Positions 1 through 64,000 of a DNA stretch of 64,000 nt are shown one piece after another. How positions within the stretch are numbered: the stretch's first letter is position 1; each line of letters opens with the position of its first letter. The DNA comes from Streptomyces sp. V3I8. GTDB taxonomy: Bacteria > Actinomycetota > Actinomycetes > Streptomycetales > Streptomycetaceae. The notes under the pieces are model-generated. The model was given only the letters and a program-made list of their open reading frames with translations. It ran no database searches and had not been told where the DNA came from. Location of the stretch: positions 8,308,001 through 8,372,000 of the forward strand of contig NZ_JAUSZL010000002.1 of the NCBI RefSeq assembly GCF_030817535.1, given 5' to 3'. The position numbers were made by a program, and so were the translations under genes.

Positions 1-380
1 CCACGACGGGCGAGCCTCGTCCGCTCACCTCCGGGGTGGACCTGACCGCGTTCCGGATCGTGCAGGAGGCGCTCACCAACGCCACCAAGCACGCCGCCGC
101 GGACTCGGCACACGTACATCTCGCCTACAAGGACCGCCGCTTGCTGATCACGGTCACCAACGACGCACCGTACGGCGCCCCCGATGCGGCCGCAGCCGAG
201 CCGAGCCAGGGCTTCGGCATCATGGGCATGCGCGAACGAGCCCACACCGTCGGCGGTGAATTCCGCGCGGGACCCCGCCCGGGAGGCGGCTTCGAAGTCG
301 CGGCCGGCCTGCCGCTCCCGTCCGCCGCACCCGAAGCGTCCCCGAAGGCCGCAGATGATCCAACAGGAGAACAGGCATGA
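1..380 (+). CDS. Two-component sensor histidine kinase, C-terminal part (5' end outside window)
   Basis: Only about the last 125 residues are present; the reading frame is open from the window edge to the TGA at 378-380. The visible part is the ATP-binding domain of a NarL-partner (HisKA_3 type) kinase: the N-box-like stretch VQEALTNATKHA, then the glycine-rich GFGIMGMRERA typical of this subfamily, and a Pro/Ala-rich tail. The stop overlaps the start of the following response regulator by 4 bases (ATGA), so the two are translationally coupled and form a cognate pair. The sensor domain, and therefore the signal, lies outside the window. Confidence 0.9.
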   Translation, partial: TTGEPRPLTSGVDLTAFRIVQEALTNATKHAAADSAHVHLAYKDRRLLITVTNDAPYGAPDAAAAEPSQGFGIMGMRERAHTVGGEFRAGPRPGGGFEVAAGLPLPSAAPEASPKAADDPTGEQA

Positions 381-1057
381 CCATCAGGGTGCTGCTCGCC
401 GACGACCAGACCTTGCTGCGGGCGACCTTCCGGATGCTGATCGACTCCTGTGAGGACATGACCGTGGTCGGGGAAGCCTCCGACGGCGCGGAGGCGGTGG
501 ACCTGGCCCGCGCCCACCACCCCGACATCGTCCTCATGGACATCCGCATGCCGGGCACGGACGGTCTGGCCGCCACGTCGGCCATCTGCGCGGACCCGGA
601 CCTGGCCGCGACCCGCGTCCTCATCCTGACCACGTTCGAGACCGAGGAGTACGTCGCCCAGGCGCTGCACGCCGGTGCCAGCGGGTTCCTGGGCAAGGAC
701 GTCACCACCGACACCCTGCTGGCCGGCCTGCGCACGGTGGCGTCCGGCGAGGCCCTTCTGTCCCCCACCGCCACCCGTACCCTGATCGTCAACTTCCTCA
801 TGACACCGGCCCCCGGGGTTTTGCCCGTATCAGCACAGCACCTGTCGGGGCTCACCGCCCGCGAACGCGAGACGATGGCCATGGCCGCCGAGGGGAAGTC
901 CAACACCGAGATCGCCGAGACACTCACGATCAGCCCGCTGACCGTACGCACCCACGTCTACCGCGCGATGGCGAAACTGGGCGCCCGCGACCGCGCTCAA
1001 CTGGTCGTCATCGCCTACCGGACCGGCCTGGTGCAGGTGACTCGGTCAACGCCCTGA
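377..1057 (+). CDS. NarL/LuxR-family response regulator
   Basis: This 226-aa protein has a receiver domain (residues about 1-120) with the acidic pair D9/D10 and the likely phosphoacceptor D55 in VLMDIRMPG. A C-terminal LuxR-type helix-turn-helix follows (about 155-220; LTARERE, then the recognition region ISPLTVRTHV). It should be phosphorylated by the kinase whose end overlaps its start and then bind DNA as a dimer. The ATG is fixed by the ATGA overlap. Target genes cannot be inferred: the next gene is convergent and unrelated. Confidence 0.93.
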   Translation: MTIRVLLADDQTLLRATFRMLIDSCEDMTVVGEASDGAEAVDLARAHHPDIVLMDIRMPGTDGLAATSAICADPDLAATRVLILTTFETEEYVAQALHAGASGFLGKDVTTDTLLAGLRTVASGEALLSPTATRTLIVNFLMTPAPGVLPVSAQHLSGLTARERETMAMAAEGKSNTEIAETLTISPLTVRTHVYRAMAKLGARDRAQLVVIAYRTGLVQVTRSTP

Positions 1058-1158
1058 CCGTGCACCGGCAATCGGCCTCGGGACGACGTCGACGAGGGGC
1101 GGACGTCCGTGCGATGCCGTCCCGTACCGGCGGTGCGGACCGGGCGGCGCCGTGGAAC

Positions 1159-1186
1159 CCCCGCCCGGGCGAAGCCCGGAGCGGGG
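1159..1186. terminator. Hairpin between convergent genes
   Basis: CCCCGCCCGGGC, a GAA loop, then GCCCGG-A-GCGGGG form a 12-bp GC stem with one bulged A. It lies between the response regulator (plus) and glgB (minus) and could end transcription from both sides. There is no U-tract, as is common in streptomycetes. Confidence 0.55.
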
Positions 1187-1244
1187 TGCGTGCTTCGGGG
1201 GTCCCGCGGGCCGGAGGCCGGGGGCGGGAGGGCGACGGCAGGGC

Positions 1245-3530
1245 CTAGACCGGCCGCAGCCACACCGTCGCCAGCGGCGGCAGGGTGAGCCGCACGCAGG
1301 CCGCCCATCCCTGCCACCCCTCCGTGTCCGCCTTGACCGGCGCGGTGCGGGTGACCCCGCTGCCGCCGAAGCACGACGCGTCGGTGTTCAGGACCTCCCG
1401 CCAGGCGGGCACGTGGTCGGGAACACCCAGCCGGTAGTCGTGCCGCACCACGGGCGAGAAGTTGGACACGGCCAGCAGCGGCGACCCGTCGGCGGCGTAC
1501 CGCAGGAAGGCGAACACGTTGTCCTCCGCCGCGTCCCCGGCGACCCAGGCGAACCCGGCGGGAGAGGTGTCCCGCTCCCAGAGCGCGCGCGTGGCCCGGT
1601 ACTGCGTGTTGAGCTCGCGCACGAGGTTGCGGACGCCCCGGTGGTCGGCCTCGGCCCCGTACGCCGGATCCAGCAGTCCCCAGTCGGGGCCGTGCGCCTC
1701 CGACCACTCGGCGCCCTGTGCGAACTCCTGCCCCATGAAGAGGAGCTGCTTGCCGGGGTGGGCCCACATGAAGCCCAGGTAGGCACGGTGGGTGGCGCGC
1801 CGCTGCCACCAGTCGCCGGGCATCTTCGACACCAGCGCCTGCTTGCCGTGCACGACCTCGTCGTGCGAGATGGGCAGCACGTAGTTCTCGCTGTACGCGT
1901 ACACCATCGAGAACGTCATCTCGTGGTGGTGGTACTTGCGGTGCACCGGCTCGTGGCGGATGTACTCCAGCGAGTCGTGCATCCAGCCCATGTTCCACTT
2001 CAGCCCGAAGCCGAGACCGCCGGAGTCGGTGGAGCGGGTCACCCCCTCCCAGGCGGTCGACTCCTCCGCGATGGTCACGATCCCCGGCACCCGCCGGTAC
2101 AGCGTCGCGTTCATCTCCTGCAGGAACGCCATCGCGCCGAGGTCCTCCCGGCCGCCGGAGGCGTTGGGGGACCACTGCCCGTCCTCGCGCGAGTAGTCGA
2201 GGTAGAGCATGGAGGCGACGGCGTCGACCCGCAGCCCGTCGATGTGGAACTCCTCGCACCAGTACACGGCGTTGGCGACGAGGAAGTTGCGCACCTCCAC
2301 CCGGTCGAAGTCGAACTCGTAGGTGCCCCAGTCAGGATGCTCGGCACGCCGGTCGTCCCCGGGCTCGTACAGCGGCTCCCCGTCGAAGCGGGCCAGCGCC
2401 CAGTCGTCCTTGGGGAAGTGCGCGGGCACCCAGTCCATGATCACGCCGATGCCGGCCCGGTGCAGGGCGTCGACGAGGTACTTGAAGTCGTCGGGGGTGC
2501 CGAGGCGTGAGGTGGGTGCGTAGAAGCCGGTGACCTGGTAGCCCCAGGAGCCGCCGAAGGGGTGCTCGGCGACCGGCATCAGCTCGACGTGCGTGAAGCC
2601 GAGGTCGCTGACGTACGCGGGCAGCTCCTCCGCCAGCTGACGGTAGGTCAGGCCCGGCCGCCAGGAAGCGAGATGCACCTCGTAGACCGAGAACGGCGCC
2701 TCGTGCACCGGCCGGTCGCCACGGTGCGCCAGCCAGTGCGCGTCGTTCCACTCGTAGTGCGAGGCCGTGACGACGGACGCCGTGTCCGGCGGCACCTCGG
2801 TGCGGCGCGCCATCGGGTCCGCCTTGAGGAACCGGGTCCCGTGGCGGGAGGTGATCTCGAACTTGTACCGCGCGCCCTCGCCGACACCGGGCAGGAACAG
2901 CTCCCACACCCCGGCCGCGCCCAGCGAGCGCATCGGGAACTGCGTGCCGTCCCAGAAGGTGAAGTCCCCGGCGACCCGCACCCCCCGCGCGTTCGGCGCC
3001 CACACCGTGAAACGGGTGCCCGCCACACCCTGGTGCTCCATCGGCTCGGCGCCGAGCGCCCGCCACAGCTGCTCGTGCCGGCCCTCCCGGACCAGGTGCA
3101 GATCGAGCTCGCCGAGCGCCGGCAGGAAGCGGTACGGGTCCTCCACCTCCAGCTCGACACCGCCCGCGTACCTGACCAGCAGGGTGTACTCGGGCACGGA
3201 GTCCAGGGGCAGTACCCCCGAGAAGAGGCCGTCGCCCTCGCTGTCCAGCACCATCCGCAGCCCGTCGGGCAGCGACACCGCCACGGATTCGGCGAACGGC
3301 CGCAGCGCACGGACGACGACGCCGTCCGGCACCGGATGCGCCCCCAGCAGCGCGTGCGGGTCGTGATGGGTCCCCGACAGCAGCCGCTCCCGGTCCGCCC
3401 CCTCCAGCGAGAACACCGGCTCGTGCCCGCCGGGCCCGCCCGGCACCGCCTCGACCGGACCCGTCCCGGCAGGTCCGACGTCCTTGGACGGCGGCGGGGT
3501 CAGGGGTACGGAGATATTCCGGGATGCCAC
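1245..3530 (-). CDS. glgB: 1,4-alpha-glucan branching enzyme GlgB
   Basis: A 761-aa GH13 enzyme that introduces alpha-1,6 branches into linear alpha-1,4-glucan. N-terminal beta-sandwich (CBM48-like) modules precede the TIM barrel. Catalytic-site motifs are visible: [12 protein letters not shown] (nucleophile Asp), [10 protein letters not shown] (acid/base Glu) and [10 protein letters not shown] (transition-state Asp). The GTG start at 3530 is chosen because AAGGAGG lies 7 bases upstream and the mature family N-terminus follows; the open frame runs further upstream only inside mak. It is the last gene of the glgE-treS-mak-glgB operon, starting 4 bases after mak ends. Length matches actinobacterial GlgB, which carries the extra N-terminal domain. 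Confidence 0.96.
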
Positions 3531-3534
3531 GTTT

Positions 3535-4944
3535 TCAGCCTCCTTGAGCGCTGTGGAAGGAAGGGACCGGCGTGTGCGGACCGCCGGATGACGCAGGGTG
3601 CTGCTGGGCCAGACGGGCGATCGCCGCCATCGGCACGGGCAGCCAGTCGGGCCGGTGCCGCGCCTCGTACAGGGCCTCGTACACGGCCCGGTCCGTCTCG
3701 TACGCGCGCAGCAGCTCGGGCTGCGCGCGCGGATCCCACCGCGCCTGGCCGGCGTACCCGGCGCAGTAGGCGTCCCGGCAGCGACGCGCCCACTCCGGGC
3801 GCCACGGGTGGCGGCTGCGGGCGGCGTAGTCGAAGGAGCGCAGCATCCCCGCGACATCGCGTACGGGGGACTGCGGCTGCCGGCGTTCGGCGATGGGACG
3901 CGCCGGCTCGCCCTCGAAGTCGATGACGGACCACCGCTCCCCGGCCCACAGCACCTGACCGAGGTGCAGGTCGCCGTGGATGCGCTGCACCGGGCGGCCC
4001 GAGTCGAGGGCGGCGAGCTCGTCGAAGGCGCCCCGCAGCCCCTCGACGTAGGGGAGCAGTTCCGGCACCGCACGACCGGTCGAGTCCAGCCGTTCGATCA
4101 TCGCCGCCGCGAGTCGCCTGCTCCCGTGCCCGGCCGGCGCGCCGAGGGCGAACGCCGCGGCCAGCGCGACGTGCACCTCGGCGGTCGCCCGCCCCAGCTC
4201 GTACGCCTCGTCCGTGAAGTCCCGGCCCGCGGTGAGCGCTTCGAGCGCCAGGGTCCACCCGTCGACGGCGTCCGGCAGGAACGGCTGGAGCACACCGAGC
4301 GTCGCCGCCTGCGGCTCCGAGGTCCGGAACCAGGCCACGGGGGCCGGGACACGGGTGCACCCCTGGCGGGCCAGGGCCCAGGGCACCTCCAGGTCCGGGT
4401 TGATGCCGGGCTGGACCCGCCGGAAGACCTTGAGGATGTACGCGTCGCCGTACACCAGCGAGGAGTTGGACTGCTCGGCGTCGAGGAGGCGCGGTGCCAG
4501 ACCGGTGGGGACGGACACCTTCGGGTCCCGCTCGAACCGCAGGGGGCCCGCCGTCCCCGCGGTGCGCAGCCGTTCCAGGAGCAGGTCGGCCGACCGCGGT
4601 TCCTGGAGGGCGTCGTACACCGTCAGGCCGGCCAGCGGCCCCCGGCTCGCCCGTCCGATGCGGGCATGGGCCAGCCGAGGGGGCAGCACGTCCCCGACGC
4701 CGAGGAGCAGTTGGTAGCAGTCGCCGGGGCGTGACGGGGAGGAGCCCTGCCCGGTGCAGACCAGCAGGTGCAGACACGCCGGGTGCAGCTCTGTCACCGA
4801 AAGCAGTGTCAGTTCCGTGACCCGGCGGCCCTTGCCCGCGAACCAGCGCTGTTCGGGCAGCCACGCCCGGAGCATGTCGGCGAGCGATGTCAGCAGATGA
4901 GCCGGAGCGTGGCCGCTGGGGCGGGGTGAGACGACCTTGCGCAT
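3535..4944 (-). CDS. mak: Maltokinase (Mak/Pep2)
   Basis: A 469-aa kinase that phosphorylates maltose with ATP to maltose 1-phosphate, the donor for GlgE. The aminoglycoside-phosphotransferase-like active site is visible as [13 protein letters not shown] (catalytic Asp) and VIDFEGEP (metal-binding Asp). The N-terminus, with [13 protein letters not shown], is characteristic of this family. The ATG at 4944 has GGAGG 7 bases upstream. It sits 14 bases after treS and 4 bases before glgB. In mycobacteria, where the pathway was defined, TreS and Mak form a complex; that is family knowledge and not visible here. Confidence 0.95.
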
Positions 4945-4958
4945 GACGACCCCTCCTT

Positions 4959-6688
<1,730 letters not shown>

Positions 6689-6692
<4 letters not shown>

Positions 6693-8738
6693 GTGGGTGA
6701 CCCTCCGGTGGGCGGTGAGGACGGTCGCAGGACGCTCATGACGTGCGCGGGCCGCTCTCCCGGCGTGAGGCGCACGTAGTTGGTCCTGCCCCAGTGGTAT
6801 GTCTCGCCGGAGAGCTCGTCGCGCACCGGCACCGACGCGTGCCAGTCCAGGCCGAGTCGTGGCATGTCCAACGAGACCGTGGCCTCCTGGGTGTGGTGGG
6901 GGTCGAGGTTCACGACTACCACGACCGTGTCGGAGCCGGTCCGCTTGCTGTACGCGATGACGGCGTCGTTGTCGGTCCCGTGGAAATGGACGTTCCGCAG
7001 ATGGCGGAAGGCCACGTGTTCCCGGCGGATCCTGTTGAGCGAACCGATGAGCGGCGCGATGGACGTTCCCGCCCGCTCGGCGGCCTCCCAGTCGCGCGGC
7101 CGCAACTGGTACTTCTCCGAGTCGAGGTAGTCCTCGGTGCCTGCCCTGGCCGCGGTGTTCTCGCACAGTTCGTATCCCGCGTACATTCCCCAGGACGGTG
7201 AGAGCGTCGCCGCCAGTACCGCGCGCAGTTCGAAAGCGGGCCGCCCGCCGTGCTGGAGGAATCCGGGCAGGATGTCCGGGGTGTTGACGAAGAAATTGGG
7301 CCGCATGTAGGCGGCCGCGTCACCTGAGAGCTCGGTGAGGTACTCGGTCAGTTCCTCTTTGGTGTTGCGCCAGGTGAAATACGTGTACGACTGCTGGAAT
7401 CCGACGCGTGCCAGGGCGTGCATGACCTCCGGACGGGTGAACGCCTCCGCCAGGAAGATCACGTCCGGGTCGGTTCGGTTGATGTCCGCGATCACCCGCT
7501 CCCAGAACATGACCGGTTTCGTGTGCGGATTGTCCACGCGGAAGATGCGTACGCCGTGCCCCATCCAGAACCGGAGAATGCCGAGCGTCTCCTGCACCAG
7601 GCCGGGCATGTCCGCGTCGAAGGCGATCGGATAGATGTCCTGGTATTTCTTCGGCGGGTTCTCCGCGTACGCGATCGTGCCGTCCGCCCGGTGCTGGAAC
7701 CACTCCGGGTGCTTCTCCACCCACGGGTGGTCGGGCGAGCACTGGAGCGCGAAGTCCAGGGCCACCTCGAGCCCCAGGGAGGCCGCGGTGCCCACGAACG
7801 CGTCGAAGTCGTCGATCGTGCCGAGGTCGGGATGGACGGTGTCGTGCCCGCCCTCCGGTGAGCCGATCGCCCACGGGACCCCGACGTCCTCGCGACCGGC
7901 CGAGAGGTTGTTGTCGGGGCCCTTGCGGAAGGTCGTGCCGATGGGGTGGACCGGCGGCAGGTACACCACGTCGAAGCCCATGGCGGCGATCGCGGGCAGC
8001 CGTGCCGCCGCGGTCCGGAACGTGCCGCTGACCGGCGGCTTCCCGGGCTCCACCACCGCGCCCTCCGAGCGCGGGAAGAACTCGTACCAGGAACCGAACA
8101 GCGCCCGCTCCCGCTCCACGAGGAGGGGGAGCGGCTCGGACCGGGTGAGGCGTTCCCGCAGGGGGTGCTCGGCGAACACCGCGTCCACGTCCGGCGTGAG
8201 GGCCGCGGCGAGACGGGAGGCCGGCGGACGGGTGTCGTCACGCAGGGCCTCCGCGGCGGTCAGCACCGCCGCCCGGCCCGCCTCGTGCGGCACCGCGGCG
8301 GCAGCACGCTCGTACAGGTCGGCGCCCTCCTCCAGGACCAGGCCCACGTCGATGCCGGCCGGGATCTTGATGCGCGCGGACCGGCGCCAGGCGGACACGG
8401 GGTCCGACCACGCCTCCACCCAGTAGCTCCAGTCGCCCACCGCCGTCGGGGTGACGTCGCCGCCCCAGCGGGTCGCTGCCGGGGGTGAGCTCCCGCATGG
8501 GGGTCCACGGTCCGGTACGCCCCTCGGGGTCGCACAGGACGACGTTCGCGGCGACCGCGTCGTGACCCTCTCCGAAGAGGGTGGCGGTGACCTGGAACGT
8601 CTCGCCCGGAACCGCCTTCGCCGGCCGGTTTCCGTGCTCGACGGCCGGACGGACGTCGACGACGGGGACTCGGCCGGTCGGAACGACGGGCTTGCGGCCG
8701 ACAGGGCGGACGCGGCCGTCGGCCAGGTTCTCGGTCAT
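6689..8738 (-). pseudogene. glgE: glgE, alpha-1,4-glucan:maltose-1-phosphate maltosyltransferase, with an apparent +1 frameshift
   Basis: GlgE extends alpha-1,4-glucans with maltosyl units from maltose 1-phosphate. The C-terminal 583 residues (8440-6689) are open and carry IFRVDNPHTKP (nucleophile) and IFLAEAFTRPEVM (acid). The family N-terminus is also clear (VPVVDVRPAVEHG, GETFQVTATLF, GPWTPMRELTPGSD) but in another frame, from the ATG at 8738 with GGAGG 8 bases upstream. The switch falls at a run of three G (plus strand, 8470-8472). With two G the protein reads GSDRWGGDVTP in place of GSDPLGRRRHP, then continues into VGDWSYWVEAW. The repaired protein would be 682 aa, normal for the family. 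This is either a true mutation or a one-base sequencing error. The unrepaired downstream frame lacks the N-terminal domain. Confidence 0.88.
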
Positions 8739-8822
8739 GGGATTCACCTCCGTCTTCGTTCTCGTTGTGGCTGTCCTGGTGCGTCGTCGACGCGGTACGT
8801 CACTGTCCTGCTGTGTCGTTCA

Positions 8823-8886
8823 CCGTCATGCCGTCATGCCGTCATGCCGTCATGCCGTCATGCCGTCATGCCGTCATGCCGTCATG
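8823..8886. repeat. Eight perfect tandem copies of CCGTCATG
   Basis: Eight uninterrupted 8-base units fill 64 bases between the DUF5133 gene and glgE, 85 bases upstream of the glgE ATG. On the minus strand each unit reads CATGACGG. The array begins inside the 3' end of the DUF5133 gene and supplies its stop codon (TGA, 8876-8874). Such arrays change copy number by replication slippage. Here that would alter the glgE leader or promoter spacing but not the DUF5133 reading frame. Confidence 0.97.
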
Positions 8887-9191
8887 TCGGCAGGCCTTCG
8901 GCCCGCGGGGTTCGCCGCGAGCCCTCCGGCGTGTTCCGGGAATCCGCCCATCGGTGAGCCCCTGTTGGCCCGTTCGTGGCGGAGGGCGGCCGAACCGGCC
9001 GCCAGATAGCGCTCCGCGGCGTACACGGCCTCCCTGGCACAGCGCTTGCCCATCAGGACGCAGAGCGTGTAGCCCGTGTCCTCGAAGTTGCCCCGGGCGG
9101 CGCGGTCGGACGGAGCCGCGAGCATCATGCGTTCCCAGGCCCGGTACAGCTCCAGGTGCCTGGCGATTTCGTCCTTGGCAGGCAGCAGCAT
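8874..9191 (-). CDS. DUF5133 domain protein
   Basis: A 105-aa soluble protein starting MLLPAKDEIARHLELYRAWE, with the conserved block FEDTGYTLCVLMGKR followed by a predicted helix (AREAVYAAERYL). This is the DUF5133 family, known mainly from Streptomyces and of unknown function. A paralogue is at 54576-54869. The ATG at 9191 is preferred because MLLPAK matches the family start; an in-frame GTG at 9203 is the alternative. The last residues and the stop codon lie in the CCGTCATG array, so the tail beyond the conserved region may be recent. It reads in the same direction as glgE and could be its upstream operon partner. Confidence 0.72.
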   Translation of the reverse strand: MLLPAKDEIARHLELYRAWERMMLAAPSDRAARGNFEDTGYTLCVLMGKRCAREAVYAAERYLAAGSAALRHERANRGSPMGGFPEHAGGLAANPAGRRPADMTA

Positions 9192-9495
9192 CTCACTGGT
9201 CACCTTCCACTCCCTCGGATGCGCACGGTTCGCCTTCGGATGTGCGTGATGGCCGTGCACGAAGAGGCATCGGCCCACTGCGACGGCTGACACCTTCACT
9301 CATGGTGCACGGGACACCACGCGTCGTCCTGTTGTCATTTCAACCACATTGGGTCGGTTCTCGGGTTGCACGAATGGAGTACCGCTCCCACTCTGAGAGT
9401 TACTCAGACGCAACGACTGTTCACGCTCTGCGTTCGGAGCAAGGCCCACAGGGGCGAGGAAGCGCGGGAGTTTCGCCGGTGAGGAGCCAACGACG
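9192..9495. promoter_or_regulatory. Divergent intergenic region
   Basis: About 300 bases separate the minus-strand DUF5133 gene from the plus-strand gene at 9496, so it should hold both promoters. I see the palindrome ACTCTGAGAGT overlapping a CTGAG-AGTTA-CTCAG inverted repeat near 9390-9407, but no convincing -35/-10 pair. Confidence 0.35.
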
Positions 9496-10008
9496 ATGAA
9501 GACCGTAGTGCCCTGCTACTACCACCTCGACGTGGAGGTCAGTCCGGAGCGGGTCGACCAGGTCAGGCGCATTCTGGCCGCCCACCTCCGGTACTGGAAC
9601 CTGGAGAACCTCGTCGAGCCCGTCTGCCGCTGCGCGGAGAGGCTGCTGCGCACGATCGAGGCGCACGCGGCGGACAAGAACACCACCCTCGAGATGTGGT
9701 GGAACGGCCAGCACCTCATCACGGCCGTCGCGGACATCGACGGGGAGTCCCACCCGGAATCGGCGACGTGGGACTGCCTGAGCCACATCGCGGCCCTGAG
9801 CGACGGGTGGGGGTACTGCACCACGGGCAGCGGCGGACGGATCGTCTGGTTCTCCCGCCGGGTCCGCGCCATGGAGCGCGCCCCGCTGGTCCCGGCCGTC
9901 CCCGCGCCCAGCCTGCGGGAGGCCCGGGGGATGCCCCGCGAGCTGCCCGTACCGGCCCTGGCGGGTCCGGTTCCCGAGGGCCCGCTCGTCAACACGGCGG
10001 CCGGGTGA
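9496..10008 (+). CDS. Conserved small protein, possibly RsbW-like ATP-binding
   Basis: A 170-aa protein with a well-ordered N-terminal 125 residues and a Pro/Ala-rich tail. The N-terminal part resembles streptomycete proteins annotated as ATP-binding (HATPase_c-like) regulators: VSPERVDQVRRILAAHL at the start, an acidic/aromatic core with WWNGQHLITAVADID, then SDGWGYCTTGSGGRIVWF. I recognise the type but not the function. Classical N- and G-boxes are not convincing, so an inactive ATPase fold is possible. The ATG at 9496 follows GAGGAG. It is divergent from DUF5133 and ends at a strong hairpin. Confidence 0.6.
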   Translation: MKTVVPCYYHLDVEVSPERVDQVRRILAAHLRYWNLENLVEPVCRCAERLLRTIEAHAADKNTTLEMWWNGQHLITAVADIDGESHPESATWDCLSHIAALSDGWGYCTTGSGGRIVWFSRRVRAMERAPLVPAVPAPSLREARGMPRELPVPALAGPVPEGPLVNTAAG

Positions 10009-10040
10009 CCCGGACGGTGCGAACCGTCGGACGACAGCAC

Positions 10041-10082
10041 GCAGCCGGCCCGCGACCGCATCGGCGGTCGCGGGCCGGCTGC
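10041..10082. terminator. Bidirectional terminator, 18-bp perfect stem
   Basis: The arms 10041-10058 and 10065-10082 are exactly complementary around a 6-base loop. It lies between convergent genes (9496-10008 plus; 10121-13141 minus). Confidence 0.85.
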
Positions 10083-10120
10083 GTACGTGCCCTTCCGTAC
10101 GTGCCCGGGCGAGGAAGGGG

Positions 10121-13100
10121 TCAGCCGATGCGCGCCTCCCCGTAGGGGACGAGCCGGACGGGCCCCAGCAGTCCGTACGCCGCCCGGGCCACGCCGCCGT
10201 ACACGCCGGGGTCGCTGACGCGCAGGCGGTTGGCGAGCGGGGTGGCCACCTCGACCTCGATGACGTTCGCCCCGCGCCCGAGCAGGCCGCCCAGGTCGAC
10301 CACCGGACGGATCTGGTCGACCGGGTCGAGCCGGTGGCCGTTGACCGTCACCCGGCAGGTGTCGGTGACCGCGCCCAGCTCCAGACGCGCGCCGTACCCG
10401 CCGCTCCAGCCGCGTTCGAGCGTGACCGTCGTGCGGTAGCGGCCGATGCCCGAGACGTCGGCGAGTTCGGGGATCTGCGACCAGGGCACCAGCGCGTCGA
10501 GCGTCAGGTCGTGCTCGACGACGGTGGTCCGGGTCGCCGAGGCACCGGGCCGCCAGTCCTGGACGTGCAGCTTCCAGGAGGTCAGCTCCGTCGGCTCCGG
10601 GATGTCCTTGAGCGAGGTGCTCACGGCACGCCCCTTGGAGAGCACGGTCCGGTACGTGCCCGCGGCCGCCGAGCGGACGGTGAGACCGGCGTCCGTGAAC
10701 CGCACCTCGTCGGCCTCGCTGCCGGTGGCGTACGGGCGGGCGCCGTTGCGGTCGCCGAAGAGGCCCGGCCGGCCGATCGCCACGACGAGGGTCTCCGCGG
10801 GCTGCAGGGTGACCCGCACGGTCACCGAGTCGCCGTCCTCGGTGTAGCGCGCGAGGCGTTCGGCCTTCCCGGTCCACGGGTCCAGCAGGTACGGCACGCC
10901 CTTCGCCGTGGTGCGGTGCAGGGTGACCTCGTGGTCGACGGCGGCGACCGGCGGCTTGACGGTCTCGGCGTGCTTGCCGTTGACCAGGTAGTAGTAGTCG
11001 ACCCCGTCGGCCACCCGGTGGGCGTTGAGCAGGGTCGAGGCGCTCGCGTGCACGACGTCGGGCTTCACCCCGAGCGCGGTGAGCGCGTCGCCGACCGCGG
11101 CCTTGTCCGTGACCTGCCGGACCAGCGGCTGGGCCAGCAGCTCCTTCACCACGGACAGCACCTGCGCAGCCTCGCCGGTGTCCGGGATCCCGGACGGCAC
11201 CACCGTGTCCCAGGCGCCGAGCAGGACGATCGGCAGTCCGGCGCGGGTGAGCCGGAGCAGGGCGCGGGCGTCCTTCAGCGCGAGGGTCACCGTGGAGCCG
11301 TAGAAGAAGTCGCCCTCGACGAACAGGGCCTTGTAGGCGGGTCCTTCGGGTGCGAGCCGGCCCTTGCGCACGGTGGCGGAGGGCAGGTCGAGGAGGGGTC
11401 CGCTGAGGAACTGGTGGGTCCAGCCGAGCGTGATGCCCGTGGCGGTGAACCAGGAGGCGCCGATGCCGGTGGCCGTGTAGCCGGTCTGCCGGAACACCGC
11501 GACGTCGGCCTTGGCGCGGCCGGTCTGCAGCACCTGGTGGACCCGGCCGAGGTAGTCGGAGATGTCCGGGACGTGCTTCCAGGTGGGATGCCTGGGACCC
11601 CAGGACTCGCCGTAGCCGGCCACGCCCTTGTACGGGGTGAAGGCCGCGTAACCGGGCCAGTTGACGCCCGGGAACTCGGCGTAGGAGAAGCCGTGGACGA
11701 CCGTCTGGTTGACCCCGGCGGCGTAGGCGCCGCCCATGGTGCGCAGGAACCGCTGCCACGTGGTGCTGTACGCGCTGCCCGTGTACGCGCCGGCCTCGCA
11801 CGAGAGCACCGTGTTCCCGGCCATGTCGCGGCCGCCGGCCAGGCACCGGTAGTCGTCGAGGTTCTTGAAGCCGAGCGACTCGCCCTCGGCGATGTCGAGG
11901 ATCGAGGCCGTGGCGATGGCGTCGGTCTGCAGACCGTAGGGCTGGGAGCGCAGCTGCAGGCCCAGTGAGTGGGCCCAGGTGCGCAGCGCCGTGAAGTGGT
12001 GCTTGTTGACGAGGGTGGAGACCGTCTCCCAGAAGTCGTGCCGGATCTGGCGGGTGACGGCCGCCTCGAAGGCGTAGACCTGGTTGCTGTTGTCGAGGAC
12101 CAGGGCGGGCAGCAGCGGCAGCAGGGAGCGGCCGGTGTGCTCGCGGAACGCGTCGGGCAGGCCCGGCGTCCACTGCAGTCCGTCGGTCTCCAGCTCGATG
12201 GAGTCCTCGAACAGGGCCCCGCCGGACACCTTCAGCAGCCGGCGGACCGACTTCGTGAGGATGTGCTTCTCCCAGAAGTCCGTCACCGCGCGGGTGCCGG
12301 CCGCGCTGAAGTGGTCGACGACGTAGGCCGGCGGGTCGGTGTGCGGTCCGGCCTCCGGGGTCTGGCCCGAACCGCGCACCCAGTACGCGATCACGACCCA
12401 GGTGCCGTCGTCGGGCGCGGTCCAGCTCAGGGCACCGTCGGTGACGCCGGAGGTGAGGTCGCGGACCGAGTCCAGGTCGAGGCCGGTCTCCTTGCGGGTG
12501 GAGTTCGCGGTGTTCACCCTGGCCGCCTGCACCACGAGCAGCTTGCGCGCGGTCACGCCGGAGGCCGCCTGGTGGACGGGCTCCGGGACCGGGCCGGTGT
12601 AGGTGGCGCCGGGGGCCACGGTGACCGCTCCGTGCGCGAGTTCCTTGACGGCGGCGTCGCTGTCGGGGGTGATCCCGGGGACGGCGGCGGGCCAGCTGGG
12701 GCCGATGGTGAGATCGATGGTGAGCCCGCGTCGCGCGGCCTGGCTCAGCGCGGCCTCGACTCCCGCCACCCAGGCGGCGCTTCCCCAGCCGTGGCGGGCC
12801 GTGTCCAGCTGCGCGGTGTCGGTGACGCTGTGGTGGACGGCGGCTATCTCGGCGCCGCCGAAGCCCGCGTCGGCGATCTGGTCGATCTCCCGTCTGATCT
12901 CGTCGGGCTGCACGAGACCGTCCGGCCACCACCAGCGGAACTTCGGCCGCACCGCCCGGTCCGGCCGGGCGAACGGCAGGGAGGAACCGGCGGCGCCCGA
13001 GGCGGCGGCGGTGGCGGGGGCGGCCGAGGCGCGGCCCGCGGCCGCCCAGTCGACGGCGCCGGCGGCGGTCGCGGTGGCGGCCGCGGCGAGAAGGGTGCGG

Positions 13101-13141
13101 CGCGGGAGGCCCGTCCTCGGAACTGCGGTGTGGTCGTTCAT
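10121..13141 (-). CDS. Secreted glycosidase, GH106 (alpha-L-rhamnosidase) type
   Basis: A 1006-aa protein with a twin-arginine signal (RTGLPRRTLLAAAA) followed by an Ala-rich stretch, so it is exported folded. The next region, KFRWWWPDGLVQPDEIRREI, is the usual start of GH106 catalytic domains. The C-terminus is a jelly-roll-like module of the kind found on rhamnosidases. The family releases terminal alpha-L-rhamnose from plant polysaccharides and glycosides; the exact substrate cannot be read. I take the ATG at 13141 because it directly precedes the Tat motif; an in-frame GTG at 13168 has no better ribosome site. A promoter with a LacI-like operator lies just upstream. Confidence 0.82.
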   Translation of the reverse strand: MNDHTAVPRTGLPRRTLLAAAATATAAGAVDWAAAGRASAAPATAAASGAAGSSLPFARPDRAVRPKFRWWWPDGLVQPDEIRREIDQIADAGFGGAEIAAVHHSVTDTAQLDTARHGWGSAAWVAGVEAALSQAARRGLTIDLTIGPSWPAAVPGITPDSDAAVKELAHGAVTVAPGATYTGPVPEPVHQAASGVTARKLLVVQAARVNTANSTRKETGLDLDSVRDLTSGVTDGALSWTAPDDGTWVVIAYWVRGSGQTPEAGPHTDPPAYVVDHFSAAGTRAVTDFWEKHILTKSVRRLLKVSGGALFEDSIELETDGLQWTPGLPDAFREHTGRSLLPLLPALVLDNSNQVYAFEAAVTRQIRHDFWETVSTLVNKHHFTALRTWAHSLGLQLRSQPYGLQTDAIATASILDIAEGESLGFKNLDDYRCLAGGRDMAGNTVLSCEAGAYTGSAYSTTWQRFLRTMGGAYAAGVNQTVVHGFSYAEFPGVNWPGYAAFTPYKGVAGYGESWGPRHPTWKHVPDISDYLGRVHQVLQTGRAKADVAVFRQTGYTATGIGASWFTATGITLGWTHQFLSGPLLDLPSATVRKGRLAPEGPAYKALFVEGDFFYGSTVTLALKDARALLRLTRAGLPIVLLGAWDTVVPSGIPDTGEAAQVLSVVKELLAQPLVRQVTDKAAVGDALTALGVKPDVVHASASTLLNAHRVADGVDYYYLVNGKHAETVKPPVAAVDHEVTLHRTTAKGVPYLLDPWTGKAERLARYTEDGDSVTVRVTLQPAETLVVAIGRPGLFGDRNGARPYATGSEADEVRFTDAGLTVRSAAAGTYRTVLSKGRAVSTSLKDIPEPTELTSWKLHVQDWRPGASATRTTVVEHDLTLDALVPWSQIPELADVSGIGRYRTTVTLERGWSGGYGARLELGAVTDTCRVTVNGHRLDPVDQIRPVVDLGGLLGRGANVIEVEVATPLANRLRVSDPGVYGGVARAAYGLLGPVRLVPYGEARIG

Positions 13142-13197
13142 GGTTCCAGTCCGCTCTTGGGGCAGCACAAAGAGGACCCCTGTGGGGCCCAGGGAGT

Positions 13198-13248
13198 TGA
13201 ATCGTTTTAATCGCTGCGAAACTAAGTCGCCGCATCAAGAGGCGTCAA
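13198..13248 (-). promoter_or_regulatory. Promoter with LacI-type operator for the GH106 gene
   Basis: On the minus strand TTGACG (13248-13243), 18 bases, then TAGTTT (13224-13219) form a plausible vegetative promoter. Immediately downstream, TGAATCGTTTTA (plus strand 13198-13209) matches the LacI-family consensus TGAAACGTTTCA at 10 of 12 positions. A bound repressor would cover the start site. No lacI gene is in the window. Confidence 0.55.
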
Positions 13249-13379
13249 GAAGCATGCACGACACAATTTTCTGGTTGCGGTGCCTGGGAGGACCCTGGGG
13301 CAGGCCGCTGGGGCTGGGGCTGGATCCCGGCGCCGCCGCTGCGACGGCGCCGGGCGGGTGCCCCCGTGGGGGCGCCGGG

Positions 13380-13751
13380 TCAGGCGAGGGGCTCGTGGTT
13401 GACCCAGATCGCCTTGTACGGGCGGCGGGCCTGCCAGCGGCCGATGAACTCGCCGACACCGGGGAGGGCGAAGGCGCTGTCGAGGGCGCCGAGGTCGGTC
13501 AGACCGAACCGGACGACGGCGGAGGCGACGGCCACCGGGGCGTGGTCGTCGCCGGGGACGCGCAGGTGGTGGCGGGCCGCGAAGGACTCGAAGGCGCCGG
13601 TGTCCATGGTCAGTTCTTCGAGCTCTTCCAGGTACGTGTCGAGTTCGTCGGTGGGAATCGGTTCGTCGAAGGCGACGATCATCGTGTGATGGATCATGAC
13701 CCGATTGAACTGGCGGTTCTTCGTGAAGTCCAAGGCCGACGGGTTCTGCAT
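13380..13751 (-). CDS. Small Dabb-like (dimeric alpha/beta barrel) protein
   Basis: A 123-aa protein. After a short N-terminal lead (MQNPSALDFTKNRQFNR), the sequence VMIHHTMIVAFDEPIP opens like a stress-responsive Dabb / antibiotic-biosynthesis-monooxygenase-fold protein, and it ends YKAIWVNHEPLA. Function is unknown; this fold usually makes small dimers that bind or oxidise hydrophobic ligands. The ATG at 13751 is chosen because AAGGA precedes it; the internal MIHH start lacks a ribosome site. It is transcribed away from a LysR gene 40 bases off, the usual arrangement for a LysR-controlled target. Confidence 0.62.
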   Translation of the reverse strand: MQNPSALDFTKNRQFNRVMIHHTMIVAFDEPIPTDELDTYLEELEELTMDTGAFESFAARHHLRVPGDDHAPVAVASAVVRFGLTDLGALDSAFALPGVGEFIGRWQARRPYKAIWVNHEPLA

Positions 13752-13791
13752 CCATTCCTTCCGGGAATGAACGGGTCGGTACTCTGGCGGC

Positions 13792-14658
13792 ATGGCCGAG
13801 CTGGAGACCCGCGAGCTGGAGTACTTCGCCGCGCTCGCCGAGGAACTGCACTTCGGGCGGGCGGCGCAGCGGCTGGGGATCGCGCAGCCCGCCTTGTCCA
13901 AGGCGGTGCGCCGGCTGGAGGACCGGCTCGGGGTGGCACTGGTGGAGCGCTCCAGCCGGCACGTCGCCCTCACCTCTGCCGGGGAGGTGCTGCGGTACCA
14001 CGGCCGGTACGCGCTGCTCGCCGTCGGGGCGGCGGCCGAGAGGACCCGTCGGGCGGGTGAGCGGGAGACCCGGCTGCGTCTGGTGATCAAGCCCGGCGGG
14101 GACGCGGGCCTGTTGTCCGGCATGCTGGCCGCCTACTCCCGCCGGCCCGACGCCCGCCAGGTGGACATCCTGTTCGGCGGGCCCACCGACCGCGCCGATC
14201 ACGTGCGCGACGGCCGGGCGGACGTGGCTCTGCTGTACGTGCCGTTCGACGACCTGACCGGCCTGGACCACGAGATCCTGATGGTCGAGGGCCGGGTGGC
14301 GGTCCTGCCGCCGGACCACCGGCTCGCCGGCCGCGACGAGGTGACCCTCGCCGACCTGGCCCACGAGACGCTGCCGCGCTGGAAGGGTGCCCGTGGCTCG
14401 GGGGCGCCCGGTGCCGGGCCTGCCGCCGGGTCCGGCCCCGAGGTCGCCGACGGTGCCGAGCTGACGCACCTGGTCCTGCTGGGACGGGCGATCGCGGTCC
14501 TGCCGTGTTCGCTGGCCAGGCCGTTGCACCCGGAGCTCGTCCATGTTCCGGTGGCCGACGCGCCGCGCAGCGCGCTGGTCCTGGCCTGGGGGCAGGAGGA
14601 CCGGCGGCGACCGGTCGCGGACTTCGTCGCCTCGGCGGTGGAGTCGGTGCAGGGCTGA
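13792..14658 (+). CDS. LysR-family transcriptional regulator
   Basis: A 288-aa protein with the LysR winged helix at residues 1-65 (LEYFAALAEELHFGRAAQRL, then the recognition helix QPALSKAVRRLE) and a substrate-binding co-inducer domain from about 90. That domain has a Gly/Ala/Pro-rich low-complexity stretch near residue 205. It is divergent from the Dabb-like gene across 40 bases and probably controls it and itself from that gap. The inducer cannot be predicted. Confidence 0.92.
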   Translation: MAELETRELEYFAALAEELHFGRAAQRLGIAQPALSKAVRRLEDRLGVALVERSSRHVALTSAGEVLRYHGRYALLAVGAAAERTRRAGERETRLRLVIKPGGDAGLLSGMLAAYSRRPDARQVDILFGGPTDRADHVRDGRADVALLYVPFDDLTGLDHEILMVEGRVAVLPPDHRLAGRDEVTLADLAHETLPRWKGARGSGAPGAGPAAGSGPEVADGAELTHLVLLGRAIAVLPCSLARPLHPELVHVPVADAPRSALVLAWGQEDRRRPVADFVASAVESVQG

Positions 14659-14812
14659 GCCCGTACCGCCGCCACCGGGGCATCCCCTCCCGGTCCGGCA
14701 GAAGGCCGCCGGCCGTCCGGTGGACCCTTCTCGCTCCCGCCCTCGTGTCGCACGCCCGGGCCGAGGCCGGAAGAAGCCCACTGCCGGGGCGTGGTCCGGG
14801 CAGGCGGACACG

Positions 14813-14840
14813 GACCGGCCGAGGGGGCGCCCGGCCGGTC
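14813..14840. terminator. Possible hairpin at the end of the acyl-CoA ligase gene
   Basis: GACCGGCC and GGCCGGTC pair across a 12-base loop, overlapping the minus-strand stop codon at 14839. The stem is only 8 bp, so terminator function for the convergent LysR and ligase genes is tentative. Confidence 0.35.
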
Positions 14841-16743
14841 AGCCGAAGACGCTGTCCGTGTCGTCCCAGCTGTAGGGGTCGACGGGGGCGGGGCCGCGGA
14901 GCGCGCGCGACGAGGACTGGTACATGGCTTCGATCTCGGCGGCGTACCGGTCCGCGACGGCGTCCCTGCGCAGTTTCATCGACGGGGTGAGCAGCCCGTT
15001 GGCCAGGTCGAACGCCTCGGGCAGCACCCGGTACACGCGGATCGACTCCGAGCGCGACACGGTGGAGTTGACCGCGCCGACAGCGCGGTTGATCTCCTCC
15101 CGCAGGGCGTTCTCCTCGCGCAGCCGGCGGTCCTGCGCGTCGCCCGGTGTGGCGTGCAGCGAGCGCCAGTGCGCCAAATACTCGGGGTCGAGGGTGATCA
15201 GGGCTCCCACGCAGGGCCGGCCGTCACCGACGACGACCGCCTGGTGGACGAGCGGATGGACCCGCAGACGTTCCTCCAGGGCCGCCGGAGCGACGCTCTT
15301 GCCGCCGCTCGTGACGACGATGTCCTCCTTGCGGCCGGTGATGCTCAGATAGCCCTCCTCGTCGAACCGCCCGAGGTCACCAGTGGCCAGCCAGCCGTTG
15401 CGGAACGCGGCCCGGTCGCCCTCCTCGTCGTTGACGTAGCCCTGGAAGACCGAGGGCCCCCGGACGAGGAGCTCCCCGTCCTCCGCCACCTGGATCTCGG
15501 TGTCGGGCAGGGGCTGCCCCACGGTGCCGATCTTCTCCCGGCCGACGGGCTGGGCCGTGATGCCGCCGCTCGTCTCGGTGAGTCCGTACCCGTCGTGGAG
15601 GGGGATCCCGATCCCCGCGTAGAACAGGGCCAGTTCACGGTTGAGGGGGGAGCCGCCCGACACCGCGCCGCACACGCGTCCGCCGAGGGCCGCGCGGAGC
15701 CTGCGGTACACCGTCTTGTCGTAGACGGCGTGCTGCAGCCGCAGCTCGAGGCCGGGGCTGGGGCCGGTGCCCAGGCGCTGCCGCTCGGTGGCGGCGGCGA
15801 AGTCCTGCGCGGTGCGGGCGGCGCGCTCGAACAGGGCGCCGCGGCCGGACTGCTCCGCCTCGCGCAGGAAGTTCTTGTAGAGCTTCTCGAAGACGAGCGG
15901 GACGGCGTGGAGATAGGTGGGCCGGAACGACAGCAGGGCGTCGGCCAGCTTCTCCGCGCGCAGGTCGGGTTCGTGGCCCATCAGGAATCCGCCGCGCATG
16001 CACAGCCCCTGCACCATGAGGCCGTACACGTGCGAGAAGGGCAGGAAGGCCAGGACGGCGGGCTGCTGCCCGGCAGGCGCCGCGGTGTGTCCCCATCCGG
16101 CCAGCAGGGTGTCGCAGGGGCTCGCCAGGCTGTTGTGGCTCAGCGCGCAGCCCTTGGGTCCGCCCGTCGTGCCGGAGGTGTAGGCGATGACGGCGGTCGA
16201 GTCGGGGAGCACGATCCGGCGCATGGACTCGACGGTGGTGACCGGGACGTCCCGGCCCGCCTCCGTGAGGTCCGCGAGGGCTCCGGAGTCCAGCTGCCAG
16301 ACGTGCCGCAGGGCCGGCAGCGAGGCGATCACCGAGCCGACCGTCATGATGCCCTGCTCGTCCTCCACCACCATGGCCACGCAGCTCGCGTCCTGGAGGA
16401 TCCACGCGACCTGTTCGTGCGAGGAGGTCGGGTGGACCGGCACGATCTCGGCGCCCACCGTCCACAGGGCGTAGCTGAGCACGGTCCACTCGTAGCAGGT
16501 GTGCGCCATGACGGCCACGCGGTGGCCCGGGAAGATCCCGGCCGCGATGAACCCCTTGGCGACGTCCAGCACCTCGTCCCGCAGCTCGACGGCGGTCACC
16601 TGCGACCAGACCGCGGGGGAGGTGTCGGAGCGGCGCGCCAACTGCGGCAGCAGAGGGTCGCGTTCGGCTGTCTCGAAGAGACTGTCGGCGAGCCCTCCCT
16701 GCATCGAGGGCGAAGCCTGTCTGGCTACTTCCAAGGGGTGCAT
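14839..16743 (-). CDS. Long-chain acyl-CoA synthetase (AMP-forming), FadD type
   Basis: A 634-aa ANL-superfamily ligase that activates a carboxylic acid with ATP and CoA. The phosphate-binding loop AYTSGTTGGPKG, the motif DGYGLTETSGG, the TGDLG aspartate and the hinge GRKEDIVVTSGGK are all present, as is a C-terminal lid domain with the usual lysine region. Length and the pattern LRDEVLDVAKG near the N-terminus fit the long-chain group. GGAG is 6 bases before the ATG. It stands alone between a convergent LysR gene and a long non-coding gap, so the physiological fatty acid is unknown. Confidence 0.9.
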   Translation of the reverse strand: MHPLEVARQASPSMQGGLADSLFETAERDPLLPQLARRSDTSPAVWSQVTAVELRDEVLDVAKGFIAAGIFPGHRVAVMAHTCYEWTVLSYALWTVGAEIVPVHPTSSHEQVAWILQDASCVAMVVEDEQGIMTVGSVIASLPALRHVWQLDSGALADLTEAGRDVPVTTVESMRRIVLPDSTAVIAYTSGTTGGPKGCALSHNSLASPCDTLLAGWGHTAAPAGQQPAVLAFLPFSHVYGLMVQGLCMRGGFLMGHEPDLRAEKLADALLSFRPTYLHAVPLVFEKLYKNFLREAEQSGRGALFERAARTAQDFAAATERQRLGTGPSPGLELRLQHAVYDKTVYRRLRAALGGRVCGAVSGGSPLNRELALFYAGIGIPLHDGYGLTETSGGITAQPVGREKIGTVGQPLPDTEIQVAEDGELLVRGPSVFQGYVNDEEGDRAAFRNGWLATGDLGRFDEEGYLSITGRKEDIVVTSGGKSVAPAALEERLRVHPLVHQAVVVGDGRPCVGALITLDPEYLAHWRSLHATPGDAQDRRLREENALREEINRAVGAVNSTVSRSESIRVYRVLPEAFDLANGLLTPSMKLRRDAVADRYAAEIEAMYQSSSRALRGPAPVDPYSWDDTDSVFG

Positions 16744-17351
16744 GTGCCGCTCCAGACTCTCCTCAGAGCGCCCCTTCCGATGCAGTCCGGAATCGAGGGC
16801 GTTCGAAATCTAGCCCACGACGGCGGGAGTTGGGTCACGAACGGCCCATCGGCCTGACCTGATTCGCTTGCGGAGTGCCACCGGGCCACTGCGGTCCGTC
16901 GAGCGGGAAACGGTTCCGGCGGCACCGGCGGACGGGGACGGCGGCGGGGTGCCGGCCGCGTGCTGCCTCGCGCCGCGACCGGTGTGCGCAGGGCATCCGG
17001 GGAAGCCAGGACCTCGGTGTCCGGATTGCGCCGCTGGTCGTTCGACCGGCTGTACGACGCGTCGACCGGCGACGTGAGGGCGGCTGGCAGGTCCCCGGCC
17101 CGGGCGTGCGTGCGGTCCTCCACCCGCGGTGCGGCCGTCGTCGGACCCCGGGTGTTCGACTTGAAATCGCCGCTGCCGAGGAACCGCCGGTGGTCCGGGT
17201 CCACCGCCGCGCCCCGGTCGCGGAGAGTGCGCCGACGCCGGTGGCGGTGTGCGGACGGGCGGCCTCCCGTGCACGTCATTACGATGAAGGAGATCGTCGG
17301 GCCGCCCAGCGGCCCGCGTGCGAGGGGGCCGACCGAGGCAGGAGGGCCGCC
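16744..17351. other. 608-base gap without a recognised gene
   Basis: It lies between divergent genes (acyl-CoA ligase minus, hydrolase plus). Open frames exist on both strands (for example 16810-17274 minus) but have the Arg/Pro/Gly-rich composition of GC-rich shadows and no family resemblance. Both promoters should be here; I could not assign boxes. Its length suggests room for a decayed gene, but none can be demonstrated. Confidence 0.5.
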
Positions 17352-18209
17352 GTGAGCACGATCGCGGTGAAGGCCGCCCGGTTGCGGAGCGGACTCGTCC
17401 TCCCGTACGCCCAGGCGGGCGGCCCGCAGGGCGTCCCCGTCGTGTTCGTGCACGGCCTCGCGGACTCCTGGTGGACGTTCGAGCCGCTGCTCAGGCGCCT
17501 TCCGGCCGCGCTGCACGGGTACGCCCCCACCCAGCGGGGCCACGGCGACGCCGAACGGCCCCCGCACGGCTACGGTCCCGAGGACTTCGCCGGCGACCTC
17601 GTGGAGTTCCTCGACGCCGCGGGCATCCGGCGGACGGTCCTGGCCGGCGTGTCCAGCGGCGGTGTGGCCGCACGGCTGGTCGCGGGCAGCCATCCCGACC
17701 GGGTGGCGGGCCTCGTCCTGGCGGGCGTCCCCGCCACCCTCGCCGACAAGCCCGGTGCGAGGGCCCTGGCGAAGAGGGTGCGGCGCCTCGGCGACCCCGT
17801 ACCGCGTGCCTTCGTCGAGGAACTGCTGAGCGGTCTCACGGCCCGGCCGCTGGGGCGCGGACTCCTCGCGACACTCGCCGACGAGAACCTGAAGGTACCC
17901 GCACGGGTGTGGCGGGAGACCGTGCGCGGCCTGCTGGAGACGGACCTCGCGGCCACGCTGCGGGGCATCCTCGTGCCCACGCTCGTGCTGTGGGGCGACG
18001 CCGACGCCCTCCTGCCGCGCGCCGACCAGCAGCGGATCCTCGACGCGGTCCCCGGGGCGCGGCTCCTCGTGTACGGGGGCGCCGGTCACGTCCTGCACCA
18101 GGAGGCACCCGAACGGTTCGTCCAGGACGTCGCCGCCTTCGCCGCGGCCGTCCTGCCGGTCCGGCAGGACGGCGACGCTCCCGGCGCGGGCCGGGACGCC
18201 GCCCCCTGA
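17352..18209 (+). CDS. Alpha/beta-fold hydrolase
   Basis: A 285-aa hydrolase with the oxyanion motif VFVHGLADS, the nucleophile elbow GVSSGG (first Ser), a likely acid Asp in LWGDADALLP and the histidine in GGAGHVLHQE. A cap region lies around residues 120-200. This resembles the epoxide-hydrolase / haloperoxidase-like group; the substrate is unknown. The GTG at 17352 is chosen because GGAGGG lies 5 bases upstream. It is convergent with the NLP gene 32 bases away. Confidence 0.88.
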   Translation: MSTIAVKAARLRSGLVLPYAQAGGPQGVPVVFVHGLADSWWTFEPLLRRLPAALHGYAPTQRGHGDAERPPHGYGPEDFAGDLVEFLDAAGIRRTVLAGVSSGGVAARLVAGSHPDRVAGLVLAGVPATLADKPGARALAKRVRRLGDPVPRAFVEELLSGLTARPLGRGLLATLADENLKVPARVWRETVRGLLETDLAATLRGILVPTLVLWGDADALLPRADQQRILDAVPGARLLVYGGAGHVLHQEAPERFVQDVAAFAAAVLPVRQDGDAPGAGRDAAP

Positions 18210-18241
18210 CGGTCCGGACGGTCCGCGGGTGCGCCGTGCGG

Positions 18242-19036
18242 TCAGGCGTTGGGGTCGAAGGCGATCCCCGACGGCTTGGCCGACGCGAGGTGCGAGGCGA
18301 ACGTGCTGTCCTTGATGCCGAGCGTCGCACTTCCGAAGTTGTACGAGGTCAATGTGTCACGCAAGCTGCCGGGGTAACCGTTCCAGCCGACCAGCGGCGG
18401 GCGCTGCCAGGTCCCCTTGTGGTTCTCCGGCGGCTCGTCCCCCGCGGTCGCGGCACGGAAGCAGTGCGTGCTGATCCCGTCCTTGTGGTAGACGACCTTG
18501 GCGTGCGTCCCGTCCCAGCGGATCGCCGAGCGGTTGTGCACCGTGAACGAGCCGTGGTTGGACGTCGAGACGTACTGGGCCTCGTTGTTCTGCACCCAGA
18601 CCACGATGTGCTCCCAGTCATGCCGGTGCCCGCCGAGCCCGCTGCCGGCCACGGCCTGGTCCTTCTCGAAGTACGAGCCGTAGACGATCGCGCACCAGCC
18701 GTTGTTGCACTTGGAGCGCGAGTAGGTGTTGACGCTGTCCAGGTCGGACGCGTCACGGCACTGGCCGTTCAGGGCGCCGCTCGGGTTGAGCCCGCCGTTG
18801 ACGGTCCCGTCGGGGCCGATGGCCGACGTGGCGTAGCAGCCGTCCGTGTCGTAGTCGTACGTGGGCTGAAACGTCGAGTCCAGCGCCTCCGCGTTGGCGG
18901 GCAGTGCGGCGGGCGGCGCCGCCAGGGCGGTGGCCGGGAAAACGAGGACCAGGGCCGCCGCGCCCGCCAGGACGCCGAGCGACTTCCGGCCCAAGCGCCG
19001 GGGTCCGAAGAACTTCGATGCCGGTCTGCCGTTCAC
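18242..19036 (-). CDS. Secreted NPP1/NLP-family protein (necrosis- and ethylene-inducing-like)
   Basis: A 264-aa protein with a Sec signal peptide (positively charged start, then LGVLAGAAALVLVFPATALA). The heptapeptide hallmark of NLPs, GHRHDWE, is intact at about residue 135, and the conserved cation-site pattern is preserved. Active NLPs bind sphingolipids of plant membranes and lyse cells; many bacterial members are untested. I choose the GTG at 19036, preceded at ideal distance by AGGAGG; an upstream in-frame ATG at 19051 overlaps that ribosome site. It is divergent from the GT39-like gene. Cysteine pairs (CYA, QCRD, KCNNGWCA) fit a disulfide-bonded secreted fold. Confidence 0.9.
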   Translation of the reverse strand: MNGRPASKFFGPRRLGRKSLGVLAGAAALVLVFPATALAAPPAALPANAEALDSTFQPTYDYDTDGCYATSAIGPDGTVNGGLNPSGALNGQCRDASDLDSVNTYSRSKCNNGWCAIVYGSYFEKDQAVAGSGLGGHRHDWEHIVVWVQNNEAQYVSTSNHGSFTVHNRSAIRWDGTHAKVVYHKDGISTHCFRAATAGDEPPENHKGTWQRPPLVGWNGYPGSLRDTLTSYNFGSATLGIKDSTFASHLASAKPSGIAFDPNA

Positions 19037-19223
19037 AAGTGTCCTCCTCATCGGCCCCGTGCAGGCCAACGCCCTGTATGACATGTGCAGTTCAGAGTGT
19101 CGGGTTTTCACTCGCGTGCCAAGAGGCCGCAGGAGGCGCAACGGTTACGGAGTGCCCAACACTTGTGGCTCGTCCGACCCAAGAACGTCACAGACGTGGG
19201 GGGTTGGTGGAAAGGTGTGCCGC

Positions 19224-20966
19224 ATGAGCGCGCCGCGGGTCACCCCGGTCGAGGGTGACGGACACACCGCACCCCACCCGGCCGAACCACCGTCCACGGC
19301 CGAACGACCGCGTGGGTACGGCGGGTTGCTGCGGTATGTCCGGCATGCGCGGCGCCGGCGGTGGCTCTACGCGCTGACCGTCCTCGCGCTCCTCGCCGGG
19401 ATGACGGTCGCGATGGTCACCACCGCCGTCGAGCAGACCCCCACCATCGACGAACCCGTGTACGTGGCGACGGCCGAGGTGTACCTCAAGGAACGCAGCT
19501 TCCGCCACAACCCCGAACATCCGCCGCTGGGCAAGCTGGTCATCGCCTCCGGCCTGGTCTTCACCGACGTGCACCTCGACCGCGGTTTCACCGGCAGCCA
19601 GCAGGCGCTGGGCCGGCACGTGCTGTACGAGTCGGGCAACGACCCCGGCCGCCTGATGCTGCTGGCCCGCCTGCCCGTGATCGTCCTGACGCTGCTGTTC
19701 GGGCTCGTCGTCCTCGCGTTCGCCCGCGACCTGACCGGCCCGGCCGGCGGACTCGTGGCACTCGCCCTGTACGCGTTCTCCCCGGACGTCGTCGCGAACG
19801 GCTCGCTGGCCACGCTCGACGTACCGGCGGCCGGGTTCCTGCTCACCTGCGTATGGCTGCTGTGGCGGGCCCGGCGGCGCCCGCACCCGCATCTGCTCCT
19901 CGCGGGCGTGGCGTTGGGGGCGGCCGCGGCGACGAAGATGAGCGTGCTGCCGCTGGTCCCGGTACTGATGCTGCTGGGCGTCCTGTCCCTCTGGCAGGCC
20001 CGCCGCACCCCCGGCCTCGACGTCCGGGCCCGGACGAGGCTCCTGCTGCACGGGGCCGCCGCCGCCCTCGGCATGGCGCTGGTCGCGGTCGCCGTCGTGT
20101 GGGCCGCCTATCTCGTGGTCGACCCCCGGCTGCGCTGGGCGGGCGCGGAGAACGTGCCGGACATCCGCGGGATGCGCGGCCGGGCGGCGGCGTGGCTGCC
20201 GTTCCCGGAGGCGTACCGGGACGGCATGCGCATCCAGTTCGGCTTCGAGTACGACGTCTGGCAGGGGTTCCTCTTCGGGCGGCTCTACGAGGGCTCGCTC
20301 TGGTACTACCTGCCGGCCGCGCTCCTGGTGAAGACCCCGCTCGGCACGCTCGCGCTGTGGGGCGCGGGCGCCGTCGCCGTCCTGACCGTACGCCGGCTGC
20401 GCCCCGCCCTCCCGTACGTGCTCGTCCCCCCGGCCGTGCTGCTGGCCGTCTCCATGAACGGCGCCCGGGACCTCGGGGTGCGGTACGCGGTGTTCATGCC
20501 GATGTTCCTGGCCGTCGCCGCCGCCGGGGTGACACTCCTGCGCCGCCGTGCCGTCCACCGGGCGACGGTGGCGCTGGTCTGCTTCGTGGCGGTCAGTTCG
20601 CTGCGCACCTACCCGTACTACCTGCCGTACTCCAACGAGGCGTTCGGCGGACCGTCCAGCACCCATCTGCGGCTGCACGACTCGAACGTCGACTGGGGCC
20701 AGGACCTGGGCCGCCTCGCGGACCACCTCCACCGGCACCGCCCCGGCGAACGGGTCTGGCTCGTCTACAAGGGCGCGGGCGTGCCCGCCTACTACGGCAT
20801 CGACGCGTCCGACCCGCTCAAGGCCCCGCTCGGCGAGGTGCACGGACTGCTGGTGGTGTCCGACTCGGCGGCGGCGAAGGCGGACGGACGGCTGGCCGCG
20901 CTGCTCGCCACCAGCACACCGGTCGACGAGGTCGGCCACTCGATCACGGTCTACCGGCGCCGCTGA
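19224..20966 (+). CDS. GT39/ArnT-like membrane glycosyltransferase
   Basis: A 580-aa polytopic protein with about ten hydrophobic segments, the first at residues about 48-68. The loop TIDEPVYVATAEVYL followed by RHNPEHPPLGKL is the acidic/HPPL signature of GT-C enzymes that use polyprenyl-phosphate sugars (PMT_2/ArnT/GT39). Such enzymes transfer a sugar to a protein or lipid on the outer face of the membrane. Acceptor and donor are not predictable. The ATG at 19224 has GGAAAGG upstream. It is followed 84 bases on by a secreted EEP-fold protein and may be co-transcribed with it. Confidence 0.82.
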   Translation: MSAPRVTPVEGDGHTAPHPAEPPSTAERPRGYGGLLRYVRHARRRRWLYALTVLALLAGMTVAMVTTAVEQTPTIDEPVYVATAEVYLKERSFRHNPEHPPLGKLVIASGLVFTDVHLDRGFTGSQQALGRHVLYESGNDPGRLMLLARLPVIVLTLLFGLVVLAFARDLTGPAGGLVALALYAFSPDVVANGSLATLDVPAAGFLLTCVWLLWRARRRPHPHLLLAGVALGAAAATKMSVLPLVPVLMLLGVLSLWQARRTPGLDVRARTRLLLHGAAAALGMALVAVAVVWAAYLVVDPRLRWAGAENVPDIRGMRGRAAAWLPFPEAYRDGMRIQFGFEYDVWQGFLFGRLYEGSLWYYLPAALLVKTPLGTLALWGAGAVAVLTVRRLRPALPYVLVPPAVLLAVSMNGARDLGVRYAVFMPMFLAVAAAGVTLLRRRAVHRATVALVCFVAVSSLRTYPYYLPYSNEAFGGPSSTHLRLHDSNVDWGQDLGRLADHLHRHRPGERVWLVYKGAGVPAYYGIDASDPLKAPLGEVHGLLVVSDSAAAKADGRLAALLATSTPVDEVGHSITVYRRR

Positions 20967-21050
20967 CGCGGACCGCCACCGGAGGCCGGTTCCGTCACAA
21001 CCGGCGCTCGCGCCCGACCGGTTCGGCCGTCGCGAGGGTACCGTCCCGTC

Positions 21051-21950
21051 ATGACGACGCGTCGGACGAGGGGGCGCGGTGCGGCCAGGACGATCGTGAC
21101 GGTCCTCATGTGCCTCCTGGTGGCACTCCCCGCGCGCAGCGGCGCCGCGCCCGGCGCGGCGGCCGTACCGGACATGTCCCGGAGCCACTACGTCGGCACG
21201 TTCAACATCTACGGGAACATCGGCCACCGGGGCGACGCCGGCGACTGGATCAGGGACGAGGCCGACGCCATCGGGGACCTCACGGCGGGCGACCTCGACC
21301 GGTGGCTGTTCATCGGCCTCCAGGAGGTCTGCAGGGCCCAGGGGGAGCGTTTCGCGCGGGAGCTGGGCATGCGCAGCGCGTTCGTCGACACCGGTACGAA
21401 GTGCGCCGACGGCCAACCGTACGGGAACACGGTCCTGTTCCACCCGGCCGCCGAGATCCTGCCGCCGGCCCTGCTGCCCAACCCGGACGGCAGGGGCGGC
21501 GAGCGGGGCATCGTCTGTGCCGTCGTCCGTGCTCCGGGCGAGCCGGACCGGCCGGGCCCGCCCGTCACGGCGTGCAGCACACACCTGATCGCCGGCGGTA
21601 CGAAGGGCGGGGAACGGCGGGCGCAGACCGGGTTCATCCATGACGGATGGCGGCCGGACGGCGTCCACCTGCTCGGCGCCGAGGGCCCGGTCGTCCTGGC
21701 GGGCGACCTGAACGCACCGCCCGACGCGCCGGAACTGGACGTGCTGTACGGCGACGGCAGCGAGGCGGGCGGCCCGCGTGAGACCGGACCGCCGTACACC
21801 CGCCCCACCTACGACGACGGCCGCAAGCTCGACTACCTGTTCACCTGGGGTGCGCGGGGCACCTGGCTGTGGCACGGCGCCGGTGTGCGCCGGACCGTCC
21901 ACTCCGACCACAGTTTCTACTACGCCGAGCTGTCGACCGGCGCCGGATGA
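21051..21950 (+). CDS. Secreted endonuclease/exonuclease/phosphatase-fold protein
   Basis: A 299-aa protein with an N-terminal signal segment (IVTVLMCLLVALPARSGAA). Core EEP motifs are all present in order: TFNIYG (metal Asn), FIGLQEVC (metal Glu), CSTHLIAG (His), VLAGDLNAPP (Asp/Asn), KLDYLF and SDHSFYY (general base Asp-His). It should therefore be an active metal-dependent phosphodiesterase, either an extracellular nuclease or a sphingomyelinase-like enzyme; sequence alone does not decide. It lies downstream of the GT39-like gene on the same strand. Confidence 0.82.
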   Translation: MTTRRTRGRGAARTIVTVLMCLLVALPARSGAAPGAAAVPDMSRSHYVGTFNIYGNIGHRGDAGDWIRDEADAIGDLTAGDLDRWLFIGLQEVCRAQGERFARELGMRSAFVDTGTKCADGQPYGNTVLFHPAAEILPPALLPNPDGRGGERGIVCAVVRAPGEPDRPGPPVTACSTHLIAGGTKGGERRAQTGFIHDGWRPDGVHLLGAEGPVVLAGDLNAPPDAPELDVLYGDGSEAGGPRETGPPYTRPTYDDGRKLDYLFTWGARGTWLWHGAGVRRTVHSDHSFYYAELSTGAG

Positions 21951-22168
21951 GCGACGGCCGGACGAGCAGCAGGTCCCGACGCGGGTGAGCGGACTGCCTC
22001 GGGACGGTGGACGCCGCGGGGGCGGTACCCCGGGCGTCGGCGGCCTCCCCCCCTCGTGACGCCGCAGGGGTCCGAACGGCCGTATCGACCGCGGTGTCCG
22101 GGGGCGGGGCCCATAGCGTGATCACGGCAGGCACGGACCCCGTGACACGGACGACCCCTGGTGGCGCG

Positions 22169-22813
22169 ATGTGCTGGAGTGCGACGGCCGACCTCGTGGC
22201 GGGCTGCGGTGTCGCCGCCGTCGGCGTGGCCTGCGTGGCACGCACGCGCCGGCCGGCCGATCTGCCGCTGGCCGCGCTGCCCGTGCTCCTGGGCGCCCAC
22301 CAGATCGTCGAGTCCTCGGTCTGGCGCTCCGGCGGCGGCACCGGACCCGCCACCGTGGCCTGGGCGGCGATCGCCCTGCCGCTGCTCGCGGTGTGGGTGC
22401 CGGTGGGTGTGCTGTGGGTGGCGCCGAGGAGTGCCGTGCGGCGGCTGGTGGTTCCGCTCGTCGCCGGACTCGCCACCGCGGCGGTGCTCTCGTACCGCCT
22501 CGCCACGCATTCCGTGACGGCCGAGATCCGCGGTCGCACCGTCGGCTACGCCGTCTCCCTGCCCGGCGCCGAGCTGCTCGTGGCGGGCTACCTGCTGGCC
22601 ACGATCGGCGCCCTCCTGCTCTCCGGCGACCGCACCCTGCGCGTCCTCGGCGTCCTGGTGGCCGTCGGCGCGGCCACCTGCTGGGCGCTGTGGCGGGCGG
22701 AGTTCATCTCGACGTGGTGCGCGTTCGCGGCGCTGTGCTCGGTGGTGCTGTACCGCTGGGTGCGGGAGCGGTCCGTGCCACGGGATGGCGCCCGTGTGTC
22801 CGCGGGACGGTGA
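22169..22813 (+). CDS. DUF6629 family membrane protein
   Basis: A 214-aa protein with six or seven hydrophobic segments. It opens MCWSATADLVAG and contains LGAHQIVESSVW, the combination I associate with the DUF6629 family of actinobacterial membrane proteins of unknown function. The ATG at 22169 is chosen because MCWSA is the conserved start, although the ribosome site (GGTGG) is weak. Just behind its end a strong hairpin separates it from the convergent metalloprotease gene. Confidence 0.72.
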   Translation: MCWSATADLVAGCGVAAVGVACVARTRRPADLPLAALPVLLGAHQIVESSVWRSGGGTGPATVAWAAIALPLLAVWVPVGVLWVAPRSAVRRLVVPLVAGLATAAVLSYRLATHSVTAEIRGRTVGYAVSLPGAELLVAGYLLATIGALLLSGDRTLRVLGVLVAVGAATCWALWRAEFISTWCAFAALCSVVLYRWVRERSVPRDGARVSAGR

Positions 22814-22875
22814 GGGCGGTGAGGACGCTGAAGGCGGGGCGGTCAGGGCGGGGCGTGCCCGGAGACGCCCGCCCC

Positions 22876-22919
22876 GCCCCGTCCCGTCCCGCCCCGGGCA
22901 GGGCGGGACGGGACGGGGC
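22876..22919. terminator. Bidirectional terminator, 19-bp perfect stem
   Basis: The arms 22876-22894 and 22901-22919 are exactly complementary around CGGGCA. It sits between convergent genes ending at 22813 (plus) and 22937 (minus). Confidence 0.85.
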
Positions 22920-22936
22920 CGGTGCCGTGCGCGGGC

Positions 22937-25285
22937 TCAGAAGTCGAGGCTCCAGCCGTCCAGGTAGCCCGGGTCGACCGTGAAGATGCCTGGTGTGTTG
23001 TCCGTGACGCGCAGTTTCCACGTGCCGTCGGCGGGCAGCGCCGACGCGTCGACCGTGAAGGTCGCGTGCAGTTCGGAACCGGTGTCCCAGACGAAGTCCT
23101 TCACGAGCAGCGCCGTGCCGTCCTCGCCGACCAGGTGGATGACCTGGCCGCCGATGAAGTCGTGGACCAGGTCGACGGTGACCTTGAGGTCGCCGGCGGC
23201 TTTGCCCTCGCGGCCGGTGACGGTGATCGGCGACTCGACCGTGCGCCAGTTGGGGATGTCGAAGCGGGCGGGATTGACGAAGTGGTCGCCGCCGGAGGCC
23301 AGCACCGTCCAGGTCCAGGACAGTGTGCGGGTCTCCGCGGCGGAGTTCCTGATCGTGACGGCGGCGGGGAAGGCGCCGGCGGTCGCCGGAGTGCCGGAGA
23401 CGAGCCCGGTCGCGGCGTCGACGGACAGGCCGTCCGGCAGGCCGGTGGCGGAGTACGTCAGGGCGCCCGGCCGGGTGGTCGTCGCCTCGACCTGGCGGCT
23501 GGTCGGCTGGCCGACCGCGGAGTCCCGGGCGGCGGGCGTCGCCGCGGCGATGTGGTTGACGTAGCGCGGGCCGACGTTGACGGCCGCCCAGGCGTTGCCG
23601 ACCGCCTCGTACGCGTCGCTGGACCTGCCGAACAGGTCGGCGGCCGCCTGGAGGGTGGCGGTGCGGGCCCCCGCGTAGTCGGTGCCGCTGGTCATGTAGC
23701 GGGTCAGGGCCCGGTACCAGACGTTGGTGGCGTTGTGCAGGCCGAGCCCCGCGACCGGCAGGCCGTCGTAGGTGGGGCTGTCGTAGGCGATGCCCTTGAC
23801 GGTCTTCTCGCCGCTGCCCTCGGCGAGCAGATAGAAGAAGTGGTTGGCGACGCCCGAGCTGAAGTGCGGATCGAGCTTGCGGGTCTGCTCGGTCCAGTGG
23901 TCCTGCGAGGTGCCCTTCGCGGAGGCGTCCTTGGACGGCTGGTCCATGTACCGCAAGGGCTTTCCGGTGCCGCGCACGTCGGCCAGCTCGCCGATCCGGT
24001 AGTCCGGCACGTCCTCGGCGTTGTCGGCGAAGAACTCCACGGCGGTGCCCATGATGTCGCTGGTGGCCTCGTTGAGGCCGCCCGATTCGCCGGAGTACGT
24101 GAGGTTCGCGGTGGCGGAGGTGACGCCGTGGGTCATCTCGTGGGCGGCGATGTCGAGTTCGGTGAGCGGCCGGGTGTCGTCCAGGCCGTCGCCGTAGGTC
24201 ATGCAGAAGCAGAGGTCGTCCCAGAAGGCGTTGGCGTACCCCTTGCCGTAGTGCACGCGGGAGCGGGCGCCGACGCCGTCGTCGGCTATGCCGTTGCGGC
24301 CGAACCGGTCGTGGTAGAAGTCCCAGGTCTGCTGCGCGCCGTAGGCGGCGTCCACGGCGGCCGTCTGCGGGTCGGCGGGCGTCCCGTCGCCCCAGACATC
24401 GTTGTCATCCGTCAGGGGGACGCCGTTGCCGCCCGCGCTGATGTCGTACGTCGTGTGCCCGCCGCGCTGGGGATCGGTCAGCCGGTAGAGGTCGCCGTCG
24501 CGGACGGAGCCGACCTGCACGGTGCCGCTGTACCGGCTCGCCCCGGTGCCGGAGTGGACCTGCTCGAAGCTTCCCAGCCGCGCGCCGCTGTCCGCGTCGG
24601 TCACCACTCGCAGCCTGCTCGGCGTCCCGTCCTCCTGCACGCCGGTGACCAGGCTCTCCCAGGCGAGTACGGGCTCGGCGACCCCGTCTCCCGCCCAGAC
24701 GACGAGCCGCGGCGCGCCCTCCGCGGCGGCCTCGCCGGTCTTCTGCGACGCGGCCGCCTTCAGCGCCGCCTTCGCGGCCGTCACGGTGGCCTTCGTCGTC
24801 GGTATCGAGACGGTCGCCGGCGACGACCTGGAGACGGTGCGGGCGGTGCCGCGCTCGTGGACCACGAGGTCACCGCCGAGAACGGGCAGCCCGGCGAACG
24901 TGCGCTCGTAGCGGGTGTGGACGGTCCCGTCGGCGTCCTTGACGACGTCCTTCGGTATCAGCTTCTCGCGCGCGCCCAGTTTCAGCGAACGAGCCGTGTC
25001 CGTACGGGAGTCGGTCGCCGCCGAGAGCAGCTTCCTCCGCTGCGGCGCGGAGAGCCCGACCGTTTCGGCGCCGGGTCTGGGCTCCGCCTCGATCTGCCGG
25101 GGCGCCCGGTCCGCGCGGGTGCCTCCGGGGCCGGCGCTCCAGGCGGGGAGTGTCGAACCGGTGAGCGCGACCAGCGCGGTGACCGCGATCGCCGCCGTGC
25201 GCGAGCGGCCGGGGCCGCAGCGGCGGGCTGGTGGAGAACTCGGGGACGACGATGTCGTCCCCTTCGTACGGAAGATGTCCGTCAC
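22937..25285 (-). CDS. Secreted M4 (thermolysin-like) metalloprotease with P-domain
   Basis: A 782-aa preproenzyme. A signal segment (AAIAVTALVALTGSTLPAWS) is followed by an FTP/PepSY propeptide (about 75-245). The M4 catalytic domain then has HEMTH at residues 382-386 (two zinc His and the catalytic Glu) and GGLNEATSD (third zinc ligand). An Ig-like putative spacer with GLPDGLSVDAATGLVSGTP comes next, and the C-terminal 115 residues form a proprotein-convertase P-domain. The GTG at 25285 is selected because AGGAG lies 8 bases upstream. The LuxR-type gene directly upstream on the same strand is a candidate regulator. Confidence 0.93.
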   Translation of the reverse strand: MTDIFRTKGTTSSSPSSPPARRCGPGRSRTAAIAVTALVALTGSTLPAWSAGPGGTRADRAPRQIEAEPRPGAETVGLSAPQRRKLLSAATDSRTDTARSLKLGAREKLIPKDVVKDADGTVHTRYERTFAGLPVLGGDLVVHERGTARTVSRSSPATVSIPTTKATVTAAKAALKAAASQKTGEAAAEGAPRLVVWAGDGVAEPVLAWESLVTGVQEDGTPSRLRVVTDADSGARLGSFEQVHSGTGASRYSGTVQVGSVRDGDLYRLTDPQRGGHTTYDISAGGNGVPLTDDNDVWGDGTPADPQTAAVDAAYGAQQTWDFYHDRFGRNGIADDGVGARSRVHYGKGYANAFWDDLCFCMTYGDGLDDTRPLTELDIAAHEMTHGVTSATANLTYSGESGGLNEATSDIMGTAVEFFADNAEDVPDYRIGELADVRGTGKPLRYMDQPSKDASAKGTSQDHWTEQTRKLDPHFSSGVANHFFYLLAEGSGEKTVKGIAYDSPTYDGLPVAGLGLHNATNVWYRALTRYMTSGTDYAGARTATLQAAADLFGRSSDAYEAVGNAWAAVNVGPRYVNHIAAATPAARDSAVGQPTSRQVEATTTRPGALTYSATGLPDGLSVDAATGLVSGTPATAGAFPAAVTIRNSAAETRTLSWTWTVLASGGDHFVNPARFDIPNWRTVESPITVTGREGKAAGDLKVTVDLVHDFIGGQVIHLVGEDGTALLVKDFVWDTGSELHATFTVDASALPADGTWKLRVTDNTPGIFTVDPGYLDGWSLDF

Positions 25286-25581
25286 TGCTGCAACTCCTAT
25301 GTGTCGGCCGTCTGCTGACGGCCCATCAGAACAAGGGACCGGAGGCCGGCGGGCCTGCGGCGGGAGAGGTGCGCGTGGCGACCGTGCGGTCACTGGATCG
25401 TTTCAGCGGCAGGCGCGGCTGTCACCATTGCGGAGATCGTTGTCCGAAATACGGTCAGCGGCCGGCCGTCGTGTCCACGGCCGCGCGCAGTGGATCACAT
25501 GGGCCTTTACGTGCCGGCAACACGGCCTTCATCGGCCACTTTGGCCATTTTCCGACGGTGGCCGGTACGGTCCGGTGCCCG
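25286..25581. promoter_or_regulatory. Metalloprotease upstream region
   Basis: About 300 bases lie between the end of the LuxR-type gene and the protease start. CGGCCAC (25533-25539) and GTGGCCG (25558-25564) form an inverted repeat close to the regulator's stop that could be a weak terminator or operator. No clear -35/-10 pair was found. Confidence 0.3.
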
Positions 25582-26586
25582 TCACAGCCATCCCCGGCGG
25601 GCGGCCTGCCAGGCCAGCTGCATCCGGGTCGCCGCGCCGGCCAGCTCCATCATGCGCTGGATGTGCCGCTGCACCGTGCGGCGGCTCAGGCCCAGTTGGG
25701 TGGCCACCGCCTTGTCGGTGACCCCCGCCACCAGCAGGGCGAGCAGACGCCGGTCGACCGCGGACAGCGGGTCGGGTCCGCCGACCCCCTCCGTCCCGGC
25801 GACCGCGCCCGAGTCGTCGACGTCCAGCGGGACGGCGTCCTCCCAGTAGCGCTCGAACAGGGCGATGAGCGCGGCCAGCAGATTGCTGTCCCGCACCAGC
25901 GCGGCGGTCGGTTCGTCGGGGCTGCCCTGGGGGCCGCCGGGCACGAGCGGGCAGACCGCGATGGCGCGGTCCGCGACCGCCAGCCGCAGCGGCAGATGCG
26001 GGACGGCGCGGGCCACCTCCCCGGCCCGCACCCCCGCAACAACGTTGTCAACGGCTCCCTCGTCGTCGAAGAACGCCTTCTCGTACAGCACCCGGTAGCG
26101 CACGCCGCGCCCCAGCGCCTCGAACTCCGAGTCGTTGCTGCCCGACGGCATCGCCACGTACTGGGCCTTGCAGAACCAGAGCATCTCGTCCTGGGCGCTC
26201 GCCTGGATCTGGCGCAGGTGCTGGCGCAGCGCCTCGGCGCCCGTGATGACCTCGATGAGTTCGCTGGCGTCGCGCCGGCGCATCGTGTCGCGGTACACCT
26301 GCAGCAGGCCGGTGGCCTCGGCACGGGCGAGGTCGAGCGCGTCGGCGTTCCGCTTCAGCCGGGGCATCAGCGCCACGTCCGGGGGAGTGGCCCGGAAGTG
26401 CCGGGGCAGCATGTCGGTGTGGCTCGCCATGCCCTTGACGGCCAGCGCGTCGAGCACCGCCTCGGCCTCGGCCGGGCTCAGCCCGGTGCGCGCGGCGACG
26501 TCACCGGCCGACGCCTGGCCCGCCGTCACCAGATGCCGGTAGACGGACTCCTCGGCGTCCGAAACCCCTGCAGCCCCCAGCGTCAT
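25582..26586 (-). CDS. LuxR-family regulator with N-terminal TrmB-like winged helix
   Basis: A 334-aa protein. The N-terminal 70 residues look like a TrmB/MarR-type winged helix (EESVYRHLVTAGQASAGDVA, then LSPAEAEAVLDAL). The middle resembles the phospholipase-D-like effector region of TrmB relatives, and the C-terminus is a LuxR helix-turn-helix (VTDKAVATQLGLSRRTVQRH). This two-HTH architecture is common in Streptomyces; the ligand is unknown. GGGAGGG lies 4 bases before the ATG. It is followed by the M4 protease on the same strand, a frequent regulator-protease pairing in this genus. Confidence 0.85.
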   Translation of the reverse strand: MTLGAAGVSDAEESVYRHLVTAGQASAGDVAARTGLSPAEAEAVLDALAVKGMASHTDMLPRHFRATPPDVALMPRLKRNADALDLARAEATGLLQVYRDTMRRRDASELIEVITGAEALRQHLRQIQASAQDEMLWFCKAQYVAMPSGSNDSEFEALGRGVRYRVLYEKAFFDDEGAVDNVVAGVRAGEVARAVPHLPLRLAVADRAIAVCPLVPGGPQGSPDEPTAALVRDSNLLAALIALFERYWEDAVPLDVDDSGAVAGTEGVGGPDPLSAVDRRLLALLVAGVTDKAVATQLGLSRRTVQRHIQRMMELAGAATRMQLAWQAARRGWL

Positions 26587-26707
26587 GGCGCCCTCCCCGA
26601 GCCCGACCGGCTTCACTGATCGGACACCGTACTGCACGGGTGTTACGGGCGGTGAGGGTGAGCGGGCCGTCCTGCGCCCCGCCCACCCCCGGTATGCGCC
26701 GGAATGC

Positions 26708-29700
26708 CTAACCGCGGTGCAGGTAGGCCCGTTGCACGGTCTGCCGCACGGAGTCGCCCGCCGCGTCCCGCGCCGTCACTCTCAGTGTCACGTACGCGTC
26801 ACCACGTACCCGCGACGGCTTCCTGACGGCGGCCTCGAACACGTTGTGCCCGCGGTCCTTCACCCCGGCCCGGCTCCAGCTTTCGCCGTCGTCGTACGAG
26901 ACGTCGACCTGGACGCTCACCCCGCGCGGCGCGGCCAGACCGTCCTGGGCGCGGACCGACAGGCCGACGGTGTGCGTGCGGCCCGGGCGGACGGCGTTGT
27001 ACGCGTCGACCGGCACGTCGTAGTCGAGCTGGAGCAGCGGCAGGGCCGTCGCCGCGCCCGTGCTGCCCGAGCGGAACGACCAGGACGTCTCGGTGCCCGT
27101 CCCGTACGCCCACTCCGGCGACACCCGCGAGGTGGTGAGGTCCAGCCGGTAATCGGCGGCGCCGGACGGGACCTCGATGTCCGCGTACCCGCCGTCGGCC
27201 TCGGCCGTCCTGCGCCCGTTGCGGTACAGCACGGCGGCGGCCGAGTCGCTCTGCGCCGCCTCCGCTCCGCCGGAGGTGCCGATGCCGCCGCCGCCCGCGA
27301 GCAGCCGTGACCGGTGACCTGCCTGCGAGTCGGTGAACTCCGGTATCCGCAGGCTCAGTACGTCGCCCGAGCGCACGGACGGGGTCGTGGTGCCGCGTGG
27401 GATCGACGGCCGCACGACGGCCCCCTGCCAGGTGTCGGCCGTCCGCTCGCCCGCCCGGTAGGTGCGCGGGGCGTCCGCCATGCCGACGAGCAGCGGTGTG
27501 TCCACGTCGTACGTGGTCTCGTGGTGCACGAGGTGCTGCCAGGCGGTGTCGCCCGAACTCACGTACTCGGTCCGGTCGAAGCCGGTCGGCACCTGGCGGG
27601 TGTACTGCAGCCAGGCGGTGTCCTGGTAGGGCCGCCGGGCGAAGCGCTGCTCACCGGCCCAGCGCGCGCCGCCGTTGTCGGCGTACCGCGCCTTCACGAC
27701 CGCGCTGTTGCGCTCGGACACCGTGTGCACGACCTTCTCGGGGACGCGCTGCGACGACACCTGCATGATGTCGTACAGGTACGGGCTGCGCGCGGTGCCG
27801 GTGAACCCGACCGTGGTGCTCCCCCTGCCGATCCGCTTCAGCAGGGCGGTTCCCGCACTCTTGCCGATCCTGACGGTCGGCACGCCCCAGCGGTCGCCGT
27901 CCGGGCGCCAGCGGGTCCACGCGACGTCGCCGAAGTGGACCAGCACGATGCCGCGGACACCGGCGGCCGCCGCCCGCTCGGCCAGTTCCCTCTCGTCGGC
28001 GCCCTGTTCGTCGGTGACGACCGCGAGCTTCCCGCGCGCCCGCCGGAAGACCGGCGCGGCGGCGTCGCCCGCGTCGACCGCGGTCAGGCGCTCTCCCTTC
28101 TCGTCGAAGAGCGGCGAGGCGGGCATGTAGTAGGCGTCCGGCGCCTCCTTGCCGCCCTTGCCGCCGGACACCGTCATGTCGAGGAGCGGCGCGGCGAACT
28201 GCCAGCGCGAGGCGAACTCGAAGGTGCCGTCGGTGACCTGGGAGGTGGGGCTCACGTACAGCCGCTTGCCGACGTCGAAGTACATCGTGCCCTCGAGCAG
28301 GCTGTGCCCGTCGATCTTCCGGTACGTCTGGTAGCTGAGGATGCCGCGCTGCTCGGCCGGCCGGGGCGTGCGGATGTCGACCAGGGTCGTCCTGCGCACG
28401 TCGAGGGTCACGGACATGTCCTTGGTGACCTTCACCTCGGGCAGGACCACGTGCCGCAGTTCCTGTCCGTCGGCGGCCGGGTCCAGGGAGGAGTGGTCCA
28501 GCTGGTAGGTGCCCTCCTCGACCTCGGCGACGGCCGGGTCGGTGCCGGTGTAGCCCACGAAGCCGTCGGCGCCCCAGATGGTCGGCAGCGCCTGCACCTG
28601 CTTGCCCTGGAGGTCGACCGTCCTGACGGTGAGCCGGTGCGTGGGCCCCTGCACGGCCAGGCTGACCGTGGTGTGCACGGTGACCTTCCCGTCGCCGGAG
28701 ACCGCGGTCACGTACCCGTAGTAGTCGCCCTGCTGGACCCGGGCCGGATCGACCGTCAGCGGGACGTCGGCGGTGGCGCCGGCGGGCACCCGGACCGAGC
28801 CGGAGCCGAGCGCCACCGAGCCCTGGGCGGGTGTACGGCCTCCCGACGTGGCCAGCCGGGCGGTGAGGGCGAGCGTGAGGTCGGCGTCGGAGGTGTTCGT
28901 GTACCGCAGCCGTGTCGTACGTGTCCCGCCGTCGCCGGTCGTGAACGGACCCAGGGCGACGGTGCCCGTGGCGGTGACCGGACCCAGCGCCGCCGCGGCC
29001 ACGTCGACGAGGCCGCCGCCCTGCTCGGTGACCTCCTGGCCGGCCGCCGTGCGGGCGGTGCTGACGAGCGCGTCCTTCAGCTGCGCCGCGCTCCAGCCGG
29101 GGTGCCGCTGGGCGAGCAGCGCGGCGGCGCCCGCCACGTGCGGGGCCGCCATCGACGTACCGGAGGCCGCCACGTGCTGCGCGTCGACCGGGTCGCCCAT
29201 CGTCGTCCCGGCCGCGCGGGCGGCCACGATGCCGACGCCGGGCGCCGTCAGGTCGGGCTTGACCGCGTCGTCCCCGGGCCGCGGGCCGCGGCTGGAGAAC
29301 GGGGCGAGGCCGCCGTCGCGGTCGACCGCGCCGACGGTGAGGGCCGCGTCCGCGGCGCCGGGGGAGCCGATGGTGCCCGTGCCCTGCTCGCCGCTGTTGC
29401 CCGCCGCGACGACGAACAACGTGCCGGTGCGCTCGGTGAGTTCGTTCAGCGCGAGGCTCATCGGGTCCGTGCCGTCGCTCGGGCTGTCCGAGCCCAGGCT
29501 CATGTTGACGACCTTGGCGCCCGTGCCCGCCGCCCACTCCATACCGGCGATCACCTGGGACTCGGTGCCGAAGCCGTCGTCCCCGAGGACCTTCCCGACG
29601 AGCAGGTCGGCGGCGGGCGCCACACCCTTGCCCCCCTTGCCCGCGCCCGACGCGGCTCCGCTGCCGCCGACGATGGACGCGACGTGCGTGCCGTGCCCGA

Positions 29701-30505
29701 ACACGTCTCCGGTCCCCGAACTGCCGGAGAAGTCCCGGGCCTCGGAGATCCGGCCGGCCAGATCCGGATGGGACCGGTCGGCGCCGGTGTCCAGCACGGC
29801 GACCTTGACGGACTCGCCCTGCTGGCCGGCCTTCCACACGGCGGGCGCGCCGATCTGCGGGACGCTGCGGTCCAGGGTGGACCGCACCCGGCCGTCGAGC
29901 CACACCCGCGGCGTGCCGGCCGCCCGTGCGGTGCCCGCCCGGCCCTCGTCGGGCGCCAGTTGCTTCCAGAACCGGCCGAGGTCCTCCCCGGCGACGCGTA
30001 CGGACCGCGCGCCGATGCTGTCCAGCCGGCGGACCGGCGAACCGTCCTCGGCGAGACCGGTCAGCCGCCGCACGGCGGAGCCGGCGGCCCCCTCGGCGCC
30101 TGCCACGATCAGGGGAAGCGCGTCGCTGTGCGCCTCGTCGTACCGCTGGGCGAGCAGCGCGTCCACGTCGAACAGGTTCCGGTCCAGCAGACCGGCCGAG
30201 ACCAGGTCACCGGCGTCGGAGGGCAGGACCGTCAGCCGCCCGTCCTGTTCGTAGGTCCTGAAGAGGATGTGCCGTCGTCCGGGTGCGGGCGTGACCGAGG
30301 CGGTCCGCCGTCCTGCGGTGTCGGTGCCCACGGCCACCCGGTCACCGGTGATCAGGTGAACGGTGCCGAGGCTCTTCGCCGCGGGGCCGCCGGCCGCCGC
30401 GGGTGCCGCGGGTGCCGTACCGGTGCGGGCGGCGACCGGCGCCACGGCCCCGGCGGCCAGGGCGAGTCCTGTCGATATCGCCGCCACCAGGCGGATCCGT
30501 CTCAT
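26708..30505 (-). CDS. Large secreted subtilisin-like serine protease (S8)
   Basis: A 1265-aa protein with signal peptide (MRRIRLVAAISTGLALAAGA) and propeptide. The S8 catalytic triad is D239 (VAVLDTGAD), H271 (FGHGTHVAS) and S451 (SGTSMAAPHVAG). The roughly 700 residues after the catalytic domain include a PA-like insertion and beta-rich repeats of unknown role. I chose the ATG at 30505: the one at 30544 has no ribosome site, whereas GGAAGG precedes 30505, and the signal peptide starts directly there. No membrane anchor or LPXTG motif is seen at the C-terminus, so it should be released. Confidence 0.92.
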   Translation of the reverse strand: MRRIRLVAAISTGLALAAGAVAPVAARTGTAPAAPAAAGGPAAKSLGTVHLITGDRVAVGTDTAGRRTASVTPAPGRRHILFRTYEQDGRLTVLPSDAGDLVSAGLLDRNLFDVDALLAQRYDEAHSDALPLIVAGAEGAAGSAVRRLTGLAEDGSPVRRLDSIGARSVRVAGEDLGRFWKQLAPDEGRAGTARAAGTPRVWLDGRVRSTLDRSVPQIGAPAVWKAGQQGESVKVAVLDTGADRSHPDLAGRISEARDFSGSSGTGDVFGHGTHVASIVGGSGAASGAGKGGKGVAPAADLLVGKVLGDDGFGTESQVIAGMEWAAGTGAKVVNMSLGSDSPSDGTDPMSLALNELTERTGTLFVVAAGNSGEQGTGTIGSPGAADAALTVGAVDRDGGLAPFSSRGPRPGDDAVKPDLTAPGVGIVAARAAGTTMGDPVDAQHVAASGTSMAAPHVAGAAALLAQRHPGWSAAQLKDALVSTARTAAGQEVTEQGGGLVDVAAAALGPVTATGTVALGPFTTGDGGTRTTRLRYTNTSDADLTLALTARLATSGGRTPAQGSVALGSGSVRVPAGATADVPLTVDPARVQQGDYYGYVTAVSGDGKVTVHTTVSLAVQGPTHRLTVRTVDLQGKQVQALPTIWGADGFVGYTGTDPAVAEVEEGTYQLDHSSLDPAADGQELRHVVLPEVKVTKDMSVTLDVRRTTLVDIRTPRPAEQRGILSYQTYRKIDGHSLLEGTMYFDVGKRLYVSPTSQVTDGTFEFASRWQFAAPLLDMTVSGGKGGKEAPDAYYMPASPLFDEKGERLTAVDAGDAAAPVFRRARGKLAVVTDEQGADERELAERAAAAGVRGIVLVHFGDVAWTRWRPDGDRWGVPTVRIGKSAGTALLKRIGRGSTTVGFTGTARSPYLYDIMQVSSQRVPEKVVHTVSERNSAVVKARYADNGGARWAGEQRFARRPYQDTAWLQYTRQVPTGFDRTEYVSSGDTAWQHLVHHETTYDVDTPLLVGMADAPRTYRAGERTADTWQGAVVRPSIPRGTTTPSVRSGDVLSLRIPEFTDSQAGHRSRLLAGGGGIGTSGGAEAAQSDSAAAVLYRNGRRTAEADGGYADIEVPSGAADYRLDLTTSRVSPEWAYGTGTETSWSFRSGSTGAATALPLLQLDYDVPVDAYNAVRPGRTHTVGLSVRAQDGLAAPRGVSVQVDVSYDDGESWSRAGVKDRGHNVFEAAVRKPSRVRGDAYVTLRVTARDAAGDSVRQTVQRAYLHRG

Positions 30506-30610
30506 CAGTGCCGTGCCTTCCGTCGTACGCGCAGAGAAGTTCATGCGCTGGACAGAATCCGGCGGTACCGATCGCCGTGTCACCCGTTTCCGCTGGCACA
30601 GGTGGGACAT

Positions 30611-30624
30611 GTCGCAAGCGCGAC
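30611..30624. promoter_or_regulatory. Short inverted repeat upstream of the subtilase gene
   Basis: GTCGC-AAGC-GCGAC lies about 105 bases upstream of the subtilase start and 36 bases downstream of the dioxygenase stop. It could be an operator or part of a terminator; there is nothing else to choose between these. Confidence 0.3.
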
Positions 30625-30659
30625 ACCGGGGCACCGCGCCGGGCCGGGCCCCCGGCACC

Positions 30660-31610
30660 TCACCAGATGTGCGGTTCGCTCCCCACGATCGCGGTCGAGG
30701 GCCTGCCGTCCACACCGACCGGGACGTCGCCCGCGAGCATCACCCGGTGCATGATCCGCGGCTGGTCGAGGTGGGCCGTGTCGCCCGGCGCCAGGTGGAT
30801 GGTGGCCCGGTTGTCCCAGAAGGCCACGCTCCCCGGCTCCCACCGGAACCGCACGGTGTACTCGGGCCGGGTCGCCTGCCCGAGCAGCATCTCCAGCAGC
30901 GGCGCGCTCTCCGAGCGGGAGAGGCCCAGGATCTGCTCGACGTAGTAGCCGTTGACGAACAGCACGCGCTCGCCCGTCTCGGGATGCACCCGCACCAGCG
31001 GATGCTCGGACGCGATCTGCCGGTCCAGGAGATGGCGTACGTACGCGTCCTCGCCCGGCCGCGCCTGGTAGCCGACCCCCAGCCGGTGCTCCGCGCGCAG
31101 CCCGTCGACGAAGTCCCGCAGCGGGGCCGAGAGCCCCGCGTAGGCGGCGGCCAGGTTCGACCAGGTGGTGTCGCCGCCGTACGGGGGCACGGTCTCGGCG
31201 CGCAGGACGGTCGCGGCCGGCGGATCGACCCGGGCGCCGTGGTCGCAGTGCCAGCCGCGCAGCAGCGAGTGGCGGCGCCTGCGCAGCCACTCGTCGTGCT
31301 CCATGCCGTACCGTCCGCCCAGCTCCAGCCGGTCGGCGGTCGTCTCCACCTCCGGGACGCCGGCGGGGGAGGCGCCGCCGCGTTTCCCGAGGCGGACCGG
31401 TTCGCCGAACCGCCGGGCGAACGCGACGTGCGAGGCGTGGTCCAGGCGCTGCCCGCGGAAGAACACCACCTTCCAGCGCAGCACCGCCGCCCGGATCCCG
31501 GCGACCACCGTGTCGTCCAGGTCCCCGGCCAGGTCGACGCCCGTGATCTCGGCACCGATGTGCCCGGCGGCCGGCCGGACCTCGATCCGCGTACCCCTGT
31601 CCGTCGTCAT
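30660..31610 (-). CDS. TauD/TfdA-family Fe(II)/2-oxoglutarate dioxygenase
   Basis: A 316-aa protein. The iron-binding H-x-D is in GWHCDHG. The distal His is in MHRVML, followed by the arginine-bearing C-terminal region that binds 2-oxoglutarate. N-terminal residues (IEVRPAAGHIGAEITGVDL) and the VVFFRGQ segment are typical of taurine / alkylsulfonate / 2,4-D dioxygenases. Substrate specificity cannot be assigned; no sulfonate transporter is adjacent. ACGGAG lies 5 bases before the ATG. It is divergent from the thioesterase-like gene. Confidence 0.9.
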   Translation of the reverse strand: MTTDRGTRIEVRPAAGHIGAEITGVDLAGDLDDTVVAGIRAAVLRWKVVFFRGQRLDHASHVAFARRFGEPVRLGKRGGASPAGVPEVETTADRLELGGRYGMEHDEWLRRRRHSLLRGWHCDHGARVDPPAATVLRAETVPPYGGDTTWSNLAAAYAGLSAPLRDFVDGLRAEHRLGVGYQARPGEDAYVRHLLDRQIASEHPLVRVHPETGERVLFVNGYYVEQILGLSRSESAPLLEMLLGQATRPEYTVRFRWEPGSVAFWDNRATIHLAPGDTAHLDQPRIMHRVMLAGDVPVGVDGRPSTAIVGSEPHIW

Positions 31611-31739
31611 GTGCGCTCCGTAGATCGTGCGTGGCGGCTCGTCGCGGCAAGCATGTCCTGTCCCACCGGGGGTGCGACAGGGTGCCTCGGGGGGCCGGGG
31701 TACGTTCTGGAACGGCCGACCCGAAAGGAAACCCACCCG

Positions 31740-32522
31740 TTGAGCACCGGCAGCTACTACGAGCCCATCGACGAGCACCGCTACAAGGCCACCCCCCACG
31801 CGAGCGGCGCGTGGGACCCGGACGAGCAGCACTTCAGCCCGCTCGGCGGTCTCGTCGTCCACGCCATGGACCGGTACAGGGCGGCGCGCCCGGACAACGG
31901 CCTGGTCCTGTCCCGGATCGGCTTCGACATCCTGGGGCGTCTCGCCCTCGACGAGTGCGAGATCCGTGTCGGGACGATCCGGCCCGGCCGCACCATCGAA
32001 CTGGTCGAGGCCGTCGTCGTCATCGCCGGCCGCCCCGTCGTGCGCGCCCGCGCCTGGTTCCTCGCCGCCGCCGACACCGGTGCCGTCGCCGGCGGGGCCG
32101 CCGCCCCGCTCACCGCGCCCGGGGGCCTCTCCTCCTGGCCGCTGGGGTCCGTGTGGCCCGGCGGCTACATCGCCTCCCTCGACGTCCGGCCAATCGCCCC
32201 GCCCCGGCCGGGCCGCACGACCGCCTGGGTCTCCACCGGCCTGGACCTGGTGGCCGGCGAGCCCGTCGGCCCGCTCGCGTCCTACCTCGCCCTCGTCGAC
32301 ACCGCCAACGGCATCGCCGTACGCGAGTCGCCCACCGACTGGATGTTCCCGAACGTCGACCTGACCGTCCACCTCCACCGGCAGCCCGAGGGCCGCTGGA
32401 CCGGTCTCGACACCACGGTCACCTTCGGCCCCACCGGGCAGGGCATCACCAGCACGGTCCTGCACGACGTCGCGGGACCCGTCGGCCACGCCCAGCAGAT
32501 GCTCACGGTCCGGCCGCGGTAG
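31740..32522 (+). CDS. Thioesterase-like (acyl-CoA thioesterase, double hot-dog) protein
   Basis: A 260-aa protein resembling the TesB-like/4HBT_3 family: YEPIDEHRYKATPHASGAW, then HFSPLGGLVVHAMDR in the first hot-dog repeat and LVDTANGIAVRESPTDWMF in the second. It probably hydrolyses an acyl-CoA, but the substrate is unknown. The start is a TTG at 31740, since the conserved N-terminus begins there, AAAGGA lies about 10 bases upstream, and no ATG or GTG occurs before the hot-dog core. It is divergent from the dioxygenase gene and followed by a PadR operator. Confidence 0.78.
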   Translation: MSTGSYYEPIDEHRYKATPHASGAWDPDEQHFSPLGGLVVHAMDRYRAARPDNGLVLSRIGFDILGRLALDECEIRVGTIRPGRTIELVEAVVVIAGRPVVRARAWFLAAADTGAVAGGAAAPLTAPGGLSSWPLGSVWPGGYIASLDVRPIAPPRPGRTTAWVSTGLDLVAGEPVGPLASYLALVDTANGIAVRESPTDWMFPNVDLTVHLHRQPEGRWTGLDTTVTFGPTGQGITSTVLHDVAGPVGHAQQMLTVRPR

Positions 32523-32559
32523 GCGCCGTCCGGAGCCCCCCGACCGTACCCACGATCGC

Positions 32560-32590
32560 ATCGAATCGATATTCACATCGTTTCGATGTG
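32560..32590. promoter_or_regulatory. Palindromic operator before the PadR gene
   Basis: CACATCG-TTT-CGATGTG (32574-32590) is a perfect 7-bp inverted repeat. It overlaps a second near-perfect one, ATCGAATCGAT-attcac-ATCGTTTCGAT (32560-32587). PadR regulators usually repress their own promoters through such AT-centred palindromes, and the site lies 21 bases before the PadR start. Confidence 0.65.
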
Positions 32591-32610
32591 GAGTGTGCGA
32601 CGCTGGAGGC

Positions 32611-33174
32611 ATGCTCGAACTCGCGATCCTCGGCTTCCTCGCCGAAGGCCCCCTGCCCGGCCACGAGGTGCGCCGCCGCCTCGGACGCCTGACCGGCTGG
32701 AGCCGCCCGGTCAGCGACGGCACGCTCTACCCGGCGCTGAACCGCCTGACCCGGGCCGGCCTGATCGAGCGGCGCCCCGCCCCCGCGGCGGGCGGCGGCC
32801 GGTACCTGCTGAACCTGACCGACGAGGGCCGCCAGGAGATGCTCGGGCGGCTGCGCGAGCCGGCCGAGCACGAGATCACCGACCTCTCCCGGTGGTTCAC
32901 CGTCCTGGCGTTCCTCTCGCTGCTGCCCGGCACCGCCGAGCGGCACGCGGTCCTGCGCCGCCGCCTCGCCTTCGTCGAGGCGCCCGCCTCCTTCTTCCAC
33001 GACGACGCCGACGCGCCGCTGCGCGCCGAGCAGGTCGCCGACCCCTACCGGCGCGGCATGCTGCTCACGGCCCGCGCCACCAACCGCGCCGAACGGGCCT
33101 GGCTCCGCGAGGCGCTCGGTGACGACCGGGGGACGCACGAACCGTCCCCCGCCCCCGCTGAACTGGAGGACTGA
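32611..33174 (+). CDS. PadR-family transcriptional regulator
   Basis: A 187-aa protein with an N-terminal PadR winged helix (MLELAILGFLAEGPLPGHEV, then VSDGTLYPALNRL) and a C-terminal helical dimerisation region. The ATG at 32611 is used because MLELAILGF is the family start; a GTG at 32593 is in frame upstream. Its stop is 1 base before the next start, so it is co-transcribed with the oxidoreductase. Overlapping palindromes in the promoter suggest autorepression relieved by a small aromatic or quinone-like ligand (inference from the partner enzyme). Confidence 0.92.
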   Translation: MLELAILGFLAEGPLPGHEVRRRLGRLTGWSRPVSDGTLYPALNRLTRAGLIERRPAPAAGGGRYLLNLTDEGRQEMLGRLREPAEHEITDLSRWFTVLAFLSLLPGTAERHAVLRRRLAFVEAPASFFHDDADAPLRAEQVADPYRRGMLLTARATNRAERAWLREALGDDRGTHEPSPAPAELED

Positions 33175-33175
33175 C

Positions 33176-34156
33176 GTGATCGCGTCCTGGTACGACGAAC
33201 AGGGCCCGGCCTTCGAGGTGCTGAGGGTGGGTGAACTGCCCGACCCCGTCCCCGGGCCGGGCGAGGTCCGCGTCCGCGTCACCGTCAGCGGGGTCAACCC
33301 CGGCGAGACCAAGAAGCGGCGCGGCTGGCTCGGCTCGGCGATGCCGTACCCGCGGGTGATCCCGCACAGCGACGCGGCCGGCGTCGTCGACACCGTCGGC
33401 GAAGACGTCGGGGGACTGCGCGTCGGCCAACGGGTGTGGGTGTACGGGGCCCAGTCCTACCGGCCGTTCGGCACCGCCGCGCAGTTCACCGTGGTGCCCG
33501 CCGCGCAGGCCGTGCCGCTGCCCGACCACCTCGGCGACGACCTCGGGGCGAGTCTGGGCATCTCCGGCATCACCGCGCACCGCACGGTCTTCGCCGACGG
33601 CCCGGTCGACGGCCGGACCGTGCTGGTGCACGGCGTCCTGGGCGCCGTCGGCTCGCTGGCCGCGCAACTCGCCCGGTGGGGCGGGGCCACCGTCGTCGGC
33701 ACCGTCCGGCGCGGGGCCGACCTCGACCTGGTCGACCCCGCTCTCGTCTCCCGTGCCGTCGCGCTGGACACCGGTGATCCGGCCGCCGCGATCCGCTCCC
33801 ACGCTCCCGGCGGCGTGCACCGCGTCATCGAGGTGGCCCTGTCCGACAACGCCGATCTGGACTGCGCCGTGGTCGCCGACGACGCGGTCGTCGCCGCGTA
33901 CGCCACCCGCCGGGACCGCCCCGAACTCCCCTTCTGGCCCCTGCTGTTCAAGAACGTCACGCTGCGCATGCTCGGCAGCGACGACTTCCCCGCGGCGGCC
34001 AGGCGGCAGGCCGTCCGCGACCTCACCGCGGTGGCGGCGGCGGGCGCGCTCACCGTCACGACCGGCGCCCGCTACGCACTGGCCGACATCGCGCAGGCCC
34101 ACGACCACGTGGACGCCGGCCTGCGCGGCCGCGTGCTGATCGACGTCCCCCGGTAG
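33176..34156 (+). CDS. Quinone oxidoreductase-like MDR-family protein (NADPH-dependent)
   Basis: A 326-aa zeta-crystallin-type medium-chain reductase. The GroES-like N-terminal domain has GPGEVRVRVTVSGVNPGETK; there are no zinc ligands. The Rossmann motif is VLVHGVLGAVGSLAAQLARW (AxGxVG-like). Such enzymes reduce quinones or enones with NADPH. The GTG at 33176 follows GGAGGA by 5 bases. It is the second gene of the PadR pair and probably detoxifies the compound that the PadR protein senses. Confidence 0.9.
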   Translation: MIASWYDEQGPAFEVLRVGELPDPVPGPGEVRVRVTVSGVNPGETKKRRGWLGSAMPYPRVIPHSDAAGVVDTVGEDVGGLRVGQRVWVYGAQSYRPFGTAAQFTVVPAAQAVPLPDHLGDDLGASLGISGITAHRTVFADGPVDGRTVLVHGVLGAVGSLAAQLARWGGATVVGTVRRGADLDLVDPALVSRAVALDTGDPAAAIRSHAPGGVHRVIEVALSDNADLDCAVVADDAVVAAYATRRDRPELPFWPLLFKNVTLRMLGSDDFPAAARRQAVRDLTAVAAAGALTVTTGARYALADIAQAHDHVDAGLRGRVLIDVPR

Positions 34157-34177
34157 GTACCGCGGGGTCTCCCGGCC

Positions 34178-34759
34178 CTAGTCGGCCGTCCCGGGCCCGT
34201 GGAGGAGTTCCCGGCCGGTGGTCCCGTGGGGAGGCCGCCGGTCGGTGGCGAGCAGGCCGAACAGCAGGTCGTCCGTCCACTCGCCCTTGATCCAGGTGGC
34301 CTGCCGCAGGAGCCCCTCCTGCACGAATCCGAGCCGCCGCAGCAGCCGGGCCGAACGGGTGTTGCGGGCGTCGCACTCGGCGCAGACCCGGTGCAGCCCG
34401 CGCCGGAACAGGTCGTCGAGCACCGCGCCCACGGCCTCGGCGGCATAACCGTGCCCCTGCCGGTCACCGGCCAGCGTGAACCCGATCTCCGCCTGCATCA
34501 GGTTCTCGTGCAGCCGGACCCCGACGTCCCCCACCAGACAGCGGTCGGCCCGGAGCTCGACCGCGTACTGGAACCACCCCGGCTCCCGTGGCGACCCCTC
34601 GGCCAGCGCCCGCACGGTGCGGGCGGCCGAGTCGAGGGACACGGGCGGGGTCCAGCTCTGGAAGCGGGCCACCGCGGGATCGGACCGGTAGGCGGCCAGC
34701 GGCGCCGCGTCCGCGGCACGGAAGCGGCGCAGGACGAGCCTGGGGGTCTCCAGCAGCAT
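34178..34759 (-). CDS. GNAT-family N-acetyltransferase (RimJ/RimL-like)
   Basis: A 193-aa protein beginning MLLETPRLVLRRF, with the acetyl-CoA loop DRQGHGYAAEAV and the C-terminal block CDARNTRSARLLRRLGF. This is the RimJ/RimL/SpeG-like branch, which acetylates protein N-termini, polyamines or antibiotics; the target is not determinable. It lies 32 bases downstream of the GH127 gene on the same strand and may be read through from it, although the functions look unrelated. Confidence 0.9.
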   Translation of the reverse strand: MLLETPRLVLRRFRAADAAPLAAYRSDPAVARFQSWTPPVSLDSAARTVRALAEGSPREPGWFQYAVELRADRCLVGDVGVRLHENLMQAEIGFTLAGDRQGHGYAAEAVGAVLDDLFRRGLHRVCAECDARNTRSARLLRRLGFVQEGLLRQATWIKGEWTDDLLFGLLATDRRPPHGTTGRELLHGPGTAD

Positions 34760-34791
34760 GCCCCGATCGTCCCACGCCCGCCACGGATCCT

Positions 34792-37599
34792 TCAGGACAC
34801 GTACGAGGCGTTCTGCGCCGTCGTCACCACCTTCTGGCCGTCGGACCGGGACAGCAGACCCGCCGAGACCCAGGAGGTGACGGTGCTCTGCACCCGGGCG
34901 ACCAGCGCGGCCTTGGTGGCGAACGGGGCGCCGGCCCAGATCTCGTCGAGAAGGGTCGTGCCGTCGCTCCCGGCGGGGTTGGCGACGCCCGAGTCGGTGC
35001 CGCCGAGGACGACCTTCGGCTCGGACCGCCGGAAGTAGGCGTGCGTGGGGTCCTCGGTGCCCTCGAAGAACGGGGCGAACTCCGTGCCGTCGAGCGTGTA
35101 GTGCAGGGGGCGGCCGGACACGGGGGCGAGGCTCGGCAGCAGGTCGCCGGAGAGCGCGGCATTGCGGTGGAGCCCGAACCGCAGATAGCCGGTACCGCTG
35201 GTGCGGGCGACGAGGTTGACCGGACCGTGGAAGAGGGTCTGGAGTCCGGGGTCGTCGGGGGTCTTCTCGACCCGGGTGCGGAAGGGGACGGTGACCCGCA
35301 CGACGTCACCGCCGCGCCAGGTCCGCGAGACGGCGAAGTAGGTCCCGGCGGCCGGAGTCCCGCTCACCGCGGCGCCGTTGACGGTCACCCGGAAGCCGTT
35401 CGTCGCCCACGACGGCACCCGCAGCCGCAGTTCGAACACCGCGCTCCCGCCGCCGATGGTGAGGGTCGAGCCCTGCTCCCGCGGATAGTCCGTGGTCTGG
35501 GTGACGGTGACGCCCTTCTCGGCCCAGGTCAGGGTGGTCGGGCTGTACAGGTTCACGTACAGGGCGCTGCCGTCGGCCTTCCTGAAGTACACCGAGTCCT
35601 GGTACTTGGTGGCGCTCTCCATGCCGGTGCCCTCGCAGCAGGTGGTGCCCTGCTTGGGCGTGTAGTCCCGGACGTGGCCGGGGGTCAGCCCGATGAAGTA
35701 CGTGACCAGCGGTTTCTCGGCGTCGGCCGTGTCCTGCTTCGAGCCCAGCACCTGGTTGTAGAGGGTCCGCTCGTAGTAGTCCATGTACCTGGGGTCCTGC
35801 TCGTGGAAGAACAGCATCCGGCTCAGTTTGAGCAGGTTGTACGCGCAGCACGTCTCGGCGCTGGTGTCACCGATCGTTCCCGCGACGATCCCGCGGGCCT
35901 TCCAGAACTCGGCCGAACTCGTGCCGCCGATGCCGAACATCCGGTGCGGGACGACCATGCCCCAGAAGTTCTTCGCGGCGGTGAGGTAGCGGGCCTCGCC
36001 CGTCGCGTCGTACAGCCGGACCAGGCCGGTGAAGATCGGGATGTGCTGGTTGGCGTGCAGGCCGTCGAGCGTGTCGGTGTCCGCGGCGCAGGCGTCGATG
36101 AGCTTGTCGAGGTCGAACAGCTTCGCCAGCGCGAGGTGGTCGGCCTTGCCGGTGAACGCGTACAGGTCGACGATCGCCTCGACGATGCCGCCGAACTCGC
36201 CGCTGGAGAAGATGCCCCACATCCGCTGCAGGGTGGCGTCGGGCAGCTTGGACAGCCGGGAGTGCATCCAGTCGCACATGCCCGACGCGAGATCGAGCGC
36301 CCGGGCGTCGTCCGTGGCGAGGTGGGCGTCCAGCAGGCCTCTGAGGATCTTGTGCGCCGTGTAGTAGGGCGCCCACACCTTGGTGTAGTCGGAGGCGGTC
36401 CTCGACTCCAGGTCGATGAACTGTGTCTCCGGGTAGGCGGCGAGGAACCCGGGGTGGCTCGGGCCGCCCCAGGTCCGGCGCAGGGTGGCCGTCAGCCCGC
36501 GGCCGGAGGCGTCGGCGAAGGTCCCGCCGGTCGTCTCGTCGAAGGCGTACGAGGCCAGCGTGCCGCGGCCCGCGGCGGAGGCGGCGGCGCGGTTGCTCTG
36601 CAGGGACGTGATCTCGGCGGCGGTCAGCGCCCGTGACCAGACGTTGAACTCGTCGAAAGCGCCCGCGAACACCGGGTCGTCGAAGTTCGAGCGGCCCAGC
36701 CAGTTGTTCGCCGGGGTGCCGAGCGACGACGGATCGAGGGTCATCGAGGTGTTCCGGGCGACCCGGGTGCCGTCGACGTAGAGGGTGCCGGTGCCGCCGG
36801 AGACCGTGACCGCCAGATGGCTCCACCGGTCGAGGGAGAGCGCGGCGGTGCCGTCGAGGCCCTGTTCGGCGCCGGGGCCGCCGGTCGTGATCGCGAACCG
36901 CGGTACGCCGCTCGCGTTGCGGGCGGCCAGGTACAGGTACCGGGTGGTGCCGTCGCCGAAGTCGAGGACCCGCGTCCAGGCGGCGTCGTGGGTGGGCTTG
37001 ACCCAGGCGGACAGGGTGATCGCGGCGGAGCCGTTCAGCACGCCGGGCGGCAGGGCCACGTACTGGTGGGAGCCGCGCACGTTCTCGGCGGCGGTACCGA
37101 ACCTCCCTGCGGTGCCCAGCACCGCCGGTGCCCCGCGCAGGGCCGTGCGCACCTCGGTGAGCGCCCCGATCATGGTCCGGATCCTGTCGGCGTACACCGG
37201 GTCCCCGGTGCTCGCGTACGCCTGCGACAGCATGCTCAGGAAGTGGCCGGTGTAGTGGCCGCGGAGATTGCCGTTGGCCTCGCCGTCCAGGCCCTCCCAG
37301 CCGCCCGGTGCGACCGCGCCGCCCGTCGGGAGGCCGGCGTTGGCACGGAACACCTGGAGCAGCCGGTTCACGTCGTAGCCGCGGCCGTGGTCGAGCATGA
37401 ACTGCCGTTTCGTGGCGAAGATCCCCTGGCCGAGCCGTACGTCCTTCAGCTCGAACGGCCGCAGTGTCCAGGCGGCCGGTGCTGGCGGCGGCGTGGCGGC
37501 GGCGGCCCGGCCGACGCCGGCCGTATGGGCCATGACCGGAGCGGCGGTCGCGAGCAGGGCGGCCCGGAGGAGGGTGCGTCTGGGGAGGGCGGGTGCCAT
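34792..37599 (-). CDS. Secreted GH127 (beta-L-arabinofuranosidase-type) enzyme with nested LamG domain
   Basis: A 935-aa protein with a Tat-like signal (LPRRTLLRAALLATAAPV). GH127 sequence starts at about residue 45 and is interrupted at about 155-160. A concanavalin-like LamG domain (about 165-378) follows, then the GH127 fold resumes at HPGFLAAYPETQFIDLE. The zinc/cysteine site of the family is intact: E582 and C584 (AETCCAYN) plus C654/C655 (TTCCEGTG). GH127 enzymes release L-arabinofuranose from plant glycans or glycoproteins. GAGGA precedes the ATG. A promoter with a palindromic operator lies upstream. Confidence 0.9.
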   Translation of the reverse strand: MAPALPRRTLLRAALLATAAPVMAHTAGVGRAAAATPPPAPAAWTLRPFELKDVRLGQGIFATKRQFMLDHGRGYDVNRLLQVFRANAGLPTGGAVAPGGWEGLDGEANGNLRGHYTGHFLSMLSQAYASTGDPVYADRIRTMIGALTEVRTALRGAPAVLGTAGRFGTAAENVRGSHQYVALPPGVLNGSAAITLSAWVKPTHDAAWTRVLDFGDGTTRYLYLAARNASGVPRFAITTGGPGAEQGLDGTAALSLDRWSHLAVTVSGGTGTLYVDGTRVARNTSMTLDPSSLGTPANNWLGRSNFDDPVFAGAFDEFNVWSRALTAAEITSLQSNRAAASAAGRGTLASYAFDETTGGTFADASGRGLTATLRRTWGGPSHPGFLAAYPETQFIDLESRTASDYTKVWAPYYTAHKILRGLLDAHLATDDARALDLASGMCDWMHSRLSKLPDATLQRMWGIFSSGEFGGIVEAIVDLYAFTGKADHLALAKLFDLDKLIDACAADTDTLDGLHANQHIPIFTGLVRLYDATGEARYLTAAKNFWGMVVPHRMFGIGGTSSAEFWKARGIVAGTIGDTSAETCCAYNLLKLSRMLFFHEQDPRYMDYYERTLYNQVLGSKQDTADAEKPLVTYFIGLTPGHVRDYTPKQGTTCCEGTGMESATKYQDSVYFRKADGSALYVNLYSPTTLTWAEKGVTVTQTTDYPREQGSTLTIGGGSAVFELRLRVPSWATNGFRVTVNGAAVSGTPAAGTYFAVSRTWRGGDVVRVTVPFRTRVEKTPDDPGLQTLFHGPVNLVARTSGTGYLRFGLHRNAALSGDLLPSLAPVSGRPLHYTLDGTEFAPFFEGTEDPTHAYFRRSEPKVVLGGTDSGVANPAGSDGTTLLDEIWAGAPFATKAALVARVQSTVTSWVSAGLLSRSDGQKVVTTAQNASYVS

Positions 37600-37673
37600 G
37601 CGTTCCTCGTCTCTGCGCGGGGGACGACCTCGTCGGGGAGCGGCCCGACCGAGCTCGCAGGGCGTTCGAAATA

Positions 37674-37729
37674 CCGCACGACGTGCGGGAAGTCGACCAG
37701 AACATAGGTATATGAAGCGAGCACGTCAA
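37674..37729 (-). promoter_or_regulatory. Promoter and operator for the GH127 gene
   Basis: On the minus strand TTGACG (37729-37724), exactly 17 bases, then TATGTT (37706-37701) make a good vegetative (HrdB-type) promoter. The perfect palindrome CCGCACG-A-CGTGCGG (37674-37688) follows about where the first transcribed bases would be, an arrangement typical of repression. Confidence 0.65.
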
Positions 37730-37772
37730 CGCTTACGGCACGGCCGGTTCCGGTGGAGGACGCGCCGGGGTC

Positions 37773-38255
37773 CTAGAAGGCGCTGACGTTGGCCGTCAGC
37801 AGGCGGAGCAACTGCTTGGCCATGGCGTCCTGTTCGGGGGTCAGTCCCATGGCGTCGCCCATGGCGAGGGGGACCGCGTCCGCCCGCTCCTGGAGGCGCA
37901 CCCCGGCGTCGGTGAGCCGCAGGGCGACGGACCGCTCGTCGTCCGTCCGGCGCTCGCGCCGCAGCAGGCCGTTCGCCTCCAGGCGCTTGAGGAGCGGGGA
38001 GAGGGTGCTGGACTCCAGCTGGAGGGCGGTGCCCAGGTCGCGTACGGAGATCGAGTCCTGTTCCCACAGCACCAGCATCACCAGGTACTGGGGGTAGGTC
38101 AGGCCCAGCTCGTCCAGCAGGGGGCGGTAGCGGGCGGTGACCGCCCGCGAGGCCGCGTAGAGGGCGAAGCAGAGCTGGTCGTCCAGCAGCAGTGAACCCG
38201 TCCGCGCCGGCGGGGGCGGCCCCTCCGGTGTCGATCCGGCTCCGGCAGTGCTCAC
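37773..38255 (-). CDS. MarR-family regulator, OhrR-like
   Basis: A 160-aa MarR winged-helix protein. The segment LLLDDQLCFALYAASRAV places a cysteine where OhrR proteins carry the peroxide-sensing Cys, and the wing region reads ERRTDDERSVALRLTDAG. The GTG at 38255 has AAGGAGG 6 bases upstream. It is divergent from an HSL-type hydrolase rather than from an ohr peroxiredoxin, so organic-hydroperoxide sensing is plausible by homology but not supported by the neighbour. Confidence 0.88.
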   Translation of the reverse strand: MSTAGAGSTPEGPPPPARTGSLLLDDQLCFALYAASRAVTARYRPLLDELGLTYPQYLVMLVLWEQDSISVRDLGTALQLESSTLSPLLKRLEANGLLRRERRTDDERSVALRLTDAGVRLQERADAVPLAMGDAMGLTPEQDAMAKQLLRLLTANVSAF

Positions 38256-38376
38256 GGCCTACCTCCTTGTGTCCGTGCGCCGAGTCCGTGTGCCCGCCCG
38301 CGCCTGTTGCGTACCGCGTACTCCCGCTCGGTGATCTCCACCCTATCGTCGAGTCCCCCCGATCGTATCGTGCCCT

Positions 38377-38399
38377 AATAGGTTGCGCGCGACTTAATC
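38377..38399. promoter_or_regulatory. Candidate MarR operator between divergent genes
   Basis: AATAGGTTGCG/CGCGACTTAAT is an imperfect palindrome centred on GCGCGC (about 8 of 11 positions symmetric). It lies in the 230-base gap between the MarR gene and the hydrolase and could control both. Confidence 0.5.
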
Positions 38400-38485
38400 G
38401 CGAGCTACTGTCACGGTTGTGCCGCCACTCCCGGCGAGGTCCGCCGACGGAGCGTCCCCACGGCACCAGATCCGAGGAGTCCGTC

Positions 38486-39454
38486 ATGACCGACACGACC
38501 GGCAGCCGTCCCGTCCTGGAGCCCGCCGCGGCGGCTTTCGCCGAAGCGACCGCGAATCCGCCCTACCTCTTCGATCTCGCCCCCGCCGAGGGCCGCAAGG
38601 CCGTCGACGAGGTGCAGTCGGGCGACATCGCCAAGCCGGCCGTCGACGAGGAGTGGATCACCGTCCCCGGCGGCCCCACCGGTGAGGTCCGTACGCGGAT
38701 CGTCCGCCCCGCCGGAGCCACCGGCACCCTCCCCGTGATCATCTACATCCACGGCGCCGGCTGGGTCTTCGGCAACGCGCACACCCACGATCGCCTGGTG
38801 CGCGAGCTCGCCGTCGGCACCGGCGCGGCGGTCGTCTTCCCCGAGTACGACCTCTCGCCCGAGGCCCGCTACCCGGTGGCCATCGAGCAGAACTACACCG
38901 TCGCCCGGTGGGTCGTCACCGCCGGCGCCGACCACGGGCTCGACGCCTCCCGCATCGCGGTGGCGGGCGACTCGGTCGGCGGCAACATGACCGCGGCCCT
39001 GACCCTGATGGCCAAGGAGCGCGGTGACGTGGCGCTCGTCCAGCAGGTGCTGTTCTACCCGGTCACCGACGCCTCCTTCGACACCGGCTCCTACCACCAG
39101 TTCGCCGAGGGCTACTTCCTGCGCCGCGACGGCATGCAGTGGTTCTGGGACCAGTACACGACCGACGAGAAGCAGCGCGCCGAGATCACCGCCTCCCCGC
39201 TGCGCGCCACCACCGAGCAGCTCACCGGCCTGCCCCCGGCCCTGGTCGTCACCGGTGAGGCCGACGTCCTGCGCGACGAGGGCGAGGCGTACGCCAACAA
39301 GCTCCGCGAAGCCGGCGTCCCCGTCACCGCCGTCCGCTACCAGGGCGTCATCCACGACTTCGTGATGCTCAACGCGCTGCGCGAGACCCACGCCGCCGAA
39401 GCCGCCATCGCCCAGGCGATCGCCGTGCTGAAGAGCGCCCTGGCCACCGGCTGA
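38486..39454 (+). CDS. Alpha/beta hydrolase, hormone-sensitive-lipase (HSL) family
   Basis: A 322-aa esterase. The HSL oxyanion motif appears as YIHGAGWVFG, the nucleophile elbow as GDSVGG, the acid as Asp in GEADVLRDE and the His in GVIHDFVM. Short acyl esters are the usual substrates of this family. GAGGAG lies 6 bases before the ATG. It is divergent from the OhrR-like MarR gene, which probably regulates it, and followed by a very strong terminator. Confidence 0.92.
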   Translation: MTDTTGSRPVLEPAAAAFAEATANPPYLFDLAPAEGRKAVDEVQSGDIAKPAVDEEWITVPGGPTGEVRTRIVRPAGATGTLPVIIYIHGAGWVFGNAHTHDRLVRELAVGTGAAVVFPEYDLSPEARYPVAIEQNYTVARWVVTAGADHGLDASRIAVAGDSVGGNMTAALTLMAKERGDVALVQQVLFYPVTDASFDTGSYHQFAEGYFLRRDGMQWFWDQYTTDEKQRAEITASPLRATTEQLTGLPPALVVTGEADVLRDEGEAYANKLREAGVPVTAVRYQGVIHDFVMLNALRETHAAEAAIAQAIAVLKSALATG

Positions 39455-39471
39455 CCCCCGAACCACCGGCG

Positions 39472-39528
39472 ACGGCCCGGCCCGCCCCCTCCCGTACCAC
39501 GCACGCGGGAGGGGGCGGGCCGGGCCGT
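39472..39528 (+). terminator. Terminator with 23-bp perfect stem
   Basis: The arms 39472-39494 and 39506-39528 are exactly complementary around an 11-base loop, 18 bases after the hydrolase stop. The following bases to 39763 hold no gene that I can support. Confidence 0.9.
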
Positions 39529-39763
39529 TCGTGGCTTCCGGACCCCGGCGGGCACTTATTGGAACCGATCAGTCCGTGTACGGTCCGGTTCTTCGGGTAG
39601 GGCCGACGTACACGACAACCGTCCAGGCCGGAGCCGACCGAAAGAGAAGTGCGTGTGAACACCCCCGTGCCGGACCGCGGCCCAACCCGGCGGGGCGCCT
39701 TCCCCCGTCGTCCCCGCAGGGCGCCGAACCGTCCCCGCACGGCTCGCGGACGCTGACCGCGCC

Positions 39764-40240
39764 ATGGATCGAGAACAGGCACCCGCTCCCGTGCCGGACA
39801 CGTTCGCCGCACAGGTCCTCGACGCGGTGGAGAGCCTGGTGGCACTGTGGTCCGCGGCGGCCGAGGACGGCACCCCGCGCATGTCCACGCGGCAGCTGCT
39901 GGCGCTGCAGACCGTTCACCGGCTGCCCGAGCTCAACCTCACCGCCTTCGCCGAACACCTGGGCGTGGCGCTGCCCACCGCGAGCCGTCTGTGCGACCGG
40001 CTCGAAGCCGTGGGGCTGCTGCAGCGGACCGTCCAGCCGCACAACCGCCGTGAGGTCCAGCTGCTGGTCACCTCGCGGGGGCGCCGGCTCCTGGCGGACG
40101 TCACCGAGCGCCGGACACTGCGCCTGAGCGGCGTGTTCGACGCGATGGCCCAGAGCGAGCGCGACTCCCTGCGGCACGGACTGCACGCCTTCCACCGGGC
40201 CCGTGCCCTCGCCCGGCCGCAGCCGCCCGCGAACGGCTAG
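39764..40240 (+). CDS. MarR-family regulator, paralogue A
   Basis: A 158-aa winged-helix protein: LTAFAEHLGVALPTASRLCDRLEAVGLL is the HTH and the RREVQLLVTSRGRRLL segment is the wing. It is closely related to the regulator at 43719-44198, which shares the ASRLCDRL recognition helix. The ribosome site before the ATG is weak. It converges on a SpoIIE-type phosphatase gene 38 bases away. Pairing of this MarR type with PP2C/STAS genes recurs in this window and suggests a role in stress signalling (inference). Confidence 0.85.
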   Translation: MDREQAPAPVPDTFAAQVLDAVESLVALWSAAAEDGTPRMSTRQLLALQTVHRLPELNLTAFAEHLGVALPTASRLCDRLEAVGLLQRTVQPHNRREVQLLVTSRGRRLLADVTERRTLRLSGVFDAMAQSERDSLRHGLHAFHRARALARPQPPANG

Positions 40241-40278
40241 GGCGCCGGACCGGGAGGACCGGGGGAGGGCTGTTACGG

Positions 40279-42036
40279 TCAGAAGGCCAGCTTGACGGGC
40301 GTGCGGGCCATCTCGGCCGCCCGGCTGTGCAGGTGGCAGAGCAGGAGGCACACGTCGTCGTCCCGCTCGGAGTCGCGCAGCAGCGGATTCAGGAGCAGGT
40401 CCGCCGAGCCGTCCAGGTCCGCGTCGAGGTCGGCGGACCGGAAGGTCCCGAGCGCCGCGGCGAGGCGCTCGATGCCGGGATCGATGCCCTGCGCCCGCCG
40501 CTCGACCAGCCCGTCCGTGTAGAGCGCCAGGGTCGATCCCGGCGCGAGGGTCACGGTGTGGTCCAGGATCTTCTGCTCCAGCGGGATGCCGAGCATCGCG
40601 CCGGGCTTGGCGTCGAGCGTGTGCACCTGCCCGTCGGGGGTGCGCAGCACGGGCGGCGGGTGGCCCGCGGCGGCCCAGGTGAGCGTCGGGTCGTCGGGGT
40701 GGAAGCGCGCGATGACGGCGGTGGCGTACAGGTCGGGCTGCAGGTGGTGCAGGAAGATGTGCAGCCGGGTGAGGAGCTGCCCCGGGGTGCCTCCGTCGAC
40801 GGCGTACGCGCGCAGCGCGGTGCGGAGCTGGCTCATCATGACGGCGGCGTGCAGCCCGTGGCCGGTCACGTCGCCGATGACGGTGATCAGGCTGCCGTCG
40901 GGCTGGCGGAAGGCGTCGTACCAGTCGCCGCCGATGTTCAGGCCGTGGGTGGCCGGCAGGTAGCGGGCGGCCAGGTGCAGTCCCGGGGTGGTGGGCAGGT
41001 CCGTGAGCAGGGCCCGCTGCAGGGTCTCGGCGATGTCGCGGTTGTGCTCGAAACGCCGGGCGTTGTCGATGGCGATGCCGGCCCGGCGGGTGAGTTCGAT
41101 CAGCATGACGGCGTCGTCGGCGTCCCACCGCGCATCGGGCGGCGAGAGGGTCAGGACCCCCAGCGGTTCCCGCCGCGTCCCCAGCGGGACGCACAGCAGG
41201 GGCCCGTCGGAGTGCGGGGTGGCGGGCGGCTGGTCGTCCACGCCGGGCAGCCCGCCCGGATGGTCGGCGGCGTACTGCGGGCGCCCGCTGCGGGCCGCGA
41301 CCACGGCGGCGGTCGGCCTCGGGACGTTCTGCTGTTCCTCGTCCCCGTCGTCGAAGAGCCACACGTCGACACCGCGGGCGTACTTCGGGACGAGGAGGTT
41401 CTCCAGGCGGCGGACGATCTCGTCGTGGTTGAGCGAGGCCGTCAGCACGGCGCTGGCGTCGGCCAGGAACGTCAGCCTGCGGCGCGCGGTCTCGGCCTCC
41501 GTGCGCGCCTTCCGCTCGGCGGCGAAGAGGTCGCGCTGGGCCTGGCCCGCCGCGTCCAGTTCGGCGTGCAGGGCCAGTACACCCTGGTTGGTCTGGTCGA
41601 GCTCCTCCCGGTGCGAGGTGACCAGGAGTTCCTGCTCACCCAGTTTCTCCAGCACCAGGACCGTGTCCTCGTCGGCGCCCAGCAGTCCCTCGGCCAGCGT
41701 CTGCGGATCGTCCGCCACGGGCCCGGGATCTGTCGCCTCCGCGCCCCGGGGGCAGGTGACGGCCGTCCGCCACGGCTCCCGCCCCTCGGGGTCCGCGTCG
41801 TCGCACGGGGTCACGACGGCCCGCAGCAGACCGTCCCCGGACGGTGCCGCGGCCGTCTCCAGGTCGAGCCGCCAGCTGCCGCCCTTGGTGAGGCACTGGC
41901 GCAGGTGCGCGCTGAGGGCGGCCGTCAGCCGGGTCCGCTCCAGGGCGGGCACCCCGTACGCGGCGGCCAGGCGGGCCGTGCCGATCCGGGCCCGCGCGGC
42001 GTCGGTGACGGTGGTGATGTGCCAGGTACGAGTCAT
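40279..42036 (-). CDS. GAF-domain SpoIIE-type PP2C phosphatase
   Basis: A 585-aa cytosolic protein. It has an N-terminal RsbW-like remnant or helical region (residues 1-110), a coiled coil (about 130-180), a GAF domain (about 190-345) and a SpoIIE/RsbU phosphatase domain (about 365-575). The metal-binding aspartates are present in IGGDWYDA and VIGDVTGHG, with YTDGLVE and the C-terminal DDDVCLL. Enzymes of this type dephosphorylate STAS anti-anti-sigma proteins, freeing a sigma factor. The partner could be the STAS protein at 44416-44796, but several phosphatases compete for that role. An operator-like palindrome lies about 290 bases upstream. Confidence 0.9.
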   Translation of the reverse strand: MTRTWHITTVTDAARARIGTARLAAAYGVPALERTRLTAALSAHLRQCLTKGGSWRLDLETAAAPSGDGLLRAVVTPCDDADPEGREPWRTAVTCPRGAEATDPGPVADDPQTLAEGLLGADEDTVLVLEKLGEQELLVTSHREELDQTNQGVLALHAELDAAGQAQRDLFAAERKARTEAETARRRLTFLADASAVLTASLNHDEIVRRLENLLVPKYARGVDVWLFDDGDEEQQNVPRPTAAVVAARSGRPQYAADHPGGLPGVDDQPPATPHSDGPLLCVPLGTRREPLGVLTLSPPDARWDADDAVMLIELTRRAGIAIDNARRFEHNRDIAETLQRALLTDLPTTPGLHLAARYLPATHGLNIGGDWYDAFRQPDGSLITVIGDVTGHGLHAAVMMSQLRTALRAYAVDGGTPGQLLTRLHIFLHHLQPDLYATAVIARFHPDDPTLTWAAAGHPPPVLRTPDGQVHTLDAKPGAMLGIPLEQKILDHTVTLAPGSTLALYTDGLVERRAQGIDPGIERLAAALGTFRSADLDADLDGSADLLLNPLLRDSERDDDVCLLLCHLHSRAAEMARTPVKLAF

Positions 42037-42401
42037 GGTGTGCAGTCCGACGGGACGGGGCCGGGTAGGGCGACGGCGCTGCCGTCCCGTACGGGCCGGG
42101 CGGATCGGTCCGTGCCACGCGTGCTCACGGCGGCGGGCGGGGCGTCCCGGCCGGGCAGGCCGCCGGGGTGCGGCACCGGCACACGCGCGCGCCCGGGTAC
42201 GTTCCGGACGTGCGCCGGCACATCCCCCGCTTCGTGCTCCGGCACCTGCATCTCCTCACGTACTGCTCATGTACTGCGCATCGTCCCGGCCTCGCCGAGG
42301 GCAACGGGGGACGAAGAAACCATTGCCGGACGGCAACTGTATCGGTGGTACCGGCCGGCACAACACCGCCTCCGGCGCCGGAGGCGCCGGGCGGCCGGCC
42401 G
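42037..42401. promoter_or_regulatory. Phosphatase upstream region with palindrome TTGCCG-GA-CGGCAA
   Basis: The 365-base gap contains a perfect 6-bp palindrome at 42323-42336 followed by CTGT. An almost identical 18-base sequence occurs at 44346-44363. It also contains an imperfect direct repeat (GTACTGCTCAT / GTACTGCGCAT, about 42258-42280). I see no gene here. Confidence 0.5.
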
Positions 42402-43574
42402 TCACGGCGCCGGACGTCCCCCGAACCAGTCGAGACAGGCGACCAGCGCGTCGTCGTCCGGGTCGGGGCCGCCGCGGTGTCCGGTCAGTTCCCGCAGGAC
42501 CGCCCCGGGGACCTCGGCCGCCGGCACCAGGCTGGTGGCCGTGACGGCGCGGGCCAGCGCGTGTTCGCCGTACTTCTCGCCGCCCGGCGCGGCCACCGCG
42601 TGCACCCCGTCGCTGACGAAGACGAGCCGGTCACCGGGCTCGACGGCGAACTCCTGGACGAAGTAGTCGGTCTCCTCGAACATGCCCAGCGGGAGCTGCT
42701 CCTCGAAGTCGACGGCCGTGACGGTCCTGTCGCGCAGGCGCAGCATCCGCGGCGAACCGGCGTCGACGACCTGCAGCCGGCCGGTGGACAGTTGCAGATC
42801 CAGCATCAGCACGGACAGATGGGCGTCACCGCGGTAGTGGGCGTACACCGCCTGGTCGGCCAGGGCCGCCTGGTCCGCGAGCGGCAGGCCCGCCCGGCGC
42901 GCGTTGCGCAGCGCGTTGACGCCCAGGCTGGTCAGCAGCGAGGCCTCGATGCCCTCGCCCATGCCGTTGGTGATGTAGAGCGCCAGGTGGTCGGCCGTGG
43001 CGGACCAGTCGAAGTTGTCGCCGAACACGGCGTAGGCGGGCTCCAGCTGGGCGCCGAGCGCGTACTCGGGGCGTGCGCAGGAGCGGGCCGGCAGCAGCTG
43101 CCACTGCATCTCCGCGGCGAGGGTGAGCCGGTCCTTGCGCCGGGCCTGCAGATACAGGTCGGTGTCCCGCTCGGCGACGATCACCTCGTGCCCCAGGACC
43201 TCCGCCACCTCGGCCAGCTCGGCCGTGCAGTCGGCGGCCGTGTCCGCCGAGGGCAGGGTGACGGACAGCACTCCCAGCCGGTCGCCGCGCACGGTGACCG
43301 GCAGATGGACCCGCACCGAACCACCGGGGCAGTTCTCGGGGACCGGTTCCTGGGAGACGAAGGCCCGTCCGGCCGGACCGGTGTGCACGGGCAGCGGGGC
43401 CAGGGTGTACGGCAGCGTGGACACGGGCTGCAGGAGGGTCAGTCCGTAGTCGGCCATGAAGAGTTCGACCTCTTCGGCCGCGTACCGGCCGCACAGCACC
43501 TCCCGGACGGCGTCCAGCAGTTGGTGCGGAGCAGCGGAGCGCAGCGCGCGCTCGGCTGCCACGAATCTGTTCAC
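42402..43574 (-). CDS. SpoIIE-type phosphatase-like protein with altered metal site
   Basis: A 390-aa protein with a GAF-like N-terminal half (residues 1-165) and a SpoIIE-fold C-terminal half. The first metal region is VFGDNFDW. The second, normally GDVMGHG, reads TNGMGEG: Asn replaces the metal-binding Asp. The later acidic residues (VSDGVHAV, DPDDDALVAC) are kept. It may belong to a streptomycete subfamily with this change, with reduced or altered activity. The GTG start at 43574 is the best available but has a poor ribosome site. It is divergent from MarR paralogue B. Confidence 0.78.
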   Translation of the reverse strand: MNRFVAAERALRSAAPHQLLDAVREVLCGRYAAEEVELFMADYGLTLLQPVSTLPYTLAPLPVHTGPAGRAFVSQEPVPENCPGGSVRVHLPVTVRGDRLGVLSVTLPSADTAADCTAELAEVAEVLGHEVIVAERDTDLYLQARRKDRLTLAAEMQWQLLPARSCARPEYALGAQLEPAYAVFGDNFDWSATADHLALYITNGMGEGIEASLLTSLGVNALRNARRAGLPLADQAALADQAVYAHYRGDAHLSVLMLDLQLSTGRLQVVDAGSPRMLRLRDRTVTAVDFEEQLPLGMFEETDYFVQEFAVEPGDRLVFVSDGVHAVAAPGGEKYGEHALARAVTATSLVPAAEVPGAVLRELTGHRGGPDPDDDALVACLDWFGGRPAP

Positions 43575-43718
43575 GATGTCGGATACGCCGTTCTCTGGGC
43601 GTCGGTGGCTGCAGGTCCGCGCCGGGTGCGCGGCGCCGGGGGTCTGTCCTGGTGGAGCGGGGCGGGCGGCCCGAACCGGTGGGCTGACAGCGCCGGGGAA
43701 GCCTGGGAGAGTGTCTGC

Positions 43719-44198
43719 GTGACTTCCCCCTCCCCGCGTCCGCAGCGCCGCGAAGTGGCGCGAGTGACCTCGGAGGCGGCGGAGCTGCTCGAGGTCCTGT
43801 GGGGGCGCGCCTCGACGGCGCCCGTCTCGGCGTCCCAGCTGCGGGTGCTGTTCATCCTCGAGCACAACGAAGGCATCAACCTGCGCACCCTCGCCGAGGC
43901 CCTGGGGTCCACGCCCCCGTCGGCCAGCAGGCTGTGCGACCGCCTGCAGGCCGTGGGGTTCGTCGAACGCAGGCCCGGGACGACGAGCCGCCGCGAACTG
44001 CGGCTGCACCTCAGCCGCCGCGGGCGTACGTTCCTGGACGACCTGCGCGCCCGCCGTGAGCGGGCGCTGCAGTCCGTGCTGGAGCAGATGCCCGCGGTCG
44101 GGCGCGCGCAGCTGCTGGAGGGCCTGGTGGCGTTCTGCGCCGCCGCGGCGGGGGAGATCCACGAGGACGGCACGGCCGCCGGCGCCAGGACCGCCTGA
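43719..44198 (+). CDS. MarR-family regulator, paralogue B
   Basis: A 159-aa protein: INLRTLAEALGSTPPSASRL is the HTH and RRELRLHLSRRGRTFL the wing. It is a clear relative of the regulator at 39764 (same ASRLCDRL helix and RRE wing). The GTG at 43719 is preceded by GGGAGA. It is divergent from the altered SpoIIE-type phosphatase gene and probably regulates it. Confidence 0.86.
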   Translation: MTSPSPRPQRREVARVTSEAAELLEVLWGRASTAPVSASQLRVLFILEHNEGINLRTLAEALGSTPPSASRLCDRLQAVGFVERRPGTTSRRELRLHLSRRGRTFLDDLRARRERALQSVLEQMPAVGRAQLLEGLVAFCAAAAGEIHEDGTAAGARTA

Positions 44199-44343
44199 TC
44201 CCCCTGCCGTCCGCCGGGGGACGGGTACACCCACGGGTGCCCGCGCCGGACGTGCTCGGCGCGAGAGCCCGTCCCTGTCCTTGTGTGCATACCGGAATCC
44301 TCCCGCGCCTCGGCGCTGCCCACTTTCTTGCTTCGGTCCACTG

Positions 44344-44363
44344 TTGTCAAACGGCAACTGTTG
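44344..44363. promoter_or_regulatory. Second copy of the TTG(C/T)C..ACGGCAACTGT element
   Basis: TTGTCAAACGGCAACTGT matches TTGCCGGACGGCAACTGT at 42323-42340 in 15 of 18 bases. It lies between the convergent ends of MarR paralogue B and the STAS gene, not in an obvious promoter, which leaves open an antisense or small transcript. Confidence 0.45.
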
Positions 44364-44415
44364 TATGTGTAAAAGATCCGCCGTCCCCCAGGGACGCGGA
44401 GCGTGCCGGGCGGGA

Positions 44416-44796
44416 TCAGGCGTGATCGCCCTGCTGCTTGTCCACGAGGGCGAGCGCGTCGTCGACGCCGTCCGACACCGGCACGGTGATGCTCACGCCC
44501 GTGAGGTCCAGGATCCGTCGCACGGCCGGCGTCGGCGAGATGATGTGCACGCTGCCGCCCAGCTCCCGGGTCTGCTGGTAGGCCCTGATGATGATGTTCA
44601 TGCCGGAGGAGTCCATGAAGGGGACGGCCGAGAGGTCCAGCAGGAAGTGCCGGCGGCCGTGCTGGAACTGGTTCGCCAGATGGTGCTGGAGCCCGGTCGC
44701 GGTGTCGATGTCCAGGTGTCCTTCGGCCGTGAGCAGGACGGTGTCCTCGCGAAGCAGGGCGACCTCGACGGACAACGGATTCTGGGCTATGGACAC
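44416..44796 (-). CDS. STAS-domain anti-anti-sigma factor (RsbV/SpoIIAA type)
   Basis: A 126-aa single STAS domain. The phosphorylation site is in PFMDSSGMNIII (first Ser of SSG by family analogy), after the strand/loop GHLDIDTATGL. Unphosphorylated it would bind an RsbW-like kinase and release a sigma factor; a SpoIIE-type phosphatase would restore it. The GTG at 44796 follows GGGAGG by 5 bases. It lies downstream of the ANTAR-PP2C gene on the same strand, 198 bases apart. It is the only STAS protein in an island with three RsbW-like proteins, so it may serve several of them. Confidence 0.93.
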   Translation of the reverse strand: MSIAQNPLSVEVALLREDTVLLTAEGHLDIDTATGLQHHLANQFQHGRRHFLLDLSAVPFMDSSGMNIIIRAYQQTRELGGSVHIISPTPAVRRILDLTGVSITVPVSDGVDDALALVDKQQGDHA

Positions 44797-44993
44797 GAGT
44801 ACCTCCCGCGGAGCAACAATGGTGGAGCCCGGATACCCCCTCGCGCCGATTCGATGCAGCCGAGATCGGCAGCACGACGTGATCAAGCTCTCCTCGCCGT
44901 GCCGACCCGGTTCGTGCCGTGCGCAGGACGGACCCCTGCCCGCGCGTCTACCCTCTCGTCACTCGCGTATGCGGACGTCTTTCCCGTACCGGA

Positions 44994-47483
44994 CTACGAC
45001 ACCCGGATCCCGATGATGCAGGTGTCGTCGTCGGTGTCCGACCTGCTGTAGGTGAGCAGCCGGTCCAGTTGCTGGTCGAGCGTGCACGGCGCCGCCCGGA
45101 CGGTGGTCAGCAGCTGGGTCATGGACTCCTCCATGGTGCGGTCCCGCCGCTCGATCAGGCCGTCCGTGTACATCAGCAGGGTGTCGTCGGCCGCCAGCTG
45201 CACCTCGTCCTCGGCGTACGTGACCTCGGGCACGGCGCCCAGCAGCAGACCCTTGACGAGAGGCAGGGACACCGCCTCCGCGTCCCGCACCAGCACGGGG
45301 GGCAGATGCCCCGCCCTGGCCCAGCGCAATGTACGGGTGCCCGGATCGTAGACGCCGCAGACCGCGGTGGCGGTGATGGAGCCCGACAGGTGGTGCGCCA
45401 CGCTGTTGAGCCAGGACAGCAGCTGGCCGGGGCCCGCGCCCGTCACCGCGAGACCCCGCAGGGCGTTGCGGAGCACGACCATGCTCGTCGCCGCCTCCAT
45501 GCCGTGCCCCGCCACGTCGCCCACGCACAGGAGGACCATGCCGGACGGCAGGACGACCGCGTCGTACCAGTCGCCGCCCACCAGCTGCTCGGTCTCGGCG
45601 GGCCGGTAGCGGACGGCCACGTCGAGCCCCGGCGCCCGCAGAGGTGCCTGGGTCGGGGGCATGATGGCGTGCTGCAGCTGCAGCGTCAGCCGGTTGCGCT
45701 CGGCCGCCTGCTGCTCGGAGTGCGCGAGCTGGTCACGCGTGGCGGCCAGCGCGACCTCCGTCCAGTGCTGCGCCGAGATGTCCTGGTAGGCACCGCGCAC
45801 CACGAACGGCCGGCCGTCGGCGTCGAGCACGGGCTCCGCCACCACCCGGATGTGCCGGGTCACCTCGTCGGGGCGCTGCAGCCGGAAAGCCGCGGACGCC
45901 GCCCGCCGGTGGTGGAGCAGTGTGCGCAGGAAGCGGCCGATGGCGACGGCGTCGTCCGGGTGCGCGTGCAGCGCCAGCTCCTCCAGCGGCACCGGGCCGC
46001 TCGCCGGCGAGCGGCCGTACAGACTGAAGAGCTGGCCGTTCCAGGTGATCTCGCCCGTGAGCAGGTTCTCCTCGAAGCCGCCGATACGGCCCAGACGCTG
46101 GGCGTGCTGGAGGAGGCTCGCCAGCCGCGCCGTCTCGTCCTCGATGCGCCATATCAGCAGCACGCTGCCGCCGTGCCGGCTGATGCTGATGTCGGCCACG
46201 GCCGCCAGCGGCACCTGGTCGACGAGGGCCGTGAGGTTCATGCGCTGCGCGCGGAACGGCTCCCCGGTGGCGTAGACGCGCTCGACCCGCTGGAACAGTT
46301 CGCTCTCCCCGGCGGCCATCGGGTAGGCCTCGAGGAGCAGGGCCCCGCTGACGAGACCGCGCGGGCGGCCGGCCGGGTCGAGGAAGTGACTGTTGACGTG
46401 GTGGATGTGGAAGTCCACGAGCTGTCCGCCGTCGGTGTACGGGACGAGGACCAGCGCGGGGTCGTGCAGTCCGTCGGCCAGGTCCACCAGCTCGGCGGCG
46501 TCCGGCAGCACACGCGGCTCGCCGGCGGTCTCACCGTCGTGCACGAAGGCGTACGTCTCCAGCGTGTGGGCGCACAGTTCCGCCAACGCCTCCACCTGGC
46601 GGACCACCTGGGGCGACTGGGGCGGCAGGGGAGCGGCCCAGACGACCTCCAGGACGCCGTGGACGCGGCCTCCGGTACCGGCGGGCAGCGCGGCCCTGCC
46701 TCCGTCGGGGTGCTGGTGCTGGCCGATGGAGGGCAGGCCGGACGCGGAGAGCGAACCGATCCACTGTCCCGCACGCTCGGTGAGGCACGTACGGGCGACC
46801 GTCGTGACGCCGGGCGGTACGTAGTGCCAGCGGTCCGCCTCCGCGGGAGAGAACCCGGCGCTGCCCGCCAGCGTGAGGGCACCGTCGGACCGCGCGGTCC
46901 AGATGGCCACGGCCACCGCGCCGAGCGGGGTCAGCGCGTGGTGGAAGAGGGAGTCGGCGACGGCCTGGGTGTCGGGGGCCGCCAGGGCGCCGCTCTCGGC
47001 CTCCCGCAGGCGCACCGCGGCCGAGCGCCCGGCCTCCGGGCGGACGGCCGGCGGGCCCTCGCCGCCCTGCGCGCCGGCCAGGAAGGCGCCGGTGACGTCG
47101 GACAGCCGGTCGCGGGCGGACTGGTTGATGACGTCGACGGCCAGTTCGAGCCGGGTCACCTTGGCCTGCTCGGCCAGTTCGGCGAGCTGGCGGGCGGCCT
47201 GGGCGGGCCCGCATCCCAGCCGCTCGACCAGGATGCCCTTGGCGAGTTCGATGAGGGCCCGCCCGTCGGCCTCGGCCTGCGCCGCCCGCACCTCGTGGCG
47301 CAGGCGTTCCACCGTGGCGGCCAGTTTCCCCACCGGGTAGGGGGCGTTCAGGATGCTCCGCCCGTCCGCCGGCAGGTCCCCGGCGTCCACGACGGCGCCG
47401 GCGGCGGACGGCGGGGCGGGGGAGTCGGCCTCGGCGCGCGACGCGTCGTCGGCCTGCTCGGGGCGCTGTTCGGAAAGGCTCAC
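44994..47483 (-). CDS. ANTAR-GAF-PAS-PP2C multidomain phosphatase
   Basis: An 829-aa protein. Near the N-terminus (about 50-115) the segment LIELAKGILVERLGCGPAQA followed by ARQLAELAEQAK is an ANTAR RNA-binding motif. A GAF-like domain (about 165-315), two PAS-like regions (about 330-460 and 480-600) and a SpoIIE phosphatase domain (about 615-829) follow, with both metal motifs intact (VGGDWYDA and CVGDVAGHG) and a DDDTCIIGI end. ANTAR domains normally act in transcription antitermination, so the fusion links RNA binding with partner switching. The GTG at 47483 has GAGGAG 11 bases upstream. It follows the HAMP kinase gene by 91 bases. Confidence 0.88.
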   Translation of the reverse strand: MSLSEQRPEQADDASRAEADSPAPPSAAGAVVDAGDLPADGRSILNAPYPVGKLAATVERLRHEVRAAQAEADGRALIELAKGILVERLGCGPAQAARQLAELAEQAKVTRLELAVDVINQSARDRLSDVTGAFLAGAQGGEGPPAVRPEAGRSAAVRLREAESGALAAPDTQAVADSLFHHALTPLGAVAVAIWTARSDGALTLAGSAGFSPAEADRWHYVPPGVTTVARTCLTERAGQWIGSLSASGLPSIGQHQHPDGGRAALPAGTGGRVHGVLEVVWAAPLPPQSPQVVRQVEALAELCAHTLETYAFVHDGETAGEPRVLPDAAELVDLADGLHDPALVLVPYTDGGQLVDFHIHHVNSHFLDPAGRPRGLVSGALLLEAYPMAAGESELFQRVERVYATGEPFRAQRMNLTALVDQVPLAAVADISISRHGGSVLLIWRIEDETARLASLLQHAQRLGRIGGFEENLLTGEITWNGQLFSLYGRSPASGPVPLEELALHAHPDDAVAIGRFLRTLLHHRRAASAAFRLQRPDEVTRHIRVVAEPVLDADGRPFVVRGAYQDISAQHWTEVALAATRDQLAHSEQQAAERNRLTLQLQHAIMPPTQAPLRAPGLDVAVRYRPAETEQLVGGDWYDAVVLPSGMVLLCVGDVAGHGMEAATSMVVLRNALRGLAVTGAGPGQLLSWLNSVAHHLSGSITATAVCGVYDPGTRTLRWARAGHLPPVLVRDAEAVSLPLVKGLLLGAVPEVTYAEDEVQLAADDTLLMYTDGLIERRDRTMEESMTQLLTTVRAAPCTLDQQLDRLLTYSRSDTDDDTCIIGIRVS

Positions 47484-47574
47484 GGTGGCACATGCTCCTC
47501 GACTGGGATGCCCGTACGGGCGGGGCGCGGGGACGGCGCCCGGCCGGCGGTCACGCACGGCGGGGCGCCGTCGC

Positions 47575-51849
<4,275 letters not shown>

Positions 51850-52171
51850 GTACGCCCTCGTCCCATGCCTTTGGGTCCCTCGGGTGAAGGGACTCGGAAC
51901 ATCAGGCCCACTGCCGGACCGGACCCCGCCGGACGACCCGCTGCACGGGGCCACGACGAGGAAATACGCCGCAGGCTAACCCGTGAGCGAGGTTGTGGAC
52001 AAAGTGTGGTGCCGAAATCGCCAAGCCGGGGACGCGGCGGGTCCGAGAGGTGAGGAAATCGAGGACGAGCGGGGCGTACGGGTGGCGTGGGCCGGACCCC
52101 GGACGGGCACCACGAAGCCCGCCGTCGCGGTCCGGTGAGCGGGGGCTCACGGGTGCGACGGCGGGCTCGGT
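51850..52171. promoter_or_regulatory. Upstream region of the poly-HAMP kinase gene
   Basis: About 320 bases between the terminators behind the sigma-factor gene and the kinase start. It must contain the kinase promoter (minus strand). GGGTTA occurs on the minus strand near 51980, but no matching upstream box was found. Confidence 0.3.
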
Positions 52172-52223
52172 CACCGGCGAAGGGGGGAGACGCCGGTTCA
52201 CCGGCGTAGGGGGGACGCCGGCC
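52172..52223 (-). terminator. Two tandem near-identical hairpins behind the sigma-factor gene
   Basis: CACCGGCG-(A)AGGGGGGAGA-CGCCGGT (52172-52198) and CACCGGCGT-AGGGGGG-ACGCCGG (52199-52223) are direct repeats, each able to fold with a 7-bp GC stem and a C-rich loop in the transcript. They lie 12 bases beyond the stop codon at 52235. Confidence 0.7.
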
Positions 52224-52234
52224 GTACGGGAGGT

Positions 52235-53113
52235 CTAGGCGACGGCGGGGTCCAGCAGGCCGGCGCGCAGACGCTTGATGATGCGGCTGATCAGACGGGA
52301 CACGTGCATCTGCGAGATGCCGAGGAGCTCGCCGATCTCGGCCTGGGTGCGCTCCTCGACGAAGCGCAGGTGGATGATGCGGCGCTCGCGCTCGTCGAGC
52401 TGGGCGACCAGGGGCGCCAGCGAGTGCAGGTCCTCGACGAGCTCCAGCGAGTGGTCGTCCGTACCGATGAAGTCGGCCAGGACGGACTCGCCGTGCGAAC
52501 CGTTGTCGGGGGCCAGGGCCGCGTCGAGGGACGAGGAGTTGTAGCAGTTCGCCGCCTTGCGGGCCTCGATGACCTCCGCCTCGGGCAGCGACATGAGCTC
52601 CGAGAGCTCCTTGGTCGTGGGGGTGCGACCGAGGCGGGTGCGCAGCTCCTCCGTGGCCTTGGCCAGCTCGACCCGGGCCTCCTGGAGGCGCCGCGGCACG
52701 TGCACGGCCCAGCTGGTGTCGCGGAAGAACCGCTTGATCTCACCGACGATGTAGGGGACGGCGAAAGAGGTGAACTCCACCTCGCGCGACAGCTCGAACC
52801 GGTCGATGGCCTTGATCAGCCCGATGGTGCCGACCTGGACGATGTCCTCCATCGAGTCGCCCCGGCCGCGGAACCGCGAGGCCGCGTACCGGACGAGGGA
52901 CAGGTTCATCTCGATCAGGGTGTTGCGCGCGTACTGGTATTCGTGCGTGCCTTCCTCCAGCACGGCCAGCCGGTCGAAGAACTGCCGGGACAGCTCCCGC
53001 GCGTCCTTCGGCCTGACGCGCGACGGGTCCTCGATGAGAGGCAGTTCCGTCTCGTCCGCCGTCCGGATCCCCTGCGCCGTGGCCGTCGCCCCGTCTGCCG
53101 TCACGGCTGTCAT
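52235..53113 (-). CDS. SigB/SigF-family RNA polymerase sigma factor (copy 1)
   Basis: About 292 aa with regions 2 (NLSLVRYAASRFRGRGDSMED, IVQVGTIGLIKAIDRFEL), 3 (VHVPRRLQEARVEL) and 4 (ERTQAEIGELLGISQMHVSR) of group 3 stress/sporulation sigma factors. RHLRFVEERT-type region 4.1 is complete. The start is uncertain: I use the ATG at 53113; an in-frame ATG at 53179 would add 22 residues, and neither has a strong ribosome site. It is divergent from copy 2 across about 410 bases. Sigma factors of this family are held by RsbW-like kinases, several of which lie nearby. Confidence 0.92.
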   Translation of the reverse strand: MTAVTADGATATAQGIRTADETELPLIEDPSRVRPKDARELSRQFFDRLAVLEEGTHEYQYARNTLIEMNLSLVRYAASRFRGRGDSMEDIVQVGTIGLIKAIDRFELSREVEFTSFAVPYIVGEIKRFFRDTSWAVHVPRRLQEARVELAKATEELRTRLGRTPTTKELSELMSLPEAEVIEARKAANCYNSSSLDAALAPDNGSHGESVLADFIGTDDHSLELVEDLHSLAPLVAQLDERERRIIHLRFVEERTQAEIGELLGISQMHVSRLISRIIKRLRAGLLDPAVA

Positions 53114-53523
53114 ACCGCCCACCCCACTCACCGTCGCTGTTGATGACACACGGCGTCTGCCCCGCTTCCCGCGGCTCATGCCATCTTTTTTTGAAAGAGA
53201 TCGGAGCCGCGCCGCATCTGGCCGGAAGTCGACGGTCCACCCTCCGGGAGAGGTGGTGTCGGCGGTACGCGACAGGCCCCGATGGCACGTACGGGCGCGC
53301 TGTGGCCCGGTTCGGCTCGCGAGGCGACGACGTCCTGCGCCATCGATTTCAGGACGTGGTGTTTTGCTTCGAAAAGGCCGGGCACGCGGACCTTCGTGCT
53401 TCGGACCGGAGGCACGCCCGCAGGAGCGGCTCGGCCGAACTGTGGTGGCTCCTCCGGCGTTTGCGGGAGGCACCTCCTCCTGCGGCACCCCCTCGCACGT
53501 CACTTGTTCAGGAGCGAATCCGC
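53114..53523. promoter_or_regulatory. Region between the two divergent sigma-factor genes
   Basis: Roughly 410 bases (344 if the longer start of copy 1 is used) should hold both sigma promoters. GTTTTGC and GGGCAC near 53361-53386 are spaced like a SigB-type promoter but differ from GGGTAY, so I do not call it. An A-tract (TTTTTTTGAAAG, 53185-53196) lies just upstream of copy 1. Confidence 0.35.
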
Positions 53524-54441
53524 ATGTCTATCGACTTGTCGACAAGCCGCCCCGAGGAGACCGCACCTGTCGAGGCCATGACCGCGTCCGCTGCCCCGGC
53601 GGCCGCACCGGCCTCGTCCGTCGGGTCCGCCACCGCACGCCATCCGCACGACGACGCCCCCGACTCGGCGACCGACTTCGCCCGGCTGGCGGCCCTGGAG
53701 GACGGGCCCGAGCGGGACGCCGTGCGCGACGAGCTGGTGACGGCCTGGCTGCCCATGGCGCACCGCATCGCGGGGCGGTTCCGCGACCGGGGCGAGAACA
53801 TCGAGGACCTGCGCCAGGTCGCGGCCGTCGGTCTGGTGAAGGCGATCGACCGCTTCGACCCTTCGCGCGGGGCGTTCGAGAGCTACGCCGTGCCCACCAT
53901 CACCGGTGAGGTGAAACGGCACTTCCGGGACCGCATGTGGGCGCTGCGGGTGCCGCGCCGTGTGCAGGAACTGCGCAACAAGGTGCGGATCGCGCGGCGG
54001 GAACTCACGCAGAACCCCGGGGCGCCCGAGCCGACGACGGCCGAGATCGCGGCGCACGCCGGACTGACGGAGGACGAGGTCTGCGCGGGGATGGAGGCGA
54101 TGGAGAGCTTCAGCACGCTGTCCCTGGACGCCGAACTGACCTCCACCGACGACAACTACAGCCTGGCCGACACCCTGGGCGACTCCGACTCCTCCTTCGA
54201 CGTGGTCGTCGACCGCGAGGCGGCGAAGGAAGGGCTGCGCCGGCTGCCGGAACGCGAGCGGAACATCCTGTACATGCGCTTCTTCGAGGACATGACGCAG
54301 AACCGCATAGCCGACCGGCTGGGCATCTCCCAGATGCACGTCTCCCGTCTCATCACCCGCAGCTGCGCCCGGGTCAGGGACGAGGCGCTCGGCGCGCGGT
54401 CGCGCTCCGGCGACTCCGACGGCCGTACGGGGACCGCGTGA
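53524..54441 (+). CDS. SigB/SigF-family RNA polymerase sigma factor (copy 2)
   Basis: A 305-aa sigma factor. An Ala/Pro-rich N-terminal extension of about 55 residues precedes region 2 (WLPMAHRIAGRFRDRGENIE, LRQVAAVGLVKAIDRFD), region 3 (ALRVPRRVQELRNKV) and region 4 (MTQNRIADRLGISQMHVSRL). AGGAG lies 9 bases before the ATG. It is probably co-regulated with copy 1 and followed by a small DUF5133 gene on the same strand. Confidence 0.93.
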   Translation: MSIDLSTSRPEETAPVEAMTASAAPAAAPASSVGSATARHPHDDAPDSATDFARLAALEDGPERDAVRDELVTAWLPMAHRIAGRFRDRGENIEDLRQVAAVGLVKAIDRFDPSRGAFESYAVPTITGEVKRHFRDRMWALRVPRRVQELRNKVRIARRELTQNPGAPEPTTAEIAAHAGLTEDEVCAGMEAMESFSTLSLDAELTSTDDNYSLADTLGDSDSSFDVVVDREAAKEGLRRLPERERNILYMRFFEDMTQNRIADRLGISQMHVSRLITRSCARVRDEALGARSRSGDSDGRTGTA

Positions 54442-54490
54442 CGCGGGCCTCCCGCCCCGGCGCCGCGGCCGGCGCCCCGACCAGAACCTC

Positions 54491-54535
54491 CGCACCTTCC
54501 GGATCCGCACCTTCCGGGCCCGCGCCTTCCGGGAC
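54491..54535. repeat. Three imperfect 15-base tandem repeats
   Basis: Units CGCACCTTCCGGATC, CGCACCTTCCGGGCC and CGCGCCTTCCGGGAC lie between the sigma-factor stop and the DUF5133 gene. No function is apparent. Confidence 0.75.
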
Positions 54536-54575
54536 CCCGGTGGAAACACAGTCACGTCGTCAAGGAGCAGGCCAG

Positions 54576-54869
54576 ATGCTGATGCCCCACCCCGCCACCC
54601 TGCGCAAGCTCGTCGAGGAGTACGAGGCGCTCGTCGCGCACCGGACCGAGACCGGCGCCGTGAAGCCGGACCAGCGGACGCAGGACCTGGAGTACACCCT
54701 CTGCGTCTCGACCGGCACCCGTGACGTGCGGTCCGCCCTGGACAGGGCGCGCCGCCACCTCGCGGCGTCCCGGGAGCCCGGCCCCGTGGTGCGGATGCCT
54801 CTTCGGCCCACCGCCACCGCCGTCACCGACATCGCCGAGGTCCGTGACACGGGCGAGGCCGTCGCGTAG
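54576..54869 (+). CDS. DUF5133 domain protein (second copy)
   Basis: A 97-aa protein starting MLMPHPATLRKLVEEYEALV, with LEYTLCVSTGTRD, the same pattern as the GYTLCVLMGKR block of the protein at 8874-9191. The C-terminal 25 residues are unstructured. AAGGAG lies 8 bases before the ATG. It follows sigma copy 2 by 134 bases and may be in its operon. Function unknown; the recurrence next to sigma/glucan genes suggests a stress-related role (inference). Confidence 0.75.
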   Translation: MLMPHPATLRKLVEEYEALVAHRTETGAVKPDQRTQDLEYTLCVSTGTRDVRSALDRARRHLAASREPGPVVRMPLRPTATAVTDIAEVRDTGEAVA

Positions 54870-55088
54870 TCGAACCGTCGAACCCGTCGGGCCGGTCGTA
54901 CGCGTGTGCGGCCGGCCCGACGGGTGTCCGCGGACACGGGAAGGCGATGAGGGAACGTCTGTACGGCAGCGTAGGGTGTCCGGCGGGGTGAGGCCGGTGG
55001 ACCTGATGGACAGCACGGACAACACGGACGACGCGTCGCCGCCGCCGTACGGCGGCGGCGGGCCGGCCCGGCCGGCCGGGGTGCCCGT

Positions 55089-56033
55089 ATGACGACGACG
55101 GCCACCGAGCGGGGGACCGCCACCCTGTTCGTGCACCCCGCGCTCTTCTACCGTGACGACCAGGAGTACCTGGCGGGCACGGTCCCCTTCGTACGGGAAG
55201 GGCTCGCGGCGTCGGAGCCCGTGGCGGTGGCCGCTCCCGCCGCCCGGCTCGCCCTGATCACCGCGGAACTGGGACGCGCGGCGGACGCCGTGCACCTCGT
55301 CGACATGACGCTGGCGGGCCGCAACCCCGGCCGCATCATCCCCTCCGTGCTGTGCGCCTTCGCGGACGCCCGGACCGGCGTCCGCGTCCGTATCGTCGGC
55401 GAACCGGTCTGGCCCGGCCGCACGGCCGAGGAGTACCCCGCCTGCGTCCAGCACGAGGCACTCATCAACGAGGCGTTCAGCGGCCGGGACGTGATCATCC
55501 TGTGCCCGTACGACGCCCGGTCGCTGCCGTCGGACGTGCTCGACGACGCCCGTGCCACGCACCCGTTGCTCATCGACGGGGGACGCCGGAGCGTCAGCGA
55601 CGCGTACGACCCCCAGAAGGCGCTCGCCCGCTGCAACGAACCGCTGCGCCCGCCGCCCGGCGCGGCGGCGTTCCCCTACGACGCGGACACGCTGCCGGCC
55701 GTCCGGGACTTCGCGCTCGCCGCGGCGCGGGAGTGGGGGATGAGCGAGGTACGGCTGCAGGATCTGGCCCTGGTCGTCGCCGAGCTGACCACGAACAGCG
55801 TGGTCCACGCGGGCGGCGGGGGCACGCTGCGCCTGTGGGAGCAGGACGGGCGGATCGTCTGCCAGGTCCAGGACCTTGGCCGGCTGTCCGATCCCCTCGT
55901 GGGCAGGCGTCCCGCCCGCCCCGACCAGATCGGCGGCCGCGGCCTCCTGCTCGTCCACTGCCTGTCGGACCTGGTGCGCCTGCACACCGATGACGAGGGC
56001 ACGACGATCCGCAGTTACGTCGCACGCGCCTGA
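55089..56033 (+). CDS. MEDS-domain anti-sigma kinase (RsbA-like)
   Basis: A 314-aa protein. The N-terminal half (about 10-170) is a MEDS/DcmR-like sensory domain, with LFVHPALFYRDDQEYLAGTV, IRIVGEP-type strands and CVQHEALINEAF. The C-terminal half is an RsbW-type ATPase with N-box DLALVVAELTTNSVVHA and G-box RGLLLVHCLSDLV. This layout matches RsbA-type regulators that bind SigB-family sigma factors. It lies downstream of sigma copy 2 on the same strand and is a candidate for its anti-sigma factor. Confidence 0.88.
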   Translation: MTTTATERGTATLFVHPALFYRDDQEYLAGTVPFVREGLAASEPVAVAAPAARLALITAELGRAADAVHLVDMTLAGRNPGRIIPSVLCAFADARTGVRVRIVGEPVWPGRTAEEYPACVQHEALINEAFSGRDVIILCPYDARSLPSDVLDDARATHPLLIDGGRRSVSDAYDPQKALARCNEPLRPPPGAAAFPYDADTLPAVRDFALAAAREWGMSEVRLQDLALVVAELTTNSVVHAGGGGTLRLWEQDGRIVCQVQDLGRLSDPLVGRRPARPDQIGGRGLLLVHCLSDLVRLHTDDEGTTIRSYVARA

Positions 56034-56040
56034 CTCCGTC

Positions 56041-56070
56041 CGTCCCCGTCCGTCCCCGTCCGTCCCCGTC
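56041..56070. repeat. Three copies of CGTCCCCGTC
   Basis: Three perfect 10-base units begin 8 bases after the MEDS-kinase stop, ahead of the terminator hairpin. Confidence 0.85.
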
Positions 56071-56107
56071 CGGGCGGGCGGCCGTCCGCGTAACCGGAGC
56101 ATGCGCG

Positions 56108-56138
56108 GGGGCCCGGATCCGTCACGGATCCGGGCCCC
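56108..56138. terminator. Bidirectional terminator, 14-bp stem
   Basis: GGGGCCCGGATCCG (56108-56121), a 3-base loop and CGGATCCGGGCCCC (56125-56138) lie between convergent genes. Confidence 0.8.
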
Positions 56139-56157
56139 TCGCCGTCGGCAGACCCCG

Positions 56158-56721
56158 TTAACGGGCCTCGGCCGAGCGGGCGGCCTCGGTCTCGGTCCGC
56201 GCGTCCGCCGTGGAGAGGACGCCACCGGCGCTCTCGAGGTGTGCGCGCACGAACCACTGGAACTGTTCCAGGGAGCGCAGGTGCTCGATGAGGAGGTCCT
56301 CCGTCACCGCGTCGAACTTGCCGATCTCCTCGCGGGCCGCACGGTGGCTCTCGATGACGCCCGTGTAGACCAGGTCGAGGGCGCCGAGGTGCGCGATCGC
56401 GTCCGCCCGCCCGACGTCGTAGTCGTCCCAGGTCCGCTCGGCGACGATGCTGCCCGGGGTGCCGGCGGGGACCCCGCCCAGGGCGGAGATGCGCTCGGCG
56501 GTGTCGTCGGCCATCTCACGGACCCGGTCGACCTGCGGGTCGAGCATCTCGTGGATCGCGATGAAATGCGGGCCGACCACATTCCAGTGAATGTGCTTCA
56601 GCGTGAGCGAGAGGTCATTGAGCGCGTGCAGCCGCAGGCGGAGCAGTTCGATTGCCTTCCCGCCGTCCTGGGTGCTGAGTCCGGGAACGGTGTACCGGGG
56701 TTCCTGTGCAGACGACGTCAT
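56158..56721 (-). CDS. dps: Dps-family DNA-binding ferritin-like protein
   Basis: A 187-aa Dps protein that stores iron and protects DNA in stress or stationary phase. The conserved ferroxidase region HIHWNVVGPHFIAIHEMLD, with downstream DRVREMADDTAERI, is complete. An N-terminal tail and a C-terminal extension rich in Ala/Glu/Arg may bind DNA, as in other streptomycete Dps proteins. Two ATGs occur six bases apart; I take the second (56721) because GGAGG is then at proper spacing. It is downstream of a small hydrophobic-protein gene on the same strand and near SigB/F-type genes. Confidence 0.95.
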   Translation of the reverse strand: MTSSAQEPRYTVPGLSTQDGGKAIELLRLRLHALNDLSLTLKHIHWNVVGPHFIAIHEMLDPQVDRVREMADDTAERISALGGVPAGTPGSIVAERTWDDYDVGRADAIAHLGALDLVYTGVIESHRAAREEIGKFDAVTEDLLIEHLRSLEQFQWFVRAHLESAGGVLSTADARTETEAARSAEAR

Positions 56722-56822
56722 TTCCATTCCTCCCTGGGAATTATCGGTGGTGCGGTGATGCGGTTCCGTGGCGTTCGAGGCGGCGGGTGCCGTGCCGGGC
56801 ACCGTGGGGCCCGCAGGCACTC

Positions 56823-56993
56823 CTACCAGCGGTACCAGCGTCCGCGGCGGCCCCCGGAGGCGTTGGGGCGCACGACGAAGCCGAGCAGCCAGACGACGAG
56901 CACGACGACCGCGACCCACCACAGGATCTTGAGTGCGAAACCCGCACCGAAAAGGAGCAGGGCGAGCAGCAGGACAAGAATAAGGGGAACCAT
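56823..56993 (-). CDS. Small hydrophobic membrane protein (56 aa)
   Basis: Reads MVPLILVLLLALLLFGAGFA, then a second hydrophobic run (ILWWVAVVVLVVWLLGFVV) and an Arg/Trp-rich tail (GGRRGRWYRW). This makes two membrane helices with a basic end. It is the kind of protein annotated simply as hydrophobic protein in streptomycetes and often lies near stress genes. GGAGG lies 9 bases before the ATG at 56993. It is in line with dps, 101 bases upstream of it, so the two may share a promoter. Confidence 0.8.
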   Translation of the reverse strand: MVPLILVLLLALLLFGAGFALKILWWVAVVVLVVWLLGFVVRPNASGGRRGRWYRW

Positions 56994-57111
56994 TTCTATC
57001 GACCTCCAGCACGACGAGTTCCCTGCTTACCCGGTGATACGCATCCTTTCCGCGGAAACAGCCGGGCGGGCCTCGAAGGGCCGGATGCGGCCGTTGTGAC
57101 GAAACCGTCGA

Positions 57112-57136
57112 GAGTGCCGGTCCGGCGGGAGGGTAT
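57112..57136 (+). promoter_or_regulatory. SigB/SigF-type promoter for the PRC-barrel gene
   Basis: GAGT (57112-57115), 15 bases, then GGGTAT (57131-57136) fits the streptomycete SigB consensus GNNT-N14-16-GGGTAC/T, 58 bases before the GTG at 57194. Confidence 0.6.
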
Positions 57137-57193
57137 CTGCTGCCCGAGGACATGACCACGGGGACATGACCACGGGGAAGGGAAGGGAGCGAC

Positions 57194-57565
57194 GTGACCA
57201 CCGACAGGATTTGGTCGTACGCACCGGTGAGCGGATACGCGGAGGGGCTGCTGCTCACGGGGTTCACGGTTGCCGCGAGCGACGGGACCATCGGGCACGT
57301 GGACCGGCAGGTGGACGAGTCCGGGATGCGGCACCTGATCGTCGACACCGGGGGCTGGCTGTTCGGCAGGAGTGTCCTGATTCCGGTGGGGGTCGTCGAG
57401 TCCATCGACCCGCAGACCCGGGAGATCAAGGTGACCTGCACCGAGGAGGAGATCAAGGCCGCGCCCCGGTTCCGGACCGACCGCGAGACACTGGATCCCG
57501 ATTACCTCGCCGGGGTCGGCGACTACTACCTGGGCCTGCCGCCCCGGGAGACGAGCGCGACCTGA
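57194..57565 (+). CDS. PRC-barrel domain protein
   Basis: A 123-aa protein with a PRC-barrel core (about 15-80: LLTGFTVAASDGTIGHVDRQ, then LIVDTGGWLFGRSVLIPVG) and an acidic C-terminus. PRC-barrels are small adaptor domains found in ribosome maturation and stress proteins; the single-domain streptomycete members have no assigned partner. The GTG at 57194 is preceded by GGGAGC. The SigB-like promoter upstream suggests induction by the stress sigma factors in this window. Confidence 0.85.
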   Translation: MTTDRIWSYAPVSGYAEGLLLTGFTVAASDGTIGHVDRQVDESGMRHLIVDTGGWLFGRSVLIPVGVVESIDPQTREIKVTCTEEEIKAAPRFRTDRETLDPDYLAGVGDYYLGLPPRETSAT

Positions 57566-57712
57566 TTGCCCGCAATGGATGAGGACCCAGGGGGAAGGCG
57601 GACCCCGACGGGATGCGGCGGCAGGAAGCGACGATCCCGTCCGGGAAGCCGCCGGAGCGGCTCCGGGCCGGGGCCCGGCAGCGAGGAAGCAGAGTGCAGG
57701 GACACGACGCAT

Positions 57713-58189
57713 ATGGACCGAACCGACACGACCATCATCGGGTCCGCGGGTCTGCCCGGGGGGACGTCACCTGCGGCGGTGCCGATCGCGACGCCGTCCG
57801 CCACGGCACCGGTCACGACCGCGGCGATGGCCCGTGCGTATGCGCGCGACGTGGTGCTGGAGCAGTGGAACCGGCCGGGCCGCGCGGCCACCGAGGCCGC
57901 CGTCATCGACCTGCTGCTGGTCGTCTCCGAACTGGCCGCGAACGCCGTCCGGCACGGCGGCGGACTGGCCGGTTTCGAGGTGACGCCCAGCGACGGGGGA
58001 GTGCGACTGGCCGTGCGTGACCACAGCGATGTCGTCCCGTCCGCGGCCTTCGGCACGGGGGGCTTCCCCGCGCGGCACCACGGCAACGGCTACGGCTGGC
58101 CGGTGATCATCCGGCTGGCGCGCGAGATCACCGTCGAGAGGTGCCCGGAAGGCGGCAAGATCATCAGCGTACTGGTGCCGCTCGTCTGA
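57713..58189 (+). CDS. RsbW-like ATP-binding (anti-sigma kinase family) protein 1
   Basis: A 158-aa protein with an HATPase_c fold: N-box VIDLLLVVSELAANAVRHGG and G-box-like GNGYGWPVIIRLA. The first 40 residues are Thr/Pro/Ala-rich. The ATG at 57713 begins the conserved part; the open frame continues upstream only with low-complexity sequence. Its sigma or STAS partner is unknown. It is convergent with a second, related gene 66 bases away. Confidence 0.85.
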   Translation: MDRTDTTIIGSAGLPGGTSPAAVPIATPSATAPVTTAAMARAYARDVVLEQWNRPGRAATEAAVIDLLLVVSELAANAVRHGGGLAGFEVTPSDGGVRLAVRDHSDVVPSAAFGTGGFPARHHGNGYGWPVIIRLAREITVERCPEGGKIISVLVPLV

Positions 58190-58255
58190 CGGGCCGCTCG
58201 TCCGGCGGGCCCTCTCCGGGGGGTCCGCCCACACCGGTCCGCCCCCGGCCGGCCG

Positions 58256-58690
58256 TCACCACGGCAGGAACACATGGATGTCCTTGCCCTTGTCGGTGAC
58301 CACCACACTGACCTGGTCGCACAGGGTGTGGATCAGGTGCCAGCCGACACCTCCGCCGCCCCGGCCGGGATGGAACGGGCGGGGCGCGGGCGGTGTGGTG
58401 CTGGTGTCGTGCAGGGTCACGTGCACACCGTCGAACGTGCGGCGCAGACACAGCTCGAACGGGCCCGGCGCGTACTGCACCGCATTGGCCGCCAGCTCCG
58501 TGACGACCAGGAGGATGTCGTCCCAGTGCTCCGGGGCGGCCGGTGGTGAAGCGCGCGTGAGCGCGAGCAGGAACTCCTCGGCGGCGATACGCGCGCCCGT
58601 CACATTGGGCAGCTCCCCGTCGAAGGTGGTCGTCCGGGTGTACTTCTCCTCAGAAGGCAGTTTTCTGTCCCCACGCGGCTCGGTCGCCAT
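58256..58690 (-). CDS. RsbW-like ATP-binding (anti-sigma kinase family) protein 2
   Basis: A 144-aa HATPase_c protein with N-box DILLVVTELAANAVQYAPG and G-box GGGGVGWHLIHTLC. GGAAGG lies 4 bases before the ATG. It is a tail-to-tail neighbour of the previous gene. Kinases of this shape phosphorylate STAS proteins or bind sigma factors; with one STAS protein in the window, competition or a partner elsewhere is possible. Confidence 0.88.
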   Translation of the reverse strand: MATEPRGDRKLPSEEKYTRTTTFDGELPNVTGARIAAEEFLLALTRASPPAAPEHWDDILLVVTELAANAVQYAPGPFELCLRRTFDGVHVTLHDTSTTPPAPRPFHPGRGGGGVGWHLIHTLCDQVSVVVTDKGKDIHVFLPW

Positions 58691-58978
58691 TGCGCCTTCC
58701 CCAGCCCGTTCCCCGCAGGCTGTGCTGATCCCGTGCTTTCACCGCTGCTGCTTCCCGACGGCGGGAGGCTTACTCGTACAGGTCCGGTGGGGATGGTAAA
58801 CGATCCGGAATGCGGTGGTCTCCAGTGATTCCCGTGCGGTCGGCGAGTACCACGATCGGGGCGAGTCATGGGTCCTTGTCCGGCAGACCGTGTCCCGGGC
58901 CTGTTTCCGCCGGACGGGGGCATACGGAGGTCTGGAGCGGGAGCCGATCCCGCTCCGTGACCGGAGAGAGGAAAATCC

Positions 58979-59155
58979 GTGCTCGGCATCGCAGCTGCAG
59001 TACTCTTCTTCATCGCGTTCCTGATCAACGCCGCGGACATCGCGACGAACGACACCTTCACCTCGACGAACGTGATGCTCATCGGGCTGACCGTACTGGC
59101 CCTGCACACCGCGGGCGTGGGCACCGGGTGGGGGAGCAGGGGCCGCAGGCGGTGA
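58979..59155 (+). CDS. Small membrane protein (58 aa)
   Basis: Reads MLGIAAAVLFFIAFLINAAD, then ATNDTFTSTNVMLIGLTVLA and LHTAGVG with a basic tail: two hydrophobic helices joined by a polar loop. Similar short proteins are common and uncharacterised in streptomycetes. The GTG at 58979 has GAGAGGA 6 bases upstream, and a strong terminator follows the stop. Confidence 0.75.
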   Translation: MLGIAAAVLFFIAFLINAADIATNDTFTSTNVMLIGLTVLALHTAGVGTGWGSRGRRR

Positions 59156-59189
59156 CGAGCGGGACACCGCCCCGGCACGTGGTCCACAG

Positions 59190-59235
59190 GAGAGCGGACC
59201 GCACGGCGACAGTCGTCGCTGTGCGGTCCGCTCTC
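59190..59235. terminator. Bidirectional terminator, 21-bp stem
   Basis: The arms 59190-59210 and 59215-59235 pair with one mismatch around AGTC, between the small membrane protein and the convergent GH30 gene. Confidence 0.88.
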
Positions 59236-59284
59236 CCGTTCCCCGGGACGGCCCGGATCGCCGGGTACGCCGTGCCGTACGCGG

Positions 59285-61348
59285 TCAGCCGGTCCGGCCG
59301 GACACCTCGGTGACCTTCCAGCGCTGGTTGGCGCCGGAGTTGGGCGTCCACAGCGTCACGGACGCACCTTCGTGCGTGGCCTGGCCGCCGACCTCCAGGA
59401 GGCGTCCGGTGGCCGCGTTGACGAGGGTCCAGGTGCCGTCACCGGTCGACGACATGATCCACTGGGCGGCCCGGTCGCGCGGGCCGGTGTCGGCCTCCAG
59501 CACCGGGGCGCCGTCACGGACGGCCAGCCGCTTGCCCTCCACCGGGTTGCCGAACACGTACCGCTGCCGGTTGCCGGTGTCGCCGGAGACCTGGCGCAGC
59601 TTCCACTGCTGACCTGCCGCCTGCTGCGCCGCGGCCGTCGCGCTCCTGATGACCAGGCCCGTGCCGTCGTCGGCGACGGTCAGCGCCTTGCCGCTCTGGA
59701 CGCCGGTCAGCTCGTAGGTGTGGCCCTTGCGCAGTTCGGCGGCGTCCTTCGCGACCCCCGAGACGCCCTTGACCAGGAAGGAGGTCACGGACTGCGCGGG
59801 CACGGTGAAGGTGGCCCTGCGGTCGGTGACCCTGACGGCCGCGCGGCGGTCGAGTTTGCCGTCGGCGCTGGTCACGACGGGGATGACGGTGGCGTTGCGG
59901 CCGACCTTGCCGAACTTGGAGAGGTCGACGGTGACCGCGCGGGCCTCGGTGGTGCTGTTGACGTGGACGACCGTCGCTCCGTCGCCCTTCCTGGTGACGG
60001 CGGCGGCGCTGGACGTGTCGTCCGTCTTGATCAGCCGGTCACCGGGCCTGATGTAGTGCGTGAAGTTGCGGGCCGTGTCGAACTTCGTGTTCGTGTAGAT
60101 GGGGCAGGACTCGAGGGTGTCCTTCGAGGTGCAGCTGAACGGGAGCTGGATACTGCCCCAGTTGCCGCCCTTGGCGGACTCGCCGCCCGGCTTCATGTTG
60201 TCGTGGTCCTCGACGGGCTGCCAGAACACCCACGCCGTGGGCTCCAGTTCCCGCAGGTCGTCGACGATGTGCTGGGCCAGACCCAGACCCGGCCGCATGT
60301 CCGTGAAGCTCTGGCCGTCGCCCCAGTCGCCCTCGACCTCGCTCATCCACAGCGGCTTGCCGGCCGCCTTGGCCAGGTCGCGTACGGCGGTGCGCTGGCC
60401 GGTGCCGTAGGTGTGGACGTTCATCTGGCCGACCAGGTCCCGCACGTCCTGCGGGTAGCTGTTCCAGTTCTGCGCGAAGGTGGACGGGTTGGTCTCGTCC
60501 ATCGCCGAGATGTCCGCCTCGGTCTTCGCCTTCTTCAGCGCGGGAGCCAGGGCGTCGATCACCTTCCGCTGGAGCTCGGGACCGATGTGGGCCCCTTCCT
60601 GACGGCCGCCGACGGGCTCACCGTCAGCGCCGAGGCGGGTGCTCCAGTAGCTGGTGTTGGGCTCGTTGAACGGGTCGACGGTGTCGACCTCGATGCCCTC
60701 GGCCTTCTCGAGGCGCCTGGTCGCGCCCGCCAGGTAGGCGGCGAAGTCGTCGACCGACTCGGCCTTGAGCTGGTCCTCGGTCGCGTCGAACCCGCCGGAC
60801 ACGTAGCCGCTCCTCGTCATCCACCACGGCGGGGAGTTGCTGAAGGTCTCCCAGTGGTCGATGTCGTCCTTGATGCGGTCGACCCACCAGCGCTGCGTGG
60901 CGTCGGCGTCCTTGTTCCAGTCGGCCGGATCGTCGGCGCTCCACCAGTCGGTGTCCTCGCGGGTGGTGCCGGCCGGCGCCTTCCACCAGCCCTCCACCGC
61001 GCCACCGGCCCGCAGGTAGTCCTTGACGTCGGGGGCGTTGCCACCGCCGATGTTGTAGCGGGCGATGTTCAGCGCCAGGCCGTCGTCCCCGAAGAGGAGC
61101 CGGGCGAGCTTCTCGCGTATCTCCTTCGGGTAGTCGCCGGTCGCGTTGGCGAACCAGACCAGGCTGGTGCCCCAGCCCTCGAACTTCTGCTGCTCGTAGG
61201 AGGGGTCGGGCCGGACGGTGACCGAGGCGGTGTCCGCCGTCCGGACCTGCGCGGTGGAGGCGGGGGCCAGGGTCAGGGCGGCCCCGGTGGCCAGTGCGGT
61301 GAGTGCGGCGGCTCCGAGGAGACGTCCGCTGCGGGCAGTGCGTGCCAT
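59285..61348 (-). CDS. Secreted GH30 endo-beta-1,6-galactanase-like enzyme with ricin-type lectin domain
   Basis: A 687-aa protein. A signal peptide (LLGAAALTALATGAALTLAP) is followed by a GH30 TIM barrel with the acid/base Glu in DPFNEPN (about 229) and the nucleophile Glu in LWMSEVEGDWG (about 337). A beta domain comes next, then a C-terminal ricin B/CBM13 lectin (about 545-687) with repeated Q-x-W (QQWKL, AQWIM, QRWKV). Similar architectures act on beta-1,6-galactan side chains of arabinogalactan. It is the last gene of a minus-strand cluster behind GH42, 69 bases away, and is probably co-transcribed with it. Confidence 0.87.
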   Translation of the reverse strand: MARTARSGRLLGAAALTALATGAALTLAPASTAQVRTADTASVTVRPDPSYEQQKFEGWGTSLVWFANATGDYPKEIREKLARLLFGDDGLALNIARYNIGGGNAPDVKDYLRAGGAVEGWWKAPAGTTREDTDWWSADDPADWNKDADATQRWWVDRIKDDIDHWETFSNSPPWWMTRSGYVSGGFDATEDQLKAESVDDFAAYLAGATRRLEKAEGIEVDTVDPFNEPNTSYWSTRLGADGEPVGGRQEGAHIGPELQRKVIDALAPALKKAKTEADISAMDETNPSTFAQNWNSYPQDVRDLVGQMNVHTYGTGQRTAVRDLAKAAGKPLWMSEVEGDWGDGQSFTDMRPGLGLAQHIVDDLRELEPTAWVFWQPVEDHDNMKPGGESAKGGNWGSIQLPFSCTSKDTLESCPIYTNTKFDTARNFTHYIRPGDRLIKTDDTSSAAAVTRKGDGATVVHVNSTTEARAVTVDLSKFGKVGRNATVIPVVTSADGKLDRRAAVRVTDRRATFTVPAQSVTSFLVKGVSGVAKDAAELRKGHTYELTGVQSGKALTVADDGTGLVIRSATAAAQQAAGQQWKLRQVSGDTGNRQRYVFGNPVEGKRLAVRDGAPVLEADTGPRDRAAQWIMSSTGDGTWTLVNAATGRLLEVGGQATHEGASVTLWTPNSGANQRWKVTEVSGRTG

Positions 61349-61417
61349 CGTGTGCTCCCAACGGGGGTGTGGTCGCTGCGCGGTGGATTGCGGTGGTGCG
61401 GGAAGGACTGCGTGCGG

Positions 61418-63466
61418 TCAGGCGGTGGGCCGGCGCAGTACGGCGACGCCCCGGGGTCCGAGGACGAGACCGCCCTCGGCGTCGGTGCCGGTGTCGCCGG
61501 CCAGGACCTCTCCGGCGAGCCCGGCCAGGGCCACGCTCCCGTCGGTCCGGTTGACCAGGAACAGGAAGCGGCCTTCGGGTCCGCGGCGCACGGTCAGCTC
61601 GACCGATCCCCGCGCCGCGGCGGGCAGTTCGCTCTCCACGCCGGCCGGACCGAGCAGCGCAGGCAGCAGCCCGGCCAGCCCTTCGGCCCCGAGCCGGGTG
61701 GACACGTACGCCGCCGACCCCTGACCCGTGGCACGGCGGGTGACGGCGGGCCGCCCCGCGTACGCGCCGGTGCGGTAGTGGGCCAGTACCTCCACCGCGG
61801 GATCGGTGACGTCGATCCGGTCGGTCCACAGGGTGCCCGTGAGGGCCCCGTCCAGTTCGACGCAGTCACCTTCGAGCAGCGGACCGAACTCCTCGATGCG
61901 GATGCCCAGCAGTTCGCGCAGGGCGCCCGGGTGACCGCCGAGCCAGACGTGGTCGTTCTCGTCGACCACTCCGGAGAAGTACGTGGTGACGAGGTGGCCG
62001 CCGGTCTCCGCGTACCGCGTGAGCTCCTTGGCCAGGGCGGCCGGGACCACGTGCAGCACGGGCGTGATCAGGACGTCGTACCGGTCGAGGTCGGCCGTCG
62101 TGGTCACGACGTCGGCGCGGACGCCGAGGGTGTGCAGCGCCGAGTACCAGTCCAGGGCTTCCCGGCGGTAGTCGAGGAGGGCGGTGGGGTGCGAGTCCTG
62201 CTCGCTCGCCCACCACGACTCCCAGTCGTAGACGATGCCCACCCGGGCCGGCTCCCGCTCGGAGCCCGCGACCGGTGCCAGCACCTTGAGGGTCCGTCCC
62301 AGCTCGGCGACCGCGCGGAAGACCTCGCTGTCGGCGCCGGCGTGCGGCACCATCGCGGAGTGGTACTTCTCGGCGCCCGCGGCCGACTGGCGCCACTGGA
62401 AGAAGCACACGGCGTCGGCGCCGTGCGCGACGTGCAGCAGTGCGTCGCGGGCCAGTTCGCCGGGAAGCTTGGCCACGTTGACGGGCTGCCAGTTGACCGC
62501 GCTGGTGGAGTGCTCCATCAGGAACCACGGGCGGCCACTCGCGATGCCGCTGGTGAGGTTGGCGGAGAAGGACAGCTCGTCGCGGTCCTGCGGGCCCGGG
62601 TGGACGTAGTGGTCGTTGGAGACGAAGTCGATCTCGCCCGCCCAGTCGGGGTAGTTCATGCCCCTGGTGCCGCCCATCACCATGAAGTTGGTGGTGACGG
62701 GCACGCCGGGCGTGATCTCCCGCAGCACGTCCCGCTCCGCGACCAGGTACTCCTTCAGCGCGTCGGAGGAGAAGCGCTTGAAGTCCAGCTGCTGGGTGGG
62801 GTTCGGGTGGGAGGCGGCCAGCCGGGGCGGCAGGATCTGCTCCCAGTCGCTGTAGCGCTGCGACCAGAAGGCCGTGCCCCAGGCGTGGTTGAGGGCGTCG
62901 AGGGTGGTGTAGCGGGCGCGCAGCCAGTCGCGGAAGGCACGGGCCGCGTCGTCCGAGTAGTCGTAGACGTTGTGGCAGCCCAGCTCGTTGGAGACGTGCC
63001 AGGCCACCAGTGCGGGGTGGTCCGCGTACCGCTCGGCCATCGTCCGCACCAGGCGCAGCGCGTGGTCGCGGAAGACGGGCGAGGTGGGCCGCCAGTGCTG
63101 CCGCGCCCCCGGCCACACCGTCTCACCGGCGGCGGTCACCGGAAGGATCTCCGGGTGGGCCGTGGTGAGCCAGGGCGGCGGGGACGCGGTGGCGGTGGCC
63201 AGGTCGACCCCGATGCCGCCCGCGTGCAGGAGGTCCATCACCTCGTCGAGCCAGGCGAAGTCCCACTCGTCCCGGGCCGGCTGGATGCGGGCCCAGGAGA
63301 AGATCCCCACGGAGACCAGGTTGACGCCGGCCTCCTGCATCAGCCGGACGTCCTCCTCCCACACCTCGCGAGGCCACTGCTCGGGGTTGTAGTCGGCGCC
63401 GTACGCGAGGCGTGGCGTGCGGTCACCGTCCGGCCCGTCCAGCTGGGACAGGAGGGTGGAGATCAT
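61418..63466 (-). CDS. GH42 beta-galactosidase
   Basis: A 682-aa cytosolic enzyme (no signal peptide) opening YGADYNPEQWPREVW, the GH42 signature. The acid/base Glu is in VSNELGCHN (about residue 160) and the nucleophile in FLMEHSTS (about 318). A trimerisation (glutaminase-like) domain and a C-terminal beta domain follow. It should cleave galactose from imported galacto-oligosaccharides. GGAAGGA lies 5 bases before the ATG. It is preceded by a sugar-binding protein gene and followed by the GH30 gene, so degradation outside, import and hydrolysis inside are all represented. Confidence 0.93.
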   Translation of the reverse strand: MISTLLSQLDGPDGDRTPRLAYGADYNPEQWPREVWEEDVRLMQEAGVNLVSVGIFSWARIQPARDEWDFAWLDEVMDLLHAGGIGVDLATATASPPPWLTTAHPEILPVTAAGETVWPGARQHWRPTSPVFRDHALRLVRTMAERYADHPALVAWHVSNELGCHNVYDYSDDAARAFRDWLRARYTTLDALNHAWGTAFWSQRYSDWEQILPPRLAASHPNPTQQLDFKRFSSDALKEYLVAERDVLREITPGVPVTTNFMVMGGTRGMNYPDWAGEIDFVSNDHYVHPGPQDRDELSFSANLTSGIASGRPWFLMEHSTSAVNWQPVNVAKLPGELARDALLHVAHGADAVCFFQWRQSAAGAEKYHSAMVPHAGADSEVFRAVAELGRTLKVLAPVAGSEREPARVGIVYDWESWWASEQDSHPTALLDYRREALDWYSALHTLGVRADVVTTTADLDRYDVLITPVLHVVPAALAKELTRYAETGGHLVTTYFSGVVDENDHVWLGGHPGALRELLGIRIEEFGPLLEGDCVELDGALTGTLWTDRIDVTDPAVEVLAHYRTGAYAGRPAVTRRATGQGSAAYVSTRLGAEGLAGLLPALLGPAGVESELPAAARGSVELTVRRGPEGRFLFLVNRTDGSVALAGLAGEVLAGDTGTDAEGGLVLGPRGVAVLRRPTA

Positions 63467-63517
63467 CGTGGTCCTTCCGGGGTTGCACAGGGGGCGGCGT
63501 CGGGGACTTCGCGTCGG

Positions 63518-64000
63518 CTACTCGACGGTGAAGCCCTGCTCCTTGCCGTACTTGACGGAGGCGTCCTGCCAGGACTTCAGGCCGTCGATGAGCTTGGTGC
63601 TGCCGACGTAGGCCTTGCCGACGGTGTCGTTGAAGATCGAGTTGGCGTACTGCTGGAAGGGCAGGTACGACCAGTCGTCGGCGACGTTGGCGGCGGAGTC
63701 CGCGAAGATCTCGTTGGCCTTCTGGCCGCCGAAGTACTCGAACTCGGTGTTGAGGAACGCGTCGGTCTTGAGGTCGGCGGTGGTCGCCGGGAAGGCGCCC
63801 TCCTTGACGCGGCTCTGCACGCCCGCACCGGAGTTGGCGTACTCGACGAAGGCGTAGGCCAGTTCCTTGTTCTTGCCCAGCGCGGGCAGGGCGAGGGAGC
63901 TGCCGCCGTTCTCCGCGCTGGCCTTGTCGCCCTTGGTCCAGGCCGGCATGGGCGCGGCGCGCCAGTCACCGGAGGCGTTCGGGACGCCGGTGACGAAGTT
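63518..64000 (-). CDS. ABC sugar transporter solute-binding protein, C-terminal part (5' end outside window)
   Basis: About 160 residues of the C-terminal half of a CUT1-type solute-binding lipoprotein: WTKGDKASAENGGSSLALP, then LAYAFVEYANSGAGVQSRV and the aromatic-rich WSYLPFQQYANSIFND. The pattern is like sugar-binding proteins for galacto- or xylo-oligosaccharides. It ends 51 bases before the GH42 start on the same strand. The rest of the gene and any permease genes lie beyond the window edge. Confidence 0.85.
   Translation of the reverse strand, partial: NFVTGVPNASGDWRAAPMPAWTKGDKASAENGGSSLALPALGKNKELAYAFVEYANSGAGVQSRVKEGAFPATTADLKTDAFLNTEFEYFGGQKANEIFADSAANVADDWSYLPFQQYANSIFNDTVGKAYVGSTKLIDGLKSWQDASVKYGKEQGFTVE

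Follow-up and report, generated by a model that had tools for sequence, protein, structure and literature searches.

A frame break in one of two glgE genes of a Streptomyces assembly is probably an insertion error

The assembled genome of Streptomyces sp. V3I8 (9.32 Mb in four contigs) contains two glgE genes, and the one in cluster 2 (glgE2) is split between two reading frames. We think that this frame break probably reflects a sequencing or assembly error that added one base. The extra base would have arisen as a technical insertion in the short G/C run at 8470-8472, and the strain itself most likely carries an intact glgE2 of 682 amino acids, as its relatives do. The original prediction had mentioned a base-calling error as the dull alternative to a true mutation. 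That alternative is now the best-supported explanation, because similar insertions turn up repeatedly in the assembly, including in core genes.

The frame break in glgE2

The window that we analyzed is a stretch of 64,000 nucleotides (C2:8308001-8372000); positions are given within it unless stated otherwise. glgE2 lies on the minus strand, and comparing its reading frames with those of relatives places the junction between the two coding frames at 8468-8472 (Table 1). The frame break is confirmed as truly present in the assembled sequence. The listed open reading frame at 8238-8747 leaves the GlgE frame after piece 1 and ends at a stop at 8238, and the earliest start codon in the frame of piece 2 is a GTG at 8440. 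A profile search of the genome splits PF11896 across both pieces (positions 1-62 and 66-179; on the listed open reading frames, 1-62 and 78-179). The GlgE C-terminal domain (PF21702) is in the second frame. Each piece matches GlgE with an E-value of at most 1e-18; chance is ruled out as the source of this two-frame match. Piece 2 also matches the structure of S. coelicolor GlgE isoform 1 (3zss). The catalytic residues of S. coelicolor GlgE are Asp-394 and Glu-423 (PMC5076824), and D303 and E332 of piece 2 align with these two residues in 3zss, if we allow for a probable 20-residue offset due to a tag. Overall, the pieces contain the N/S domain, the C-terminal domain, and the catalytic residues that define GlgE.

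Table 1. Features of cluster 2 in the window, and frame-breaking insertions elsewhere in the assembly (positions with an L number are within that locus).
Feature	Position	Strand	Description
glgE2 piece 1, frame 1	8472..8738	-	89 codons, ATG at 8738; PF11896 positions 1-62
Frame break (glgE2 insertion)	8468..8472	-	+1 base versus relatives, within short run 8470-8472
glgE2 piece 2, frame 2	6689..8467	-	592 codons (8467 to 6692), stop at 6691-6689; PF11896, PF21702
Overlap of glgE stop and treS start	6689..6692	-	ATGA, from sequence
treS	4959..6692	-	Open, 577 aa; TIGR02456 (988 bits), Pfam
mak (maltokinase, pep2)	3535..4896	-	Open; Mak_N_cap and APH domains; TIGR02457 below its cut-off
glgB (branching enzyme)	1245..3534	-	Open; TIGR01515 (975 bits) in ORF 1245-4073
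Tract near-identical to cluster 1	4997..6916		3 mismatches in 1,920 bases
tetR-like insertion (arm)	L121 about 3975		6/6 relatives
ABC permease insertion (arm)	L129 about 470		6/6 relatives
Amidohydrolase-like insertion (arm)	L130 about 17469		6/6 relatives
dnaX insertion, +2 (core)	L175 about 3980		3 relatives compared of 8 retrieved
SurA-like insertion (core)	L229 about 19980		3/3 relatives
Malic enzyme insertion (core)	L247 about 7969		3/3 relatives
2Fe-2S subunit insertion (core)	L247 about 19970		3/3 relatives

The relatives with names belong to Streptomyces. The closest glgE that we found, from S. apricus SUN51 (93% DNA identity), is a single open frame of 682 amino acids. The original prediction had placed two halves of GlgE in different frames, with a break at 8470-8472, and had expected a normal 682-residue protein once one G was removed. 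The frame comparison bears out the description and its coordinates, and the S. apricus gene has the expected length. Cluster 2 runs glgE, treS, mak, glgB on the minus strand; the last three, which were thought to look intact, are indeed all open. We found no further disabling changes in glgE2, whose 592 codons after the break are open.

Upstream of glgE2, at 8823-8886, are eight perfect copies of the 8-base unit CCGTCATG. This repeat was not seen in the stretch that was read upstream of S. apricus glgE.

The original prediction also raised the possibility of ribosomal frameshifting. A programmed +1 shift would yield full-length GlgE2, and both frames do stay open beyond the break (for 228 and 270 bases), but long open second frames are common in high-GC DNA. 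Furthermore, the pieces of glgE lie in one frame at 109 of 113 glgE loci (not all of them independent, as some places are present twice, such as L005 and L034). The four exceptions are three overlapping copies of glgE2 itself (L002, L003, and L004) and L017, which is in one frame beside the break point and has its own break farther along. Among these 113 loci, no relative changes frame at the point corresponding to 8468-8472, and neither the break nor the site is conserved. According to PMC3711429, programmed frameshifts are recognized by conserved sites in gene clusters, while most isolated cases are due to mutation or to sequencing error. We therefore dropped recoding, which we consider extremely improbable.

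L017 and L158 represent the second cluster of another genome (G009), about 158 kb from a chromosome end. That cluster is broken at many points: glgE and treS contain many indels, among them several single-base deletions in runs of C, and the frames of glgB and a neighboring gene are broken as well. The genome's own cluster 1 is open. We asked whether this might be another instance of glgE loss and set it aside: it could be decay or poor assembly, and it is indistinguishable from a poorly assembled stretch.

Insertions elsewhere and the case for an error

We scored reading frames across 432 kb of the chromosome arm, three 400-kb core stretches, and 20 kb around the other glgE, and looked for places where the coding frame changes while both frames remain open. 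A loose rule gave nine candidates in the arm and six, three, and eight in the core stretches; on visual inspection of their peptides, most of these looked like gene boundaries or mobile elements. (Those set aside were a crcB pair, apparent gene boundaries, IS5-like and IS30-like transposases, an ABC gene with missing parts, and a few unclear candidates.) A strict rule, adopted only after the loose candidates had been inspected, gave nine hits in 1,652,000 bases of the genome. We compared eight of the nine with relatives; the ninth is an IS30-like transposase.

All eight compared breaks are insertions within sequence that contains only G and C. Seven are of one base and one, in dnaX, is of two bases; none is a deletion. 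If insertions and deletions were equally likely, eight of eight in one direction would have p of about 0.008. In six of the seven single-base cases, a run of G or C is lengthened. The exception is the amidohydrolase-like gene, so this insertion and the one in dnaX are not homopolymer cases. Four of the eight insertions are in the core stretches, in dnaX and in the genes for a SurA-like protein, a malic enzyme, and a 2Fe-2S subunit. In E. coli, dnaX is essential.

As controls, we applied the strict rule to 1,935,258 bases from 100 further Streptomyces loci. These loci are mainly glg neighborhoods rather than random DNA and overlap in part; they gave fewer hits than our genome, seven in all, six of them free of N and four of these six in L158. 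In 400 kb of S. apricus, there were five hits, none of them free of N. Alignment of the surroundings of the window with S. apricus was set aside as a gauge of assembly quality, because the stretches compared share little synteny beyond the glg neighborhood.

We observed that G/C insertions recur in this assembly and that, among the loci examined, the glgE2 break is confined to it; a technical origin is the most likely cause of the insertions. We prefer an error because real indels should include deletions and should spare core genes. Some findings count against an error: the run in glgE2 grows only from two bases to three, and the insertions in dnaX and the amidohydrolase-like gene lie outside homopolymers.

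Errors of this kind have been described. As reported in PMC4832174, a PacBio assembly of S. albus SM254 with a QV over 50 had 205 indels before Illumina polishing, nearly all in homopolymers of G or C. As in our assembly, these residual errors are short G/C indels that break otherwise intact genes. However, the cases that we compared are all insertions, and two lie outside homopolymers. Nanopore data speak against an error: for the assemblies in the rows of PMC12007338 that were considered, deletions outnumber insertions, whereas eight of eight compared breaks in our assembly are insertions.

We also considered that the strain might be a mutator that gains G/C bases, with all eight breaks real. 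This would account for their similar direction and composition, but several metabolic genes, together with the end of dnaX, would have had to be lost simultaneously, which makes this idea highly improbable. With eight compared breaks in 1.65 Mb, the assembly appears to carry at least one frame-breaking insertion per roughly 200 kb. Broken genes in this assembly deserve distrust, and the glgE2 break should not be presented as a loss of GlgE.

The intact glgE1 and the possibility of a real loss

The same genome encodes an intact glgE1 at C2:2,832,346, with an open frame of 842 amino acids and complete N/S and C-terminal domains. It is adjoined by treS, mak, and glgB (cluster 1). Judging from these sequences, the broken gene is a spare copy and the cell should not be short of GlgE. 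The original prediction had called for a genome-wide search for a second glgE, and had argued that a true mutation would need such a gene, suppression, or frameshifting. The second glgE turned up; the other two are unnecessary. Because glgE1 is intact, the metabolic paradox disappears and no suppressor or recoding is required.

Is it possible that a recent one-base insertion really inactivated glgE2 and was tolerated because glgE1 works? The extra base is present in the assembly, and glgE1 is intact. Also, S. coelicolor has two GlgE-pathway clusters, linked to two deposition phases, and in S. venezuelae, which has a single cluster, a glgE null mutant is viable, with delayed development on maltose (both from PMC5042117). 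Because that mutant is viable, loss of GlgE2 would not be expected to kill the cell.

The substitution patterns are mixed. In the 89 N-terminal codons, there are 0 synonymous and 4 non-synonymous changes on the glgE2 branch, versus 3 and 2 on the S. apricus branch; these counts lean towards relaxation and are too few to judge. For the C-terminal piece, we counted 20 synonymous and 12 non-synonymous changes on the glgE2 branch, versus 25 and 11 for S. apricus, so it appears to have no excess of amino acid changes. This apparent lack of decay in the C-terminal part argues against a real mutation, as does the absence of deletions among the eight compared breaks. Furthermore, it is difficult to believe that dnaX and the other core genes with similar insertions have truly been lost. 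We consider the true mutation in the original prediction to be unlikely, and an insertion error remains our preferred explanation.

If the break were real, ribosomes would read 89 codons in the GlgE frame and then continue out of frame to the stop at 8238. Translation of treS2 would probably be lower as well, given the ATGA overlap with the glgE stop, and reduced expression of treS2 would limit maltose 1-phosphate. In that case, the cell would have tolerated the loss of one gene of a duplicated cluster.

Mosaic similarity between the two clusters

The near-identical tract in Table 1 covers roughly 220 bases at the 3' end of glgE and all of treS apart from its final codons; its cluster 1 counterpart is in G000:C2:2824001-2844000 (L133). 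Over the next 300 bases of glgE past the tract, the clusters are just 67-70% identical. The remainder of glgE is 66-98% identical, depending on the 100-base window, and the mak stretch is 73% identical. Around the frame break, which falls outside the tract, the two copies share about 68% identity, and the frame of glgE1 is intact, so the break was not derived from the paralog.

Ten further two-cluster genomes, which are a biased set because they were picked when both copies appeared among the matches listed, are also mosaic: mostly, about 1 kb of the middle of glgE is 97-100% identical, and treS is similar in patches. Phylogenetic trees agree with this. Copies from the same genome are sisters for the middle of glgE in 9 of 11 genomes and for treS in 6 of 10, versus 0 of 11 for the 5' part of glgE, 0 of 10 for mak, 1 of 11 for glgB, and 2 of 11 for the end of glgE. 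(The broken G009 copy was omitted from the treS and mak trees.) In our genome, the copies pair for treS and the end of glgE, and not for the middle of glgE. Three more genomes among the named loci also show this pattern, which brings the total to 14 mosaic genomes of 14 examined that have two clusters.

Recurrent gene conversion seems to be the best explanation for these patterns. More specifically, we think it very likely that recurrent ectopic conversion keeps the clusters alike in treS and the catalytic part of glgE, while the 5' part of glgE and mak stay anciently diverged. If so, a single evolving catalytic core would be common to the stage-specific clusters, and lesions outside the converted tracts, such as the glgE2 break if it is real, would be beyond this kind of repair. 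Trees of whole glgE or whole treS genes would mislead about the history of the clusters.

Near-identical tracts may also break short-read assemblies. Among 120 matches listed, at least 10 GlgE proteins are named as partial, with 604-658 amino acids; perhaps these entries reflect contig breaks at the identical tract near the end of the gene.

Among the titles and abstract openings listed in a literature search, none concerns gene conversion in these clusters; the original papers on the duplicated clusters, from 1995 and 2000, are cited in PMC5042117. Concerted evolution is familiar from other duplicated bacterial genes, such as tuf and rrn. As with those genes, copies of the GlgE cluster within a genome are more alike than copies from different species. 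Unlike tuf and rrn, the likeness is confined to segments of two adjacent genes and has sharp borders. Our genome also resembles S. coelicolor, whose duplicated and stage-specific clusters are described in PMC5042117, in that it has two glgE-treS-mak-glgB clusters; it differs in that the assembled frame of one glgE is broken.
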